Of a stretch of 64,000 nucleotides of DNA, positions 1 through 64,000 are shown piece after piece. Numbering within the stretch: position 1 is the first letter of the stretch; every line of letters starts with the position of its first letter. The DNA comes from Desulfobulbaceae bacterium (GTDB lineage Bacteria > Desulfobacterota > Desulfobulbia > Desulfobulbales > Desulfocapsaceae), in contig JAGXHG010000008.1 in the NCBI GenBank assembly GCA_024636345.1, positions 62,001 to 126,000 of the forward strand, read 5' to 3'. The notes under the pieces are model-generated. The model was not told where the DNA came from and searched no databases. It saw nothing but the letters and a program-made list of their open reading frames with translations. The position numbers were made by a program, and so were the translations under genes.

Positions 1-69
1 AGTTTCTTCATCCATATGATCCTTTTTGAAAAAAAAGTCAACGTTCACCCGTATCAGGAATTTTTTGTC

Positions 70-1098
70 ATGGATTCATCAAAAGAAAACAGAAAAAAAG
101 AACAGCTTGTGGATCAATATTCGAGGACGATCTCCTATCTGCGCCTTTCCATCACCGATCGCTGTAATCTGCGTTGTCTCTACTGCATGCCCTCTTCCTC
201 TCTCGTAAAATGCGCCGACCTGCTCAGTTATGAAGAAATGCTGCGGATCGTGGGTCTTGCCGTTGATATGGGGATGAATAAACTGCGCCTGACCGGGGGG
301 GAGCCTCTGGTCAGAAAAGGGGTCATGGATTTTATACGTAATCTTGCTAAGATAAAAGGCCTCGAAGATATCCGCCTGACCACCAACGGCGTCCTGCTCC
401 ATGAAAAGGCCGTGGATCTCTATAGTGCGGGAATCAGAAATCTGAACATCTCACTGGATAGTATGAAACGCGAGCGTTTTGCAGAGATCACCGGGTCCGA
501 TCTTTTCGATCAGGTTTGGCAGGGTATCCAGACGGCCTGTGAACTGGGATTCAATGTCAAGCTTAACGTCGTAGCCATGAAGGGAATTAATGATGATGAG
601 TTTGCTGATTTCGCAAAGCTGGCGACCCAGAGATCCATTCAGGTACGCTTCATCGAATTCATGCCCATTGGCAATAAGGATAGTTGGGATAAGACACGGT
701 TTATTGCAGCTAGCGAACTTAAAGAGATGATTTCAACCCTGGGAACCATGGAGCCATCTCCTGGCTCCCGACTAGAGGGACCGGCCAGGGTCTATCGCCT
801 GACTACTTCAAATGGACAAACAGGGAGGATTGGTTTCATCAGCCCCATCAGTCACCACTTCTGTGACAAGTGCAATCGGTTGCGTTTGACATCAGAAGGA
901 AGGCTGCGAGCCTGTCTGCTGCACAACCATGAAACCGATCTGAAAGCGTTGCTGCGTCAAGGTAGCACAGACAGTGAAATACAGAAGGCAATCCAGCAGA
1001 CCATCCTCAATAAACCAAAAGGACATACCCTGCAGGATGATCTGGCAGGTCTTGACCAGGTCAACTGTCAAGGCCAGATGTCACGCATCGGTGGCTAA
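70..1098 (+). CDS. moaA: GTP 3',8-cyclase MoaA (molybdenum cofactor biosynthesis)
   Basis: This radical SAM enzyme makes the first step of molybdopterin synthesis from GTP. The radical SAM motif CNLRCLYC (CX3CX2C) lies at residues 32-39, counting from the ATG at 70. A second cluster motif, HHFCDKCNRLRLT with a later RACLL cysteine, lies in the C-terminal third. The protein ends in Gly-Gly, the C-terminal tail that MoaA needs for activity. An in-frame ATG at 16 would add 18 residues. I prefer 70 because an AGGAA lies just upstream and because the family starts close to this point. The 3' end overlaps the convergent pheA by 18 bp. The length of about 342 residues is normal. Confidence 0.95.
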   Translation: MDSSKENRKKEQLVDQYSRTISYLRLSITDRCNLRCLYCMPSSSLVKCADLLSYEEMLRIVGLAVDMGMNKLRLTGGEPLVRKGVMDFIRNLAKIKGLEDIRLTTNGVLLHEKAVDLYSAGIRNLNISLDSMKRERFAEITGSDLFDQVWQGIQTACELGFNVKLNVVAMKGINDDEFADFAKLATQRSIQVRFIEFMPIGNKDSWDKTRFIAASELKEMISTLGTMEPSPGSRLEGPARVYRLTTSNGQTGRIGFISPISHHFCDKCNRLRLTSEGRLRACLLHNHETDLKALLRQGSTDSEIQKAIQQTILNKPKGHTLQDDLAGLDQVNCQGQMSRIGG

Positions 1099-2181
1099 GC
1101 TCTCATAACTGGGATACGAGCCGAGCCATTCATAGTAAGAGCAGATCTCCTTTAAGCGATCACAGCCCCTTTGGATCTTCTTGTCTTCAATGTGCCCCAT
1201 CATATCTAGGAAGAACAAGTACTTCCACTGCTTCCCCTTGATGGGACGAGACTCGATCTTGGCCAGATTGATATCTTCCTCCGAGAGAATCGTCAGCACC
1301 TCATTCAAGGCACCGGGGCGATCCATGAGCCCCAGAAGCAGGGAGGTCCGATCGGCACCGCTGGGCGTTGGCGACTGGTTGCCGATCACCAGGAAACGGG
1401 TGGTGTTACCCCGGTAATCCTCAATACCCTTCACCACCACCTGCAGATCATAGGTCTTGATGGCAAGCGAGGAGGCAATGGCCCCGATATTAGGATTATT
1501 GGCAGCCATCTGGGCAGCAACCCCGGTGGAAAATACCGGCAGAGTTGGCGTCTGTGGCAGGTGCTTTCGCAACCAATCACGGCACTGGGCCAGGGGCTGA
1601 GCATGTGAGGCTACGGTCTGAATATCCTCAATGTTGCCTGAGCGGCAGACCAGATTATGGCTGATCTCCAGCAGCACCTCCCCACAGATCTTGACCTTGT
1701 ACTTCATGAAAGAATCAAGGGTGTTAAAGATTGAGCCCTCTATAGAATTTTCCACCGGGACAATGCCATAGTGTGTCCGTTTCTTTTCCACCTCGGAGAA
1801 GACATCATCGATTGACTCCATGGGCTCAAAATTAGCGGAATGGCCAAAATATTTCACCCCTGCCAGATGGGTAAAGGTGGCTTCGGGCCCCAGGTAGGCC
1901 ACCGCAATCTTTTTCTGCGACAGCCGGCAGCTGGTGATAATCTCGTTAAAGATGGAACGCAGCGCGGTTTCGGGGAAGACGCCGTTGTTCATCTCGATCA
2001 GCCGTTCATAAATTTGCCGTTCACGCAGCGGGTCCCATTTGGCCCGGTTGTTCTCGTTTTTCAGCCTGCCGATATCCTTTGCACAACCAATTCTATCCTT
2101 GAGAAGGGAGAGAATTTGATTGTCTATAGCGTCTATATGTTCACGCACCTGGGCAATATCCGGTTTTTTTTCAGTTGCCAT
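1081..2181 (-). CDS. pheA: Bifunctional chorismate mutase / prephenate dehydratase (P-protein)
   Basis: This enzyme converts chorismate through prephenate to phenylpyruvate for phenylalanine synthesis. Three domains are visible in order. Residues about 10-90 form an AroQ-type chorismate mutase (EHIDAIDNQILSLLKDR, KWDPLRERQIYERL). Residues about 95-270 are prephenate dehydratase (AYLGPEATFTH, GIVPVENSIEGS, YRGNTTRFLVIG). The C-terminus is an ACT domain with the ESRP motif (KIESRPIKGKQWKYLFFLD) that binds phenylalanine for feedback inhibition. The length of 366 residues is typical. It is transcribed convergently to moaA and alone on this strand. Confidence 0.95.
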   Translation of the reverse strand: MATEKKPDIAQVREHIDAIDNQILSLLKDRIGCAKDIGRLKNENNRAKWDPLRERQIYERLIEMNNGVFPETALRSIFNEIITSCRLSQKKIAVAYLGPEATFTHLAGVKYFGHSANFEPMESIDDVFSEVEKKRTHYGIVPVENSIEGSIFNTLDSFMKYKVKICGEVLLEISHNLVCRSGNIEDIQTVASHAQPLAQCRDWLRKHLPQTPTLPVFSTGVAAQMAANNPNIGAIASSLAIKTYDLQVVVKGIEDYRGNTTRFLVIGNQSPTPSGADRTSLLLGLMDRPGALNEVLTILSEEDINLAKIESRPIKGKQWKYLFFLDMMGHIEDKKIQRGCDRLKEICSYYEWLGSYPSYESLATDA

Positions 2182-2425
2182 GGCCTTTCCTCTTTATGGT
2201 TGAAGAGTGCATAAGTCTTGAGTAATAAATAGTTCAGTGAAACATTTAATTCAGGTGAAAGAATTTAGGTGAAAGAAAAAAGTATGTCAAGCTGTAAAAA
2301 GGTTGATATAAGATAGAAGTCTGCGATAAGATCAAAATTTAATCTGATAATAGATTGGTAAAAAAATATAACCTGGTATTCCCACCTGAAGAACTGGAAG
2401 CCTTTTTCTTGAGAGCGAAACAGAT

Positions 2426-3619
2426 ATGAGTAATATACAAAAAACCTATGAAGAGATTAACGCCAGGATCAGATCTGGTGAGGCAGTGGTTGTGACCGCC
2501 GAAGAGATGGTGGACATCGTCCGGGCCAAGGGACCTGAACAGGCCGCCCGCGAGGTCGATGTAGTGACCACTGGCACCTTCTCTCCCATGTGTTCATCCG
2601 GCGCCTTTTTTAATTTCGGCCAGATGACCCCCACCATCAAGGCCTCTAAGGTGTGGCTGAACAAGGTTCCGGCCTATGCCGGCCTGGCGGCTGTCGATGC
2701 CTATATCGGTGCGACGGAACCGGCAGAAGATGACCCACTGAACAAGATTTATCCCGGTGAATTCCGCTATGGCGGCGGTCACGTGATTGAGGATCTGGTG
2801 GCCGGGAGAAAGGTCTTTCTTGAGGCCAAGGCCTATGGGACGGACTGTTACCTGGCCCGCAAGATGCAAAAAGAAGTGACCTTGGCTGATCTGCCCTATG
2901 CCTTATTGTGTAATCCGAGAAACGGTTACCAGAATTATAACTGCGCGGTCAATCTCTCTGACAAGACCGTCCATACCTATATGGGCATGCTCAAACCCCA
3001 TTGCCGCAATGCCAACTTCTGCAGCGCCGGGGAACTAAGCCCTCTGCTCAATGACCCCCATTACCAGACCATAGGTATGGGAACCCGGATCTTCCTTGGC
3101 GGCGGGATCGGCTATGTCACCTGGCACGGCAGCCAGCACAATCCCAATGTCCCGCGCACCGAAGGCGGAGTGCCCCGCAAGCCGGCCGGCACGATCATGG
3201 TCCAGGGCGACCTGAAACAGATGTCCGCCAAATGGCTGCGCGGGGTCTCGATCCTTGGCTATGGTAGCACCATGGCCGTTGGCATTGGTGTGCCCATCCC
3301 TATACTGAACAGTAAGATGGCAGCCTATACGGGGGTTTCTGATGCGGAAATCTTTACTCAGGTTGTTGACTATGGTTATGATTACTCCAATGGTATCGCC
3401 CGTAACTATGGTGAAGTCAGTTACGCCCAGCTTAAATCAGGCTCCATTGAGGTAAACGGTAAACAAGTGCCCACTGCCCCGCTGTCCAGTATGGTCAAGG
3501 CCAGAGAAATCGCCGAGACATTGAAGGGATGGATCAGAGATCGTAAGTTTCTGCTCAACCAGCCGGCCCAGTTATTGCCTGACGCGGATATAATTGGTGG
3601 TGAGGGATCTGAAAAATAA
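2426..3619 (+). CDS. Homocysteine biosynthesis protein, HcyBio (DUF39) family
   Basis: This is a COG1900/DUF39-type protein of 397 residues. The family is known from methanogens and sulfate reducers and is implicated in making homocysteine from aspartate semialdehyde with a reduced sulfur donor. Recognisable stretches include VVTTGTFSPMCSSGAFFNFG near the N-terminus, with the conserved cysteine, then GGGHVIEDLV and GTRIFLGGGIGYVTWHGSQHNP. There is no fused CBS or ferredoxin domain. Its end overlaps larE by about 26 bp, so the two are probably co-translated, which supports a shared role in sulfur insertion. The family call is firm; the exact chemistry is from literature knowledge of relatives. 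Confidence 0.88.
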   Translation: MSNIQKTYEEINARIRSGEAVVVTAEEMVDIVRAKGPEQAAREVDVVTTGTFSPMCSSGAFFNFGQMTPTIKASKVWLNKVPAYAGLAAVDAYIGATEPAEDDPLNKIYPGEFRYGGGHVIEDLVAGRKVFLEAKAYGTDCYLARKMQKEVTLADLPYALLCNPRNGYQNYNCAVNLSDKTVHTYMGMLKPHCRNANFCSAGELSPLLNDPHYQTIGMGTRIFLGGGIGYVTWHGSQHNPNVPRTEGGVPRKPAGTIMVQGDLKQMSAKWLRGVSILGYGSTMAVGIGVPIPILNSKMAAYTGVSDAEIFTQVVDYGYDYSNGIARNYGEVSYAQLKSGSIEVNGKQVPTAPLSSMVKAREIAETLKGWIRDRKFLLNQPAQLLPDADIIGGEGSEK

Positions 3620-4505
3620 GCTAACTCGGCTTCGGGGGCTGCTTCACACTTACGGAAAGGTGGCAGTGGCCTTTTCCGGTGGAGTGGATTCCACCCTGCT
3701 TCTGCGGGTGGCCTGTGACACCCTTGGGCCAGAGAATGTGATGGCACTTCATGCGGTTTCCTGCCTCACGCCCCATGCCGACCAGATCAAGGCTGAAGCA
3801 CTTGTTACCAGCTCGAATGGCATCCGCTGTTCATATTTGGCCGTGAAGATTTATCCATTGCGTTGGCGTGAATTTGTGGCCAACTCAGAACAACGCTGCT
3901 ATTTCTGTAAAAAAAGAATTTACGGTGCCTTTCAAAAAAAGCTGAGGCAAATGAGTCATTTTGGTTGCTCTTCCTCAAGGGGTGCTTCCTTCGGGGTGAC
4001 AACCTCTGGAGGTAACGTTTCATCCATACATAGAGTGTGTGACACTGAGCCATCTTTTTCTCGCGTACTTCTGCTCGATGGGACCAACAGCGATGACATG
4101 CAAGTGCATCGACCAGGCTTACAGGCCATCCGGGAACTCTTCGTAAAGACCCCTCTGGCTGAGGCTCGACTCAACAAAAAGGATATCCGCTTCCTGGCAA
4201 GGCAAATAGGACTGACAAACTGGAATCAACCCTCAAATTCCTGCCTCGCCACCCGGATTCAAATTCATCAAAAAATTACTACCCCCTTGCTGAGGCGTAT
4301 AGAACTGGCCGAATGTTTTCTCCAGGAAAAGGGTTTCTGGGGCTGCCGGGTAAAACCTGAACACAACACTATTACGGTACACATTCTACCTTGTGATCTG
4401 GAGAAGATCAGCACACAATCTTTGCGCCATGAAATAATTCAATTTTTAGAGAGTCTTGACTTTGTCGAGTTTTATCTGAAAATACAGAGTCGCGAGAAGA
4501 ATTAA
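3594..4505 (+). CDS. larE: LarE-like ATP-dependent sacrificial sulfur transferase, with an internal insertion
   Basis: This belongs to the PP-loop ATP pyrophosphatase family (SGGVDSTLLL near residue 25) that includes LarE, which donates its own cysteine sulfur. The key cysteine sits in NSCLATRI, matching the sacrificial Cys of LarE. The conserved CYFCKKRIYGAF and LLDGTNSDD blocks are present. Between them, at about residues 120-157 (bases about 3950-4065), is an extra run of roughly 25-30 residues not expected in the family. It contains a short DNA motif that also appears, inverted, inside cbiET. The start is a TTG/GTG at 3594-3600 inside the HcyBio gene, so coupling to that gene is likely. 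In this context it probably activates HcyBio chemistry or a nickel-pincer enzyme elsewhere; the partner is unproven. Confidence 0.82.
   Translation: MVVRDLKNKLTRLRGLLHTYGKVAVAFSGGVDSTLLLRVACDTLGPENVMALHAVSCLTPHADQIKAEALVTSSNGIRCSYLAVKIYPLRWREFVANSEQRCYFCKKRIYGAFQKKLRQMSHFGCSSSRGASFGVTTSGGNVSSIHRVCDTEPSFSRVLLLDGTNSDDMQVHRPGLQAIRELFVKTPLAEARLNKKDIRFLARQIGLTNWNQPSNSCLATRIQIHQKITTPLLRRIELAECFLQEKGFWGCRVKPEHNTITVHILPCDLEKISTQSLRHEIIQFLESLDFVEFYLKIQSREKN
3960..4050. repeat. Putative in-frame inserted short element within larE
   Basis: The segment interrupts the LarE fold between CKKRIYGAF and LLDGTNSDD without breaking the frame. On the minus strand it carries CCGAAGGAAGCACC followed by CCTTG and then GAAGAGC. 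The same order of short words occurs on the plus strand at about 7516-7545 inside cbiET. The two copies therefore lie in opposite orientation. I infer a small dispersed element tolerated inside proteins; the borders are approximate. Confidence 0.4.
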
Positions 4506-4761
4506 AAAAAAATCTGAGAGAGCATTCAATTTTTCTTGATTCATCATCCGGATTCATATATGCTATTTTGTACATGAGAATCGTTACAGCTTGATTTTAA
4601 AGGAGTGTAGAACGGTCAATGGAAAAAAAAATGCTTTAAATAGCTCTTTTTCTTTTGACAATTATAAATGCTTCTATTAAAGCACTATCAAGCATTGGGA
4701 AGAAGGGGAACGATACTGTCTGCCCCTGAAGGTAAAGAATGTTTTTTTCCGGGAGGAATAC

Positions 4762-5034
4762 ATGAACAAGAAGGAATTAGTTGAAAGTATTGCAGGGGCC
4801 GCCGATATCAGTAAAGCCGCAGCAGAAAAGGCATTGAATGGAACTCTTGCCGCCGTTGCAGAGGCCTTGAAGAAAGGTGACAAGGTTACACTTGTAGGTT
4901 TCGGAACTTTTTCCGTTTCCAAACGTGAAGCACGTACCGGAAGAAATCCCCAATCTGGAAAAACCATTAAGATCCCAGCCAAGAATGTTGCTAAATTCAA
5001 GGCCGGATCCAAACTTTCCGAAGCTATAAATTAA
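4762..5034 (+). CDS. hup: HU-family DNA-binding protein
   Basis: This is a 90-residue histone-like protein that bends and compacts DNA. The hallmark sequence is complete: MNKKELVESIAGAADISKAAAE at the dimerisation helices, VTLVGFGTFSV, then RTGRNPQSGKTIKIPA in the DNA-binding arm, followed by a C-terminal helix. A strong GGGAGGAA ribosome site precedes the ATG. The upstream 250 bases are AT-rich and noncoding, as expected for a highly expressed single gene. A strong hairpin terminator follows about 100 bases downstream. HU and IHF-like proteins are hard to separate, but the arm sequence fits HU. Confidence 0.93.
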   Translation: MNKKELVESIAGAADISKAAAEKALNGTLAAVAEALKKGDKVTLVGFGTFSVSKREARTGRNPQSGKTIKIPAKNVAKFKAGSKLSEAIN

Positions 5035-5131
5035 CTATCTAAAATTAACAAATGTTCCATCTGACCGATTATCAGCCATTATTAGATAAGTGTCAGATGT
5101 AAAGAACTAACGTTTTTCACATGATATGTTG

Positions 5132-5171
5132 GAAAAAGCCGTACAGTAATTACTGTACGGCTTTTTTTTTG
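5132..5171. terminator. Intrinsic terminator, possibly bidirectional
   Basis: A perfect 24-base palindrome (GCCGTACAGTAA and its complement) is flanked by AAAAA on the left and a run of nine T on the right. It separates the HU gene from the cobalamin operon. Confidence 0.85.
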
Positions 5172-5172
5172 A

Positions 5173-6303
5173 GTGAAATACAATGAATTTCTCTGGATGA
5201 AAAAATTACGATCAGGATATACTACCGGGGCCTGTTCAGCTGCTGCTGCTAAAGCTGCCGCCCTCATGCTGATCACTGGATATAGCCAGGATCAGGTAAC
5301 AATCCCCTTCCCTGATGGTTCGCGGATCACTTTTCAGCTCTGCACCTGTAAATGGCAAGACCCATCCCACACTTCAGTCCTTGCAGCAGTCATTAAAGAT
5401 GCAGGCGATGATCCGGATGTGACTAACAAGGCTAGGATCGAGGCTGTTGTCAGGTTCTCCACAGCCAATGAAGCACAAAAAAACCAAATAACCATTGATG
5501 GCGGCACCGGTATTGGTACTGTAACCAAACCTGGGCTGGCAATTCAAGTTGGTGAACCCGCAATAAATCCGGTACCGAAAAAGATGATCCGGGAGGCAGT
5601 GTCAGAGGCTCTTTCCCTTTCTACCTTTACTGCCAAACGCCCTCTGGTCGTCACCATCTCCATCCCCAAAGGTGCGGAACTGGCTAAAAAGACTCTTAAC
5701 CATCGCCTGGGGATCATTGGGGGCCTTTCCATTCTGGGGACAACCGGAATTGTCAGGCCAGTTTCAGCTGAAGCCTGGACTGCCACCATCAGCACCTCAA
5801 TGGATGTTGCCCGTGAAGCTGGGGTGGAGGCAATCGTTCTCTCCACCGGCCGGACATCCGAATCTACGGTGCAACAGCAGCTGCTGCTGCCGGAGGAGGC
5901 CTATGTGATGATGGGCGATTACCTCCATTTTTCACTTGAAGATGCGGGAAAGCATGGTTTCTCGGCTATCCATCTGGCCGCCATGTGGGCCAAGGTATTG
6001 AAAGGGGCCATGCGCATCCCCCAAACCCATGTCCGCCATGGCGCCCTTGAAATCGAAAACACCATCTCTTTTCTTGAGACCATGGGAACTGCACCCACCA
6101 TCTTACAGGGACTTACCGGATCAAATACCGCCCGCGAGATCTATGAACGGCTGATCGCCATGGAGGCCCATGACACTATCAAAAAGGTCTGCTGCGCTGC
6201 CCGGGATTACTGTCAGGACGTATCCGGTCTTCCAGTCACTGTCTATCTCGTGCACAGCTCTCGACAGATTGTCGAATCAATACCGGGGAACCTGCCAAAA
6301 TGA
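5173..6303 (+). CDS. cbiD: Cobalt-precorrin-5B C(1)-methyltransferase CbiD
   Basis: This is an anaerobic-pathway cobalamin enzyme that methylates C1 during ring contraction. The N-terminal signature LRSGYTTGACSAAAAKAAA is typical, as are GGTGIGTVTKPGL and the later GILGTTGIV-like stretch (LSILGTTGIVRPVS). The length of 376 residues is normal. The listed start is a GTG at 5173; an ATG at 5197 (MKKLRSGYTTG) is the alternative and fits family starts better. It is the first gene of a compact operon and its stop overlaps the next start by 4 bases. No cobalamin riboswitch could be recognised upstream; the terminator abuts the gene. Confidence 0.93.
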   Translation: MKYNEFLWMKKLRSGYTTGACSAAAAKAAALMLITGYSQDQVTIPFPDGSRITFQLCTCKWQDPSHTSVLAAVIKDAGDDPDVTNKARIEAVVRFSTANEAQKNQITIDGGTGIGTVTKPGLAIQVGEPAINPVPKKMIREAVSEALSLSTFTAKRPLVVTISIPKGAELAKKTLNHRLGIIGGLSILGTTGIVRPVSAEAWTATISTSMDVAREAGVEAIVLSTGRTSESTVQQQLLLPEEAYVMMGDYLHFSLEDAGKHGFSAIHLAAMWAKVLKGAMRIPQTHVRHGALEIENTISFLETMGTAPTILQGLTGSNTAREIYERLIAMEAHDTIKKVCCAARDYCQDVSGLPVTVYLVHSSRQIVESIPGNLPK

Positions 6304-7628
6304 GTTCGACAAGAATACATCTGATCGGGGTGGAGAGTGGTGAGCAGATTTCTGATCAACTCATTGATCACCTGCGAAATTGCCGGGTGCTGGTTCTCTC
6401 AAAACGACACCGAACTATGTTTTCTTCCATCCTGGACCAGCAAGCAGCAAAACGCCTTATCCCCATTACCCCGGTTCAGGAGGCGCTAACTCAGGTGGCT
6501 CTCGAATTAGCACATGGCGATGTGGCAATTTTCGCCTCGGGAGACCCCTTTTTTTTTGGGATTGGCCGTACCCTGCTTCAGGTTTTTGGACCTGAGCGTA
6601 TCATGGTCTATCCAGCACGTTCATCTATGCAGATCGCTTTTTCCCGCTTCAAGATCCCCTGGGATGACGCCAGATTCCTTTCTCTGCATGGACGTGAAAC
6701 AGACAACCTTGCATCTAGCATCCTCATCCACGACAAGGTTTTCCTCTTTACCGATCACAGGTTCAGTCCTGATCTGATTGCACATTCCCTGCTGATTGAA
6801 TGCGGCAAAGGGATTAATAGCAATTACATGGTTCATGTGGCAGAAAATCTGGGGATGGACAATGAACGTCTGCACACAGGCACCCTCAGCGAGATTGCTG
6901 TGCGCAGCTTTGACCCTCTTAATGTGATGATCCTGCTTAAGACCTCGCCACCATCAATAGCACCCTGTTTTGGTCTGTCGGAATACGAAATTGCCCACAG
7001 CCGCGGCCTGATCACCAAAAACGAGGTGCGGGCAGCAAGCCTGCATGCCCTGCGACTGCCGCGACAGGGAGTGTTCTGGGACGTTGGTGCCGGTTCAGGA
7101 GCAGTCGCTCTTGAAGCGGCACGTCTTTTTCCTGAACTTCAGGTTTTTGCTATTGAACGGGAAGATGAACAGATTGGCAATATTCAAAGAAACCGTGAAC
7201 AATTCCAAACCTGGAATCTTCATGTATTCCATGGCAGCGCCCCTGATACCCTGGCATCCCTGCCCTCCCCTGATCGTGTCTTTATCGGCGGCAGCGGTGG
7301 TCAACTCCACGCCATTATTGAACATGCAACAGAGAGATTGAACCCGGGGGGTAGGATTGTGGTCAATGCTGTTTTAGAAAAAACGGCATTGAATGCGCCT
7401 GCATTTCTCCATGCGCAAGGACTGAAGGTAAGCCTCAGTGAAATCAGGGTCACACGGCGCTGCTATCCGCAGGTCATGAACGACCCAGCGTCGCTCGCTC
7501 CAGTGACGGACGCTCCGAAGGAAGCACCCTTGGGCTGTGAAGAGCGATATGAGCAAGGGAGTCAAACCATGCACCCTATTACCATTATTGTCGGCCAGAG
7601 AAAATCAGGCCCTGGAGAAAACAGATGA
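6300..7628 (+). CDS. cbiET: CbiE-CbiT fusion, precorrin-6Y C5,15-methyltransferase (decarboxylating)
   Basis: The protein has two fused methyltransferases of the corrin pathway. Residues about 1-200 are CbiE, a tetrapyrrole methyltransferase (FASGDPFFFGIGRTL, LSLHGRET). Residues about 225-400 are CbiT, a SAM-dependent decarboxylating methyltransferase (GVFWDVGAGSGAVALEAARL, VFIGGSGGQL). It overlaps cbiD and cbiF by 4 bases each. Near the C-terminus, between RRCYPQVM and MHPITIIVGQ, is an insertion of about 25 residues containing DAPKEAPLGCEERY. Its DNA resembles the inserted piece in larE. The insertion sits in a poorly conserved tail, so activity may be kept. Confidence 0.93.
   Translation: MSSTRIHLIGVESGEQISDQLIDHLRNCRVLVLSKRHRTMFSSILDQQAAKRLIPITPVQEALTQVALELAHGDVAIFASGDPFFFGIGRTLLQVFGPERIMVYPARSSMQIAFSRFKIPWDDARFLSLHGRETDNLASSILIHDKVFLFTDHRFSPDLIAHSLLIECGKGINSNYMVHVAENLGMDNERLHTGTLSEIAVRSFDPLNVMILLKTSPPSIAPCFGLSEYEIAHSRGLITKNEVRAASLHALRLPRQGVFWDVGAGSGAVALEAARLFPELQVFAIEREDEQIGNIQRNREQFQTWNLHVFHGSAPDTLASLPSPDRVFIGGSGGQLHAIIEHATERLNPGGRIVVNAVLEKTALNAPAFLHAQGLKVSLSEIRVTRRCYPQVMNDPASLAPVTDAPKEAPLGCEERYEQGSQTMHPITIIVGQRKSGPGENR
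7475..7570. repeat. Putative in-frame inserted short element within cbiET
   Basis: Bases encoding about 25 extra residues lie near the CbiT C-terminus. They carry CCGAAGGAAGCACCCTTGGG followed by GAAGAGC. The minus strand of the larE insertion carries nearly the same words in the same order. Borders are estimated from where family-like protein sequence stops and resumes. Confidence 0.4.
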
Positions 7629-8449
7629 GTGAATCTAATCGGTCCGCTACCGCCACCACTTGCGCCCCCATCCTTGGGGAGTCCCTGGCTGTTAGACCAA
7701 TAGCCTTTGTCGGGGCAGGACCAGGGGACGTAGAACTGATCACCGTAAAGGGTAGGCGACTGCTTGATCATGCCGATTGTATCGTCTATGCCGGCAGCCT
7801 GGTTAATCCTGCAATTCTTGCAGGATGCAAGGCCCGAATCCATGACTCTGCAGGGATGAATCTGGAAGAGATTATTGAGACAATGGCAACCGCCTGGCAC
7901 AATGGTCAATTCGTGGTCCGCCTCCATACCGGCGACCCATCCATCTTTGGGGCCATCAAGGAACAGATGCAGCGACTGGACGCTATCGACATCCCCTATA
8001 TGGTTGTACCAGGTGTCAGTTCTGCCTTTGGTGCTGCCGCCGCCTTAAAAGCTGAACTGACCCTGCCGGAGATCGCTCAGACGGTCATAATCACCCGTCA
8101 GGAAGGGAGGACCCCGGTGCCGGAACTTGAAAAACTTAGCCTTCTGGCAGCCCACCAGACCACCATGCTCATTTTTCTTTCCGTATCCATGATTGAGACT
8201 GTAGTACTTGAACTGTTGGCTGGCGGCTACGGTGAGAGCACCCCGGTGGCCGTGGTGGAAAAAGCAACCTGGGACAGTGAGCAGATCATCTTAGGGACCC
8301 TGGCAGATATCGCCCTCAAGATTCGTGAGGCCGGTATCTGCAAGACTGCGCTCATCTGTGTGGGCAGGGTCTTTGCTGATCTGCCACTTGCTGCTGTTTC
8401 AAAACTCTATGACAAGGAATTCAGCCATGGCAGTCGCTCAGCAGCATAA
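7625..8449 (+). CDS. cbiF: Precorrin-4 / cobalt-precorrin-4 C(11)-methyltransferase
   Basis: This is a tetrapyrrole methylase adding the C11 methyl group. Visible motifs are FVGAGPGDVELITVKGRRLL near the N-terminus, CIVYAGSLVNPAIL, VVRLHTGDPSIFGAIKEQM and VVPGVSSAFGAAAAL. It has about 25 extra N-terminal residues ahead of the first conserved strand. The start overlaps cbiET by 4 bases, and its end overlaps the cobO start by 23 bases, so the operon is tightly coupled. CobM is the aerobic-pathway name for the same family. Confidence 0.93.
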   Translation: MSESNRSATATTCAPILGESLAVRPIAFVGAGPGDVELITVKGRRLLDHADCIVYAGSLVNPAILAGCKARIHDSAGMNLEEIIETMATAWHNGQFVVRLHTGDPSIFGAIKEQMQRLDAIDIPYMVVPGVSSAFGAAAALKAELTLPEIAQTVIITRQEGRTPVPELEKLSLLAAHQTTMLIFLSVSMIETVVLELLAGGYGESTPVAVVEKATWDSEQIILGTLADIALKIREAGICKTALICVGRVFADLPLAAVSKLYDKEFSHGSRSAA

Positions 8450-8981
8450 GGGGAATGACTCCACCAAGGGGCTGATCGCCGTTTTCACCGGCAACGGCAA
8501 AGGCAAGACCACGGCAGCGCTAGGTCTTGCCTTCAGGGCGCTGGGACACAATCATCGGGTTTCTGTCATCCAGTTCATCAAGGGGAGCTGGAAATACGGT
8601 GAGCTTGAAGCCGCCAGGATATTCAAACCCCTGCTCGATTTCCATGTAATGGGCCGCGGATTCACCTGGAAGTCCGATGACCTCGAAAAAGACAAAGTTG
8701 CGGCCAGAGAGGCCTGGGCGTTTGCCGTACACACTATCCGGGAAAACAGGCATGAACTGGTTATCCTTGACGAGCTCACCTATCTTTCCCATTATAAGAT
8801 CATTGAAGAAGAGGAAATCCTTGCCGTTCTGCGCGACAAACCCCCTGCCATGCATATTGCCATCACCGGACGTTATGCCTCTGAGGCCCTGATAAACCTT
8901 GCCGATCTGGTCACTGAGATGCGCGAGATCAAGCATCCATACCAGAGTGGGGTCAAGGCGCAACGAGGAATGGAATTCTGA
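8427..8981 (+). CDS. cobO: Cob(I)yrinic acid a,c-diamide adenosyltransferase (BtuR/CobO/CobP)
   Basis: The enzyme transfers the adenosyl group of ATP to cobalt in corrinoids. The P-loop FTGNGKGKTTAALGLAFRA lies just inside the N-terminus, followed by VSVIQFIKGSWKYGE and the Walker-B-like HELVILDELTYL. I chose the ATG at 8427 because the P-loop then begins near residue 18 as in the family, and an AAGGA precedes it. The reading frame is open further upstream into cbiF, but that part is not CobO-like. The length of 184 residues is normal. It is the last gene of the cobalamin operon. Confidence 0.93.
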   Translation: MAVAQQHKGNDSTKGLIAVFTGNGKGKTTAALGLAFRALGHNHRVSVIQFIKGSWKYGELEAARIFKPLLDFHVMGRGFTWKSDDLEKDKVAAREAWAFAVHTIRENRHELVILDELTYLSHYKIIEEEEILAVLRDKPPAMHIAITGRYASEALINLADLVTEMREIKHPYQSGVKAQRGMEF

Positions 8982-9112
8982 AAAACCCCGGACAAGACAT
9001 CACTCACCGTCCCGATATTGACACCTGAGCTGCACAGAAGTAAGATAAACGCTTTCATCAGTCTATTTTTACTGCTACTATCCCCACTTTTTTCATGTCA
9101 GGGAGAAAAAAT

Positions 9113-9703
9113 ATGGAATCATTTGACGTATTACTTGAAATATCAACCAAGATTCATGGCCATATCTGCGCTGGTCAGGTGATCGGGGTGCGGATGTCCA
9201 TGATCGGCCTTGAGGCCATTGGCATTCAGGACCCCAAGGGATTAGATCGGAAAAAGCTCTACGTCCTGGTTGAAATTGACCGATGCGCCACTGATGCAAT
9301 CCAGTCAGTAACCGGATGCAGCCTGGGAAAACGTTCCATGCGCTGGATTGATTATGGAATAATGGCTGCCACCTTTGTCAATCTTGACACAGGCAAGGCA
9401 GTTCGGATAGTTGCCCGTGAAGAGTCCAGGGAACTTTCTAAAAAATATTGCCCGGAAATCGAGAACAAATACGCGCGGCAGCTGGATGCCTATCGGGTCA
9501 TGCCCCAGGAAGAACTTTTTACCGTAGAAGAGGTGACAGTTATTATTCCTGAGCAGGATATGCCGGGGCGTCCTCTGAAACGAATCCAATGCGAATCCTG
9601 CGGGGACTGGGTCCAGGATTGCCGCGACGTAGAACAGAATGGCAAACTACTGTGCCGGGGCTGCGCCCATGGCAAATATTATACTAAAAAGAGTGTGAAG
9701 TAA
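9113..9703 (+). CDS. FmdE-family protein with C-terminal zinc ribbon
   Basis: This resembles formylmethanofuran dehydrogenase subunit E, which in bacteria often occurs without the rest of the complex. Features are HGHICAGQVIGVRMS near the N-terminus, with the metal-binding His and Cys, then EIDRCATDAIQSVTGCSLGKR, both typical of FmdE. A C-terminal zinc ribbon follows with IQCESCGDW and LCRGCAHG. I prefer the ATG at 9113 to the one at 9095 because CAGGGAG lies between them at the right distance. Its substrate in this organism is not known. Location after the cobalamin operon hints at metal or molybdenum/tungsten cofactor metabolism, which is inference. Confidence 0.8.
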   Translation: MESFDVLLEISTKIHGHICAGQVIGVRMSMIGLEAIGIQDPKGLDRKKLYVLVEIDRCATDAIQSVTGCSLGKRSMRWIDYGIMAATFVNLDTGKAVRIVAREESRELSKKYCPEIENKYARQLDAYRVMPQEELFTVEEVTVIIPEQDMPGRPLKRIQCESCGDWVQDCRDVEQNGKLLCRGCAHGKYYTKKSVK

Positions 9704-9764
9704 GTGGTAGATAAACACTTTATCCACAACTTACTACTCACAATAAACTACACACCACTCCATC

Positions 9765-11381
9765 ATGATAACACTCCTTGACTATGGCGCCGGCAATGTC
9801 CGCAGTGTCAGAAACGCAATTACCCGACTGGGCTATACTGTTCGTGATGTGCAGAGTCCACAGGATATCCTGACTGCCGAAAAACTGATCTTTCCAGGCG
9901 TCGGCAGTTTCGGTTCAGTGATGCAGCGTCTGCATCGTGATGGATTGGTGGAACCCCTTATTGAACGGATCCGTCTCAACAAGCCCTTCCTTGGCATCTG
10001 CGTCGCCCTGCAGGCTCTGTTTGATGGCAGCGAAGAATCACCGGGTGTGGCTGGCCTGTCAATCCTGCCCGGCCAGATCAAACGGTTCACTAGTCAATAC
10101 TCGGCAAACGGTCAAGCCGCCCCTCTGTCTGTGCCCCAGATTGGCTGGAATGGAATTATCCGTCATAAAGAATCCCCCATACTCAAAGACTATCATGGGG
10201 AGAAACTCTATTTTGTCCACTCCTACCGGGCATCAATCGCTGATGTGGGACCGGACTGGCTGCTTAGTACTACCGATTATGGCGAATCTTTTGTCAGTGG
10301 TGTTGAGAAGGGCAACGTCACCGCCTTTCAATTCCATCCCGAGAAAAGCGGCGAGGCCGGACTTAATATCCTGAAGAATTATCTTGATTCTCAAGGAAGT
10401 GAAACAATTACTGTACGGCAGCCGCTGTCAGTTCAGAATAAAAAAACACATATCGCCAAAAGGATCATTGCCTGCCTCGACGTGCGCACCAACGACCTGG
10501 GTGACCTGGTGGTTACCAAAGGTGATCAGTACGATGTGCGTAGTGAAGGTGAGGTCCGCAACCTGGGTAAACCGGTTGAGCTTGCCCGCCGCTACTACGA
10601 AGAGGGTGCCGATGAGATCACCTTTCTCAACATCACCGGCTTTCGGGACTTCCCCATGCAGGATCAACCCATGCTTGAGGTGCTGCAGCGTACCTCGGAA
10701 AATGTCTTTGTCCCTCTGACCATCGGCGGCGGCATCCGTGAGTTTACCGATTCAGACGGCAGGCATTATACCGCGCTCGAAGTGGCCGCTGAATATTTTC
10801 GTTCCGGAGCTGACAAGATCTCTATTGGCAGTGATGCGGTTTATGCGGTGGAGGAATTTCTGCAAACAGGCAAAAAAAGCGGTAAAAGTGCCATTGAGCA
10901 GATCTCTTTTGTTTATGGCGCCCAGGCCGTGGTAATCTCCGTTGATCCACGACGGGTCTACGTCCAGGCCCCTGAAGATACCAGCCACAACACTATTAAA
11001 ACCACAACCCCCGGGCCGCAGGGTGAGAACTACTGCTGGTATCAGTGCACCGTCAAAGGCGGCCGGGAAGGACGCGACATCGACGCGGTACAGTTGGCCA
11101 CTACCTGTGAGCTGTTGGGCGCAGGAGAAATACTCCTTAATTGCATAGACAAGGATGGGACCAATAGCGGTTTTGATCATGAACTGATCAGGCAGGTGCG
11201 AGGTGCGGTATCTATCCCCGTGATCGCCTCATCGGGTGCAGGATCGGCCCAGCATTTTGTCGATGTCTTTAAGGAAACCGATGTGGAGGCGGCACTAGCG
11301 GCCGGAATCTTCCATCGTCAGGAAGTCCCGGTCAGTGAGGTCAAAGAGGCCATGAGAATGAATGGGATTGAGACCAGATAG
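9765..11381 (+). CDS. hisHF: Imidazole glycerol phosphate synthase, fused HisH-HisF (HIS7-like)
   Basis: A single 538-residue polypeptide makes IGP and AICAR in histidine synthesis. The N-terminal glutaminase has Cys79 (FLGICVALQ) and His191/Glu193 (FQFHPEKSG). The cyclase starts near residue 225 (AKRIIACLDVRTND). It contains the long insertions typical of eukaryotic HIS7, for example GDQYDVRSEGEVRNLGKPVELA and VDPRRVYVQ through [16 protein letters not shown]. Bacteria usually encode HisH and HisF separately. The 3' portion from base 11032 is repeated with divergence at 15361-15710, and an integrase gene follows directly. I infer that the present 3' end was supplied by the island and the gene is still intact. 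Confidence 0.92.
   Translation: MITLLDYGAGNVRSVRNAITRLGYTVRDVQSPQDILTAEKLIFPGVGSFGSVMQRLHRDGLVEPLIERIRLNKPFLGICVALQALFDGSEESPGVAGLSILPGQIKRFTSQYSANGQAAPLSVPQIGWNGIIRHKESPILKDYHGEKLYFVHSYRASIADVGPDWLLSTTDYGESFVSGVEKGNVTAFQFHPEKSGEAGLNILKNYLDSQGSETITVRQPLSVQNKKTHIAKRIIACLDVRTNDLGDLVVTKGDQYDVRSEGEVRNLGKPVELARRYYEEGADEITFLNITGFRDFPMQDQPMLEVLQRTSENVFVPLTIGGGIREFTDSDGRHYTALEVAAEYFRSGADKISIGSDAVYAVEEFLQTGKKSGKSAIEQISFVYGAQAVVISVDPRRVYVQAPEDTSHNTIKTTTPGPQGENYCWYQCTVKGGREGRDIDAVQLATTCELLGAGEILLNCIDKDGTNSGFDHELIRQVRGAVSIPVIASSGAGSAQHFVDVFKETDVEAALAAGIFHRQEVPVSEVKEAMRMNGIETR
11032..11056 (+). repeat. Left copy of 25-bp direct repeat (candidate attL core)
   Basis: The block reading ACTGCTGGTATC and on through CACCGTCAA is identical to 15361-15385. 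It is the point at which similarity between the intact gene and the downstream remnant begins. Beyond it the two copies differ mostly at third codon positions. Confidence 0.6.
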
Positions 11382-11517
11382 AAGGGTGTCAAGACGTCCT
11401 CAAGAATGATTACATAAGTTTAAGGTTTCATTAAACGCTCATTTCGTCAAATCCATTATCTGCCCTACCGGTAAGACGAAGGAAAATTATTACAATACAA
11501 GCATCACCGGCTTCATC

Positions 11518-12585
11518 TTGGAAACAAGAGCCACAGGAGGTAAAACCTACGCGCTCCGCTACAAAGATTCACATGGTCGTCAATGCCAACACAAGATAGG
11601 TGATTCAAAATCAATCAGCTTTGACAAGGCCAGAAATGCTGCTCAGGTTATCCGTTCCCGAGTAGTTTTGGGAGAAGATCCCGCTGCGGAAAAGCGAACT
11701 CTTCGTATGGTGCCAACACTTGAAGAATTCGCCCGTGATCGCTACATGCCATTCGTAAAGGGATACAAGCGGAGTTGGGCCAAAGATGATAGTTCACTGA
11801 GGAGCCATATCCTGCCACAGTTCGGTAAATGCCACCTTGATAAAATAAATCAACAGGCCATAATCGAGTTCCACCATGGTATGTTAGCCAATGACTATGC
11901 AATGGGATACGCCAATCTCATGTTGGTGCTTCTTAAATACATGTTCAATCTTGCTCTGAAGTGGGAGATCCCAGGTGTCAAATCGAACCCAGCTGCTGAG
12001 GTTAAGCTCTTTGAGGCCAATAATGCCAGGGAAAGATACCTTACAGCTGAGGAGACACAGCGTTTGTGTGTTACCATAGAAAAGAGTCAAAATACTCAGC
12101 TGAAATTCATTGTTCCACTATTGCTATTATTGGGATGCAGGAAACATGAGCTACTCGATAGCCGTTGGACTGACTTTGACCTGGAGCGCAGAAGCTGGCG
12201 TATCCCATTGGCCAAATCAGGCAAAAGCCGTCATGTTCCATTGTCTAAAGCAGCCATCGAGATATTTACTCAACTTCCTCGTTGGGAAGGCTGTACATAC
12301 ATTATCCCTAACTTACACACACTCAGGCCTTTTGTGAATATTCATCGGGCTTGGAACAATGCCAGAATAGCTGCGGGGCTGCCCGAGGTTCGGATGCACG
12401 ATCTTCGGCATAGTATGGCCTCTAACATGGTCAACTCCGGACGTGCTATATATGAGGTGGCAAATGTGCTGGGACACAGCCAGCTGAAGACGACTCAAAG
12501 ATATGTTCATTTATCCCAGGAAACTCTTTTAGCGGCAGTAGACGCAGCAGCCGATGCCACAGGCAAGAACTGGGGACAAGTATAG
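11518..12585 (+). CDS. int: Tyrosine recombinase / phage-type integrase (5' end irregular)
   Basis: This is an integrase of the P4/DUF4102-like class with a SAM-like core-binding domain (RDRYMPFVKGYKRSW) and a catalytic domain. The catalytic Arg is in LLGCRKHELLDSRW, the HxxR box in MHDLRHSMAS, and the second His and Tyr in LGHSQLKTTQRYVHLS. The only conventional start in this frame is a TTG at 11518. The frame is open back to 11410, and the upstream codons read KFKVSLNAHFVKS and on to ITGFILETRATGG, exactly like the arm-binding N-terminus of this family. An ATG at 11406 would join this frame if one base were removed. The gene may be frameshifted or use an unusual start. It lies directly downstream of hisHF, as expected for an element targeting that gene. 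Confidence 0.85.
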   Translation: METRATGGKTYALRYKDSHGRQCQHKIGDSKSISFDKARNAAQVIRSRVVLGEDPAAEKRTLRMVPTLEEFARDRYMPFVKGYKRSWAKDDSSLRSHILPQFGKCHLDKINQQAIIEFHHGMLANDYAMGYANLMLVLLKYMFNLALKWEIPGVKSNPAAEVKLFEANNARERYLTAEETQRLCVTIEKSQNTQLKFIVPLLLLLGCRKHELLDSRWTDFDLERRSWRIPLAKSGKSRHVPLSKAAIEIFTQLPRWEGCTYIIPNLHTLRPFVNIHRAWNNARIAAGLPEVRMHDLRHSMASNMVNSGRAIYEVANVLGHSQLKTTQRYVHLSQETLLAAVDAAADATGKNWGQV

Positions 12586-12864
12586 ACAGCAAATTGTAGT
12601 TATTCAGACTTGATCTGACATTACTTGGGAGAAAGTTCCGAGCTAATTTGACACCTTGTTTATTTGATAATCAGGAAAGAAGCTAAAGTTGCAGTTCTTC
12701 TCAAACGCTTAACCTTGCCCCTGGATCTTTTTTAATTCTATCTGTAAAATTTCTGTTAAAAATATCTCATCTGTGATTGACTAAATTAACATTCGTTTTT
12801 ATGACGATTAGGGGAATTAAAAACAACCTAATGTTGAACAAACAACAAAAAAAGGAGGACCCAA
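12586..12864. promoter_or_regulatory. AT-rich leader with candidate sigma-70 promoter for the RiPP cassette
   Basis: No gene is seen in these 279 bases. A TTGACT at 12777-12782 lies 17 bases from TATGAC at 12800-12805, a plausible but imperfect -35/-10 pair about 60 bases before the precursor start. Base composition drops sharply here compared with the integrase. Confidence 0.35.
12851..12858 (+). promoter_or_regulatory. Very strong ribosome binding site of the RiPP precursor
   Basis: AAAGGAGG lies 6 bases ahead of the ATG at 12865. It is a near-perfect Shine-Dalgarno match, suggesting high expression of the small peptide, and it fixes the start. Confidence 0.8.
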
Positions 12865-13170
12865 ATGCCAAAGACGCTAGATAAAGAAAAATTTTCTAAA
12901 TTTTATGACGAAATTGCAATGGTTGCCACAAATGCAAAGGGAGCACCTGGCAGTATTGCTGAACTCTTAAAAAAGTACAAAATTACACCAACAGTGCCAA
13001 AACATATACTTGAAAGGATTCAACCAATTCTTGATACCCCTTCTCACAAATTGCCTGGTTTGGACAAAAATGAGTGTGCAGCATGTGCAGTATGTGCCGT
13101 ATGTACGCTTTGTGGTGAATTAAACGGGATGTCAGGAGTAGTTGGTGTCGCTGGAGTTGCTGGAATCTAA
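12865..13170 (+). CDS. Putative RiPP precursor peptide with Cys-ladder core
   Basis: The protein has 101 residues and no recognised relative. Residues 1 to about 65 look like a charged helical leader (DKEKFSKFYDEIAMV, IAELLKKYKI). The C-terminal part is very different. It has five cysteines at 71, 74, 77, 80 and 83, each spaced CxxC (CAACAVCAVCTLC). A small-residue tail GELNGMSGVVGVAGVAGI follows, with glycine at every third position. There is no signal peptide or membrane segment. A radical SAM/SPASM gene with a leader-binding domain follows 127 bases downstream, after a long hairpin. I infer a precursor whose cysteines are cross-linked to the backbone. An alternative, a small Fe-S or metal-binding protein, is less likely given the partner gene. 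Confidence 0.75.
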   Translation: MPKTLDKEKFSKFYDEIAMVATNAKGAPGSIAELLKKYKITPTVPKHILERIQPILDTPSHKLPGLDKNECAACAVCAVCTLCGELNGMSGVVGVAGVAGI

Positions 13171-13191
13171 CTTAAAACAGCCTGGAAATAA

Positions 13192-13239
13192 GTTAGGAAG
13201 CAAGACCTACTTTATTAAAAGTAGGTCTTGCCTCCTAAC
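13192..13239. terminator. Long hairpin between precursor and maturase (attenuator or mRNA stabiliser)
   Basis: Two 22-base arms, 13192-13213 and 13218-13239, pair with a single mismatch and a 4-base loop. No T-run follows, so it may partly terminate or protect the upstream mRNA from decay. Either would give more precursor than enzyme. Confidence 0.7.
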
Positions 13240-13297
13240 AAGATAGATATCTTGTAATCTTTATTTCTATAATTATTTAGAATAAAAAAGAAATTTT

Positions 13298-14650
13298 ATG
13301 CATTTGCCAAGAGATAAATATATCGGGCTTGCTAAAGGTGTAAAGTTACATATTTCTCCTAGTTATGGAAAAATTAAATGTGATTTAACAAAATTAAATG
13401 AGCGTGTATCCAAAACAACTATTGATTTTCTTACTCGATTTGACGGAACGAAAACTTTTAATCAAATCGTTAGTGATTACATTTTAAACACTAAATATAG
13501 TGATGATGAAATCTATAAAAATATAGCCTGGTTAGCAAATATGATTAGGCAAGAGGTTGTAATACTAAGTGATTGCCCGCGAAAATCTAAGCTTTGCATT
13601 ATCGGTAATGAAACAACATATTATCCCTCACATTTACAAGTAGAACTGACAACAGCATGCAATTTAAGGTGTAGTTACTGTTACCGTGACGCTGAACCCA
13701 AGAAACAAGTTAACATTTTGGATACGCGTGAGTTACTTGAAATTTTAAATGAACTTCATAAAAATGGGTTAGAATCTGTCGAACTAACTGGCGGAGAACC
13801 TTTATTACACCCTGATTTTATTAAAATTGTAGAATTTTGTAATGAAAAATTTGTTAAAATTGGACTCTTGACGAATGGGACATTAATAAACGACCTAATA
13901 TTGAAAAAACTACTACCATACAAAAACAAAATGCCTATTGGCATTAGTCTTGACCACTTCAATCCATCAGTACATGATTCCCGACGCAAATTAAAGGGAG
14001 CGTTCCAAAAAACTACTAATGCAATCCGTTTATTAGCTAAACATGGATTCATTATTCGAGTTAGCATGGTAGTAGATCAGGAAACGTGGCCCGATATAGA
14101 AAAAACTCTTTTATTCGCTAAAGAACTTGGTGCTACTTTATTTGGATATTCACCTGTAATTCCTTTAGGTAGAGGTAAAGATAACTTTGATTTATGGAAA
14201 ATAGATGCCAAGGAAATAATTGAACAGGAAAAAGCTTTACAAGAAAAATATTTTGGCTTTATTGATATATTAAAAGAGGACTCTTTGTTCACAATTAGCA
14301 TGCCTGGAGGGTGCGGCGCAGGTTATCGTGTATATACGATGGACCCAAAAGGACACATTCGTCCATGTGTATCCTTTAATGACAAAACAGCTATTTATGG
14401 ATCTCTTGCAAACGAGCCCCCAGAAAAAATATTTTCAAATCCTCTAGCTGAGCTTTTTCATAAAGCACAACCACCAACACCGGAAATTTGTAATCCATGT
14501 AAATGGACTAATTTTTGTAAAAATTGTACCCTGAGGGGCTGGATAGCTTCTAAATGGGTGAAACAAGGTAAATGCGAATGGCTAAATATTCCTGAAATCA
14601 CCGAATGGAATAATATTATTAATAAAAATTCTCATTTAAATAATCATTAA
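13298..14650 (+). CDS. Radical SAM/SPASM peptide maturase with N-terminal PqqD-like domain
   Basis: This is a 450-residue enzyme likely to modify the upstream peptide. Residues about 1-95 look like a PqqD-type RiPP recognition element (SPSYGKIKCDL, ERVSKTTIDFLTRFDG, IVSDYI). The radical SAM core carries CNLRCSYC with cysteines at 121, 125 and 128, followed by LTGGEPLLHPDF. The C-terminus is a SPASM domain with auxiliary-cluster cysteines: GGCGAGYR, GHIRPCVSF, and EICNPCKWTNFCKNC followed by KCEW. This order matches sactipeptide/ranthipeptide-type maturases. Codon use is AT-rich and unlike its neighbours, indicating transfer. No transporter or protease gene is seen nearby; the cassette ends in IS debris and may be incomplete. 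Confidence 0.88.
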   Translation: MHLPRDKYIGLAKGVKLHISPSYGKIKCDLTKLNERVSKTTIDFLTRFDGTKTFNQIVSDYILNTKYSDDEIYKNIAWLANMIRQEVVILSDCPRKSKLCIIGNETTYYPSHLQVELTTACNLRCSYCYRDAEPKKQVNILDTRELLEILNELHKNGLESVELTGGEPLLHPDFIKIVEFCNEKFVKIGLLTNGTLINDLILKKLLPYKNKMPIGISLDHFNPSVHDSRRKLKGAFQKTTNAIRLLAKHGFIIRVSMVVDQETWPDIEKTLLFAKELGATLFGYSPVIPLGRGKDNFDLWKIDAKEIIEQEKALQEKYFGFIDILKEDSLFTISMPGGCGAGYRVYTMDPKGHIRPCVSFNDKTAIYGSLANEPPEKIFSNPLAELFHKAQPPTPEICNPCKWTNFCKNCTLRGWIASKWVKQGKCEWLNIPEITEWNNIINKNSHLNNH

Positions 14651-14689
14651 ATTATAACAATAACAATGATTACATCATAATAATTAATT

Positions 14690-14930
14690 TTGAATGTGGC
14701 CTGGATCGGCTGTAGACAGTCCAGATATTGCGTGATCGACTTGCGAGCTTTGTTGACTGAGTCATAGGCATGCAAATAGACTTGCTCGTATTTTACCGAT
14801 TTCCATAACCGTTCGACAGAAACATTATCCCGCCAAGCTCCGCGTCCGTCCATACAGAGCTTGCAACCCTAATCCTGTACCGCTTTCACGAACTCTTCAG
14901 CGGTAAACTGTGTGCCCTGATCGGTTTTAG
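14690..14930 (-). pseudogene. IS3-family transposase (OrfB) 3' remnant
   Basis: Reading the minus strand gives KTDQGTQFTAEEFVKAVQD, then an in-frame TAG at 14869-14871, then GCKLCMDGRGAWRDNVSVERLW and SVKYEQVYLHAYDS. This is the C-terminal part of an IS3-group DDE transposase. The last motif (RSRPHS, normally RRPHxxL) appears only after a frameshift near 14715. The 5' half is absent. It is a dead fragment at the end of the RiPP cassette. Confidence 0.8.
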
Positions 14931-15360
14931 ATAAAAATATAAGTCTCTTCAGACAAATCTGTGGATTACTTCCGGCACGTGCATGTGATTGCGGACGTTA
15001 AGATTGCCACATCGAATATCTGATATTATTCAACTACCCTCAGATTAACATTACTACTGTATATACGAATGTCAGATCAAGTGTGGCGGTTTTCGCCCTA
15101 GCTGTCAGATTCGATCTAAGCTTCTGCAAGTAAATCCATAAAATCACTCCCCCGCCACCCGGCCAGTGGTGAACATTTGTTGGGTTGGGTGGTGGGTGAG
15201 CAAAATCGAATCGGTTGATTTAGGCAAAGAACTTTCGTTTTGATAACGGGTCCAATGCATACCTGGAGCGGTTGGGTAGTGGTTGGGTGAGAAGAAAAAA
15301 AAGGCATAAAATCACCGTAACACCTTGAAAATAATCAAGTTCACACTTATATTTTCAAGA
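14931..15360. other. Non-coding island end with a short imperfect direct repeat
   Basis: I see no gene in these 430 bases. A G/T-rich motif of about 22 bases (GTTGGGT...GGTGGGTGAG) occurs near 15179-15200 and again near 15270-15291. The word ATAAAATCAC occurs at 15138 and 15306. These may be integrase arm-type sites or mobile-element debris. Confidence 0.35.
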
Positions 15361-15385
15361 ACTGCTGGTATCAGTGCACCGTCAA
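15361..15385 (+). repeat. Right copy of 25-bp direct repeat (candidate attR core)
   Basis: It is identical to 11032-11056. The bases to the left (TTCAAGA) are unrelated to hisHF, so similarity begins abruptly here. Confidence 0.6.
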
Positions 15386-15710
15386 GGGCGGCCGTGAAGG
15401 ACGTGACATCGACGCCCTGCAACTGGCCAAGACCTGCAAACTGCTGGGCGCAGGTCCCATCCTTCTCAACTGTATTGACAAGGATGGGACCAACAGCGGT
15501 TTTGATCATGAATTGATCAGGCAGGTGCGAGGTGCGGTGACCATACCCGTAATCGCCTCATCGGGTGCAGGCTCGGCCCAGCATTTTGTCGATGTCTTCC
15601 AGGAAACCGATGTGGAGGCGGCACTAGCGGCCGGTATCTTCCATCGCCAGGAAGTCCCGGTCAGTGAGGTCAAAGAGGCCATGCGCAGGAATGGGATTGA
15701 GACCAGATAG
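15361..15710 (+). pseudogene. Stranded 3' end of hisHF (cyclase C-terminus only)
   Basis: About 115 codons match the end of the intact his[17 protein letters not shown] through [15 protein letters not shown] to MRRNGIETR and the stop. Differences are mainly synonymous, with a few substitutions such as ATTCELL versus AKTCKLL. Similarity stops just after the stop codon in both copies. The first three-quarters of the gene is missing and there is no start, so this is a remnant. I infer it is the host's original gene end, displaced by island integration. Confidence 0.85.
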
Positions 15711-15790
15711 AAAGAATCAAAAGGGATTGAGCAACAAGGAAGGGGTATGAACGCATCCTGTCCCCTTTTCCAAAAGGAAATCGCCTATCG

Positions 15791-16654
15791 TCAACACTGG
15801 TCGTCTTGTTTTTTACTGGCGGTAACCCGATTACGACCTTGATCCTTGGCTTGATACAAAGCCAAGTCTGCCCGTTCCAAAACCTTTTGAGCGTTATCCC
15901 AGCCATCGGAAAACTGATATTCGGAAACCCCGATACTGACGGTGAGATGGATGGCTGGCTGTTTCTTTCGGGGATCCGCAGCTACCATTATCGTTTCCTC
16001 AATCTGTTTGCGTAACCGCTCAGCCAGTTCAAACGCATTCTCGATTCTGGTATTGGGCAGGACCACCAGAATCTCTTCCCCGCCATAGCGGATCACGACA
16101 TCCACCTCCCGCACAGATCCCATAATCAAATGACTGAGTTTCTTCAAGACCATATCTCCAGTCTGATGGCCATACGTGTCATTCACGATTTTAAAATGAT
16201 CAATATCAAGAAGAAATACAGAAAATGGTTGTTCAAATCTCATAGCCCGTTGAAACTCTTCAACGATTCGGCGAGCGAGATAACGACGATTAAACAGACC
16301 TGTTAACGGGTCGGTAATATTTTCCTGTTCAAGGACATAAATTCGCTGCAGATCAAGGGCTGTTTTCAAGGAGAGAGAGCAGACCAGAAAGACAAAAACA
16401 GCTCCGCTAAAAAATATACAGGGAACGACAAGAGTGGAAATAGAATTGAAGCTATCGGGTTCGCGAATAAAGGCATAGAGGATATAACCCAAAATAAATA
16501 TGCAGATAAGGGTACACAGAAGTTTCCATCGGTTCCGGACATTTCCTGCCGGCAACTTCTGGATAATGACCATGACTGGGACAAGGGACTTAAGCAGAAG
16601 GAATACTCCTGCCACTGTCAGCCCGATTGTCATCATAAAAAGATTATTCTGCAT
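15791..16654 (-). CDS. Membrane-bound diguanylate cyclase (GGDEF)
   Basis: It makes the second messenger c-di-GMP. The first about 100 residues contain three predicted membrane helices (MMTIGLTVAGVFLLLKSL, LLCTLICIFILGYILYAF, LVVPCIFFSGAVFVFLVC). The GGDEF domain follows, beginning DPLTGLFNRRYL. The active loop is GGEEI at residues 191-195, an accepted variant. A product-inhibition I-site, RxxD (REVD), sits at 182-185, five residues before it. There is no recognisable sensory domain beyond the membrane region. It is a stand-alone gene just beyond the island end. Confidence 0.92.
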   Translation of the reverse strand: MQNNLFMMTIGLTVAGVFLLLKSLVPVMVIIQKLPAGNVRNRWKLLCTLICIFILGYILYAFIREPDSFNSISTLVVPCIFFSGAVFVFLVCSLSLKTALDLQRIYVLEQENITDPLTGLFNRRYLARRIVEEFQRAMRFEQPFSVFLLDIDHFKIVNDTYGHQTGDMVLKKLSHLIMGSVREVDVVIRYGGEEILVVLPNTRIENAFELAERLRKQIEETIMVAADPRKKQPAIHLTVSIGVSEYQFSDGWDNAQKVLERADLALYQAKDQGRNRVTASKKQDDQC

Positions 16655-16796
16655 CCGCCCGTTTATACTTTTTAAAAATTAACATAGTCACCCTCTTTCC
16701 ATTTCCGGATCGTCTTATTTATTACAATATGATTATTAAAATAAGTCTTACCAAGCTTAAATCCACCTGAAAATTGTCTCTCTTCGCATTGCATGG

Positions 16797-19418
16797 TTAC
16801 AACAGTGTCTTCTGCACCACTTCATACACCCCAGCCGACAAACCAGACTGACCTACGATTCTCTCCATCTGTTCCCGCATCATTTTTTGTCTGCATATAT
16901 CATAGCGTTTCCAGCTTGTAAAGGGGGCCATCAACCTTGAGGACATATGCGGGTTAAAGGGATCAATATTGATGATCTGCTCGGCCAGAAAAGCATAACC
17001 GTCTCCAGAAGCTGCGTGAAACCGCACATGATTGCCAGTACCAAAGGCGCCAATCAGGGCCCGTACCTTATTGGGATTATGAAGGGAAAATCCAGGGTGG
17101 GTCAGCAGGGTCTTTACGGTGTCCAGAGCATCCTCAAGACTTGAGGTGGCCTGCAGGGTAAGCCACTTATCAACCACCAGAGGCTCATCCTTCCACTGCT
17201 GATAGAAATCCGCCAGGGCCTCCTGCCGCTGTTTCACCGGACAATGGGCCAGGGCACTCAGGGCAGCCATCACATCGGTCATATTAGCCTTCTGCTTATA
17301 ATGATTCACCGCCAGGTCCAGATACTCTGCAGGCAATGGATCCATGGACAGCAGGAAAGAAAGACATATGTTTTTCAGGCTCCTGCGTCCCATAGCCTCA
17401 GGAGTCAAGACATAGGCTCCTAGCTCCCTGTTCTCCTCATAGACCTGAAGAAATTCCTGGCTAAGCTGCCGGGCCAGTTCACTTCTGACAAATTTCCGGG
17501 CCAGATGGAGATTTTCCGGATCGACAATATCCATCTGCAACGCCAGGGTGGTTTCTGCTGGCAGGGTCAGGGCCTGGGCCAGCAGCGCCTTATCACAGCC
17601 CTGTTGCTGCAGATTCAGGCGTACGGCCTTGACAAATAAAGGATCAAGGACAGGAGCACCACCCTGCTGCAAGGCGCTAACGCATTCCAGAATAATGGAT
17701 TCACTGAGTCGGTTGGCGGCATCCCAGCGGTTGAACAAGTCGCTGTCGTGAGCCATGAGGAATGCCAGTTCTTCCCGTCCTTGAAATGGCTCTACCTTGA
17801 CCGGGGCCGAAAAACCGCGCAGGAAAGAAAGTACCGGCTTTTCTACAAGGCCCGTAAAGGTGAAAGACTGCTTTCCCTCCCTCAAATGCAGCTGGGTGTC
17901 ATCCGCAATCATTTCATCACCCCGGCCATCCAGGAGACCAATATTAATTGGGAGATAAAAAGGTTGCTTCTCCTGCTGCCCTGGCGTCGGTACACAGTTC
18001 TGTTTAACAGTTATGATGTATATCCCCTGTTTTTCATCCCAGGAATCAGAGACATGCAGAACCGGAGTTCCGGCCTGGCTGTACCAGTACTTAAACTGTT
18101 CCAGGTCAGCCCCGGACGCATCACCCATGGACGCCACAAAATCATCACAGGTCACGGCCTGACCATCGTGTCTGGCAAAATAGAGATCCATGCCCTGGCG
18201 GAACCTTTTGGCGCCAAGCAGGGTATGCATCATACGGATCACCTCCGCCCCTTTATTATACACCGTAACCGTGTAAAAATTATTGATTTCCACATAAGAA
18301 TCAGGACGAACAGGATGAGCCATAGGTCCGCTGTCCTCCTTGAACTGAAAGGTGCGCAATACCCGCACATCATCGATACGCTGCACGGGCCGCGAGTTCA
18401 TGTCTCCGGAGAACTCCTGATCCCTGAACACGGTGAGTCCCTCTTTCAGGCTGAGCTGAAACCAATCACGGCAGGTGACCCGGTTGCCGGTCCAGTTATG
18501 GAAATACTCATGGGCAATGACGCCTTCCACGCCCAGATAATCCTGATCCGTCGCTGTTTCCTGACTGGCCAGGACATATTTGGAGTTAAAGATATTCAGC
18601 CCCTTGTTTTCCATGGCTCCCATATTAAAATCATCCACGGCCACGATCATATAGCGGTCCAAGTCATACTCAAGGCCAAAGACCTCCTCGTCCCAGCGCA
18701 TGGATTTTTTCAGGGATTGCATGGCGTGATCACATTTGCCGTGATTCCGAGCCTCAACATAAATCTGCAGTAGTACAGCCCTGCCCGAGCTGGTGACAAA
18801 TCTATCCTCAAGACAGACCAAGTTTCCTGCCACCAAAGCAAAGAGATAGCAAGGTTTAGGAAAAGGATCCTGCCACACCGCATAATGCCTGCCGGCTTGC
18901 AGATTGCCCTTCTCAAACAGATTGCCATTGGAGAGCAGAACCGGACAGGTTTTGATGTCCGCCTCGATCCGGGTGGTGAAACGGGCCATCACATCGGGCC
19001 GATCCTGGTAATAGGTAATCTTACGAAACCCCTCCGCCTCGCACTGGGTACAGTAGTTGCCGCTGGAGCGGTACAACCCTTCGAGTGCGGTATTGCGATC
19101 CGGAAATATCCTGGTGGCAATCTCTAGGACAAAGGTGTCCGGGACTTTATGGATCAGGATCCCGGAATCAGTCAATGAATACTCAAGAACTGTAAGCGGT
19201 CTGGAATCGAGGCTGATGGCCACAAGCTCCAGATCCTGACCATTGAGAAACAGGGATTTGTCCCCGGATGGCTGATCAGGGTTACGCTTGAAAAAAGAGC
19301 GAGCCGTGACCAGGGTATCATCCTGGTTAAGTTGAAAGGTCAGGGTAATCTCATCGATGAGATATTTAGGTGCACTATAATCCTGCCGATAAAAAGTCGG
19401 CGGTGTCTGCTTGTTCAT
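16797..19418 (-). CDS. pepN: Aminopeptidase N (M1 metallopeptidase)
   Basis: This is an 873-residue zinc aminopeptidase that removes N-terminal residues from peptides in the cytoplasm. The substrate-binding GAMEN motif is at 267-271. The zinc site HEYFH is at 303-307, with the third ligand Glu at 326 (SLKEGLTV). N-terminal beta domain, catalytic domain, DUF3458-like beta sandwich and a helical C-terminus are present in the expected lengths, as in E. coli PepN. It is divergent from dapL, with about 160 bases between the starts. Confidence 0.95.
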
Positions 19419-19582
19419 CGTATCCTCATTTTTTTATCCTGCGCCAATCATCAGGCATCCAAGCCTTGGCGGTTGACAGCTATTTTCCATTCCATTATAT
19501 TCAATGCTTCAATCAAGGGGCATTCTGCAAGTTTAGCCCTTCATTCTCGTCTACCATAACAAATTTAAGGGAAAATGTCACC

Positions 19583-20806
19583 ATGATCACTATCAACGAA
19601 AATTACCTCAAGCTCCAGGCCTCATATCTTTTTTCAAATATCGCTAAACGAGTAGCAAGTTTTCAACAGGCCAACCCTGAAAAAGATATTATCAGACTGG
19701 GCATCGGTGATGTAACCAGGGCTCTGCCGACGGCCTGTATTACGGCCTTCCACAAGGCCGTAGATGAGATGGGAACCGACGCAAGTTTTCGTGGCTATGG
19801 CCCGGAACAGGGATACGACTTCCTGCGTGAGGCCATCGCCAAAAATGACTTCCAGGCACGGGGTGCCGAAATAACAGCTGATGAGATTTTTATCAGCGAC
19901 GGTGCCAAGTGCGATACCGGCAATATCCAGGAACTCTTCACCCAGGATATCAAAGTGGCCATTCCCGATCCTGTCTATCCGGTCTATCTGGATACCAATG
20001 TCATGGCAGGTCGCACCGGTGACTTTATAGAAGGCAGGTATCAGGGTCTGGTCTATCTTGACTCCACAAAGGCCAATAATTTTGTACCTGCCCTGCCTTC
20101 TGCAGACGTAGACCTGATCTATCTCTGCTTTCCCAATAATCCCACTGGATCGACCATTACCAAAAAGGAGTTAAGCAACTGGATAAAGTACGCACAGGAG
20201 AAAAAAGCCTTGATCCTTTTTGATGCCGCCTATGAGGCCTTTATCCGCGACGAATCCCTACCCCACTCCATCTATGAGATCGAAGGGGCAAAAGAGGTGG
20301 CTATTGAATTTCGCTCCTTTTCCAAGAGCGCTGGATTCACCGGCACCCGCTGCGCCTACACCGTAGTACCCAAGGAATGTACGGCCTTTGATTCCAGAGG
20401 AAACCGGCAATCGGTCCATTCCCTGTGGAACCGCCGCCACTGTACCAAATTCAACGGCGTTTCCTATCCGGTACAACGTGCAGCCGAGGCCGTCTATAGC
20501 AAAGAGGGACAGGTCCAAACCAAAGAGCTGGTTGCCTATTACATGCGCAATGCCGATCTGATCCGGCAGGAGATGACAAGCCTTGGCTATGACTTTGTGG
20601 GAGGTGAGAACGCACCCTACATCTGGATTGATGCCAAAGGCGACTCTTGGGATTTTTTTGATATGCTGTTGAATAAAACCGGCGTGGTCTGCACCCCTGG
20701 TGCCGGATTTGGCAAATGCGGCGAAGGCTATATTCGCCTCTCCGCCTTTAACTCCTTAGCCAATGTGGAGAAGGCTATGACCCGTATCCGGGAAACGCTC
20801 AAATAA
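19583..20806 (+). CDS. dapL: LL-diaminopimelate aminotransferase
   Basis: The enzyme converts tetrahydrodipicolinate directly to LL-DAP for lysine and peptidoglycan. Family motifs are [13 protein letters not shown] at the N-terminus, [25 protein letters not shown] and the PLP-lysine region [13 protein letters not shown]. The frame is open upstream to 19370, but the ATG at 19583 gives the usual start ([17 protein letters not shown]) and length of about 407 residues. DapL is found in a limited range of bacteria including Desulfobacterota, which fits the suggested host. Confidence 0.95.
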
Positions 20807-20820
20807 TGGTTCTCCTCCCA

Positions 20821-20875
20821 AAACAGAAATAGGGCGACGAGGAATCTTCTGCCCCATCGCCCTTTTTCTGTTCTT
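20821..20875. terminator. Bidirectional terminator between dapL and ispH
   Basis: AGGGCGA at 20831 pairs with TCGCCCT at 20857. The flanking AACAGAAA and TTTCTGTT extend the stem, giving A-rich and T-rich ends suited to both converging genes. Confidence 0.75.
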
Positions 20876-20889
20876 CTACCTTCATGTTT

Positions 20890-21834
20890 TTATTTTCTCA
20901 AATCTTGCTGATCAAGCTCTGCAGGTTTAAAAGAAACCTGTTCCTCTTTGCCCGGCAGCTCACAGACAACAGTTGCCCCATACTCCTGCAACCAATGGAC
21001 AACCCCGCGCACCAGGCGTTCAGGGGCGGAGGCCCCGGCTGTCACTCCAACGCTTGCATGCCCCTGTAACCATTCCGGCCGAATATCAGTCGCATCATCA
21101 ATCAAATATCCTATCATCCCCGCCCTGACTCCGACCTCCCGCAACCTATTGGAATTGGAACTGCTTTTAGAACCAACGACAAGAAGAACATCGGTCTTCT
21201 GTGCCAATTCTTTAACCACATTCTGACGATTCTCAGTGGCATAACAGACATTTGAACGAGGACCCCTGATTGCAGGAAAGCGCTGTTCCAACTTCTTTCT
21301 GATCCCGGCTATATCATTCTGACTGAGGGTAGTCTGGGTGACATATGCAACCCGTTCAGGGTCAACAACCTGCACAGTCTCTGCTTCCTCCTCAGATGCA
21401 ATAATATGCACCCGACCAACAACCCGGCCGGCAGCACCCTCTACCTCCGGATGCCGGTGGTGGCCAATAATCAAGACATCGCATCCCTCAGCATGATATT
21501 TTTCCACCATCCGGTGCACACTACTCACCAAGGGGCAGGTGGCATCAATGGTCCGCAGCCCTAGGCTCTGCGCCTGATGCTCAACTGCCACCGAGACTCC
21601 ATGGGCACTGAAGACACAGACCGCTCCTGGAGGAATATCGGCAAGCTCCACCATAAAAACAACACCTAGCCCCTCCAACTCCTGAACTACATGTTTGTTA
21701 TGAACAATTTCATGGAGGACATAAATCGGAGAACCATATTGTTCAAGGGCCAGTCGTACCGTGGCAATGGCCCGCACGACACCGGCACAAAAACCTCTCG
21801 GATTGGCCAGAATAATTTCTTTGAGTACACTCAT
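20890..21834 (-). CDS. ispH: 4-hydroxy-3-methylbut-2-enyl diphosphate reductase
   Basis: This is the last enzyme of the MEP isoprenoid pathway, an Fe-S reductase making IPP and DMAPP. The three cluster cysteines are at 16 (RGFCAGVVRA), 100 (DATCPLV) and 197 (NVCYATENRQ). The conserved HEIVHNKHVV and SAHGVS are present. I start it at MSVLKEIILANPRGFC; the open frame extends 28 codons further upstream but that part is not family-like. With ispA and dxs at 35.5-38.5 kb this shows a complete commitment to the MEP route. Confidence 0.95.
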   Translation of the reverse strand: MSVLKEIILANPRGFCAGVVRAIATVRLALEQYGSPIYVLHEIVHNKHVVQELEGLGVVFMVELADIPPGAVCVFSAHGVSVAVEHQAQSLGLRTIDATCPLVSSVHRMVEKYHAEGCDVLIIGHHRHPEVEGAAGRVVGRVHIIASEEEAETVQVVDPERVAYVTQTTLSQNDIAGIRKKLEQRFPAIRGPRSNVCYATENRQNVVKELAQKTDVLLVVGSKSSSNSNRLREVGVRAGMIGYLIDDATDIRPEWLQGHASVGVTAGASAPERLVRGVVHWLQEYGATVVCELPGKEEQVSFKPAELDQQDLRK

Positions 21835-22019
21835 CAGCGAATTGAAAGTTGAAAGAAAAAAATTTTTAGATAACGATAACAGATGAAAGATAAATTCTGT
21901 ATCAATTTTTAAAGGCATTATGCCTTTTTCTTATTTCCAAGTTCTTCGTTTTCTGTTTAGCTGTAGACATGTAAAGATTCAATACTCATCCTTCAACCTT
22001 TAGCCTACAACTTACTCCC

Positions 22020-23207
22020 ATGGATCATTCACAATCTTTCACCGTTACTCAGCCAACCCGCATCCAGTTTGGCGTTGGCAGCATCAGTAATCTGGGCAAA
22101 ACTGTTCAGGAATTTAATGGCAGTAATGTTTTTCTGGTTATTGACCCCGGCCTTGTCAAGGCCGGGATTGCCAGTCAGATAACTGCCCCTCTGGATGCCG
22201 CTGCCATACCCTATACTCTTTATGACAACATCGATCCAGAACCGGGCCTGAAACTCGCTGACAAAGGATACAAAATAGCAAAGTCCAAAGGCTGCGACTG
22301 TGTGATCGGGGCTGGCGGCGGTTCAGCCATGGATGTGGCCAAGGCCGTGGCGGTACTGCTCACCAATGGTGGCAAGGCTGCCGACTATCTCGGTCTTGAC
22401 AAGATCCCAAAAGCCGGCGCACCAAAGATCATGATCCCGACTTCGGCCGGAACCGGTGCCGAAGTGACATTCACCGCCGTGTTTATCAATGAGAAGACAG
22501 GCTCTAAAGGTGGCATGAATGGCGCCCCGCTCTATCCGGAAGCAGCCATCCTCGATCCAGCGCTGACCCTCAGCCTGCCGCCTCAGGTCACCGCCTATAC
22601 CGGCATCGACGCCCTGACTCATGCCCTTGAGGCATACACTTCCAGCCAGGCCCATATCATCTCCGAAATGTATTCGCTGGAAGCCATTGACCTGATCAGC
22701 CGAAATCTCCCGAAGGCCTATGCCAACGGCACCAACCTGGAGGCTCGTTCCGCTATGCTCATGGGCAGTCTTTTAGGCGGCAAGGCCCTGGCAACTGCCG
22801 GCGTCGGTCTGGTCCACGCCATGGCTTATCCCATGGGTGGCATGTTTGGCATAGCCCACGGCCTTGCCAACGCAGTGCTGCTTCCTTATGTAGTTGAATA
22901 CAACCTCATCGGCAATATGGAAAAGTTTGCTATTTTGGCCGGGGTTCTTGGCAAAAAAACAGAAGAGATGACAACCAGAGAAGCGGCAGAGCGATGCGTG
23001 GAGGCGCTGTTTGAATTAAACGCCGACGTGGGTATTCCGGCAACCCTGCAAGATCTGGATATTCCAGTCGATCAGCTCCCTGAAATGGCCAGAATTGCCT
23101 TAACCGTGACCCGTCCTGTTGAGAACAATCCACGAAAGCCAACTCTGGACGATGTTATCAATATCTACCAGATGGCGTATGAGGGCAACAGTTCAATTTT
23201 ATATTGA
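22020..23207 (+). CDS. Iron-containing alcohol dehydrogenase (group III)
   Basis: This is an NAD(P)-dependent, Fe2+-type alcohol dehydrogenase of 395 residues. Visible motifs are GAGGGSAMDVAKAVA for nucleotide binding, IPTSAGTGAEVT, and the metal-binding histidines in DALTHALEAY and GLVHAMAYPMGGMFGIAHGLAN. The physiological substrate cannot be read from sequence; ethanol, butanol or 1,3-propanediol oxidation are all possible within the family. It is a single gene with its own terminator. Confidence 0.92.
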   Translation: MDHSQSFTVTQPTRIQFGVGSISNLGKTVQEFNGSNVFLVIDPGLVKAGIASQITAPLDAAAIPYTLYDNIDPEPGLKLADKGYKIAKSKGCDCVIGAGGGSAMDVAKAVAVLLTNGGKAADYLGLDKIPKAGAPKIMIPTSAGTGAEVTFTAVFINEKTGSKGGMNGAPLYPEAAILDPALTLSLPPQVTAYTGIDALTHALEAYTSSQAHIISEMYSLEAIDLISRNLPKAYANGTNLEARSAMLMGSLLGGKALATAGVGLVHAMAYPMGGMFGIAHGLANAVLLPYVVEYNLIGNMEKFAILAGVLGKKTEEMTTREAAERCVEALFELNADVGIPATLQDLDIPVDQLPEMARIALTVTRPVENNPRKPTLDDVINIYQMAYEGNSSILY

Positions 23208-23223
23208 AAATATGTCTGTAAGA

Positions 23224-23273
23224 AAAAACAGGGGCGGATTATCAATGTGCAGATAATCCGCCTCTGTTTTTTC
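23224..23273 (+). terminator. Intrinsic terminator after the Fe-ADH gene
   Basis: ACAGGGGCGGATTATC pairs with GATAATCCGCCTCTGT over about 16 bases with an 8-base loop and one mismatch, and a T-run follows. The A-run on the left could also serve the convergent ugd gene. Confidence 0.85.
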
Positions 23274-23346
23274 TCCATACTTCCCTTGACTGCATGAGAC
23301 ATCTCAATAACTGATCTCAAATCCTCTAATTTTGTTCAGCAGGATT

Positions 23347-24654
23347 TCACCCCCGGCCCACCCCCACATATTCAAACCCGGCGGCACGTATTCTCTGAGG
23401 AGAATAAACATTGCGCAGATCAATAAACAAGGGCACCCGCATCAATGATTTGACGCGCTCAAGATCAATCGCCCGGTATTGATTCCATTCTGTCATCAAT
23501 ACCAAAGCATCGGCACCTGTGGCTGCCTCGTATACATTGTTGACATAAAAACATTCAGGAAATAATTTTTTTGCCTCTTCCATCCCTTGAGGGTCATGTG
23601 CCTGAATTCTTGCTCCTTTTTCATGCAACGGAGGAAGGATGCTGAGAGCAGGGGCATCACGGAGATCATCTGTTTCCGGCTTGAAGGTCAAGCCGAGTAC
23701 CCCTATGGTTTTACCGGCCACATCTCCGCCAAGTGCCTCTCGAATCTTTTTGACCATACCTGCTTTTTGCGCGGCATTGATCTCAACCGCTGCGGCAACA
23801 GACCTGGCAGACACACCATTTTCCTGAGCAATACGCAATAAAGCCAAGGTGTCTTTGGGAAAACAACTTCCTCCAAATCCAGGGCCTGGATGGAGAAATT
23901 TTCCGCCGATACGACCATCCAGTCCTATGGCCTTGGCAAGATCAACCACATCAGCCCCTACCTCTTCACAGAGATTGGCCATTTCATTAATAAAAGAGAT
24001 CTTGATTGAGAGGAAGGCGTTTGCCGCATACTTGATGAGTTCTGCGGATTCAAGTCCGGTAAAGACAAAAGGAGTGGAGATAAGATACAGGGGATCATAA
24101 ATTTCTTTCATCACGGCTTGGGCAGCTACCGATTCAGAGCCAATGACTATACGATCGGGGCGCATAAAATCATTGATCGCAGCACCTTCTCTTAAAAATT
24201 CAGGATTGGAGACTACATCAAAATCTGCCGTCGGATTTTCTTCCCTTATCAAGCGGGCAACCTGACGGGCAGTGCCGACTGGGACGGTGCTCTTATCTAT
24301 TATAACAGTATAACCAGTCAGATATGGCGCAAGCTCCCTGGCTGCGGCATAAATATAGGTCAGATCCGCATATCCATCACCACGACGTGAAGTCGGAGTA
24401 CCCACCGCAAGAAAGACAGCAGAGGCACTCTGGACACTATTTGCCAATTCTGTAGTAAAGGCAAGACGGCCTTCACTTACATTCTTCCGCACCAATTCCG
24501 CCAACCCTGGTTCGTAAATGGGTATTTTCCCTTCCAGCAAAGAATTGATCTTCCGTTCATCCTTATCCATACAAGTGATATGATGCCCAAATTCTGCCAG
24601 ACATGCACCTGTAACCAGACCAACATACCCGGTTCCAATTATAGTAATTTTCAT
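23347..24654 (-). CDS. ugd: UDP-glucose 6-dehydrogenase family protein
   Basis: This NAD-dependent enzyme oxidises a nucleotide sugar (UDP-glucose or a relative such as GDP-mannose) to its uronic acid for surface polysaccharides. It has an N-terminal Rossmann motif (MKITIIGTGYVGLVTGACLAE is the family start), KSTVPVGTA, and the catalytic cysteine at 264 in GFGGSCFPKD. The length of 435 residues is normal. It is a stand-alone gene divergent from the SleB-like hydrolase. Substrate is most likely UDP-glucose, but this is not proven by sequence. Confidence 0.92.
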   Translation of the reverse strand: MKITIIGTGYVGLVTGACLAEFGHHITCMDKDERKINSLLEGKIPIYEPGLAELVRKNVSEGRLAFTTELANSVQSASAVFLAVGTPTSRRGDGYADLTYIYAAARELAPYLTGYTVIIDKSTVPVGTARQVARLIREENPTADFDVVSNPEFLREGAAINDFMRPDRIVIGSESVAAQAVMKEIYDPLYLISTPFVFTGLESAELIKYAANAFLSIKISFINEMANLCEEVGADVVDLAKAIGLDGRIGGKFLHPGPGFGGSCFPKDTLALLRIAQENGVSARSVAAAVEINAAQKAGMVKKIREALGGDVAGKTIGVLGLTFKPETDDLRDAPALSILPPLHEKGARIQAHDPQGMEEAKKLFPECFYVNNVYEAATGADALVLMTEWNQYRAIDLERVKSLMRVPLFIDLRNVYSPQRIRAAGFEYVGVGRG

Positions 24655-24823
24655 AGAAGATTAATTTTACTCTGTTCCTGGTTAATAAATGACATCACAA
24701 ATTGATTGTCAGGATGGATAAACAACTTATCAAGCTCCCACCAAAAAAACACCAAACTTGCACTTTGTATCATAATATGATATAAAGCGCCATTATGAAT
24801 CCAGCCAATAACGGAGAAATAAA

Positions 24824-25183
24824 ATGACACTACTGGAAGGGCTTTTGTGGTTGACCCTGAACGTGTATCATGAGGCACGTTCAGAGCCACAGATCGGACA
24901 GATTGCCATTGCCCATGTAACTCTGAATCGGGCTATAGACAGAAAGATTTCTATCAAAGATGTGGTAACACAACCATATCAATTTAGTTGGGTAAGACAG
25001 AAATCTTTTATCCCTCACAACATTCCTGTTTTCTTTCAATGTATGCAGTCTGCATACATTGCTCTCAGCACCAATGATTTCACTGCCGGCGCAACCCATT
25101 ATCACTTGAAGGATACAGCCCCGAAGTGGTCTTCCAGCTTAACCTATCTCAATCAGTACGGCAGTCACAAATTTTACAGATAA
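24824..25183 (+). CDS. SleB-like cell-wall hydrolase (Hydrolase_2 family)
   Basis: This small 119-residue protein matches the catalytic core of SleB/CwlJ lytic enzymes. It has LNVYHEARSEPQIGQIAIAHV with the catalytic Glu, YQFSWV, and GATHYHLKDTAPKW. There is no signal peptide or peptidoglycan-binding domain, so how it reaches the wall is unclear. In non-sporing Gram-negatives such proteins are often phage- or housekeeping-related muramidases. A role in sporulation is not implied. Confidence 0.8.
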   Translation: MTLLEGLLWLTLNVYHEARSEPQIGQIAIAHVTLNRAIDRKISIKDVVTQPYQFSWVRQKSFIPHNIPVFFQCMQSAYIALSTNDFTAGATHYHLKDTAPKWSSSLTYLNQYGSHKFYR

Positions 25184-25241
25184 CTACTGAATCAACACCT
25201 GCCTCCAACAAACCCACCAAACTGAATATTTTTAAAAACTT

Positions 25242-26444
25242 TCAAAATTTTGCCGCCTGCTGTAGAGCCCTTCTCATCTCCGCAAGTCTCTCTTCCGACA
25301 TCTTGACAGGAACCGGGTAAACCAGAGTCCTGCTAATTAATTCTGCTGAAGCAGGTAAAAGTTCCGGATCATAGATCACTCTCTTTTTTCCACCAGGCTC
25401 CTGAAACGGCCAACCACTTCTGGTAACGGTTGCCCCATCCAATAAATGCTCCCACCGGGGATAAAAGTGCCAGCTGTTTTCACCAAAATTTATGGCACCA
25501 GCCTTGTTCTCAGTCAACACCTTGTTCACCCGCAGGCAATGCTCACTACTGTCCAAGAAAAAACAGAAGAAAGTTGCGGAATCCCCAGCCTCATCAACAA
25601 GCTCTCTGAACTGCACGCCAGGAATAGCAGAAGCAGCCTCTTTCAAGGCGTCCTTTGTTTTTTTCTGGGCCTCAATCATGAAGTCAAGCTTGGCGAGTTG
25701 GGCAAGACCAATGGCACCCTGCAACTCCATCATCCGATAATTAAAACCGACAAAACGCCTACCTTCTCCACCGCGGGCACCTGGATTGACCACATGATCA
25801 TGGCCATGATCATGATATTCCGACATGGTTCGCCATAACTGCTCATCAGCGGTAATTATCATGCCGCCTTCGCCGGTGGTCATGGTCTTTACTGAATCAA
25901 AAGAAAAAGTGCCGCAGGCGCCAAAAGTGCCAAGATGCTGCCCGTTAATCCTCGCCCCGGCAGCCTGGGCCGTATCCTCAAGCACTGGTATATCATGCCT
26001 TTTGGCAATGGAGACAATCTCTTGAATCCGGGCCTGAGCACCCAGCATATGAACAGGGATGATACACCGGGTCCTGGCATTAATCTTTTTTTCAAGATCG
26101 ACAGGGTCCATATTCAGGGTCGCATCGACCTCAGTAAAGACCGGAATGGCACCAATGTCAAGAATCGCCTCCCAGGTCGCAACAAAGGTAAACCCCTGAG
26201 TGATAACCTCGTCCCCAGGACCTACACCTAGCGCGGCAAGAGCCACCTTCAGGGCCGCAGTTCCCGAGGTCACGGCCTGACCGTAAGAAGTTCCACAATA
26301 GGCGGCGAATTGTTTTTCAAATTCCAGCACCTTATAGACACCCTTACGCTGAGCTCCAAACTCATACCGAAAGAGAACACCAGTATCAAGGACATCCAGA
26401 ATTTCTTTTTTTTCTTCTTCACCGAAAATTTCAAAACCAGGCAT
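25242..26444 (-). CDS. DegT/DnrJ/EryC1/StrS-type aminotransferase
   Basis: This is a PLP enzyme of 400 residues. Such enzymes usually aminate nucleotide keto-sugars. The PLP lysine is at about 186 in SFDSVKTMTTGEGGMI. AVTSGTAALKVAL binds the cofactor phosphate and VLEDTAQAAGA carries the ring-stacking region. It lies 27 bases downstream of panD, in the same direction as panC and the TPR gene. No other sugar-modification genes are next to it except ugd further on, so the product sugar is unknown. Confidence 0.88.
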   Translation of the reverse strand: MPGFEIFGEEEKKEILDVLDTGVLFRYEFGAQRKGVYKVLEFEKQFAAYCGTSYGQAVTSGTAALKVALAALGVGPGDEVITQGFTFVATWEAILDIGAIPVFTEVDATLNMDPVDLEKKINARTRCIIPVHMLGAQARIQEIVSIAKRHDIPVLEDTAQAAGARINGQHLGTFGACGTFSFDSVKTMTTGEGGMIITADEQLWRTMSEYHDHGHDHVVNPGARGGEGRRFVGFNYRMMELQGAIGLAQLAKLDFMIEAQKKTKDALKEAASAIPGVQFRELVDEAGDSATFFCFFLDSSEHCLRVNKVLTENKAGAINFGENSWHFYPRWEHLLDGATVTRSGWPFQEPGGKKRVIYDPELLPASAELISRTLVYPVPVKMSEERLAEMRRALQQAAKF

Positions 26445-26471
26445 TGGCAGAACCTCCCTAAAAAATCAATC

Positions 26472-26834
26472 TTACTTGCTGAGCTTTTCTTTGATGGCAT
26501 TATGCTCATCAAGAAGAACGATAATAGGATGATACCCCGGCAACTCTTCATCAGCGGAGAGACCATAGGTACAGATAATAATAATATCGCCCACCATCCC
26601 TTTTCTGGCTGCAGCGCCATTCAAACCTATCACCCCACCTCCTGGTGCTCCAACAATGGCATAGGTGTCAAAACGCTCACCATTATTAGCATTATAGACA
26701 TGAACCCTCTCAAATGGCATAATTCCCACGGCATCCATTAAGTCTTTATCTATGGTAAGACTGCCCTCATAACTTAAATCAGCCTCTGTGACGGTCGCCC
26801 GATGAAGCTTTGCCCTCAGCATCTGTCGCAACAT
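26472..26834 (-). CDS. panD: Aspartate 1-decarboxylase
   Basis: PanD makes beta-alanine for pantothenate and coenzyme A. The self-cleavage site Gly24-Ser25 (SYEGS), which yields the pyruvoyl group, is intact. VYNANNGERFDTY and GLNGAAARKGMVGD are typical. The length of 120 residues is normal. It lies 25 bases after panC, so the two pantothenate genes are co-transcribed. Confidence 0.95.
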   Translation of the reverse strand: MLRQMLRAKLHRATVTEADLSYEGSLTIDKDLMDAVGIMPFERVHVYNANNGERFDTYAIVGAPGGGVIGLNGAAARKGMVGDIIIICTYGLSADEELPGYHPIIVLLDEHNAIKEKLSK

Positions 26835-26858
26835 GATTAACTATTTTCTTATTGTTTT

Positions 26859-27716
26859 TTACAGTTCATAGAGTCTGGCATTATCTATCAGACGAACTCT
26901 TTCATTAACCTTCACCGCCAGGATCAACCTGCTGTTCTCAGCCACAGTTTCACTGCGATTAAGGCTGTCAATATCAACGATTTCTACATAATCAACAACA
27001 CAACCAGGAACCTGACGAATTTTCTCCTCAAGATCGGCACACAACTCAGCTGCGATAAGAGGTTGAACAGCATTTTTTACCTTTTCCCGAGCAAAATTAA
27101 TGGCACGATAGAGACAAAGTGCCCGCTCCTTCTCATCTTCCTGCAAGTAACTATTGCGTGAGCTCATGGCCAGACCATTGGCTTCCCGTACAATGGGATG
27201 AGCAACAATATGCACCGATAGATCCAGATCCCTGACCATGCGCCTGATCACAGCCAGCTGCTGGAAATCTTTCTCACCAAAGACAGCCAGATGGGGCTGA
27301 GTCTGATGAAACAATTTCATAACGACTGTGCAGACCCCATCAAAATGACCCGGTCGGCTGGCTCCGCATAACCCAAGTCCCAACTCCGCCACCCGAATAG
27401 TGGTTTGAAATCCGGCAGGATACATATCTGGAACAGAGGGGGCATAAAGAACATCAACATCCTCACCAGCAGCAAGATCCATGTCTCTCTGTAGATCACG
27501 CGGATAGGCTGCAAGGTCTTCACCTGGGCCAAACTGAATGGGATTGACAAACAGGCTGACCACTACCCTATCAGCACTTTGTCGTGCCTGACGCATTAAA
27601 GCCAGATGTCCAGCATGAAACCAGCCCATGGTCGGTACAAGGGCAATTTTCTGCCCCTGCCCTCTCCAACAGGCTGCAAGAGCTGTCATCTCCGACAGTC
27701 CTTGAACCAATTTCAC
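26859..27716 (-). CDS. panC: Pantothenate synthetase
   Basis: It joins pantoate and beta-alanine using ATP. The HIGH-type motif is present as PTMGWFHAGHLAL, with the usual MGALHEGH changed at two positions while the histidines are kept. SLFVNPIQFGPGEDL, FGEKDFQQL and MSSRNSYL with the KMSKS-like loop are also present. The length of 285 residues is normal. Its start overlaps the TPR gene by 4 bases. Confidence 0.95.
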   Translation of the reverse strand: MKLVQGLSEMTALAACWRGQGQKIALVPTMGWFHAGHLALMRQARQSADRVVVSLFVNPIQFGPGEDLAAYPRDLQRDMDLAAGEDVDVLYAPSVPDMYPAGFQTTIRVAELGLGLCGASRPGHFDGVCTVVMKLFHQTQPHLAVFGEKDFQQLAVIRRMVRDLDLSVHIVAHPIVREANGLAMSSRNSYLQEDEKERALCLYRAINFAREKVKNAVQPLIAAELCADLEEKIRQVPGCVVDYVEIVDIDSLNRSETVAENSRLILAVKVNERVRLIDNARLYEL

Positions 27717-28408
27717 TGAATTGCCTTAAGTCTGGCGATTTTCTCATCAACCTCTACCTTAACAGGATCATTTTGATTCTGGCCGGTAAAAGTCGACAGA
27801 TACTCCTCATAAACAACCAGGGCCTGTTTTACATTTCCCTGAGCCTCATATATTCTAGCCAACCCGTTAAACCCTTCTCCTTCATACCCAACAATCTTCT
27901 GCATGGCCTTATACTCAAGAGTCGCGGCATCAAAAGATCCAGCAGCCTCATTGGCCTGAGCCAGACCAAAGGTCAATAATGCAAAAAGGGGGTCAGATGC
28001 ATTTATTCTTTTTCGTATTGCCCCATATTGTTCAGCAGCCTCCTTGAATTTCCCGTCTTTCATCAACTCGTGAGCAAGTTCGGCTTTAGCCCAATGCGCC
28101 GAAGGAGTTCCTGAAAAGTCAGTGGCCACGGCAACCAGAGCCTTATGTCTTTCCGGAACAGCAGTCTGCATAGCAACTGACAACGACGCCGACGCATTTT
28201 GGATCCGTTTTGACCGATACGAACTGTACAGAGTCAAACTGATAACTACTACTACGACAACAATAGTTCCAATCTGCAGACTCTTTTTATTCTTTTTAAC
28301 AAACCGGATAACAACAGGGGGAAGATTAAGATGCTCAAGCAATCCGCTACCTTCGCTGTGAGAACTCTCCTGGATCTGCTGTTTATCAAAGGCACTCTGT
28401 CCTGCCAT
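27713..28408 (-). CDS. Single-pass membrane protein with TPR-like repeats
   Basis: This is a 231-residue protein with a short cytoplasmic N-terminus, one membrane helix at about 46-64 (IGTIVVVVVVISLTL) and a soluble C-terminal part of helical TPR-type repeats (AHWAKAELAHELMKDGKFKEAAEQY, GFNGLARIYEAQGNVKQALVVYEEYL). The architecture resembles YfgM-like proteins that act near the translocon. The link to panC is only by operon position. The specific partner is not known. Confidence 0.75.
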   Translation of the reverse strand: MAGQSAFDKQQIQESSHSEGSGLLEHLNLPPVVIRFVKKNKKSLQIGTIVVVVVVISLTLYSSYRSKRIQNASASLSVAMQTAVPERHKALVAVATDFSGTPSAHWAKAELAHELMKDGKFKEAAEQYGAIRKRINASDPLFALLTFGLAQANEAAGSFDAATLEYKAMQKIVGYEGEGFNGLARIYEAQGNVKQALVVYEEYLSTFTGQNQNDPVKVEVDEKIARLKAIQ

Positions 28409-28629
28409 ACCAACCTCCTTTTGCTTTTTGCTTTACCTTTCCACGCAAACATTTTAGGTTATTTTTTCTGGATATGAATTGTTCTATTTACTCGATAGCG
28501 TTCATCATGTCCATTCCCAAACTATGATAATCTCGTAAAAAGTCTTCACGTTGGCCGCTCTGATTCTGTAAATATCACAAAATCGTATTGCTGCAAATCA
28601 TCCAACCATTATCATCCTGATTTACTCAA

Positions 28630-30000
28630 ATGGAACCTTTTACCATGTCACCTTCAGAACCGGCGATACTTACCGTTTCCCAGATCAGCCGGTCAATCAG
28701 ACATCTTCTAGAAGGCGAATTCCGCTTTATCAGCGTAAGCGGCGAGATATCAAACCTCTCCCGCCCCTACTCCGGCCACAGCTATTTTACCCTTAAAGAT
28801 GAGGGCGCACAGCTTCGCGCGGTTCTCTTCAAAGGGCAGCAGCGCTTTTTGGCCAAAGATCCCCATGACGGTCAGCAAGTGATCTGTCACGGTCGGATCT
28901 CTGTTTATGAACCCCGTGGTGACTATCAACTTATTGTTGACTCAATTGATTTTCATGGGGCAGGCCTGCTCCAACTACAATTTGACGAGCTAAAAAAACA
29001 GCTGGCTGCAGAAGGTCTTTTCGACGTAGAACGGAAAAAATTGATTCCCCTGTTTCCTAGAAAAATCATACTGATCACCTCGCCCACTGGAGCTGCCGTC
29101 CATGATTTTCTCAAGATATGGAGAAATCGAAAATGGGGTGCCACCATTCAAATCTTTCCGGTAAGGGTCCAAGGGAAGGGAGCTGCTGAAGAGATTGCCG
29201 AGGCAATAGTCCGAATCAATAAGGAGATAAACTCGGACATCATCGTCCTCTGCCGGGGCGGAGGTTCGCTGGAAGACCTCTGGACCTTCAATGAGGAGTG
29301 TGTGGCCCGAGCCATTTCCGGATCAACCATACCCATTGTCTCTGCCATTGGCCATGAAGTTGATTTCACCATTGCCGATTTCTGCGCCGACCTGCGATCT
29401 CCAACTCCGACTGGTGCCGCGGAACAGATTATTCCGGATCTCACCTTGCTGCAAAGACAGATACTTCTCCACAAAAGACAACTCACTACTCTGCTTCTGA
29501 AAAAAATAGACGACTACAGCAGACAAGTATCGCAGAGCAGACGTCTGCTTGGAGATCTGGGGATGACCCTTTCCCATCTCACCTTGCAGATCGACCACAA
29601 CACATCCCGTCTGACTCACTCAATGAAAATAATCCTGCAGCAGCAGACGTTTCTCCTTGAAAGAATCATGATCAGACTAGAGCGCCAATCACCAGTCAAC
29701 AGAATGACCATTCAGACACAACGCCTGCGCCATGCCACCGAAAAGCTGATTGAAAGGACACAAACCCTGCTCAGACAAAAAAGGGCAGTCTTTTCCGCCC
29801 AAACAGCGCTTTTAGATACCGTCAGTCCCCTTGCCACCCTTGCACGGGGTTATGCCATCGTCAGAAGAAAAAAATCAGGTAAAAACAGGGAGGAAATAAT
29901 TACCAGAAGCATACAAGCCCAGACAGGAGAACAGATAGAAATACTACTCCATAATGGCAGTCTGGAATGCGAAATAAACAAGGTGATTAACCCATTATAA
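28630..30000 (+). CDS. xseA: Exodeoxyribonuclease VII large subunit
   Basis: XseA degrades single-stranded DNA together with XseB. An OB-fold lies at the N-terminus (FRFISVSGEISNLSRPYSGHSYFTLKD is the family block). The catalytic region shows ITSPTGAAVHDFL, VLCRGGGSLEDLW and SAIGHEVDFTIADF. Coiled-coil helices follow, and the C-terminal LARGYAIVR closes the protein. An ATG 15 bases downstream is an alternative start. Its partner xseB is about 5 kb away at 35360. Confidence 0.95.
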   Translation: MEPFTMSPSEPAILTVSQISRSIRHLLEGEFRFISVSGEISNLSRPYSGHSYFTLKDEGAQLRAVLFKGQQRFLAKDPHDGQQVICHGRISVYEPRGDYQLIVDSIDFHGAGLLQLQFDELKKQLAAEGLFDVERKKLIPLFPRKIILITSPTGAAVHDFLKIWRNRKWGATIQIFPVRVQGKGAAEEIAEAIVRINKEINSDIIVLCRGGGSLEDLWTFNEECVARAISGSTIPIVSAIGHEVDFTIADFCADLRSPTPTGAAEQIIPDLTLLQRQILLHKRQLTTLLLKKIDDYSRQVSQSRRLLGDLGMTLSHLTLQIDHNTSRLTHSMKIILQQQTFLLERIMIRLERQSPVNRMTIQTQRLRHATEKLIERTQTLLRQKRAVFSAQTALLDTVSPLATLARGYAIVRRKKSGKNREEIITRSIQAQTGEQIEILLHNGSLECEINKVINPL

Positions 30001-30018
30001 GGCAGGTACTCCTTACCA

Positions 30019-30519
30019 TTATTCCAGATGTAACAGGGTGTTTATTTCACTATCTATCTTATAGAGGACGTTAGCCAGTTGCACATGATTTTCAGATCCA
30101 GCTTTCCGCAGGTCTTTTCCCCAGGCCCTTAACATATCCGTGTTGACTCTGCGTACTCGATTATCTCGACTCCACTCATAGCCGATTTTAACACCAAGTG
30201 CCTGCATAGCCGCCAGTCTTTTTTCTCGTTCATGCTCGGGAAATTTTTCCACAACGGCCTGAGTTATTTTTTTCCAACCATCAAACAAAGGGATCCCTTC
30301 TTGAAACCGATGATACCAATTTCTTTCCCCTGGAGAAAGGCTAGTCAGCACCTCTTCTGGAGCTTGCAAAGAACCGTTCGAGGCAATCAAAATTTCATTA
30401 CCCTGCTGTGTTGTTTGTTCTGTCTGCTGAACATCCTGAAACTGCCCCGCAATTCCGGGAACGCTGAACAATAATGAGGAAACCAGCATCAAAAAAGTAA
30501 TTCTCTTTGAATATCTCAT
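30019..30519 (-). CDS. Hypothetical secreted protein
   Basis: The 166-residue protein begins with a clear Sec signal peptide (MRYSKRITFLMLVSSLLFSVPGIAG). It is followed by a Gln/Thr-rich linker and a helical, charged domain with WYHRFQEGIPLFDGWKKI and GYEWSRDNRVRRV. I recognise no family. The domain lacks cysteines, so it is not obviously redox-active or disulfide-linked. It lies convergent to xseA and divergent from eno. Confidence 0.6.
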   Translation of the reverse strand: MRYSKRITFLMLVSSLLFSVPGIAGQFQDVQQTEQTTQQGNEILIASNGSLQAPEEVLTSLSPGERNWYHRFQEGIPLFDGWKKITQAVVEKFPEHEREKRLAAMQALGVKIGYEWSRDNRVRRVNTDMLRAWGKDLRKAGSENHVQLANVLYKIDSEINTLLHLE

Positions 30520-30727
30520 ATGCCTACCAGAAATAAAATTTCAAGAAAACAAAAAAAAATCAATATTTACACTCTGTAACGTATCAACAAACCTCACCAC
30601 AATTGATCATACTTAAAAAATACCTTTCATCTCTCAATAAGTCAAGATATCCTACCCTTAAACGACTACATAATATTCAGTAAAAATGCTCAATTCACTC
30701 AAAGAAACAACCAGAGGAGGAGTTCCA

Positions 30728-32014
30728 ATGCAACCAGTCATTACTTCACTGTCCGCTTTAGAGATTCTTGATTCCCGAGGCAATCCAACCGTTCGTGTCC
30801 TGTGCTGCCTGAACAATGGCATTCAAGTGTCAGCCTCTGTTCCTTCCGGGGCCTCGACCGGGGAACATGAAGCTGTGGAATTGCGTGATGGAGACAAAAA
30901 ACGGTATAATGGTAAAGGCGTGCTCCAAGCAGTGGCAAACATCAACACCCTTATCGCCCCGGCACTCACTGGTTTCAATCCTGCCCGTCAGGCCGAAATT
31001 GACCGGTTGATGATCAATCTTGACGCCACCCCCAACAAAGGCAGGATGGGGGCCAACGCCATACTCGGAGTGTCCATGGTAGTGGCCAAGGCTGCGGCTG
31101 CGGCATCAGGGCTTCCACTCTATGCATATCTGGGTGGTCCCGGCGCAATCCGCCTGCCAGTACCGATGATGAATATCATTAATGGTGGCAAACATGCGGA
31201 CAACAGCGTGGATTTTCAGGAGTTCATGGTCATGCCCATCGGCGCCCCGACCTTTGCCGAGGCTCTGCGTTATGGTACTGAAACCTTCCATGCTCTCAAA
31301 AGAATATTGAGACAAAAAAGCTACTCCACAGCTGTTGGCGATGAAGGTGGATTTGCGCCGAACCTGCAAAGCAACAATGAAGCATGTGAATTTATCGTTG
31401 ACGCCATCGAGGCCGCCGGTTACCGGCCTGGCCTTGACCTGGCCATCGCCCTGGATCCGGCCGCCAGCTCATTTTTTGCAGACGGCGCCTATCATCTTGA
31501 CAAGTCAGGTCAGGGTACAAAAAACAGCGCTGAAATGACCCATCTCTACGACCAGTGGCTTGACGCCTACCCCATCGTTTCCATTGAAGACGGCCTGGAT
31601 GAAAATGACTGGCAGGGATTTAAAGAACAGACCGCAGCCCTTGGTAACAAGACCCAAATTGTGGGTGACGACCTCTTTGTCACCAATACCCGCTTCATTG
31701 CCCGCGGCATTGAGGAAAAATCAGCCAATAGTGTGCTCATCAAACTGAACCAGATCGGCACCGTCACCGAAACCATGGAGGCCATACAACTCTGCCGCCA
31801 GGCCGGATGGGGATATGTAATTTCTCACCGCAGTGGGGAGACCGAGGATACCTTTATGGCTGATTTTGCTGTCGCCATGGGAGGCGGACAGATCAAGACC
31901 GGTTCAGCCTGTCGCAGTGAGCGGATAGCCAAATACAACCGGCTGTTGGAGATTGAAAGAGAACTGGGGCCGGTGGCGGTCTTCAAAAATCCGCTGGCAA
32001 TGCGATTAAATTAA
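30728..32014 (+). CDS. eno: Enolase
   Basis: This glycolytic enzyme interconverts 2-phosphoglycerate and phosphoenolpyruvate. The N-terminal [18 protein letters not shown], the loop SGASTG, the Mg ligands around [11 protein letters not shown] and VGDDLFVTN, and the signature [14 protein letters not shown] are all present. I chose the ATG at 30728, which has AGGAGG 9 bases upstream; the frame is open from 30686. The length of 428 residues is normal. Confidence 0.96.
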
Positions 32015-32029
32015 AATTAAACTTTTATG

Positions 32030-32168
32030 GCTTTTCGCCATCCAAACAGACACAAGGAGATGGCTAAGCGAAAAAGCCCAAAGTCTGAGGACTGCGGTGT
32101 ACTTTTTGGTACACCGCAGTGACGAAAGATACTGCACAACGAAGCATTTGAGACTTTTCGAGACGCCT
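32030..32168. repeat. Palindrome-containing intergenic element after eno
   Basis: A perfect stem (ACTGCGGTGTACC with its complement, about 32091-32121) is embedded in a longer non-coding unit with GCGAAAAAGCCC on the left and ACTTTTCGAGACGCC on the right. It may act as a terminator for the convergent eno and hslU genes. Its size and internal symmetry look more like a dispersed REP-type element. Confidence 0.5.
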
Positions 32169-32170
32169 CT

Positions 32171-33586
32171 TCAGAGAATAAATCGGCTCAAGTCTTGATC
32201 CTGGGCAATGGCATCAAGCTGGGCACGCACATAATCAGCGCTGACCACGAATTGCCCCTCACCCCGCTCCGAGGCATCATAGGAGAGCTCATCCAGTACC
32301 CTCTCCAAAACAGTATGCAGCCGTCTGGCCCCAATTTCCTCGGTGTTCAGATTCACCTCGACCGCAATTCTGGCCATTTCCTGAATGGCCTCTGGATCGA
32401 AGACCAATTCAACCCCTTCGGTTGCCATCAGGGCGATGTACTGTTTGATCAGGGCATTTTCCGGTTCAGTGAGGATGCGGACAAACTCATCCCGGCCTAG
32501 TGAATGCAGTTCAACCCGGATAGGGAAACGTCCCTGCAACTCAGGAATCAAATCAGAGGGTTTACTCATATGAAAGGCGCCGCTGGCAATAAAAAGGATA
32601 TGATCTGTTTTGACCATACCATGTTTGGTGGTCACAGTTGAACCTTCTACAATGGGCAGAAGATCGCGTTGCACCCCTTCACGAGAGACTTCCGGCCCAT
32701 GACCACCCGAACTCTTGGACACGATTTTGTCAATTTCATCAAGAAAGATGATCCCGGATTCTTCGGTCCGCCGCAGGGCCTCTTTCATCACCTTGTCCAT
32801 GTCAACCAGACGCTCCATTTCCTCCTTGGTCAAGGCCTTCATCGCCTCTGGCACCTTGAGTTTCTTCTTCTTTTTCTTCTTGGAAAAGATCTTGCTGAAG
32901 GCATCCTGGAGATTGGACTGCATATCCTCCATCCCGGAAGTGGTCATAATCTCCACCATGGGAGCCCCATGAGACTCGGAGAGATCCAGCTCAAGCTCGC
33001 GTTCGTCAAGCCTTCCATCCCGCAACATCTCCCGAAATTTTTCACGGGTTGAGGATTCTCCCTCTCTTCGTCCGAGGGTTACGGCCCGCTCCTGTTCTTT
33101 ATCACTCTGTAATAAAAATGAATGACTGCCATCAGGACCTTCGCCCATTGCTGCTGATGGTGGCAGCGGCAGCAGGATGTCGAGGATTCGCTCTTCGGCA
33201 TTGACCTCGGCCAGGCCATGGGTCATCTCTTTTTGTTCTTCTTTGACCATACTGATCGCAATCTCAACCAGATCACGGATCATGGATTCAACGTCACGTC
33301 CAACATAGCCGACTTCAGTGAATTTAGATGCCTCAACCTTGAAGAATGGCGACTGAGCAAGGGTGGCAAGACGTCGTGCGATCTCTGTCTTACCTACTCC
33401 CGTAGGCCCGATCATGATAATATTTTTGGGAGCAATCTCCTCACGCAAGGGAGATTCAACCTGACGCCTTCGCCAGCGATTCCTGAGGGCAATGGCCACA
33501 GAACGTTTTGCATCCGCCTGGCCAACAATATATTTATCCAGCTCGGTTACGATTTCTTTAGGGGTCAACGATTGTATAGAATTCAT
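32171..33586 (-). CDS. hslU: HslU ATPase of the HslUV protease
   Basis: This AAA+ unfoldase feeds proteins to HslV. The N-terminus [22 protein letters not shown] is typical. Walker A GPTGVGKT lies at 60-67, and Walker B and flanking sequence read [11 protein letters not shown]. The C-terminal arginine finger region ([12 protein letters not shown]) and the C-terminal tail that docks into HslV (DLSRFIL) are intact. The intermediate I-domain contains an unusual run of seven lysines (FSKKKKKKK). The start overlaps hslV by 4 bases. Confidence 0.96.
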
Positions 33587-34113
33587 ATCTTTTCGATGAT
33601 AATGGAATGATTGGTGAAGACACAGATAGAGGCGGCAATATCCATGGACGCTTGACAGATGGCCTCGGCATCCAGATCGCTATGGCGGATCAGAGCCAGA
33701 GCCGCAGCTTGCGCATACGGACCACCGGACCCGATGGCAAGCACCCCGTTATCCGCCTCAATCACGTCTCCAGTTCCAGTAAGCAGCAGGGAATATTGAC
33801 TATTGACTGCCACCAGCATGGCCTCAAGCTTGCGCAACATCTTGTCCGTCCGCCACTCCTTAGCCAGCTCTACGGACGCCCGCATCAGATTGCCGTTATA
33901 TTGCTCCAGTTTCTGCTCCAGTTTATCAAAAAGAGTAAAGGCGTCAGCGGTGGCCCCGGCAAACCCCGTGATAACCTTCTCATGATAGAGCCGACGCACC
34001 TTGCGAGCCTCATGCTTCATGATTGTATTTCCCAGAGAGACCTGACCGTCACCGGCAAGGGCCACCTGACCTTTATGCCGTACCGCCAGGATTGTTGTAG
34101 ATCGTATTTTCAT
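33583..34113 (-). CDS. hslV: HslV peptidase of the HslUV protease
   Basis: This is a proteasome-like threonine peptidase of 176 residues. The family core [21 protein letters not shown] starts at Thr6, so five residues (MKIRS) must be removed to expose the catalytic threonine, as in relatives with short propeptides. [14 protein letters not shown] is also typical. Together with hslU it forms a two-gene operon downstream of xerC. Confidence 0.95.
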
Positions 34114-34209
34114 GTTTTATTATCCAGTAAATGTTATACTTTTTTCCAATCATACTCTTTAGTTAATCTTACTCTTTATACAGGAAACGACGCAGAGGTA
34201 ACAGGGAAT

Positions 34210-35115
34210 CTACTTATTTTTAGCCATTGGATGGGCCTTGTCATACACCTCCGCCAAATGGTCAAGGGTCAGATGGGTGTAACGCTGGGTCGTTGACAGA
34301 CTGGCATGGCCCAGCAATTCTTGCACCGAGCGAAGATCCGCACCCATCTCCAGTAGATGGGTGGCAAAAGAGTGACGGAGGGCATGTGGTGTCACCGTCT
34401 GCGGGATCCCTGCCCGCTCTCCATAGGCCCGAACAATTCGTTCGACGCTTCTCGTGGTCAGACGGCTGCCACGGCTATTGAGAAACAGGGCTTCTTTCTC
34501 CAGAAGAAGACCACGACCAGCCCGTTCCTGCATCAATTGCTGCCGACTTGACAGCCATACCTGAACCGCCTCTCTGGCGGGTCGTCCCACCGGCACCAAA
34601 CGCTCCTTGTTTCCTTTGCCCCTCACCCTAAGCATCTCAGTCTCAAAATCAAGGTGTTCCAGATTGCGTGAAACAAGCTCCGCCACCCGCATCCCTGTGG
34701 AATACAAGAGTTCCAGGATGGCCCGATCACGTGCCATAAAGCTGTCTTGTTCATTTGGGGTTTCAAGGAGCAAAAAGACCTCATCAACGGTCAGAAACAC
34801 AGGGATTAATTGGGCGATTTTGGGCCCTGAAATCCCGGCAAGTGGATCTGAATCTACCACCTTCTGGCGCTGGAGAAAGCGAAAAAAAGTGCGCAAGGCC
34901 GAAAGCTTCCTGGCAACCGTTGCCGCATTATTTTTACCATGCAGGCTGACCACAAATTGACGGATAGAAGTTGCATCTGTGGCCTGGATTGGTACTGTGT
35001 CAGCAAGGGTCATAGCAAACTCCAGCAGATCGTGCTGATAACCTGCAACTGTATGTTGAGAATACCCCTTTTCATGGGTCAGCCAACGTAAAAAATCTTT
35101 AATCAGCTCTTGCAT
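34210..35115 (-). CDS. xerC: Tyrosine recombinase XerC/XerD type
   Basis: It resolves chromosome dimers at dif. It has an N-terminal SAM-like domain (FLRWLTHEKGYSQHTVAGYQHDL) and a catalytic domain with Arg in STGMRVAEL, HALRHSFATHL, and LGHASLSTTQRYTHLT with the catalytic Tyr. The length of 301 residues is standard for Xer. It is unrelated in sequence and position to the island integrase at 11.5 kb and is probably the housekeeping copy. The adjacency to hslVU is a common bacterial arrangement. Confidence 0.92.
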   Translation of the reverse strand: MQELIKDFLRWLTHEKGYSQHTVAGYQHDLLEFAMTLADTVPIQATDATSIRQFVVSLHGKNNAATVARKLSALRTFFRFLQRQKVVDSDPLAGISGPKIAQLIPVFLTVDEVFLLLETPNEQDSFMARDRAILELLYSTGMRVAELVSRNLEHLDFETEMLRVRGKGNKERLVPVGRPAREAVQVWLSSRQQLMQERAGRGLLLEKEALFLNSRGSRLTTRSVERIVRAYGERAGIPQTVTPHALRHSFATHLLEMGADLRSVQELLGHASLSTTQRYTHLTLDHLAEVYDKAHPMAKNK

Positions 35116-35359
35116 GCCATAATTAAGTTTTAAGTTTTAGAGGTTAGGTGTTAAGATTGAAAAATTACAATCACAGTTTACTGCACTGATTCTGGTCTTA
35201 TCTTGCAATTGAAAAGATTCTTTCCAGCGTTTAAGCTCATTTTCACCTTGTAATCACTTGGCGAAACGTCCCTTTTTGGTCATAGGCTAAAACAGATCAT
35301 TGTATGATCACATTTTTATACAAACTTAAGGCTTAACACTTAATACTTTTTTACTTATT

Positions 35360-35608
35360 ATGGCAAAACAAACATTTGAAAATGCTCTGGCCCGCCTTGA
35401 ACAGCTCACGGAAGAACTGGAAGATGGAGATCTGAGCCTGGATAAAAGTCTCAAAAAATTTGATGAGGGAATAAAACTCGCCGCATTCTGTAACAGCAGC
35501 CTGACCGATGCAAGGGCCAAAGTGGAGCTCCTTCTGAGTAAAGATGGTCAGCTTGAACCAGTTCCTTTTAATGAGATTGACAATGGAGATCAAGACGTAT
35601 CTGAATAA
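35360..35608 (+). CDS. xseB: Exodeoxyribonuclease VII small subunit
   Basis: This is an 82-residue helical protein with the family signature [36 protein letters not shown] (read in part). It binds the XseA coiled coil. The gene overlaps ispA by 26 bases. The xseB-ispA-dxs order is widely conserved in proteobacteria and supports all three calls. Confidence 0.94.
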
Positions 35609-36494
35609 TCAGAGGCTGGTGATCGAAGACGCCCTGGAACGATACATGCTTACGGCTGACATGGAGAATAGTGCCTTTGCCCATCATATTGAGGCCATGC
35701 GCTACAGCTTGTTTGCCGGCGGCAAACGCATTCGCCCCATTCTCTGTTTGGCTGCAGGACAGGCCATTGGCAGGCGGCCAGTTCCCGACATTGACCTGCT
35801 CCCCATTGCCTGCGCCCTGGAATGCATCCATACCTATTCCCTTATCCATGACGACTTACCGGCCATGGATAATGATGACCTGCGCCGTGGTAAGCCCACA
35901 AATCATACCCTCTTTGGAGAGGCTGGAGCCATCCTTGCCGGAGACGGTTTGCTGACCTGGGCCTTTGATCTGCTCAGCAACAACGGGCAAAGTGACAGTG
36001 CACTGTCCCCGAAAAAACAACTGGAAATTATCCACCTCATTGCCCGGGCTGCGGGTTCACTGGGCATGGTTGGCGGCCAGGCTTTGGATATTGAAAATGA
36101 AAATAAAGAATTCCCCTTTGACACCCTGCGTGTCATCCATCGCAGCAAGACCGGTGCCCTGATTACCGCCTCGATTCTTGCCGGGGCCATTGCTGCCGGA
36201 GCAAACCAGACCCAACAAAAGGCCCTGACCAGATACGGCGAGCAGATTGGCCTGGCCTTCCAGATTGTCGATGATCTGCTTAATGTTACCGGAACCACAG
36301 AACAACTGGGTAAGACTGCCGGCAGCGACGCCACCAGAGGGAAAGCTACCTACCCTGCCTTTTTTGGAATTGATGCCACCCGACAAAAGGCGCGAGCGGC
36401 CGTGGAAGAGGCCCAGGAGGCCTTGAGTCTCTTTGATGAAAAGGCAGATCCATTGCGAGCCATTGCTCAATACATTCATACACGGTCGCATTAA
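35583..36494 (+). CDS. ispA: Polyprenyl synthetase / farnesyl diphosphate synthase
   Basis: It condenses IPP with allylic diphosphates. The first aspartate-rich motif is [14 protein letters not shown] and the second region is [37 protein letters not shown] is the conserved N-terminal block. I chose the ATG at 35583 inside xseB; the open frame starts 13 codons earlier. The length of 303 residues fits bacterial short-chain enzymes. Product length (C15 or C20) cannot be read with certainty. Confidence 0.93.
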
Positions 36495-36574
36495 AAGTAT
36501 CTTGACAAATTATTGGTTTCATTCAAGATACTCTCAATCATTCACTCATAAAACTTAAAACTCTCTTTTCCGTT

Positions 36575-38479
36575 ATGTTAACAAGCCCTCACCTTGATTC
36601 AAAAAACACCAGGCTCAAAGACATTCACTCCCCCAAAGACCTGCGCGCGCTCTCCATCCCGGAACTTGAGGTCATTGCTCGGGATATCCGGGAGACCATT
36701 ATCAACACTGTATCCGAAACCGGCGGCCACCTGGCACCCAGCCTCGGTGTTGTTGAGCTGACACTGGCCCTGCACCATGTCTTCAATACACCTGAGGACA
36801 AACTGATCTGGGATGTTGGTCATCAATGCTATGCCCATAAACTTGTCACCGGTAGACAGGAGCGATTTCACACCCTGCGCCAATACAAGGGTTTGAGCGG
36901 TTTCCCTAAATTTGAGGAAAGTGAATATGATGCTCTGGAAACCGGCCATGCCGGGACTTCCATCTCAGCAGCGCTCGGCATGTCTCTTGCCAAAGACCTG
37001 AAAGGTGACCACAACCGTGTACTCGCCGTGATTGGCGATGGTTCCATGACCACAGGCATGGCCTTTGAAGCCCTGAACCAGGCGGGTCATCTGGATAAAA
37101 ACCTCATTGTTATTCTCAATGACAACGAGATGTCCATCTCGCCAAATGTCGGAGCTCTTTCCAGCTTTCTCAACCGTAAGATGACCGGCAAGACCATCAG
37201 CCAGATTCGCAATCATATCGCCACCAGATTACGCGAAATGCCGGGCATAGGGGACAACATCCTCGGTTTCCTCAAGAAAAGTGAAGAGAATTTTAAGTGT
37301 TTTTTTACCCCGGGTATGCTCTTTGAGGCCCTGAAATTCTACTATGTGGGTCCCATTCTCGGTCACGAACTCGAAGACCTGATTGCAACGTTGGAGAATG
37401 TCCGTGACAACCTTGATGGCCCGGTACTGGTCCATGTCTTGACCACCAAAGGCAAGGGGTACAAGCCGGCGGAAGAAAAACCCGGGAATTATCACGGAGT
37501 CGGACCTTTTGATATAAAAACTGGCATTCCCAGACCGACAGGAGAGTCCGTCAGTTATACCAAGGTCTTTGGCGATACCATGACCAAACTGGCCAGATCC
37601 GATCGAAGGATTACCGCCATTTCTGCCGCAATGCCAGCCGGCACTGGCCTGAGCAGTTTTGCCAAAGAATTTCCCGACCGTTTTTTTGATGTCGGGATTG
37701 CCGAACAACATGCAGTCACCTTTGCGGCCGGTCTCGCCCTTGAAGGTATGCTCCCTGTGGTCGCGATCTACTCTTCTTTCTTCCAACGTTCTCTTGATCA
37801 AATCATCCATGATGTCTGCCTGCCAAACTTGCCGGTCACGCTCGCCATTGACAGAGGCGGAGTTGTTGGCGATGACGGCCCTACCCATCACGGTGTTTTT
37901 GATATTTCGTTTCTTCGATTTATACCAAATCTCAGCTATATGGCCCCAAAGGATGAGAACGAACTTCAACATATGCTCTACACCGCCATACTCCACCACA
38001 CACCCTGTGCAGTTCGCTATCCACGGGGGGCGGGCGAGGGCGTTACTTTAGCAGACGATTTTAAAAAACTGGAATTTGGTAAGGGCGAAGTTTTAAAGGA
38101 AGGAAAAGATGTCCTCCTCCTACCCATTGGCAACCGGGTTTATCCGGCATTGCGTGCCGCCGAAGGACTGAAAAAACTCGGCATTGATGCAGCAGTGATT
38201 AATCCACGATTCATAAAACCACTGGATGGTGACCTTATTTCCTTCTGGGCTGAACAGACCGGCCGGATAATCACCATTGAAGACAATGTCAGACAGGGAG
38301 GATGGGGCAGTTCTATTCTGGAGCTCCTTTCTGCACGCCACCTCTTTCATATCAAAACAATGATCCTGGCCCACCCCGATCATTTTATTGAACATGGCCC
38401 CCAGAAAACTTTATGGAAGAACAGTGGACTTGACTCTCCTGCCATTATCAGTGCAGCCATGGAACTGATGAAGAGATAA
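36575..38479 (+). CDS. dxs: 1-deoxy-D-xylulose-5-phosphate synthase
   Basis: This is a thiamine-diphosphate enzyme starting the MEP pathway from pyruvate and glyceraldehyde 3-phosphate. Diagnostic stretches include [47 protein letters not shown] (the ThDP/Mg site), [19 protein letters not shown], and [12 protein letters not shown]. The length of 634 residues is normal. It follows ispA by 80 bases in the same direction. Confidence 0.96.
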
Positions 38480-38492
38480 TAAAATACACACT

Positions 38493-39053
38493 TTACAGTC
38501 TTGAGCAATCCACTTTCGAGTTCCTGAGCCCAACACGAAGAGAATCCACTTTTTTCCGCTCAGCCTCACTCATCTCGCGTGTCAACAACGCCATGGCCTC
38601 TTTGGCCCCAGGGTAGCCCTGTTCTTCCGCCAAGCCATACCAGGCAAGGGCCAGGAAATTGTCTTTTTTTACTCCTTTACCCTTTCGATATAACTCTGCG
38701 AGAAAAAGTTGGGCCATAGCCCAACCTTTTTGGGCAGCACAACAATACCAGCTCCCAGCCGTGGTAAGATTCCTGACAACACCACTGCCATTTTCATATT
38801 TGATCCCCAGATAGAGACAGGCTGCCGGTATTCGTGCCTCACCGGCCTGCAAAAAACAGGCGACCGCTTTTTCAGGGTCAGGGGCTACGCCCTGCTCGCC
38901 ATACTCATAGAGAAGGGCAAGAGCAAACTGGGACTCGCCATCACCCTGACCGGCTAGGTCCTGAAGTTGCTGAACATATGGATCATCACCAGCAAGACAG
39001 AAATTCGGAAGAGCAATCAAAACCACCATCAAGCATAACAACAACCTTCCCAT
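38493..39053 (-). CDS. Secreted Sel1-like repeat protein
   Basis: The N-terminus carries a signal peptide (MGRLLLCLMVVLIALPNFCLA). Several Sel1-like repeats follow (ESQFALALLYEYGEQGVAPDPEKAV, AACLYLGIKYENGSGVVRN, AMAQLFLAELYRKGKGVKKDN, ALAWYGLAEEQGYPGA). Such repeats usually mediate protein-protein contacts in the periplasm. I start at the ATG at 39053 to begin with the signal peptide; an upstream ATG adds 12 unlikely residues. No specific role can be given. Confidence 0.8.
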   Translation of the reverse strand: MGRLLLCLMVVLIALPNFCLAGDDPYVQQLQDLAGQGDGESQFALALLYEYGEQGVAPDPEKAVACFLQAGEARIPAACLYLGIKYENGSGVVRNLTTAGSWYCCAAQKGWAMAQLFLAELYRKGKGVKKDNFLALAWYGLAEEQGYPGAKEAMALLTREMSEAERKKVDSLRVGLRNSKVDCSRL

Positions 39054-39336
39054 AATATATCCTCCCACATCCTCTGCGCCCGCCAACAAGCGCTTTAATA
39101 TTGGCCTCCATCAAAAACAAACCATAGCATGATATCCGACCAGAAACCTTCCTTTCTGCCTTCATCGTAATGACCAGGTTGACATAAGGGACGTTTTTAG
39201 GGTACAAATCAGAATTCTATTCTCCACATCTTCACGAGGATAACAAAAAGGAAAATAGAAAAATAGCATTTTAAACACAATTCCGAATATGGTAAAAAAT
39301 CAACTTGAGAAAAATTTGAAGATAGAAGACAGACCG

Positions 39337-39867
39337 ATGAATCGACGTAAATTTCTTACGCGGGCAATGGCCATGGCCCCCCTTCTTTTACTTTCTTCCC
39401 CCAGTGCCTTACTGGCCAGCATTGAAGAAAAGACTCTTTCTTTTTATCACACCCATACCTTAAAAGAGTTATCTGTTGTCTATTTCAGGAACGGTCGTTA
39501 CCTCCCCCGAGCCCTGACAAAAGTCAATAATTTCCTGAAAGATTTCAGGACGGGAGATATTCATCCCATTGACCCGACCCTTCTTGACATTCTCCATGAC
39601 CTGCGACAGACTACGGGTAGCAAAGATTTTTTTGAGGTGATTTCCGGATACAGATCACCTCAGACCAATACGAAGCTGCGAGGCAGAAGTAGTGGCGTTG
39701 CCAGTCACAGCCTGCACATGTCCGGCAAGGCTATAGATATCAGGTTGCCCTCTGTCAACACCGATCATCTGCACCAGGTCGCCTTGGCATTCCAACGGGG
39801 TGGCGTTGGCTACTATCCTCAATCTGACTTTATCCACTTGGACACAGGCCGTGTCCGTGCCTGGTAA
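39337..39867 (+). CDS. Tat-exported DUF882 / peptidase M15-type protein (YcbK-like)
   Basis: The N-terminus MNRRKFLTRAMAMAPLLLLSS is a twin-arginine signal. The mature part matches YcbK/MepK-like murein endopeptidases: FFEVISGYRSPQTNTKLRG, then SHSLHMSGKAIDIRLP carrying His and Asp zinc ligands, and FIHLDTGRVRAW carrying the last His. It probably cleaves peptidoglycan cross-links in the periplasm. An upstream in-frame ATG at 39289 would put 16 residues before the Tat motif, so I use 39337. Confidence 0.87.
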   Translation: MNRRKFLTRAMAMAPLLLLSSPSALLASIEEKTLSFYHTHTLKELSVVYFRNGRYLPRALTKVNNFLKDFRTGDIHPIDPTLLDILHDLRQTTGSKDFFEVISGYRSPQTNTKLRGRSSGVASHSLHMSGKAIDIRLPSVNTDHLHQVALAFQRGGVGYYPQSDFIHLDTGRVRAW

Positions 39868-39902
39868 CAGGCTTATTGTTTACATTGCGGGGGAAAGCAG
39901 GT

Positions 39903-40178
39903 ATGGATTCCTGGTATGTCTACATCGTCCGCTGCGGTGACAATAGCCTCTATACAGGCATCACCAAAGACCTGGAAAAACGTATTCTGGAACATAATTC
40001 CGGACCGAAGGGCGCTAAATACACCCGATCACGCCGACCTGTTTCACTTGTATATAGCGAAGAGGCAGCATCCAGATCTGCCGCCACCTGTCGTGAATAC
40101 ATTATAAAAAAGCTCGACATATCCCGGAAGCAAAAATTGGTTAAGCAACATGACACACAGGACAGGGATCAGCCATGA
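39903..40178 (+). CDS. GIY-YIG nuclease family protein
   Basis: This small single-domain protein has WYVYIVRCGDNSLYTGITKD, which carries the GIY-YIG-like pair YVY/YTG, then RILEHNSGPKGAKYTRSRRPVSLVY and a C-terminal REYIIKKL. It resembles the YhbQ/UPF0213 group, whose cellular role is not settled. I chose the ATG at 39903, with GGGGAAAG upstream. The stop overlaps the response regulator start by 4 bases. Confidence 0.9.
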   Translation: MDSWYVYIVRCGDNSLYTGITKDLEKRILEHNSGPKGAKYTRSRRPVSLVYSEEAASRSAATCREYIIKKLDISRKQKLVKQHDTQDRDQP

Positions 40179-41554
40179 TATCAATCCTGATTGTTGATGA
40201 TGAACAGAGCATGCGGGACTTTCTTGAAATCCTGCTACAGAAAGAAGGGTATCAAGTCGAAACAAGAGGTGATGGTGCGGCTGCCCTCCGCCGCCTGGAG
40301 GAAAACAATTTCGATCTTGTCATCAGCGACATCCGCATGCCCGGCATCGGCGGCCTTGATCTGCTGCACAGCATCAAAGGAAAGTATCCGAATTTACCCG
40401 TGATCCTGATCACCGCCTTTGTCTCCCCGGACGATGCTGTTTCCGCCATGAAAGACGGAGCCTTTGATTATATCAGCAAGCCGTTCAATGTGGCCGAGAT
40501 CAAGAGCATTATCCGCTCAGCCACTGCCCGTAACAGAACCGAACCCCCTGGCCCGTCTGCCGCCGATGCTTTTCCTGGTATCATTGGCAAGAGTCAGGAG
40601 ATGGTTAAGATCTTCGATCTGATCCAGCGTGTTGCCCCGACACCTGCCAATGTCATTATCTATGGCGAGTCAGGAACCGGCAAGGAACTTGTTGCCCAGG
40701 CAATCCACCAGCACAGCAAGGTGGCTGACCATCCCTTTGTGCCGATTACCTGCAGCGCTATCCCTGAAGATCTCATGGAAAGTGAGCTCTTCGGCCATGT
40801 CAAGGGATCCTTCACCGGGGCCATCAACGACAAGCCTGGTCTTTTCCAACTGGCCAACAACGGCACAGCCTTCCTTGATGAAATCGGTGAACTGACCCCC
40901 ATTATCCAGACCAAGCTGCTCAGGGTTCTTCAGGAACGTGAGGTCAAACCCGTAGGTTCAACCAAAATTGAACGGGTGAATGTCCGTATTATCGCGGCCA
41001 CCAACCGTGTGCTTGAAGAGGAGATCATCGCCGGACGTTTCCGCGAAGATCTTTTCTATCGCCTGGCGGTAGTGCCCATTCGCATGCCCCCTCTACGTGA
41101 ACGTAAGGGCGACGTGCCGCTGCTTGTGAACCATTTTCTGCAAAAACATTCTAGATTACTGGGAAAAGAGGTACAGGAGATTTCCTCTTACGGAATGCAG
41201 GTTCTTATGGATTACGACTTCCCCGGCAATGTTCGTGAACTGGAGAACATCATTGAACGAGGGGTTGCACTCGAAAACTCCAACATTATCCTGCCGGAGA
41301 GCCTGACCCTTTCCGCGCACCGATCAGAGAAGAGAAACAAGAGCGAAGCCGACCCCCTGTTTCAGGCAGTGGCCAGTAAGGAAGAACTTTTTGAGAGAGG
41401 CCTTGAAGAGGTTATCAACGATCTGGAAAAAAGAATTATCAGTTTTGCCCTGGAAAAAAGCAGCCACTCCAAAATGCGGGCAGCAGAGCTTTTGCGCATC
41501 AGCTTTCGTTCTTTACGCTATAAGGTCAAAAAATATGGTATTGAAGATATGTAG
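40175..41554 (+). CDS. Sigma-54-dependent response regulator (NtrC/PilR-like)
   Basis: This is a three-domain regulator. The receiver domain (residues 1-120) has phospho-acceptor Asp52 (LVISDIRMPG) and conserved Lys (ISKPFNV). The AAA+ domain carries Walker A GESGTGKELVAQAIH and the sigma-54 contact loop GSFTGA, with FLDEIGELT for Walker B. The C-terminus has a Fis-type helix-turn-helix (KMRAAELLRISFRSLRYKVKKYGI). It is followed 47 bases later by a membrane histidine kinase, presumably its partner. The pair resembles PilR-PilS, which control type IV pili, but no pilin gene is in the window. Confidence 0.93.
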   Translation: MISILIVDDEQSMRDFLEILLQKEGYQVETRGDGAAALRRLEENNFDLVISDIRMPGIGGLDLLHSIKGKYPNLPVILITAFVSPDDAVSAMKDGAFDYISKPFNVAEIKSIIRSATARNRTEPPGPSAADAFPGIIGKSQEMVKIFDLIQRVAPTPANVIIYGESGTGKELVAQAIHQHSKVADHPFVPITCSAIPEDLMESELFGHVKGSFTGAINDKPGLFQLANNGTAFLDEIGELTPIIQTKLLRVLQEREVKPVGSTKIERVNVRIIAATNRVLEEEIIAGRFREDLFYRLAVVPIRMPPLRERKGDVPLLVNHFLQKHSRLLGKEVQEISSYGMQVLMDYDFPGNVRELENIIERGVALENSNIILPESLTLSAHRSEKRNKSEADPLFQAVASKEELFERGLEEVINDLEKRIISFALEKSSHSKMRAAELLRISFRSLRYKVKKYGIEDM

Positions 41555-41601
41555 ACAAGGCGCATAATCAGATTTTCGAGACCTCCACCCAAGCAGCTTT
41601 T

Positions 41602-43317
41602 ATGGACCTCAAAACCATCATCACCCAGCCGCACAAGACAGGGATATCCCCAGACAATTTACTGAAAGGTCAGCTGTTATGGATGCTCCTGCTCCGGGTC
41701 ATTCTCTACACCCTGCTCCTCGGAATCAGTGCCTTTCTTCAGAGCGATCAGCTTGAAATTATCCTGCCACCCTACTACTGGCTCCTTTCCTTTATATTCT
41801 CTGTGTACCTCTCAACCATCGGCTCAGCTTTTTTCCTGCTGACCAGCAAAAAGGAACTCCACCATTTTGCTTTCCTCCAGAATCAATTTGATATTTTTCT
41901 TGTCACCCTTCTGATTTATTTCACTGGTTCCTCATACTCAGCATTCTCTCCTCTCTACTTTTTCCCCATTATTGCCGGGGGCCTGATTCTTCCTCGTAAA
42001 GGCGGGCTGGTAGCGGCAGCTTCGGCAAGCCTGCAATACGGTCTCGTCCTTGGTCTTGAGCAGATAAAAATAATTCCTGCCTTTCTCAACCAGTACGACT
42101 TTTTTAAAGAGCAGAATCTCCTCAGCAGTATCAACCATTTTGCCGTCTTAGGACTGACCTTTTTCCTGGCCGCTATCCTCAGTGCCATATTTGCACGCCG
42201 ACTGCTCAAGACCGAGGCCGCACTTTCTGATACAGTCAGAAGCTTTGACAGCCTGTCCCTTCTCTACAAGCAGATTTTTGATGATATTGCCACCGGCATT
42301 ATCACCATCGACGACAGCAACCAAATCACTTCGGCCAACAATGCTATCGGCCGCATCACAGGTTATTCGCCAACTGTTCTTCGAGGACAGGCACTTTTTC
42401 AAGTATTTCCAACCCTGGACATGGACAACAAAGGATCACGCCTCACTGCCGATCTTTTACGCCACGATGGAATAGAAATCAGGGTAGGTTACTCCTGTGC
42501 CAAACTGCAACTCCCTGTTGACAGTGAACTTCATGAACACGAAAATCCTCAATGTCAGAATTGCAGAGTTCTGACCATTCAAGATATCAGCGAGGTAGAA
42601 CGCCTGGAACAGCAGATGCGTCAAGCTGAAAAGCTGGCTGCCATAGGACGGATCAGCGCCGGTATTGCCCATGATTTCAGAAATCCGCTCACCGCCATTT
42701 CAGGATCTGCCGAGATCTTGAGCAATGAGTTTTCCCTGCACGATTCCCCCGAGCAACGAACTAACCGGGCACTCATCAATATTATCCTCCGCGAATCCAA
42801 CCGTCTGACCCACACTATTTCCGATTTTCTTAAATTCGCCAAACCGGAGACAACAGAGCGTGAATGGTTTTCACTGAAAAAATGTCTGGATGAAGTCCTT
42901 CAAGTCACTCAGGCGGATCCCTTATGGCCAGCCAGCTGCACCTTTCAGATCAAAATAGATCCCAGACATTCACTCTGGGCTGACCAGCACCAGATCTTCA
43001 CTGTTCTCAACCATCTGATTCAAAACGCCCTGCCCTTCTGTCCACAGGGCGCAGAGCTTATCAAAATAGAAGCGGAAGAGCTGAATCTTTCCGAGAATCA
43101 GGGGGAAATCATCTTGCGGGTTAGTGATAACGGAACAGGGATTGAAGAAGAAAACCGGGAAAAGATCTTTGAGCCTTTTTTTACCAGACGGGTCGATGGA
43201 ACCGGGCTTGGTTTGGCCATTGTTAAACAGATAGTCATGGCCCATCATGGCACTATTGAGGCAGAAAGATCGGAGCTTGGCGGTGCCCTGTTCACTGTGC
43301 ATCTACCTCTGCCATGA
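41602..43317 (+). CDS. Membrane histidine kinase with PAS domain (PilS-like)
   Basis: The first 200 residues contain about six membrane helices ([52 protein letters not shown] and others). A PAS domain lies at about 215-330 and ends with an ECxxC-like [13 protein letters not shown]. The HisKA phospho-acceptor is His357 in [14 protein letters not shown], and the ATPase domain has [14 protein letters not shown] and [12 protein letters not shown]. The short interhelix loops suggest a membrane signal rather than a large periplasmic sensor. The cognate regulator is the upstream gene. Confidence 0.93.
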
Positions 43318-43387
43318 GCGAATCTCTACAAAACATCCAATAATTCTCCAATGGCCCTTCAATCAGACACAAAAGGTTTATAGATAT

Positions 43388-44251
43388 ATGCCGCTTATTC
43401 TCATTACCAATGACGATGGAATTCATAGCCAAGGCATCCATATTCTCGCAGACGCCCTTCGCCCCCTGGCCCATTGTGTGGTAGTCGCCCCTGATCGGGA
43501 CAATTCTGCTGTATCGCACTCACTGACCATGAATCGACCCCTGATGGTCACCAAGGTTCAAGACAATCTCTACTCACTTGACGGCACCCCCACCGACTGC
43601 GTGGCCATCGGTTTAAAAAAAATCCTGGAGCATCAGCCAGATCTTCTGGTCTCAGGGATCAATCCGGGACCCAACCTGGGTGACGACATTGCCTATTCAG
43701 GCACGGTATCTGCGGCAGTGGAAGGAACCATGTACGGGATTCCATCCCTTGCGGTCTCCCTGGCAGGAACCCACCCTTATGACTTTACTGTTGCCGGGCG
43801 GGTGGCCGCCTGGCTTGCCGGGATCATCCTGAAACAGGGCTTGCCCGAAAACACCCTGCTCAATGCCAATGTCCCGGCGATTAAAGCAATACGCGGGGTG
43901 AAAGTCACCCGCCAGGGACGAAGACTCTGGGAAAATGCCATTCAGGAGACATTTGACCCCTGGGGGCGCAAACATTACTGGATAGGTGGCGGTACGCCCC
44001 ATCTGGATCCGGACGAGGATACAGACGCAAACGCCATCAGCGCCGGCTATATCTCAGTCACTCCGATTCATCTTGACCTGACCAATCACGACGGACTGGA
44101 CTATCTGAGAGAAACATGCGCACTGGAACGGAAGAGTGAAAGGGGGGAATGGGAAACCGACCTTCACAAGGACAGGAAGAGCAATGACCTCAGCTCCGAA
44201 TCGTCATTTTCAGGAAAATTACACACTGACTCCACAGATCATGCGCCCTGA
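43388..44251 (+). CDS. surE: 5'/3'-nucleotidase SurE
   Basis: This is a divalent-metal nucleoside monophosphatase. The N-terminal metal motif ILITNDDGIHSQGI, the NRP/S block APDRDNSAVSHSLTM and VSGINPGPNLGDDIAYSGTVSAAVEG are intact. I chose the ATG at 43388, which gives the standard N-terminus. The protein is 287 residues, longer than the usual 250. The last about 40 residues are a hydrophilic tail rich in Ser, Lys and acidic residues, unlike the family, and probably disordered. Confidence 0.94.
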   Translation: MPLILITNDDGIHSQGIHILADALRPLAHCVVVAPDRDNSAVSHSLTMNRPLMVTKVQDNLYSLDGTPTDCVAIGLKKILEHQPDLLVSGINPGPNLGDDIAYSGTVSAAVEGTMYGIPSLAVSLAGTHPYDFTVAGRVAAWLAGIILKQGLPENTLLNANVPAIKAIRGVKVTRQGRRLWENAIQETFDPWGRKHYWIGGGTPHLDPDEDTDANAISAGYISVTPIHLDLTNHDGLDYLRETCALERKSERGEWETDLHKDRKSNDLSSESSFSGKLHTDSTDHAP

Positions 44252-44299
44252 ACGGACGGGATAAGTTTGCGACTGGCCACGCCCGTCCAGGTGTGGATA

Positions 44300-44800
44300 C
44301 TAACTAATCTTCTCAAAGATATGACTTTTAGCACCACAGATAGGACATTTTTCCGGTGGCGCACCAAATTCTATGTGACCACAGACCGGGCAGAGGTAAA
44401 AGCCTGTCACCTCTAAATCCATGCCGTTTTTCACGGCTTCCAGGGCCTTGCTGTATAAATCGGCATGAACCGCCTCGGCCTTAACCGCAAATTTAAACAT
44501 AACCTTGGCCTTGTGGCCCTCGGCTTCTGCCTGGGCTATCATGGGCGGGTACATATTCTGAAACTCATGGGTCTCACCATTGATGGCTTCCTGCAGATTG
44601 TCGACGGTAGAACCGATTTTATCCAGGGCCTTCAAGTGACCTTCGGCGTGAATCCGCTCGGCCTCTGCCGTGGCACGGAACAATCTGGCTATATTAAGAA
44701 AGCCCTCTTTTTCGGCTTTTTTGGCAAAGGCCCGGTATTTTTGGTTCGCCTGACTTTCACCGGCAAAGGCATCCATAAGATTTTCTGTGGTTGATGGCAT
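44300..44800 (-). CDS. Rubrerythrin
   Basis: This non-haem iron peroxidase reduces hydrogen peroxide in anaerobes. The ferritin-like domain shows diiron ligands in DAFAGESQANQKY, AEAERIHAEGH, INGETHEFQNMYPPM and KAEAVHADLY. The C-terminus is a rubredoxin domain with LCPVCGHIEFG and CPICGAKSHIF. The length of 166 residues and domain order are typical. It is monocistronic. Its presence fits an anaerobic, oxygen-exposed lifestyle. Confidence 0.95.
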   Translation of the reverse strand: MPSTTENLMDAFAGESQANQKYRAFAKKAEKEGFLNIARLFRATAEAERIHAEGHLKALDKIGSTVDNLQEAINGETHEFQNMYPPMIAQAEAEGHKAKVMFKFAVKAEAVHADLYSKALEAVKNGMDLEVTGFYLCPVCGHIEFGAPPEKCPICGAKSHIFEKIS

Positions 44801-45504
44801 GTTTTTCTCCTCTAAGATTAATTTATAACGGCAAGCAGTCCTACTCCACTTTTGTGCAACCTTAATTAGGCAGCACTTGCAAAATTTTGTTATTCTACCT
44901 CAGAATATGTTAATTATCTATGCAGTTAAAGGAATAACTTCTCCTTCTTCGGTCACAACATGCTTAAATAAAGTAACTTACCGCATTCTGCGACTCAGAA
45001 ATCATCAAATCTGGCGTGATGAGTTCTGAGTATGAAAAAAATATTCCCAACAAAGTTGTCCTGAAAATTCCCCTTGCAGTCCATACTCTGATACAATTTT
45101 TTTCCTGAATTGTTTCCCTGTTATCAGCGTTTACGGCGTGATCTTGATCACTATAAATTTTAATCCTCGCACTGGGCTCATACTCATCAGTGCTTTCTTG
45201 AAAGCGATTACCGCAGATTGCTTTTCCAGAGAATTTCTAAAAATTCCATTCTACAACAGTCCTGGAATAAAGATCAATCATTACAACCAAACAATACCTA
45301 TCCTTACCGACCGTTAAGCAACGGTAATATCTCATCCTCAAAGTGAACGGCAAATGTTTTTTTTTGATAACAGTATATTTTTCCACTGTGCCCTGCTGAT
45401 TTTTCAATACCTTTTTATACCACCATGTGGTATAGATTTTCTAGTTTGAGTTTTTATCCAGGAACTTCCTTAAAAAAATAACAAATATTAAGCTGGAAGG
45501 CATA
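44801..45504. other. 700-base gap holding a decayed IS3-type transposase
   Basis: There is no intact gene. The middle carries eroded transposase coding sequence on the minus strand (see the separate entry). The first 200 bases and the last 140 bases show nothing I recognise. A short palindrome GTGATCTTGATCAC near 45137-45150 lies inside the decayed coding part. Confidence 0.6.
45025..45360 (-). pseudogene. Highly decayed IS3-family transposase (OrfB)
   Basis: Fragments in shifting frames match the DDE domain. LTVGKDRYCLVVMIDLYSR and the following TVVEWNF give the first catalytic block. KKALMSMSPVRGLKFYSDQ gives the second, where FHSDRGSQY is usual. QSMDCKGNFQDNFVGNIFF gives the block before the catalytic Glu, normally SMSRKGNCYDNA. 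There are several stops and frameshifts. It is older than the fragment at 14.7 kb. Confidence 0.7.
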
Positions 45505-45879
45505 GTGGAAAGCGAAGAATTATTGAAGGCCAGGAAGTTATTAAACAAAACCCAAAAAGAAGTAGCTGAACTTCTTGGAATCTCCATAAAAGCGGTTCAC
45601 AGTTATGAGCAAGGCTGGCGTACGATTCCATCCCATGTGGAGCGACAGATTTTTTTTCTGCTCTCCAGAGCCAGAGCCAACGATAAAGTCCTTAAACCCT
45701 GCTGGATCATAAAAAAATGCCCTCCTCAACGCCGCAAACATTGCCCGGCGTGGGAATTTCAAGCCGGCAAGCTCTGCTGGTTCATAAACGGCACCATCTG
45801 TGAATGCAAGAGCCAACAAAACTGGCAGGAAAAAATGAAAATCTGCCGCTCATGCGAAGTATTAGCGGACTTGCTTTAA
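45505..45879 (+). CDS. XRE-type HTH regulator with C-terminal cysteine-rich (two-CW) domain
   Basis: Residues about 5-55 are an XRE helix-turn-helix (ARKLLNKTQKEVAELLGISIKAVHSYEQGWRTIP). The C-terminal part has paired Cys-Trp and other cysteines: PCWIIKKCPPQRRKHCPAWEF, LCWFINGTICECKS and KICRSCEVL. This resembles the two-CW metal-binding domain common in Desulfobacterota. I infer a metal, redox or sulfur-sensing repressor. It sits 87 bases ahead of the metY-metX-metW genes in the same direction, so it may control methionine or sulfur genes, which is untested. The start is a GTG or nearby codon at 45505. Confidence 0.78.
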   Translation: MESEELLKARKLLNKTQKEVAELLGISIKAVHSYEQGWRTIPSHVERQIFFLLSRARANDKVLKPCWIIKKCPPQRRKHCPAWEFQAGKLCWFINGTICECKSQQNWQEKMKICRSCEVLADLL

Positions 45880-45966
45880 TCTCCATCTGTTATGCACAAT
45901 AAAGTTTAACAGTTTTATTATCCCTCAACTTTCTCATATAAACTGACACCATCAAGGGGGCCTGCA

Positions 45967-47223
45967 ATGTCGTCTACAAAGTATCAGGATTTCCGGACCA
46001 GAGTCATCCATGAATGCCAATCCCCTGCCGACTGGGAGGGAGCGACCCTCCCTCCTATCTACCAATCCGCCGCCAATCTCCATCCGACTGCCGAAAACCT
46101 GAGTGATACTTTCGGCGGCAAGACTGGCGACCACATCTATATGCGCCTCACCAACCCCACCAACAAAGTGCTTGAGCAAAAACTCGCCGCACTCGAGGGT
46201 GGTGCCAGGGCGCTGGTTACCTCTTCCGGAATGGCGGCCATTACCAATGCCTGCATGGCCTTGTTGAGGGCCGGGGATGAATTCGTCAGCGGCAATTCCC
46301 TCTTCATGTCAACCTATGTTTTGTTTAACAACATATTCAAAAAGTATGCTATCACCGCCCGAATGGTCGAATCGACTGATCTGACAGCGATAGAAGAGGC
46401 GATCAACGAAAAAACCAGATTTATTTACCTGGAGACCATCGGTAACCCCAAAATGGACGTGCCGGACCTGGCCAAAGCGGCGGACATCGCCCACCGCCAC
46501 GGCCTGCCGCTCCTGGTCGACAGCACCCTGGCCACCCCCTATCTGTGCCGGCCGATCGAGCTGGGAGCGGATATTGTTATTCACTCGACCACCAAGTATT
46601 TCAGCGGCCACGGCGACGCCACCGGCGGCGTGTTGATCGACAGCGGCACCTTCAACTGGCAAAGTCACCGTTTTCCAGACTTCAAGCCCTTTATCGACCG
46701 CAAAGGCCCTCTGGCCTACCTCGACAAGGTCTGGCGGGAACATCATATAAATTTCGGCACCACCCAGGCGCCCCTGCATTCCTACCTGACCATGTTGGGC
46801 CTGGACACCATGGCCCTCCGCATGGAGAGACACTTGGCCAACGCCCAGCAGGTTGCCGAGTTTCTAAGCAATCGGCCAGAGGTAAAATGGGTCCGCTATC
46901 CGGGCCTCACCAACAGCCCTTCCCACCAGACGGCAGCTGCTCAATTCAACGGCTTGGGATTTGGCGGAGTACTGTCCTTCGGCCTTGCTGACCAGGCTAC
47001 ATGTTTCAAGTTCATCAACACCCTGAAACTGGCCTATAATCTGGCCAACCTTGGGGATTGTAAGACCCTGGTTATCCACCCATATTCATCCCAGTATCTG
47101 TCTTTTGATGAACCGACCCGCCAAAAGCTGTCGATCACTCCGGATCTGATCAGGCTATCAGTTGGCATAGAAGCGGTTACTGATATCTGTGATGATCTCG
47201 GCCAAGCCCTCGACACCATCTGA
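45967..47223 (+). CDS. metY: O-acetylhomoserine sulfhydrylase (Cys/Met PLP family)
   Basis: This is a PLP enzyme of 418 residues that makes homocysteine from O-acetylhomoserine and sulfide. YMRLTNPTNKVLEQKLAALEGG, SSGMAAITNACMALLRAGDE and the PLP lysine in STTKYFSGHGDATGG are present. The C-terminal SVGIEAVTDICDDL is standard. AAGGGGGC lies before the ATG. Its neighbour metX makes the substrate, which supports sulfhydrylase rather than cystathionine synthase activity. Confidence 0.92.
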   Translation: MSSTKYQDFRTRVIHECQSPADWEGATLPPIYQSAANLHPTAENLSDTFGGKTGDHIYMRLTNPTNKVLEQKLAALEGGARALVTSSGMAAITNACMALLRAGDEFVSGNSLFMSTYVLFNNIFKKYAITARMVESTDLTAIEEAINEKTRFIYLETIGNPKMDVPDLAKAADIAHRHGLPLLVDSTLATPYLCRPIELGADIVIHSTTKYFSGHGDATGGVLIDSGTFNWQSHRFPDFKPFIDRKGPLAYLDKVWREHHINFGTTQAPLHSYLTMLGLDTMALRMERHLANAQQVAEFLSNRPEVKWVRYPGLTNSPSHQTAAAQFNGLGFGGVLSFGLADQATCFKFINTLKLAYNLANLGDCKTLVIHPYSSQYLSFDEPTRQKLSITPDLIRLSVGIEAVTDICDDLGQALDTI

Positions 47224-47235
47224 GCCGCACTCATC

Positions 47236-48414
47236 ATGAGCGAGTATATCGAACACAATCACAACGGAATTTCCGTCGGCCTCGTCGAAAAGAAATTTTA
47301 CACCTTGGCTGGGCCGCCCGATGAACTGGTGCTGGCAAGCGGCGCCCGCCTCGGTCCGATCACGGTTGCTTACGAAACCATGGGGACCCTCAATGGAGAC
47401 AAGAGCAACGTCATTCTGGTCACCCATGCCCTGTCCGGTGATTCCCACGTGGCTGGCTACTACTCCGCTGACGATCCCAAACCGGGCTGGTGGGACACCA
47501 TGGTTGGCCCCGGCAAGGGCATCGATACCGATAGATATTTCGTCATCTGCTCGAACGTTCTGGGTGGCTGCATGGGTACAACCGGGCCATCATCACCTAA
47601 TCCCGCAACCGGCTGCCCATACGGACTCGACTTTCCGGTGGTGACCATCGGCGACATGGTCAAGGTCCAGAAAGCCCTGCTCGACCATCTCGGCATCACT
47701 AAACTTCTGGCCGTAGTCGGCGGCTCCATTGGTGGCATGCAGGTCATTGAATGGACTATCAGCTATCCGGAGATGGTCGCTTCCGCGATTCTGATGGCCA
47801 CCACCACCCGTCACTCCGCTCTCGCCATCGCCTTTAATGAGATCGGTCGCCAGGCAATCATGTCCGACCCCAATTTCAACAAGGGTAATTACTACAGCGG
47901 CCCAAAGCCTGATCTGGGTCTGGCCCTGGCCAGGATGGTCGGCCATGTCACCTATCTTTCCGATGAGGCCATGCGCAGTAAATTCGGGCGGCGCCTCCAG
48001 GATCGGGACAATCTCGCTTTCGATTTTGATGCCAATTTTCAGGTGGAAAGCTACCTGCGCTATCAGGGCTCAAAGTTCGTCCAGCGCTTCGACGCTAATT
48101 CCTTTCTTTACATAAGCAAAGCCGCCGACTATTTCGACGTAGGCTTGCAGCATGGCCACGACTCTGAGGTCGATGCCTTTGCCAAGGCAACAGCAAAAAT
48201 ATTTGTTATTTCATTTAGTTCCGACTGGCTTTACCCCACCTACCAATCCCGCGACATGGTGAAAGCCATGAAGAAAAACGGACTGGATGTGAGTTTTTGC
48301 GAAATCGAGGCAAAATGTGGCCATGACGCCTTCCTACTCCCAAACGAGCGGCAAAGCACCCTGATCAATCGATTCCTGAACAGAGTATCCGAAGAAGAAC
48401 ACGATGCGTTATGA
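47236..48414 (+). CDS. metX: Homoserine O-acetyltransferase
   Basis: This is an alpha/beta-hydrolase-fold acyltransferase of 392 residues. The oxyanion region is THALSGDSHVAGYY, the nucleophile Ser is in VVGGSIGGMQVIEW, and the catalytic His in CGHDAFLLP. GCMGTTGPSSPNP is a family block. Whether it uses acetyl- or succinyl-CoA is not fully predictable, but MetX-type enzymes next to MetY usually acetylate. It starts 12 bases after metY and overlaps metW by 11 bases. Confidence 0.94.
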   Translation: MSEYIEHNHNGISVGLVEKKFYTLAGPPDELVLASGARLGPITVAYETMGTLNGDKSNVILVTHALSGDSHVAGYYSADDPKPGWWDTMVGPGKGIDTDRYFVICSNVLGGCMGTTGPSSPNPATGCPYGLDFPVVTIGDMVKVQKALLDHLGITKLLAVVGGSIGGMQVIEWTISYPEMVASAILMATTTRHSALAIAFNEIGRQAIMSDPNFNKGNYYSGPKPDLGLALARMVGHVTYLSDEAMRSKFGRRLQDRDNLAFDFDANFQVESYLRYQGSKFVQRFDANSFLYISKAADYFDVGLQHGHDSEVDAFAKATAKIFVISFSSDWLYPTYQSRDMVKAMKKNGLDVSFCEIEAKCGHDAFLLPNERQSTLINRFLNRVSEEEHDAL

Positions 48415-49030
48415 TCTGCAAATAATTGCGGCATGGATTGAACCCGGCAGCAGGGTTCTTGATCTTGGTTGCGGCGAAGGTGAGTTGCTCAGCTTTCTCA
48501 AAAGAGAGAAGTGCGTCAAGGGAACCGGCATCGAAAGCTCAGAGGCCAAGGTCACAAAATGTATTGAAAAAGGGGTACAGGTTCTTCAGGGCGATATCAC
48601 CGAAGAGGTCCATGATTACCCGGACAATACCTTCGATTATGTGATCCTCAGTCAGACCCTGCAGCAGGTTCTGGAACCGGACATACTGATCAAGGAATTA
48701 CTACGGGTCGGAAAAAAAATCATCGTTTCCTTTCCAAATTTCAGCTACTGGTCTATCCGGCTGCAGATCCTCTTTTTCGGCTACGCCCCCAAAAACCGAC
48801 AACTGCCTTACGAGTGGTATAACACCCCCAACATCAGGATCATTACCATCAAGGATTTCCGCCGCTTTGTCAAGGAAACCGGCTGTGTGGTCATTAAGGA
48901 GGTGGATATCAACACCCACAGCGATGACCTGCAGGGCAGTATAATAAGCTTTCTGCCCAACCTGCGGGCGACCTACGGAATATTTCTGGTCAGCCGCAGA
49001 AACAGTAACCCCTCATATTCGAGTTTGTAG
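48404..49030 (+). CDS. metW: MetW-like methyltransferase-fold protein
   Basis: This is a SAM-binding fold protein of 208 residues: IEPGSRVLDLGCGEGELLSFL, DNTFDYVILSQTLQQVLEP, and IVSFPNFSYWSIRLQI, all typical of MetW. It is almost always found beside metX and is thought to assist MetX activity. The start lies inside the end of metX, showing translational coupling. Confidence 0.93.
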   Translation: MRYDLQIIAAWIEPGSRVLDLGCGEGELLSFLKREKCVKGTGIESSEAKVTKCIEKGVQVLQGDITEEVHDYPDNTFDYVILSQTLQQVLEPDILIKELLRVGKKIIVSFPNFSYWSIRLQILFFGYAPKNRQLPYEWYNTPNIRIITIKDFRRFVKETGCVVIKEVDINTHSDDLQGSIISFLPNLRATYGIFLVSRRNSNPSYSSL

Positions 49031-49046
49031 CGTTTCATGATAATGC

Positions 49047-49645
49047 ATGGACTGTAACAAGATATCTCCTCACCGTTCAAAGACAGGTTCCAGAATGTTT
49101 CAGAGAAACATAGACAACATCCAATGCTGTGACGATGCCGAAAATATCAGCCACATCTATCAGGATATCCCGCCGGTGGTCAAAAAGCTCGCCGCCTCCT
49201 GCATCCAACACGGCTGCTTTGATCACTTGGACTCAATCCCGATCTCCACTTACAAAAAGGTAGTCCAGATCGTCCTGGCCCTCCAGCACGAGTGTTTTCA
49301 GGCCCGGTAGAGTTGTACCAAATGTAAAGGGGAGGGTTACCGGAAATCTATCGATTTTGGCGAACCCCCTATCATCAAGGCACGAGACAAGATCTACCAG
49401 GCGGTCACCCTGGGTGCCCTCTCCCTGCCGACGAACGCCGGTAAACGCCGCAATATCAAACGACACCCTACCATCGAGGATGACGTTATCGTCTACACCA
49501 AGACCACGATTCTCGAGGGCGAAACAGTTATCGGTGCCCGTTCGGTGATTGGCGGCAATATATGGTTGACCGACAGCGTCCCCCTGATACCAAGCTCATG
49601 CTGAAGAAACCGGATATTCTTTACTCCGGTAACAAAGGTAAGTGA
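49047..49645 (+). pseudogene. Broken serine O-acetyltransferase (EpsC/CysE type)
   Basis: The first 87 codons (to TAG at 49308-49310) resemble the helical N-terminus of EpsC-type serine acetyltransferases (SHIYQDIPPVVKKLAASC, HLDSIPISTYKKVV). The same frame continues after the stop with the hexapeptide domain: KIYQAVTLGALSLP, KRHPTIEDDVIVYTKTTILEG, TVIGARSVIGGNIWLTDSVP. The central part with the catalytic His block is missing. A frameshift near 49585 then restores TKLMLKKPDILYSGNKGK and a stop. Stop, deletion and frameshift together indicate a dead gene, between intact metW and cysK. Confidence 0.82.
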
Positions 49646-49685
49646 ATCGATTTCCTAAGAAATAAAGACTGAAAGGAGCTATATA

Positions 49686-50612
49686 ATGACTAAGATATTC
49701 AACAATATTTCCCAAACCGTCGGCAGAACCCCGCTGGTCAGACTCAATAATATCGCCGCCAAGTGCCAGGCGAATATCTTTGCCAAAATAGAATCAGCCA
49801 ACCCCATGTCCAGCGTCAAAGACCGTATCGGCAAGGCGATGATCGAAGCGGCCGAGGCCGACGGACGCCTTAACAGCAAGACCGTTATCATCGAAGCGAC
49901 CAGCGGCAATACCGGCATCGCCCTGGCCTTTATCTGCGCCGCCAGAAATTACCGGTTGCTCCTTACCATGCCTGAGACCATGAGCGTTGAACGGCGGAAG
50001 CTCCTCAAACATCTGGGTGCGGAGCTGGTTCTAACTCCTGGCGCGGAAGGAATGAAGGGCGCCATCGCCAAGGCCGTAGAACTCCACAAAGCCACTCCCG
50101 ATTCTTTCATGCCCAATCAGTTTGAAAATCCGACCAACCCCGAAATCCACCGCCTCACCACCGCCGAAGAGATCTGGCAAGACACCGGCGGCGAGATTGA
50201 CATCCTGGTGGCGGGAGTAGGAACAGGAGGCACCATTACCGGGGTTGCCGAGGTGTTAAAATCACGCAACCCCTCCTTTGTGGCCATCGCGGTCGAACCC
50301 GCCAACTCGCCGGTGCTGTCCGGCGGATCTCCAGGCCCGCACAAGATCCAGGGGATCGGAGCCGGTTTTATCCCAAAGATCCTGAACACCGCGATCATCG
50401 ACGAAGTGATCCAGGTTACCAATGAACAGGCCTTTGCGACCGCCCGACGGCTGGCCAGCGAGGAAGGAATCATGTGCGGAATCTCTTCCGGTGCAGCAAC
50501 ATGGGCGGCCCTGCAGGTGGCGACCCGGAAAGAGAACAAGGATAAAAATCTAGTTGTAATCATCCCCGATTCGGGCGAACGCTATCTCAGCACAGATTTG
50601 TTACTGGATTAG
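49686..50612 (+). CDS. cysK: Cysteine synthase A (O-acetylserine sulfhydrylase)
   Basis: This PLP enzyme makes cysteine from O-acetylserine and sulfide. The PLP lysine is Lys45 in [24 protein letters not shown] and [15 protein letters not shown] bind the cofactor phosphate and substrate. The length of 308 residues is normal. AAGGAG lies 8 bases before the ATG. Its substrate-making partner immediately upstream is a pseudogene, so O-acetylserine must come from elsewhere or another substrate may be used. Confidence 0.95.
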
Positions 50613-50639
50613 ATGAAAAGTGGCGAAAATCAGAATTTT

Positions 50640-50688
50640 CAGGCAAGAGCGAGTGGTCTTTTATTAACATAAAAATCCGTCTTGCCTG
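50640..50688. terminator. Possible weak hairpin after cysK
   Basis: CAGGCAAGA at 50640-50648 pairs with TCTTGCCTG at 50680-50688 across a 31-base loop. There is no T-run, so termination is uncertain. Confidence 0.35.
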
Positions 50689-50746
50689 CATTGCCGGGAA
50701 TTGGAGGAAATATGCCCAGAATAGTTTCAATCTTTAAGGAACAATT

Positions 50747-51856
50747 ATGACAACAAGTGCAGAGAATCAACCTATCAAATTCCCGACCTTACCTTTTATC
50801 AATCAAGGGCTTCTTGATCGGGCCTGGACCGAAGCGGCACGTCAGGGGGCTGAATATGAGTCAGTTGAACGTGAGGCCCTGCTAGCAAACATTAAACGGC
50901 TTTTACGGGAGCAGGACGCGGTCCTGATTGCCCATTATTATACCTCCGATGACCTTCAACAACTGGCCGAGGAGACCGGTGGCTATGTTGCCGATTCCCT
51001 GGAAATGGCCCGCTTTGGCAATGAACATCCAGCTTCTACATTAATTGTTGCCGGGGTCCGTTTTATGGGAGAGACTGCCAAGATACTCAATCCGGAAAAA
51101 AGGGTACTGATGCCTGATATCGAGGCAACCTGCTCCTTGGATCTGGAGTGTCCGATAGATCTTTTCACGGAATTTTGTGATGCCCATCCAGATTACACCA
51201 GTGTAGTCTATGCCAATACCAGTGCTGCAGTCAAGGCCAGGGCTGACTGGGTGGTCACCTCAGGCATTGCCCTGCCGATTATCAAACACTTGGCCGGCCG
51301 GAACGAGAAGGTTCTCTGGGCCCCGGATCGACATCTTGGTTCGTATATTCAGAGGGAAACCGGAGTGGAAATGCTGATCTGGCCCGGCAGCTGTGTGGTT
51401 CACGAACAGTTCAAGGCCGAGGGTATCAGGACGCTGAAAAAAGAGTATCCCAATGCCCAGATTCTGGTCCACCCCGAATCGCCTGAAGATGTGGTTGCAT
51501 TGGCTGATGTGGTTGGTTCCACCACCGGCTTGATCAAGGCCACATTGAACCCTGAGGTCCAGGAGTTCATTGTCGCCACCGAACCGGGTATCTTTTATAA
51601 GATGAGACAGGCCTCACCCACCAAAACCTTTCTTGAGGCACCCAATGGCGGCCTGGGCGGCAGCTGTCAGAGTTGCCTGCGCTGCCCATGGATGGCCATG
51701 AACGGTTTACGTAATCTGGCCCAGGTCTTAGAATCTGGTGCGAATGAAATCACTATTGATGAAGAGATCCGCCGGAAGTCCTTGATTCCCATCCAGCGGA
51801 TGATGGATTTTGCCAGAGAACACACAATCGCCTTGAAAGATAGAGGTAATGCCTGA
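50747..51856 (+). CDS. nadA: Quinolinate synthase A
   Basis: This is an oxygen-sensitive [4Fe-4S] enzyme making quinolinate from iminoaspartate and DHAP in NAD synthesis. Visible are [43 protein letters not shown] with the first cluster Cys, [11 protein letters not shown], and [16 protein letters not shown] with the C-terminal cysteines. The length of 369 residues is normal. No nadB or nadC lies beside it. Confidence 0.94.
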
Positions 51857-52150
51857 CAGACACACCTCCTTTTACAGGGGGGAAGTTAAAATACATCTCA
51901 CATTGATCCTTTTGCGAAATGTTCCGTTTAGCAGATATCGACGTCCTCGGACGTGTTAGGGTAAAACCTACCTAATTGGCATTCACCTCATCCCATTCAT
52001 TTTGCTTATTTTATCTATAATTTATGATCACTTGGATGAACATATCCTTTGTTTATACTGTTACTCAGTGAAAAATGTCTTTTAAAATTTTGCCAGAGTC
52101 TCACTTGTTAGAGAACAGGAGCATTATACTGATTTTTATATAGAGCTAGA
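51857..52150. other. Intergenic region between nadA and the thioredoxin reductase gene
   Basis: I see no gene. A small symmetric site ACGTCC-TC-GGACGT lies at 51941-51954, of unknown meaning. The genes converge here but no clear terminator is seen. Confidence 0.4.
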
Positions 52151-53080
52151 CTATAGACTTTCACTCTTGTGCTTCCTGGCAAAATTAGCTGCCTCCATTC
52201 CGGCGACACAGCCCTCGCCAACTGCCTTGGCCATCTGATAGGGATGACCAGTAATATCTCCGGCGCCATAAACACCAGGGACATTGGTTTCTGCAAGTTT
52301 ATTGGTTTCAATATGGGTCATGGTATCCAAATCAAGCTGAACCCCTATTTCAAGCGCCAACTCCATGGCCCCTTTAGCCCCAAGTTCGATAAAAATGCCA
52401 TCAACCATTACCTCTTTGCCGTTTTCAAGAAAAATGGATTGCACGGCCTTCTCACCCTGGATCCCTTTGACCCAGGTTCCTGACAGGTGTTCGACAGTGG
52501 AGCTTTTCAATTTCTCTAAAAGATCCGGCGAGGCTACGAGATCTTGACTCACCAGATAGACCTTTGAGGCATAGCCGGTAAGGGTTAAAGCCCCGTCAAT
52601 GGCGGCGCTGGCATTACCAACGACTGCAACCGTGGCCTTCCGGTAAAAATTAGCGTCACAATCAACGCAATAGGAAACCCCTCTACCGGAAAATTCCTTT
52701 TCGCCTGGCACCTTCAGTTTTTTTCTGGCAGTCCCTGTGGCAAAGATAACCGTGCGACTGGTGATCGTTGCACCGCCTTCCAGTTCAAGGTCAAATAAAA
52801 CCTCTCTCTGATGAATCTTCAAGACATCGTCATCCTTCAACTCGGCGCCAAAGTTTCTGACCTGAGTAATCCCTGCCTCCAGTAGTTCCTGTCCTGTTTT
52901 CAGCCCTTCCACGCAGGCATAGTTTTCCACATGGGCAGAATAGAGCGAACTCCGTTCAATCCGTCCCAGCAGCAAGACCCTGCATTTTTTTCGAACCGCA
53001 TGGATTGCGGCCTGAATTCCGGCCGGACCTGCGCCAATAATCACCACATCATAGACTAAATCATCCATTACAGTATCCAT
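52151..53080 (-). CDS. trxB: Thioredoxin-disulfide reductase family flavoprotein
   Basis: It has an FAD-binding GxGxxG at the N-terminus (DVVIIGAGPAGIQAAIHA), a redox CxxC at Cys138 and Cys141 (YCVDCDANFY), an NAD(P)H-binding motif VAVVGNASAAIDGAL and a C-terminal FAD motif GVYGAGDITGHPYQMAKAVGEG. The length of 309 residues fits bacterial TrxB. The second nucleotide motif lacks the standard GGGDSA spacing, reading VGNASAA, and the active site is CVDC not CATC. It may therefore be a thioredoxin-reductase-like enzyme with another partner. No thioredoxin gene is adjacent. Confidence 0.85.
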   Translation of the reverse strand: MDTVMDDLVYDVVIIGAGPAGIQAAIHAVRKKCRVLLLGRIERSSLYSAHVENYACVEGLKTGQELLEAGITQVRNFGAELKDDDVLKIHQREVLFDLELEGGATITSRTVIFATGTARKKLKVPGEKEFSGRGVSYCVDCDANFYRKATVAVVGNASAAIDGALTLTGYASKVYLVSQDLVASPDLLEKLKSSTVEHLSGTWVKGIQGEKAVQSIFLENGKEVMVDGIFIELGAKGAMELALEIGVQLDLDTMTHIETNKLAETNVPGVYGAGDITGHPYQMAKAVGEGCVAGMEAANFARKHKSESL

Positions 53081-53214
53081 TTTCCTCTCCCAAAAAACTA
53101 ATTGTCATCTCCAACAAAATCCACTTTTTCTATACTACTCAGCATTCTTCTTGAATTATCAAGCAATATATCCTAATGATAGACAGTTTCAGCTTAATTT
53201 TTCAATAATAAATC

Positions 53215-53330
53215 CATTTCTAAATCGAGATAGAAAAGCGAAGGCAAGAAAAAAGCGACAAAGTAGCACGGGTAGTACCGTAAGAAGCTGCGCAGCACCG
53301 CCGACAAAGTTAACGCTTAATTTAGAATTG
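53215..53330. repeat. Structured intergenic unit upstream of the lipid cluster
   Basis: The 300-base gap from 53081 to 53383 has no gene. Its centre holds a GC-richer unit with GCGACAAAGTAGCACGGGTA, GTACCGTAAG and GCTGCGCAGC, flanked by loosely complementary AT-rich ends (TTTCTAAATCGAG and CTTAATTTAGAATTG). It looks like a REP- or MITE-sized insertion. Sequence composition differs from both sides. Confidence 0.4.
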
Positions 53331-53383
53331 AAATAACTTAATTCAGTTATAATAAGTCAACTTCCATACGTCAATCAACCATC

Positions 53384-54625
53384 ATGGATAGCAATCAGCA
53401 AAGAATTGTCATAACAGGGGTCGGCCTGGCCGCCCCCAACGCTGACAATCTCAAGGAATTTCGAAAGAAACTCCTTGCCGGGGTCAGTGAGATAAAAGAG
53501 ATCGACCTCCGCTATTTTGGCCCGGCACCTGCAGGAATATGCACCTTTAACGAGACCAGATACCGAAAGAAAAAGGAAAATAAACGGGGCACGCGAGCCG
53601 GATGTCTTGGTGTTTATTGCGCCCACGAGGCTATGGCCGACGCAGCGCTTGATATTGATTACTATGACCGATCCCGCATTGGTGTTTATGTCGGCCTCAC
53701 GGAACATGGAACCGTCGAGACAGAAAACGAGATTTTTAATATCAGCCAGTACAACTATGACGTAAATTACTGGACCCACCACCACAACCCCCGAACCGTC
53801 CTCAACAATCCCCCGGGTGAGATCACCATGAGTCTGGGGATCACTGGGCCCCATTATGCTATTGGTGCGGCCTGCGCTGCCGGCAATGCCTCCCTCATTC
53901 AGGGCGTCCAGATGCTCCGCCTGGGTGAGGTGGATATGGCGCTCGCTGGTGGCATATCCGAATCAACCGGCTCCTTCGGGATCTTCGCAAGCTTCAAGGC
54001 CCAGGGCGCCCTCGGCGAGGCAGAAGATCCGCGCAAGGCCTGCAGACCTTTCGATATGGGAAGAAACGGGATTGTGGTCTCAGAAGGGGGCTGCATCTAC
54101 GTCCTGGAACGTCTTGAAAAGGCCATTGAACGCGGGGCCAGGATCTATGGAGAGATTGTTGGTTACTGCATCAACTCCGATGCCCGTGATTTTGTACTCC
54201 CCTATGACAAGAGACAGGCAGAGTGCATGCAGCAGGCCCTGAATCGCGCCGGACTGCAACCTGCTGATATTGACATCATCAATACCCATGCCACCGGCAC
54301 CAGACAGGGAGATATTGAAGAGTGCAAGGCCATCCGCCAGGTCTTTGGGGAGGCTCCATCCACTTATATCAATAACACCAAATCCATCATTGGTCATGCC
54401 ATGGGAGCCGCCGGCGTCCTTGAGCTTGCCGGTAATCTGCCTGCCTTTGAAGATAATATGGTCCATCCCACCATCAACGTCAGCAACCTTGATCCTGAAT
54501 GTGCCCTCCCCAACATGGTACTCAATAAACCAACGCGACTAAAATCCGTATCCACCATTCTCAACAACTCCTTTGGCATGGTTGGGATTAATTCCGTTAT
54601 TATTGTTAAAAAATATGAGGGATAA
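53384..54625 (+). CDS. Beta-ketoacyl-ACP synthase (FabF-like, divergent)
   Basis: This is a 413-residue ketosynthase. The active-site Cys164 is in GAACAAGNAS. The His pair is at 302 (NTHATGT) and 338 (IIGHAMGAAG), and Lys333 precedes the latter. All catalytic residues needed for decarboxylative condensation are present. The N-terminal region (RYFGPAPAGICTFNETRYRKKKENKRG) is unlike housekeeping FabF. It leads a six-gene cluster with its own ACP, reductase and dehydratase, so it probably builds a special acyl or polyene chain rather than membrane fatty acids. Confidence 0.9.
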   Translation: MDSNQQRIVITGVGLAAPNADNLKEFRKKLLAGVSEIKEIDLRYFGPAPAGICTFNETRYRKKKENKRGTRAGCLGVYCAHEAMADAALDIDYYDRSRIGVYVGLTEHGTVETENEIFNISQYNYDVNYWTHHHNPRTVLNNPPGEITMSLGITGPHYAIGAACAAGNASLIQGVQMLRLGEVDMALAGGISESTGSFGIFASFKAQGALGEAEDPRKACRPFDMGRNGIVVSEGGCIYVLERLEKAIERGARIYGEIVGYCINSDARDFVLPYDKRQAECMQQALNRAGLQPADIDIINTHATGTRQGDIEECKAIRQVFGEAPSTYINNTKSIIGHAMGAAGVLELAGNLPAFEDNMVHPTINVSNLDPECALPNMVLNKPTRLKSVSTILNNSFGMVGINSVIIVKKYEG

Positions 54626-54777
54626 AGGTACTTATTTAAAAAAAATATAAAAAAGAGTGGCAAGGTATGGTATAAAGAATGTTTTGCTTGAGCAAATACT
54701 CTTATTCATACCAAACTAAGCACAATAATATAGACAAAATTCACTCTTTTTCGTAAGAGATCGAACCTGGAGAAAAT

Positions 54778-55029
54778 ATGACACGCGATGATATTAAAGA
54801 TCTCATTCTGGAGATTATCAAAGACATAGATGAAGATGCAGACTTTGACACGTTGCAATCCGACCAACCGCTACGTGACCAACTGGATCTTGACTCCATG
54901 GATTTTCTTGATATCGTAATGGAGCTCCGCAAACGGCATAAATTACAGATCCCAGAAGAAGACTATCCTCAACTGGCCTCCCTTGACAGCTGCGTCAACT
55001 ACCTGGAACCACTACTCAAGAACGCCTAA
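54778..55029 (+). CDS. Acyl carrier protein (specialised)
   Basis: This is an 83-residue acidic protein with the phosphopantetheine attachment Ser40 in LDLDSMDFLDIVMEL, matching the DSL/DSM signature. It is divergent from housekeeping AcpP and closer to ACPs found in secondary-metabolite or modified-lipid clusters. GGAGAA precedes the ATG. Only 2 bases separate it from the next gene. Confidence 0.9.
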   Translation: MTRDDIKDLILEIIKDIDEDADFDTLQSDQPLRDQLDLDSMDFLDIVMELRKRHKLQIPEEDYPQLASLDSCVNYLEPLLKNA

Positions 55030-55031
55030 AG

Positions 55032-56417
55032 GTGCACATACCTCTGTTGGTCATCGGCGGCGGTCTTTCGGGACTGGCCGCCGCTATTCGTTTCGCCCGT
55101 TTTAATCCAGGAGTCCTGATCCTGGAAAAGCACTCCCGTGTCGGTGGTCTCAACTCCTATTATTACCGCAACAATTCCCTGTTTGAGACCGGTCTCCACG
55201 CCATCACCAATTTTGCCCAACCCCACGACAAAACTGCACCTCTCAACCGGTTGCTCCGCCAACTGAAACTAAGGCGCAAAGACTTCACCTTTCATGAACA
55301 GATCAAGAGCGAGATCTTCTTTGCCAACCAGGAGACGCTGAGTTTCACCAACGATTTCGATATGCTGCACCATGAAATAGTGACAAAGTTCCCCCACAGC
55401 GCGCCGGGATTCACCAGACTCCTTCAGACCATCTCGGAATATGACCCATTCCAGGCCGCGCCCTTTCGTTCAGCCAGAACATTACTGACCACGACACTCG
55501 ACAACCCGCTCCTGGTGGACATGTTGCTTTGTCCGTTGATGTATTACGGCTCAAGCGTGGAGAATGACATGGACTTGGGCCAGTTCGTTATCATGTTCCG
55601 GGCGATCTTTCTGGAAGGAATGTTCCGGCCTGATGGCAGCATCAAGGATTTTCTGGATATCCTGCTCAAACAATATCAGGAATTTGGCGGAAAGATTCGT
55701 TTACAAGCGCCTGTTGCCAAAATCATCCATGAGGACAAAAAGGTGATAGGTGTGGAACTGACCGACGGCGAGGTGATCACGTGCGATGCCCTGCTCTCAA
55801 CTATTGGCTATGAGGAGACCCTGGCCTGTCTTACTGTCCCGCCTGTGCATAAACAGCAGCCCCGGCTTGGCTTTGTCGAATCGATCTTTCGACTGCCCCT
55901 AGACTGTAAGAAAAAACTTCTCCAGGACAAAACTATTATTTTTTACAATACGAGCGAGAAATTTTACTATCAGCGGCCTGAAAATCTCGTTGATTTCAGC
56001 AGTGGTGTTATCTGCTTTCCTGGTAATTTCCAAGGGCTTGACGCCCTGCCGTACCTTGAGATTCGTGCCACCCATCTTGCCGATTATGCCAGCTGGAAAT
56101 CTCTTGCTGCCGACAGACCCGCCTACCTTGCGGCCAAAATCGACACAGCCAGCCAATCGAAACAGGCTCTTGAGAAAATCATTGGTAATTTCAGGCAGGA
56201 TATTGTATATGAGGATACCTTTACACCTCTTACCATAGAACGCTTTACTGCCAAAAAAGAAGGCGCTATTTATGGTTGTCCTGACAAAATCAAGAATGGC
56301 GACATAGGCTACCACAATCTCTTTCTTGCCGGCACCGACCAGGGTTTCTTAGGTATTGTAGGATCTATGCTGAGTGGTGTCTCCATGGTCAATCAACACA
56401 TTCTGTCCCGACTTTAG
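55032..56417 (+). CDS. Phytoene-desaturase-like FAD oxidoreductase 1
   Basis: It is a 461-residue flavoprotein beginning with a Rossmann dinucleotide motif (LLVIGGGLSGLAAAIRFARF) and the second conserved block HSRVGGLNSYYYRNN. The C-terminal FAD-contact motif (NLFLAGTDQGFLGIVGSMLSG) is typical of CrtI/RetSat-like enzymes. The start is GTG at 55032. In this cluster it may desaturate, isomerise or saturate an ACP-bound chain; carotenoid work is unlikely because no phytoene synthase is present. Confidence 0.85.
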   Translation: MHIPLLVIGGGLSGLAAAIRFARFNPGVLILEKHSRVGGLNSYYYRNNSLFETGLHAITNFAQPHDKTAPLNRLLRQLKLRRKDFTFHEQIKSEIFFANQETLSFTNDFDMLHHEIVTKFPHSAPGFTRLLQTISEYDPFQAAPFRSARTLLTTTLDNPLLVDMLLCPLMYYGSSVENDMDLGQFVIMFRAIFLEGMFRPDGSIKDFLDILLKQYQEFGGKIRLQAPVAKIIHEDKKVIGVELTDGEVITCDALLSTIGYEETLACLTVPPVHKQQPRLGFVESIFRLPLDCKKKLLQDKTIIFYNTSEKFYYQRPENLVDFSSGVICFPGNFQGLDALPYLEIRATHLADYASWKSLAADRPAYLAAKIDTASQSKQALEKIIGNFRQDIVYEDTFTPLTIERFTAKKEGAIYGCPDKIKNGDIGYHNLFLAGTDQGFLGIVGSMLSGVSMVNQHILSRL

Positions 56418-56453
56418 AAAAATCTGTAAGCAAACAACAATACGAACGATTCC

Positions 56454-57860
56454 ATGCCCTTTTCTTTAGACAAAGCTGCTGACAGCTACGATGTAATAGT
56501 AATTGGCTCCGGCCTTGGTGGCCTGACCACGTCCAAACGTCTTTCTTATTGCGGCCACAAGGTACTGCTTCTCGAATTTCACCACCAGCTTGGAGGTCTT
56601 GCCACCTGGTTCAAGCGCAAAGGCCATATCTTCGACATCTCCCTGCATGGCTTTCCCTACGGCATGGTCAAAACCTGCAGGAAATATTGGACGAAAGAGA
56701 TCACAGAGTCCATTGTCCAGCTCAAAAACATTGTCTTTGACAACCCCCAGTTTTCTCTGAAGACCACCTTTGACCGGGTTGATTTCACCGCCCTGCTGAA
56801 TAAAAAGTTCAAGATTCCCCAGACGACCATCGACCGTTTTTTTGCAACCGTTGCCGGGATGAACTTTTACGATGACCAGAGCATGACCACCCGGGAACTG
56901 TTTGAAGAATTTTTCCCCGGCAGAACAGACGTGCATCGCCTGCTCATGGAGCCCATTACCTACGCCAACGGTTCCACCCTTGACGATCCTGCCATCACCT
57001 ATGGCATCGTCTTCTCCAACTTCATGAACAAGGGAGTCTTCACTTTTGAAGGCGGCACGGATAAGCTCATCCAGATGATGACTGAGGACCTTGAAAAAAA
57101 CGGGGTGATGATCTGCACCAATGCCAAAGTTGACAGAATTCTTGTAGAGAAAGGAAAGGTACGCGGCGTTGAAGTGAACGGAAGGACGATTACCGCCCCG
57201 GCCGTTGTCTCAAATAGCGGCATTACCAATACAATCTATAATCTTGCTGGTCGCGATGTCTTTTCAGGCGACTTCCTGGAAAAAGCCGATGCGATTCGCG
57301 TTAACAATTCCAGTTGTCAGGTCTATATAGGGCTGAAAAAAGATGCTGTCATTGAGGATAAGGGAGACCTCCTTTTCACCTCAACTGCGACCGTCTTCGA
57401 CTCTTCCGAGTTGCTCGATATGCACACCCGCTCCAAGACATTCTCGGTCTATTATCCAAAAACACGACCGGGCCACGATCGATATGCCATTGTCGCTTCC
57501 ATGAACAGCCGCTATGATGACTGGAACACTCTCAGCCCCGCCGCCTATGAAACCGAGAAACAAGCACTTATCGAGCGAACTCTGGTGGATCTGAACCGTT
57601 ATTTTCCTGGAGTAAATGAAAAAATTGACTGGCTGGAAGCAGCAACGCCAAAGACCTTTAACCGCTATACCCTGCATACCCACGGCACCTCCTTTGGCAC
57701 TAAATTCGAGGGACTGGCAGTGTCCAGATCCATCTTCAATGAGGTTCCCGGGCTCTTTCATGTCGGCTCAGTGGGGATCATCATGTCCGGCTGGCTCGGG
57801 GCAATCAATTACGGGGTCATCGTCTCCAATGATGTTGACAGCTATATCCGCAGCGTATAA
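56454..57860 (+). CDS. Phytoene-desaturase-like FAD oxidoreductase 2
   Basis: This second CrtI-like flavoprotein, 468 residues, starts [29 protein letters not shown] with [19 protein letters not shown] next (read in parts). It ends with [23 protein letters not shown] at the C-terminal FAD site. It is only distantly similar to its neighbour, so the two are not a recent duplication. A central [16 protein letters not shown] matches the family. Two such enzymes side by side suggest successive or heteromeric desaturation steps. Confidence 0.85.
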
Positions 57861-57866
57861 CTAAAA

Positions 57867-58607
57867 ATGAATTTTTTTACTGATCAGAAAGTTGTTGTCA
57901 CCGGGGCAAGCCGGGGTTTGGGCCGGGCTATCAGTCTGGCCTTTCTCAAAGCTGGCGCTCAAGTCATCGGGATTTATGGCGGCAACAGTGATGCGGCCAG
58001 GGGTTTTACTGAAGAATGCAAGCAGTTTGGCGACAGGCTGCAGCTTCACCAGTGCGATGTCTCCGACAGCAAGCAGGTCGGAGAGTTCTTCCGTCAGGTG
58101 GAAGATGAGTTTGACACCATTGATATCCTGATCAACAATGCGGGAATACGCCGCGATGGACTCCTGGCCCTCATGGACAGCAAGGACTGGCAAAAGGTTA
58201 TCGACATCAATCTCACAGGTACCTTTAACATGTCCAAACAGGCTGTATTGCTGATGATGAAACAGAAATATGGACGTATCATCAATATTACCTCTCCTGT
58301 TGCCCATCTCGGTTTTGCCGGTCAGGCCAACTATGCGGCCTCTAAAGCGGGACAAATCGGCATGACCAAGAGCCTGGCCAAGGAAACAGCACGTAAGAAG
58401 ATCACTGTCAACTGTGTCTCCCCGGGATTTATCGCCACCGACCTCCTCAACGATCTCAGTGCCGAACAAGTGGCTGCCTATAAAAAACTGGTCCCCATGC
58501 GTCGTTTTGGCACAGCGGAAGAAGTGGCGGACGCGGTTCTCTTTCTTGCAGGCCCTCAGGCCTCCTACATTACCGGCGCCGTGCTGGAAGTCAATGGAGG
58601 CTTATAA
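57867..58607 (+). CDS. 3-oxoacyl-ACP reductase (FabG-like SDR)
   Basis: This is a classical short-chain dehydrogenase of 246 residues. The NADP-binding motif is VTGASRGLGRAI, NNAG is at 90-93, and the catalytic Ser143, Tyr156 and Lys160 (NYAASKAG) are complete. VEVNGG is at the C-terminus as in FabG. It starts 6 bases after the second flavoprotein and abuts the dehydratase gene with no gap, so it probably reduces the beta-keto group made by the cluster ketosynthase. Confidence 0.92.
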   Translation: MNFFTDQKVVVTGASRGLGRAISLAFLKAGAQVIGIYGGNSDAARGFTEECKQFGDRLQLHQCDVSDSKQVGEFFRQVEDEFDTIDILINNAGIRRDGLLALMDSKDWQKVIDINLTGTFNMSKQAVLLMMKQKYGRIINITSPVAHLGFAGQANYAASKAGQIGMTKSLAKETARKKITVNCVSPGFIATDLLNDLSAEQVAAYKKLVPMRRFGTAEEVADAVLFLAGPQASYITGAVLEVNGGL

Positions 58608-59060
58608 ATGAGCGTGAGCATTGACCCGCTCATCACTGAGCTGATTCCGCACCGACCTCCCTTCCTCTGGATTGACAGGATTATCAGCTATGAGGAAGGA
58701 ACCATGGTGACTGAAAAGACCATTCCTGAAGACCTGGAGATCTTCAAAGGGCATTATCCCGATCATCCCATCCTGCCAGGCGTGATTCTCTGCGAGGCCC
58801 TCTTTCAAACCGGAGCCCTGCTTATCGCCAGGATGTTGCAGGATGAGCAGAAAACACAACACGGCATCCCTGTTCTCACCCGGATTGGCGTGGCCCGTTT
58901 CAAACGTCCCGTGGGACCGGGCAGCACCCTCCAGATGCAGGTGCACCTGAAAGAGAAAGTAGCCGGTTCCTGGTTCATGAAAGGAATTCTACGCGTCAAA
59001 GAAAAAATAGCCGTCCAGGTTGATTTTTCCTGTACCATCACCTCCGCCTTGCAGCCGTGA
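58608..59060 (+). CDS. FabZ-like 3-hydroxyacyl-ACP dehydratase
   Basis: This hot-dog fold protein of 150 residues has IPHRPPFLWIDRI at the N-terminus and the active-site block KGHYPDHPILPGVILCEALFQ, with His49 and Glu63 as catalytic residues. It completes the KS-KR-DH set of the cluster. The stop overlaps the start of a small zinc-ribbon ORF by 4 bases (GTGA), so that ORF belongs to the same transcript. Confidence 0.92.
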   Translation: MSVSIDPLITELIPHRPPFLWIDRIISYEEGTMVTEKTIPEDLEIFKGHYPDHPILPGVILCEALFQTGALLIARMLQDEQKTQHGIPVLTRIGVARFKRPVGPGSTLQMQVHLKEKVAGSWFMKGILRVKEKIAVQVDFSCTITSALQP

Positions 59061-59284
59061 ACAATTCTGCCATGAAATCACCAGACATGAGCGACAGCGA
59101 ACCTGCTTTTATCTGCATCTACTGTGATCAAAAAAAAGTATCCCTGCAAGGACGCTGACACAATGCCAAGGCCGTCTGCACGGGATGCGGAATGATCTCT
59201 TCAGTCAATGAGTATACAGAGCAGTTAGAGGGATGGCAGGAAAGAATATGCACTGAAGCGACAGTTGACTTTTTACCCAAATAA
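59057..59284 (+). pseudogene. Small zinc-ribbon ORF interrupted by one in-frame TGA
   Basis: The frame begins GTG/ATG at 59057 or 59072 and reads EPAFICIYCDQKKVSLQGR. A single TGA follows at 59156-59158, then HNAKAVCTGCGMISSVNEY and a TAA at 59282. The two CxxC pairs of a zinc ribbon lie on either side of the TGA. The rest of the frame stays clean, so either the stop is recent, or the TGA is read through, or it encodes selenocysteine. A UGG-to-UGA change (Trp) is the simplest explanation. No function is known. Confidence 0.55.
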
Positions 59285-59364
59285 AGTATTTTTCTATAAA
59301 TAAAATCTGTTACCTTACATTTTATTAAAATAATACAAAGACAAACACTTAAAGGAATACACAC

Positions 59365-60066
59365 GTGCAGCTATCTATCGCCAATATGATTTTACATGCC
59401 GGTCCAGTTGGACAACTGGTCATGCTTGTTCTCCTTCTCTTTTCTGTTATCTCCTGGTCCATTGTCTTTATTAAGGCACGCCTGTTCAAAAAAGTTTCTA
59501 CCGACACCCAGGATTTCCTTGAGGCCTTCTGGTCTTCAAGCAAGCTCAGCGATGCCTATGACACTGCCCAGGAATATGAATACAGCCCTGAAGCGACTAT
59601 CTTTTCGGCAGGATTTACCGAGCTGCAAAAAATCAACAAGATCCGCAGCCGTAAGGATGGAAGTAATCAGCCGGAAACTCTCGATATGCAAATGGCCACC
59701 ATGGATAACCTGAAAAGGGCCATCCGCAAGGCAGAATCTCAGGAGGTCACTGAAATGGGGAAATACCTGCCATTTCTTGCGACCACCGGCAGCGCCGCAC
59801 CCTTTATTGGCCTTTTTGGTACAGTCTGGGGTATCATGGCCTCATTTCATGATATAGGCATGCGCGGCTCTGCCTCCCTGGCCGTTGTCGCACCCGGTAT
59901 CTCCGAGGCCTTGATCGCAACAGCCGCGGGCCTTGCTGTTGCCATTCCAGCAGTTATTTTCTATAATTATTTCGCCAACAAACTGACCTATATTGACGGT
60001 GAGATGCAGAATTTCTCTACCGATTTCCTCAATCTTGTTGAACGCGACATGATAGGCCGCGGATAG
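59365..60066 (+). CDS. tolQ: TolQ/ExbB-family proton channel protein
   Basis: This inner-membrane protein has three helices: residues about 16-36, and a pair in the C-terminal half (TTGSAAPFIGLFGTVWGIMASF and ISEALIATAAGLAVAIPAVIFYNYF). With TolR it converts proton motive force into work on TolA. The start is GTG at 59365. Being followed by tolR, a TolA-like gene and tolB identifies it as TolQ rather than ExbB. Confidence 0.92.
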   Translation: MQLSIANMILHAGPVGQLVMLVLLLFSVISWSIVFIKARLFKKVSTDTQDFLEAFWSSSKLSDAYDTAQEYEYSPEATIFSAGFTELQKINKIRSRKDGSNQPETLDMQMATMDNLKRAIRKAESQEVTEMGKYLPFLATTGSAAPFIGLFGTVWGIMASFHDIGMRGSASLAVVAPGISEALIATAAGLAVAIPAVIFYNYFANKLTYIDGEMQNFSTDFLNLVERDMIGRG

Positions 60067-60069
60067 CGA

Positions 60070-60121
60070 ACTTATTAGGAATTACGATTTGTCTTTTTTA
60101 AATTCGTAATTCCTAATAAGT
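60070..60121. repeat. Long hairpin between tolQ and tolR
   Basis: Arms of about 20 bases (CTTATTAGGAATTACG and its complement) face each other across a T-rich loop in the 83-base gap inside the tol operon. The AATTACG/CGTAATT words are typical of dispersed repeats. It may be an intercistronic mRNA processing or stability hairpin. Confidence 0.55.
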
Positions 60122-60149
60122 AATTTTTTTTAAACTGGACACGAATCAA

Positions 60150-60578
60150 ATGGGAATGGGATCAAGCAGGGGAAATGGCCCAAGAGGCCTGGTCGCGGAT
60201 ATTAACGTCACACCTCTGGTGGATGTTATGCTGGTACTGCTCATCATCTTTATGGTGACCGCACCGATGATGACTCAAGGGTTGGATGTTGACCTTCCTG
60301 AAACCACAGCCAATTCGCTGCGGCAGAAAGAAGATCCCCAGGTGGTAAGCGTTGACAAGGACGGCAAGATCATGCTGGGAAAAATCGAATACACTCAGCC
60401 TGTCCTTCGCGAGCAACTGGCTAAGCTGTTTGCTGAAAAGGGAAAAGAAGAACTCATTTTACTGAAAGCGGACAAAAATATCACTTATGGACAGGTAGCC
60501 TCAATTATGGCCGACATTAAAGCCGTAGGGTTTACTAAACTGGGAATGGTCACTAAACCTGCGGATGAAAAACAGTAA
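60150..60578 (+). CDS. tolR: TolR/ExbD-family protein
   Basis: This is a 142-residue single-helix protein. The membrane helix carries the proton-translocating Asp in ADINVTPLVDVMLVLLIIFMVTAP. VDLPETTAN begins the periplasmic domain, which ends KAVGFTKLGMVTK. The gene overlaps the TolA-like gene by 14 bases. The partner TolQ is upstream. Confidence 0.93.
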   Translation: MGMGSSRGNGPRGLVADINVTPLVDVMLVLLIIFMVTAPMMTQGLDVDLPETTANSLRQKEDPQVVSVDKDGKIMLGKIEYTQPVLREQLAKLFAEKGKEELILLKADKNITYGQVASIMADIKAVGFTKLGMVTKPADEKQ

Positions 60579-61596
60579 CGTGTCTGCGAATCAAGCATTT
60601 TTCCACGCCCGGCCCAACGAATGGAAACTGCCTATCAACCTGGCAATCGGCCTCCATCTTCTGGCCCTGTTTTGCGCCATGGTTCTTCCTGGCCTACTGG
60701 ATCAACAGACTATCCTCCCGGAAATCACTACCATTGATCTGGTCAACATGGGGGAACCGGCCGCCCCAAATAAACCTGCTGCTCCTCCGGCCATACAGCA
60801 GGAATCAAAAAAGGCAATAGCCCCATCACCGCCGCCTAAACCAGCGGAGACTATCAAACCGGTAGAAACGAAGCAGATTCCTCTCCCCCCTGAAACGCCG
60901 GATGCAGTTCCCATTCCAGAACCAACGGCTACTGCTGAACCGGTTGCACCTCCGGCACCAGCCGAGGCCATTTCGATTAAGCCGTTAAAGCAAAAGCTGA
61001 AAAAAATAATCAAGGATATTCCCGACACCCGGGCTGAAGATGCCAAAATTCGTAAAGAAGAGTTGAACACTATTACCAAGAAACTCCAGGAAGAGGCAAA
61101 AAAAGAAACTGCGGCCCAGGAAACCATCAGACGTCAGCGACAATTGGCTGCAGCCCGCGAAGAGGCCAGACGCACGGAGCTGGAGGCCAGAATGGCGGCG
61201 GCAGATGCCAAGAATGCCCTGCGAGATCAGCTACGGGCTTCAACCCCTGCCAGCACATCTCAAACATCTTCGCAGGCCGGAGCCAGTAATGCACAAAGCA
61301 TGGGCGTACTGGAGCAGCAATATTATGCTACAATCATGGGTCATATTCAACAATACTGGCTGCCACCAAATGTCAAGACTTGGGATCCCAACATTTTAGC
61401 GGTAGTCAGCATCACCATTGCCAGCGACGGCCAGATCGTCAGCCAGAACTTTGAGCAAGGATCAGGGGATAGCCTTTTTGATCAGTTTGTGCTCAAGACC
61501 CTGGAGGCAGCCAATCCCCTGCCCGTGCCACCACCAGCCCTGCAAAAACAACGCATTGAAATAGGCCTCCGCTTCAAGCCAAGCGGAATTCAGTGA
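60565..61596 (+). CDS. tolA: TolA/TonB-like energy-transducing protein
   Basis: It has one N-terminal membrane helix (INLAIGLHLLALFCAMVL), then a long Pro/Ala/Glu-rich segment (residues about 65-140) and a charged helical, Ala/Glu/Arg-rich segment (about 140-215). A C-terminal TonB-type domain follows (VSITIASDGQIVSQNFEQ, LPVPPPALQ). This is the domain plan of TolA, which spans the periplasm and connects TolQR to TolB and Pal. The coiled-coil is shorter than in E. coli. Confidence 0.85.
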   Translation: MKNSNVSANQAFFHARPNEWKLPINLAIGLHLLALFCAMVLPGLLDQQTILPEITTIDLVNMGEPAAPNKPAAPPAIQQESKKAIAPSPPPKPAETIKPVETKQIPLPPETPDAVPIPEPTATAEPVAPPAPAEAISIKPLKQKLKKIIKDIPDTRAEDAKIRKEELNTITKKLQEEAKKETAAQETIRRQRQLAAAREEARRTELEARMAAADAKNALRDQLRASTPASTSQTSSQAGASNAQSMGVLEQQYYATIMGHIQQYWLPPNVKTWDPNILAVVSITIASDGQIVSQNFEQGSGDSLFDQFVLKTLEAANPLPVPPPALQKQRIEIGLRFKPSGIQ

Positions 61597-61673
61597 TTTT
61601 TTCATCTATAAGTGGTAGACTCTGTGTATACTAGAATCTTTCTTTTTTCTCCTTCTGCCCCCTTCATTGCATT

Positions 61674-62972
61674 ATGAATCCAATACGCTCTACTATTACA
61701 CTTCTTCTTGGTGTTCTCCTGATCCTGTGCAATACCGCCATATTTGCACAAGCAGATGCTAAGGTCTATCTTGATATTACCGCGTCAGGATCACGAAAGA
61801 TCAACATGGCCGTCCCCTGGTTTACCAACACGGCAAAGTCCGGTGAGTTACAGGCCTTTGGCCGTGAACTTGCCAACACCCTGGAAAAAGCGCTGGAATT
61901 TCATGGGATTTTTTCCATCATCCCCAATCAGACCTATTCTAGTTCCGGGTCTCCTGATTGGAAACAACTTGGCGCTGATTATACCATCCTGGGAAGTTAC
62001 ACTATGTCACCAACAGGGATCAATTTTGAGATGCGCCTTCTGGATGTGGGAGGTGGCGACATGGTCCTCGGTAAAAAATATACGGGAACAACTGAGCAGA
62101 AACAGGACATAATCTTTAAATTCTGCGACAGTGTCATCAAGGAGCTCACGGGTGAACCAGGTATTGCCTCCAGCCAGATAGCTTTTATTTCAGACAGCAC
62201 CGGTGCCAAAGAGGCCTACCTGACAAATATCCTTGGAGATAAGACAAGACAAATAACCCGCCATAGAAATCTGGTGATCTCTCCCCGTTTTACCCCTGAT
62301 GGTCAGAGCCTCAGCTATACCTCCTACCACAAGGGAAATCAGAATCTTTACATTACCGATCTCAACCAAAGTACTTCGACCCAAGTCCTTTCCCGGAGAA
62401 AAGGGATGAATCTGGGGCCTGCTTGGTCACCGGATGGACAGAGAATGATTCTGACCATGAGCAAAGACGGAAATCCTGATCTCTACATGCTTGACCGTAA
62501 AGGGAACGTTCTGGAACAACTCACAAAACGCTCAGGAATCAATGTCTCGGCCGCATGGTCACCGGATGGTAAAACAATAGCCTTTGTCTCGGATCGCAGT
62601 GGTAAGCCACAAATCTATCTTATGGACCTCACTAGTAAAAATGTTCAGAGACTCACATTTAAAGGAACAGAAAATGCTGAGCCCTCGTGGTCTCCAAAGG
62701 GGGATTTTCTGGCCTACTCGAGTCTGACCAATGGCTCATACCAGATTTGCACCATCACTCCCCAACAAGGTGCCACTCCTTTCCAGGTTACAAAAGATGC
62801 AAATCAGCACGAATCACCAGACTGGTCACCTGACGGCAAACAACTGATCTACGCACAACGTGAAGGTGGTGCGCGAAAAATTTATGCCATTCTGAAAAAC
62901 GGCAATTTTCAGCGACAACTTTTCTCGTTAAAAGGCAACCAGACCTATCCCCGCTGGTCCTCTAAAAAATAA
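61674..62972 (+). CDS. tolB: TolB periplasmic beta-propeller protein
   Basis: The 432-residue protein has a signal peptide (STITLLLGVLLILCNTAIFAQA), an N-terminal alpha/beta domain, and a C-terminal propeller with repeated WSPDGK-type blades (FTPDGQSLSYTSYHKGN, WSPDGQRMILTMS, WSPDGKTIAFVSDRSG, WSPKGDFLAYSS, WSPDGKQLIYAQ). TolB links Pal and TolA and helps constrict the outer membrane in division. It is about 78 bases after tolA. Confidence 0.95.
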   Translation: MNPIRSTITLLLGVLLILCNTAIFAQADAKVYLDITASGSRKINMAVPWFTNTAKSGELQAFGRELANTLEKALEFHGIFSIIPNQTYSSSGSPDWKQLGADYTILGSYTMSPTGINFEMRLLDVGGGDMVLGKKYTGTTEQKQDIIFKFCDSVIKELTGEPGIASSQIAFISDSTGAKEAYLTNILGDKTRQITRHRNLVISPRFTPDGQSLSYTSYHKGNQNLYITDLNQSTSTQVLSRRKGMNLGPAWSPDGQRMILTMSKDGNPDLYMLDRKGNVLEQLTKRSGINVSAAWSPDGKTIAFVSDRSGKPQIYLMDLTSKNVQRLTFKGTENAEPSWSPKGDFLAYSSLTNGSYQICTITPQQGATPFQVTKDANQHESPDWSPDGKQLIYAQREGGARKIYAILKNGNFQRQLFSLKGNQTYPRWSSKK

Positions 62973-63007
62973 TATTTATAAAAAATATCATTGAACAGGT
63001 ATATGCC

Positions 63008-64000
63008 ATGAATAAATCTTTCCTTACTCTCCTTGTCCTTCTCTCCTTAACCCCTTTTCTTGTCCAGTGCGCAAGTCAGGATGAGGTCAGAACCCTCTCC
63101 TATCAGTTACGGGCGGTGAATAAAAAACTTGAGGATATGCAGGCCAATACCGTAAACAAAATGCAGAAAAAGCAGGCAAGTTCAGCCGGACAGTTAAATG
63201 AAATGCAACAGGAACTTCTGGCCCTGAAAAGTGAACTTGAGGCAACATCAATGACAAACCGCCAGCTTCAGGAACAAAACAAAGAGCTGGAGACATCTCT
63301 CCAGGGAATAGTTTCCAAGCAATCTTCTGAGACCGATATCAAGATTACTCAGCTCAATGAGCAGCTCAAGCAACAACAGGACAGCGTGGCAACTTTGCAG
63401 GCAGCACGGGCACTCGAGGCAGAGCGGAAAGCTCGAGCTGCAGCCGAAGCTGCTGATGCAGCAAGATTAAAGGTAAAAATGGCAAGCAGCAATCAGGGCA
63501 TTGCTCAAATTCAGGCTGAACGTAAAAAACATCTCAAAGGGCAGGAACCGGCATCGGTGAAACAGGACAGGCCCACAACCGTGGCAGAAGAAGCCCAGTC
63601 GGCAGCAGAACCAGCGCCTCCAGAAGAGGAGACGGCCTCAGCCGCCGCACCCGTAGTTGAACAGGCCCCAAAAACGACAAAGGAATCACCTGCAGCAAAC
63701 GCAACACCAACTGATGATCTCTTCAATCAGGCACAAAAGAAATACGAGGCAGGAAATTACCAGAATGCCTATGAGATGTTTGAGTCCTATATCGACAAAA
63801 ACGGCAGTAACGCCAATGCTATCCAGGCTCGGTACATGATGGGTGAATGTCTCTACCAGCAGAAAGAATACGATCAGGCGATCCTCCAGTATCAAAAGAT
63901 CATCGCCAGTCAGCCGAAACATGCGAAAACACCTGCCGCCCTCTTAAAGCAGGGCATGGCCTTTGAACAACTCTCGGACAAAGATACTGCCAAGATCATT
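63008..64000 (+). CDS. cpoB: CpoB/YbgF-like lipoprotein, runs off the window
   Basis: The ORF begins at the ATG at 63008 and has no stop before the end, so it is partial. A lipoprotein signal peptide ends in LVQC with the lipidated Cys. A long coiled-coil follows (residues about 30-180), then a Pro/Ala/Glu-rich linker, then TPR repeats at the C-terminus (LFNQAQKKYEAGNYQNAYEMFESYI, IQARYMMGECLYQQKEYDQAILQY). This matches YbgF/CpoB, the last gene of tol-pal operons. Here it follows tolB directly; pal is not between them. Unlike E. coli CpoB it has a lipobox. Confidence 0.85.
   Translation, partial: MNKSFLTLLVLLSLTPFLVQCASQDEVRTLSYQLRAVNKKLEDMQANTVNKMQKKQASSAGQLNEMQQELLALKSELEATSMTNRQLQEQNKELETSLQGIVSKQSSETDIKITQLNEQLKQQQDSVATLQAARALEAERKARAAAEAADAARLKVKMASSNQGIAQIQAERKKHLKGQEPASVKQDRPTTVAEEAQSAAEPAPPEEETASAAAPVVEQAPKTTKESPAANATPTDDLFNQAQKKYEAGNYQNAYEMFESYIDKNGSNANAIQARYMMGECLYQQKEYDQAILQYQKIIASQPKHAKTPAALLKQGMAFEQLSDKDTAKII

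Follow-up and report, generated by a model that had tools for sequence, protein, structure and literature searches.

The locus considered here, in a Desulfobulbaceae bacterium, raises two questions: what product could be made by a small cysteine-rich peptide and the radical SAM enzyme encoded beside it, and how did these two genes come to lie where they do? Both were addressed within a 64,000-nucleotide stretch of one contig (hereafter the window), and by comparison with related loci elsewhere. The pair is best read as a minimal two-gene cassette whose product would be a five-rung sactipeptide of the thurincin H type (nested type I), a reading drawn from sequence comparison to which we assign a probability of about 0.74. 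The cassette is carried on a 4.3-kb element (11032 to 15360) that encodes a tyrosine integrase and is inserted in hisHF. The relevant features are collected in Table 1.

Table 1. Features of the window, with positions counted from its first nucleotide, and loci elsewhere at which a ladder peptide adjoins a related maturase.
Feature	Position	Strand	Remarks
hisHF, 538 aa, attachment gene	9765..11381	+	Part from 11032 on supplied by the element
Left end of element	11032..11056	+	25 bases identical to 15361-15385
Tyrosine recombinase (integrase)	11518..12585	+	TTG start as listed; the 391-aa open frame extends upstream of it
Precursor peptide ORF, 101 aa	12865..13170	+	ORF listing, RBS, ladder common to eight relatives' peptides
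Intergenic hairpin, two 22-nt arms, 95% complementary	13192..13239	+	Repeat search; folding z -6.48 against shuffles
Radical SAM/SPASM maturase, 450 aa, AlbA/SkfB-like, putative RRE-like N-terminal region	13298..14650	+	Pfam, NCBIfam, profile comparison
IS3-family transposase remnant, C-terminal piece	14647..14853	-	rve_3 19.5 bits (below cut-off); IS3 30.4 bits, profile positions 305-349 of 369
Displaced native hisHF 3' end, starting with the right-end 25-base copy	15361..15712	+	Aligns with 11032-11383
Anaerococcus prevotii pAPRE01			5-Cys ladder, 41-aa peptide, AlbA-like maturase adjoining
MT836680.1 (L131), faecal contig filed as Bacteriophage sp.			4-Cys ladder beside maturase
Anaerostipes MAG			4-Cys ladder beside maturase
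G695			5-Cys ladder beside maturase; maturase frame with one stop codon
G944 (L292)			4-Cys ladder beside maturase
G1290 (L291)	2887-3069	-	6-Cys ladder, 60 aa, beside maturase and ABC ATPase gene
G1605			5-Cys ladder beside maturase
G1566			4-Cys ladder, CWSCLACAAC, beside maturase

The precursor frame is preceded by an AGGAGGA box and is laid out in three parts. A leader of about 70 residues is followed by five cysteines at residues 71, 74, 77, 80 and 83, all spaced i+3, and then by an 18-residue Gly/aliphatic tail, GELNGMSGVVGVAGVAGI, in which five of six glycines share one three-residue phase. The first-pass annotation, made from the sequence alone, had described a 101-residue peptide with a strong ribosome-binding site, cysteines separated by two residues, and a tail with glycine at every third position, and this description holds. 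The cysteine ladder is rare in shuffled sequences: when the whole peptide was shuffled 200,000 times, 2 shuffles contained a chain of at least five cysteines at i+3, as did 18 of 200,000 when only residues 69-101 were shuffled. Tail shuffling produced at least five glycines in one phase in 2,392 of 200,000 cases, and the glycine phasing alone is therefore the weaker evidence.

The sole NCBIfam match of the peptide is to the end of cas4 (E 0.12), and CxxCxxC runs resemble ferredoxin motifs. Both observations would suit a non-RiPP function, in which the cysteine run binds a metal or an Fe-S cluster and the radical SAM enzyme has some other role. This is very improbable, given that maturases of this type repeatedly have a ladder peptide with a long hydrophobic tail next to them, and that no such peptide was seen beside the generic radical SAM relatives scanned.

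The radical SAM enzyme, which the first-pass annotation had placed after the peptide, begins after an intergenic distance of 127 nt and matches Pfam Radical_SAM with 103.9 bits. It combines a radical SAM CxxxCxxC motif with C-terminal SPASM/twitch cysteines, the arrangement expected of a sactipeptide maturase encoded beside its precursor, as here. All six ladder-type maturases compared share cysteines 121, 125 and 128, together with 339, 357, 398, 401, 407, 410 and 426. This conservation favours the C-terminal SPASM domain that had been proposed, although the Pfam score (20.4 bits) is slightly below the cut-off of 21.5. The proposed N-terminal PqqD-like domain has only indirect support. No Pfam PqqD match was obtained in this protein even at E 10; comparison of its N-terminus with the N-termini of five relatives (hhalign) gave a probability of 93 (E 2.8e-7), and four of those five pass the Pfam PqqD cut-off. 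An AlphaFold model built from two rows is too poor to inform the RRE question (mean pLDDT 43.9).

AlbA, of the subtilosin A system, is the top NCBIfam match of the maturase (NF012164, residues 37-430), but its 196.1 bits fall so far below the equivalog cut-off of 850 that the enzyme is AlbA-like and not AlbA. Among enzymes of solved structure, the sactisynthase SkfB is the nearest in sequence (5.3e-25; 7.7e-31 when a profile of three rows was used). The ranthipeptide maturase PapB (NF047865) is also matched, with 90 bits (1.6e-25) against an equivalog cut-off of 340, and the sequence is silent on the bonded carbon. The same precursor and enzyme could thus yield a ranthipeptide, in which the thioethers run to the beta- or gamma-carbon of each acceptor residue. 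We consider this outcome improbable: AlbA is by far the better match, SkfB is the closest solved enzyme, the ladder fits a nested sactipeptide topology, and the five glycines that would serve as acceptors in one register (i+5) have no beta-carbon. A viperin-like defence function (PADLOC pVip, 2.3e-22) was rejected, as the match covers only the radical SAM core (residues 115-265) and the maturase has SPASM-type cysteines.

In nested type I sactipeptides, the strand that bears the cysteines is matched with an acceptor strand on its C-terminal side (PMC8172795, PMC12093266). The precursor has the parts of such a hairpin, namely five cysteines at i+3 and an 18-residue tail in which the i+5 and i+6 registers each give five partners. 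In the i+6 register, the pairs would be C83-M89, C80-V92, C77-V95, C74-V98 and C71-I101, using the last residue of the peptide. In the i+5 register, the acceptors would be G88, G91, G94, G97 and G100, and neither register places Ser, Thr or Asn on the acceptor arm. The 'stacked ladder' imagined in the first-pass annotation corresponds to the nested hairpin of thurincin H, which has four rungs there. The core, which that annotation did not recognise, is of the thurincin H type. The cysteine run of thurincin H is also spaced i+3, its innermost pair is bonded at i+6, and its acceptors are polar, whereas those predicted in the window are glycine or aliphatic. Among the other ladder peptides, the i+5 positions read S/S/S/N in those of MT836680.1 and Anaerostipes and A/V/A/V/F in that of pAPRE01, while the i+7 positions of G1566 read A/N/Q/N. 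No single register was found to suit all the ladder peptides compared.

By the mechanism proposed here, the leader would be bound by the maturase, probably via its RRE-like N-terminal region. SAM would be cleaved at the CNLRCSYC cluster, and the resulting 5'-deoxyadenosyl radical would take hydrogen from residues of the tail. Each cysteine sulfur would then bond to the alpha-carbon of one acceptor, in either the i+6 (Met/Val/Val/Val/Ile) or the i+5 (five Gly) register. The cysteine strand (71-83) and the acceptor strand would fold as a hairpin, with the spacing of three on both strands giving parallel rungs. In ThnB, the RRE is required for bond formation and dispensable for SAM cleavage (PMC8172795). 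Each thioether bond costs 2 Da (PMC13239113, in its accessible sections), so five bonds would amount to a loss of 10 Da. By analogy, the mature product would most likely be antibacterial.

Comparison with characterised systems shows which traits of the cassette are shared and which are not. Thurincin H and its maturase ThnB, from Bacillus thuringiensis, share with the window the placement of cysteines in the N-terminal half of the core, a C-terminal acceptor arm, the nested hairpin (predicted here) and a single radical SAM-SPASM enzyme, with an RRE that is putative here (PMC8172795). However, the thn cluster includes a protease, a three-part ABC transporter and a regulator (PMC8172795), none of which is found in the cassette. 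The hosts also differ, and thurincin H has four rungs and a 40-aa precursor, as against five predicted rungs and 101 aa with a leader of about 70 residues in the window. Of two further thurincin-H-type traits, a short leader is lacking here and no export gene was seen among the ORFs of 9000-20000; we take both traits to be variable and not defining. Gnavucin D, from Mediterraneibacter gnavus, is similarly thurincin-H-like and encoded in a cluster without a peptidase gene, and its four cross-links were inferred from a shift of -8 Da. Unlike the window, it has a 9-residue leader, five structural genes and a transporter (PMC13239113, as far as its accessible sections go).

Ladder peptides beside such maturases are not confined to the window. 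At eight other loci, a CxxC-ladder peptide with 4, 5 or 6 cysteines adjoins a distant relative of the maturase (Table 1), and such distant relatives are mostly from Bacillota. Five of these loci (G695, G944, G1290, G1605 and G1566) were drawn from the phylum, class or order of the Anaerostipes MAG. The maturase frame is open in seven of the eight, G695 being the exception. First cysteines lie at residue 12 to 18 in the relatives' ladder peptides, compared with residue 71 in the window, and the CWSCLACAAC motif of G1566 is one that we take to resemble thurincin H. The five-Cys ladder peptide and AlbA-like maturase of pAPRE01 lie side by side as in the window, but there the peptide is much shorter and ABC genes are present. 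This ladder peptide is filed as hypothetical; a 2011 survey that discusses the cluster of this plasmid proposes, in the passages available, Apre_1838 and Apre_1839 as its candidate structural genes (PMC3132745). In a further locus, G1204 (L289 1303-1932), a pAPRE01-like peptide has one ladder cysteine replaced by Phe and the maturase is broken by stops; damage to both genes fits joint decay.

The maturase in the window is 24-37% identical to those of its relatives. The highest-ranking are the 4-Cys ladder type of G944 (32% over 468 aligned columns, 221 bits) and the 6-Cys ladder type of G1290 (37% over 356 aligned columns, 206 bits). Next in BLAST rank, a subtilosin-type enzyme (L299, 151 bits) is level with the ladder-type enzyme L131 (150 bits). 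The best tree, built from 15 hand-picked rows with ThnB absent, places the nine ladder maturases together with a branch support of only 51/72, and pairs the window maturase with that of G1290 (support 85/87).

Genome searches indicate how closely ladder and maturase are associated. A profile of six ladder maturases gave 14 matches at E 1e-45 or better in 350 genomes, and ladders were sought within about 1.5 kb either side of each genome match, among ORFs of up to 140-160 aa. All four matches at E 1e-100 or better had a 4- or 5-Cys ladder peptide (G523 and G695 had been found earlier, and recur across three overlapping genome samples that include the 398- and 350-genome searches). A chain of at least four cysteines was found beside none of the other ten, the strongest of which (1.7e-80) adjoins a subtilosin-like peptide. 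In another search, of 398 genomes at 1e-25, 75 matched and 2 of the 30 loci scanned had a ladder (G523 and G695), while two further long maturases adjoin subtilosin-like peptides. The subtilosin-like peptides beside L223, L227 and L299 have a CxxC and at most one later cysteine, and no ladder was seen beside subtilosin-type or generic radical SAM relatives among the loci scanned. As the relatives were gathered via the maturase, these counts show that ladders accompany such maturases, and not how frequent ladders are without one. Homology searches and genome neighbourhoods had been suggested in the first-pass annotation as a check on its call of a radical-SAM RiPP cassette, and the pairing of ladders with related maturases bears that call out.

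Closer to the host, relatives are scarce. The precursor matched in 2 of 144 related genomes, its own and G060, and the latter match (E 0.0066) was rejected as chance, for it overlaps an opposite-strand ORF resembling an ammonium transporter (named by eye). At E 1e-40, the maturase was found in 1 of 144 related genomes and 1 of 395 genomes of the phylum, both times its own genome, where precursor and maturase are each present as a single copy and the remaining radical SAM matches are weak. A protein search of plasmids and phages with the precursor gave no match. Among viral contigs, several searches produced no confirmed relative. Three others found weak radical SAM matches, two in each of the first two and one in the third, and a further search returned 80 loci, of which the strongest did not exceed E 4e-14. 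A pattern of five cysteines and three glycines also matched viral contigs, where several among the matches listed are tandem repeats (these pattern loci, L011-L130, were excluded from the ladder scan). Scans of genome contigs yielded L219 and a weak match, L220, the first scan being without a confirmed match. Cysteine chains set aside as chance occurrences comprise one in the host genome (L008), out of frame within a 341-aa ORF; one in a 24-aa ORF that merely repeats a single unit and has no tail (L138); and three-Cys ORFs on the opposite strand of L307, L308 and others. A peptide beside a radical SAM gene on a small Vagococcus plasmid (L133 3734-5171) was likewise rejected as a ladder. It has 59 residues in two near-identical halves with one cysteine each, and is possibly a different kind of RiPP.

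Among the ORFs of 9000-20000, no gene was seen that would export the product, cleave the leader or confer immunity, and the element does not include the large peptidase-like ORF at 16797-19418. In the relatives, ABC transporter genes are found next to the maturase (L131, L132, L222 and L291) or after a subtilase (L292). Furthermore, the IS3 remnant abuts the stop codon of the maturase. It may mark lost export genes, which makes the activity of the cassette uncertain. What survives could be the stranded part of a former ladder sactipeptide cluster whose export and immunity genes were lost by an IS3-linked deletion and which no longer yields an active product, and the damaged locus G1204 provides a second decayed cluster. 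We judge this unlikely, if still a history of some weight, because both genes are open, the ribosome-binding site is strong, the ladder is unbroken and all the cluster cysteines are present. Moreover, Gnavucin D is cell-associated and its cluster has no peptidase gene (PMC13239113, in the part available), so the absence of such genes here is no proof of decay. Such genes may have been lost here or may be supplied by the host, or the peptide may act inside the cell.

The hairpin between precursor and maturase is far more stable than its shuffled versions, has Rfam matches that all fall below gathering scores, and is followed by a T-run on the minus strand only. Our guess is that it serves for partial termination or for processing of the transcript, so that more precursor than maturase is made.

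The second question, that of origin, can be answered from the flanks. The first-pass annotation had noted that the region is far more AT-rich than its surroundings and concluded that it was acquired. The cassette has a GC content of 34.1%, compared with 48.6% for the whole window (z -4.2), and no sliding window outside it, of 623 in all, is as AT-rich. Acquisition can now be specified as insertion of an integrative element in hisHF. Positions 11032-11383 and 15361-15712 form a gapless 352-nt alignment, with 88% identity over the first 300 nt, and crossover presumably took place within the 25-base repeat. The left end of the element carries a 3' end with which the reading frame of hisHF (538 aa) is whole again. 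In a relative, G016, nothing interrupts hisHF and the gene after it, which from a GGDEF-like sequence (judged by eye) encodes a diguanylate cyclase. The integrase, the repeated ends, the restored target gene and this uninterrupted site together characterise a genomic island. Target-restoring genomic islands similarly have a tyrosine integrase, a rebuilt gene and a displaced fragment at the far end, but they target a tRNA gene (PMC4383910), whereas the element in the window has entered a protein-coding gene, hisHF, in its 3' part. ARAGORN detected no tRNA in the window. The integrase gene has a GC content of 47.0%, and its distance from the 34.1% of the cassette suggests that the cassette is probably of different origin. 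The integrase, the duplicated hisF end, the IS3 remnant and the intergenic hairpin are all additions to the first-pass annotation.

Extra or decayed hisF 3' ends are present in four of the seven other genomes of the genus that were read (G005, G007, G008 and G011), with none in the regions read of G003, G013 and G016. Related integrases (71-75% identity) lie near a hisF fragment in G123 and G132, from other families of the order, and G003 has a related integrase (58%) on another contig. Together, the extra hisF ends and the related integrases near hisF fragments make hisHF look like a recurrent integration site. A literature search on hisF and integration listed no report of hisF in this role.

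Cargo differs among the hisHF-site elements, as seen when the window (9765-15712) is set beside L275-L281 and L283-L286. In G132 (L283 2120-6432), an 861-aa protein in which DUF5906 and VapE-like domains were matched is encoded ahead of the related integrase. Such proteins are found in phage satellites, and some hisHF elements may be satellites. Relatives within the genus have ORFs with CxxCH motifs (L276). In addition, the genomes listed for the phylum of the Anaerostipes MAG showed no overlap with those of the window's own phylum, and the two observations together point to a host outside Bacillota.

The topology class of the proposed product is already known, with four rungs. What might be new is a five-thioether ladder with all-Gly (or all-aliphatic) acceptors, as one member of an expandable series of 4, 5 and 6 rungs made by a single maturase lineage that crosses phyla on small mobile elements, with a two-gene cargo that works without its own exporter, perhaps inside the carrier cell. 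Taken as a whole, this wider proposal is rather doubtful. We know of no characterised sactipeptide with all-Gly or all-aliphatic acceptors. A literature search recognised no five- or six-rung ladder sactipeptide in the texts it reached, often in part, with subscription journals mostly outside its coverage. If the proposal is true, related enzymes provide natural ladder sizes of 4, 5 and 6 rungs, and natural substrates can be used to test how such an enzyme sets the number and the register of the bonds it makes. An acceptor arm of glycine or of aliphatic residues only would broaden the known acceptor range, and the 70-residue leader raises the question of what such a sactisynthase reads. The locus is, in addition, a case of a two-gene RiPP cassette carried on a 4.3-kb element in hisHF, in a host whose phylum seemingly differs from that of the sampled relatives.

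Signs of mobility are also present around some of the related clusters. On MT836680.1, a MobA/VirD2-type relaxase (Pfam) lies upstream of the ladder precursor, maturase and ABC exporter, and the record is more likely to be a mobilizable element from some gut bacterium than a phage. The cluster of G944 (L292 4753-12534), with its subtilase and ABC genes, has a serine recombinase a few kb away, and may therefore be mobile too.
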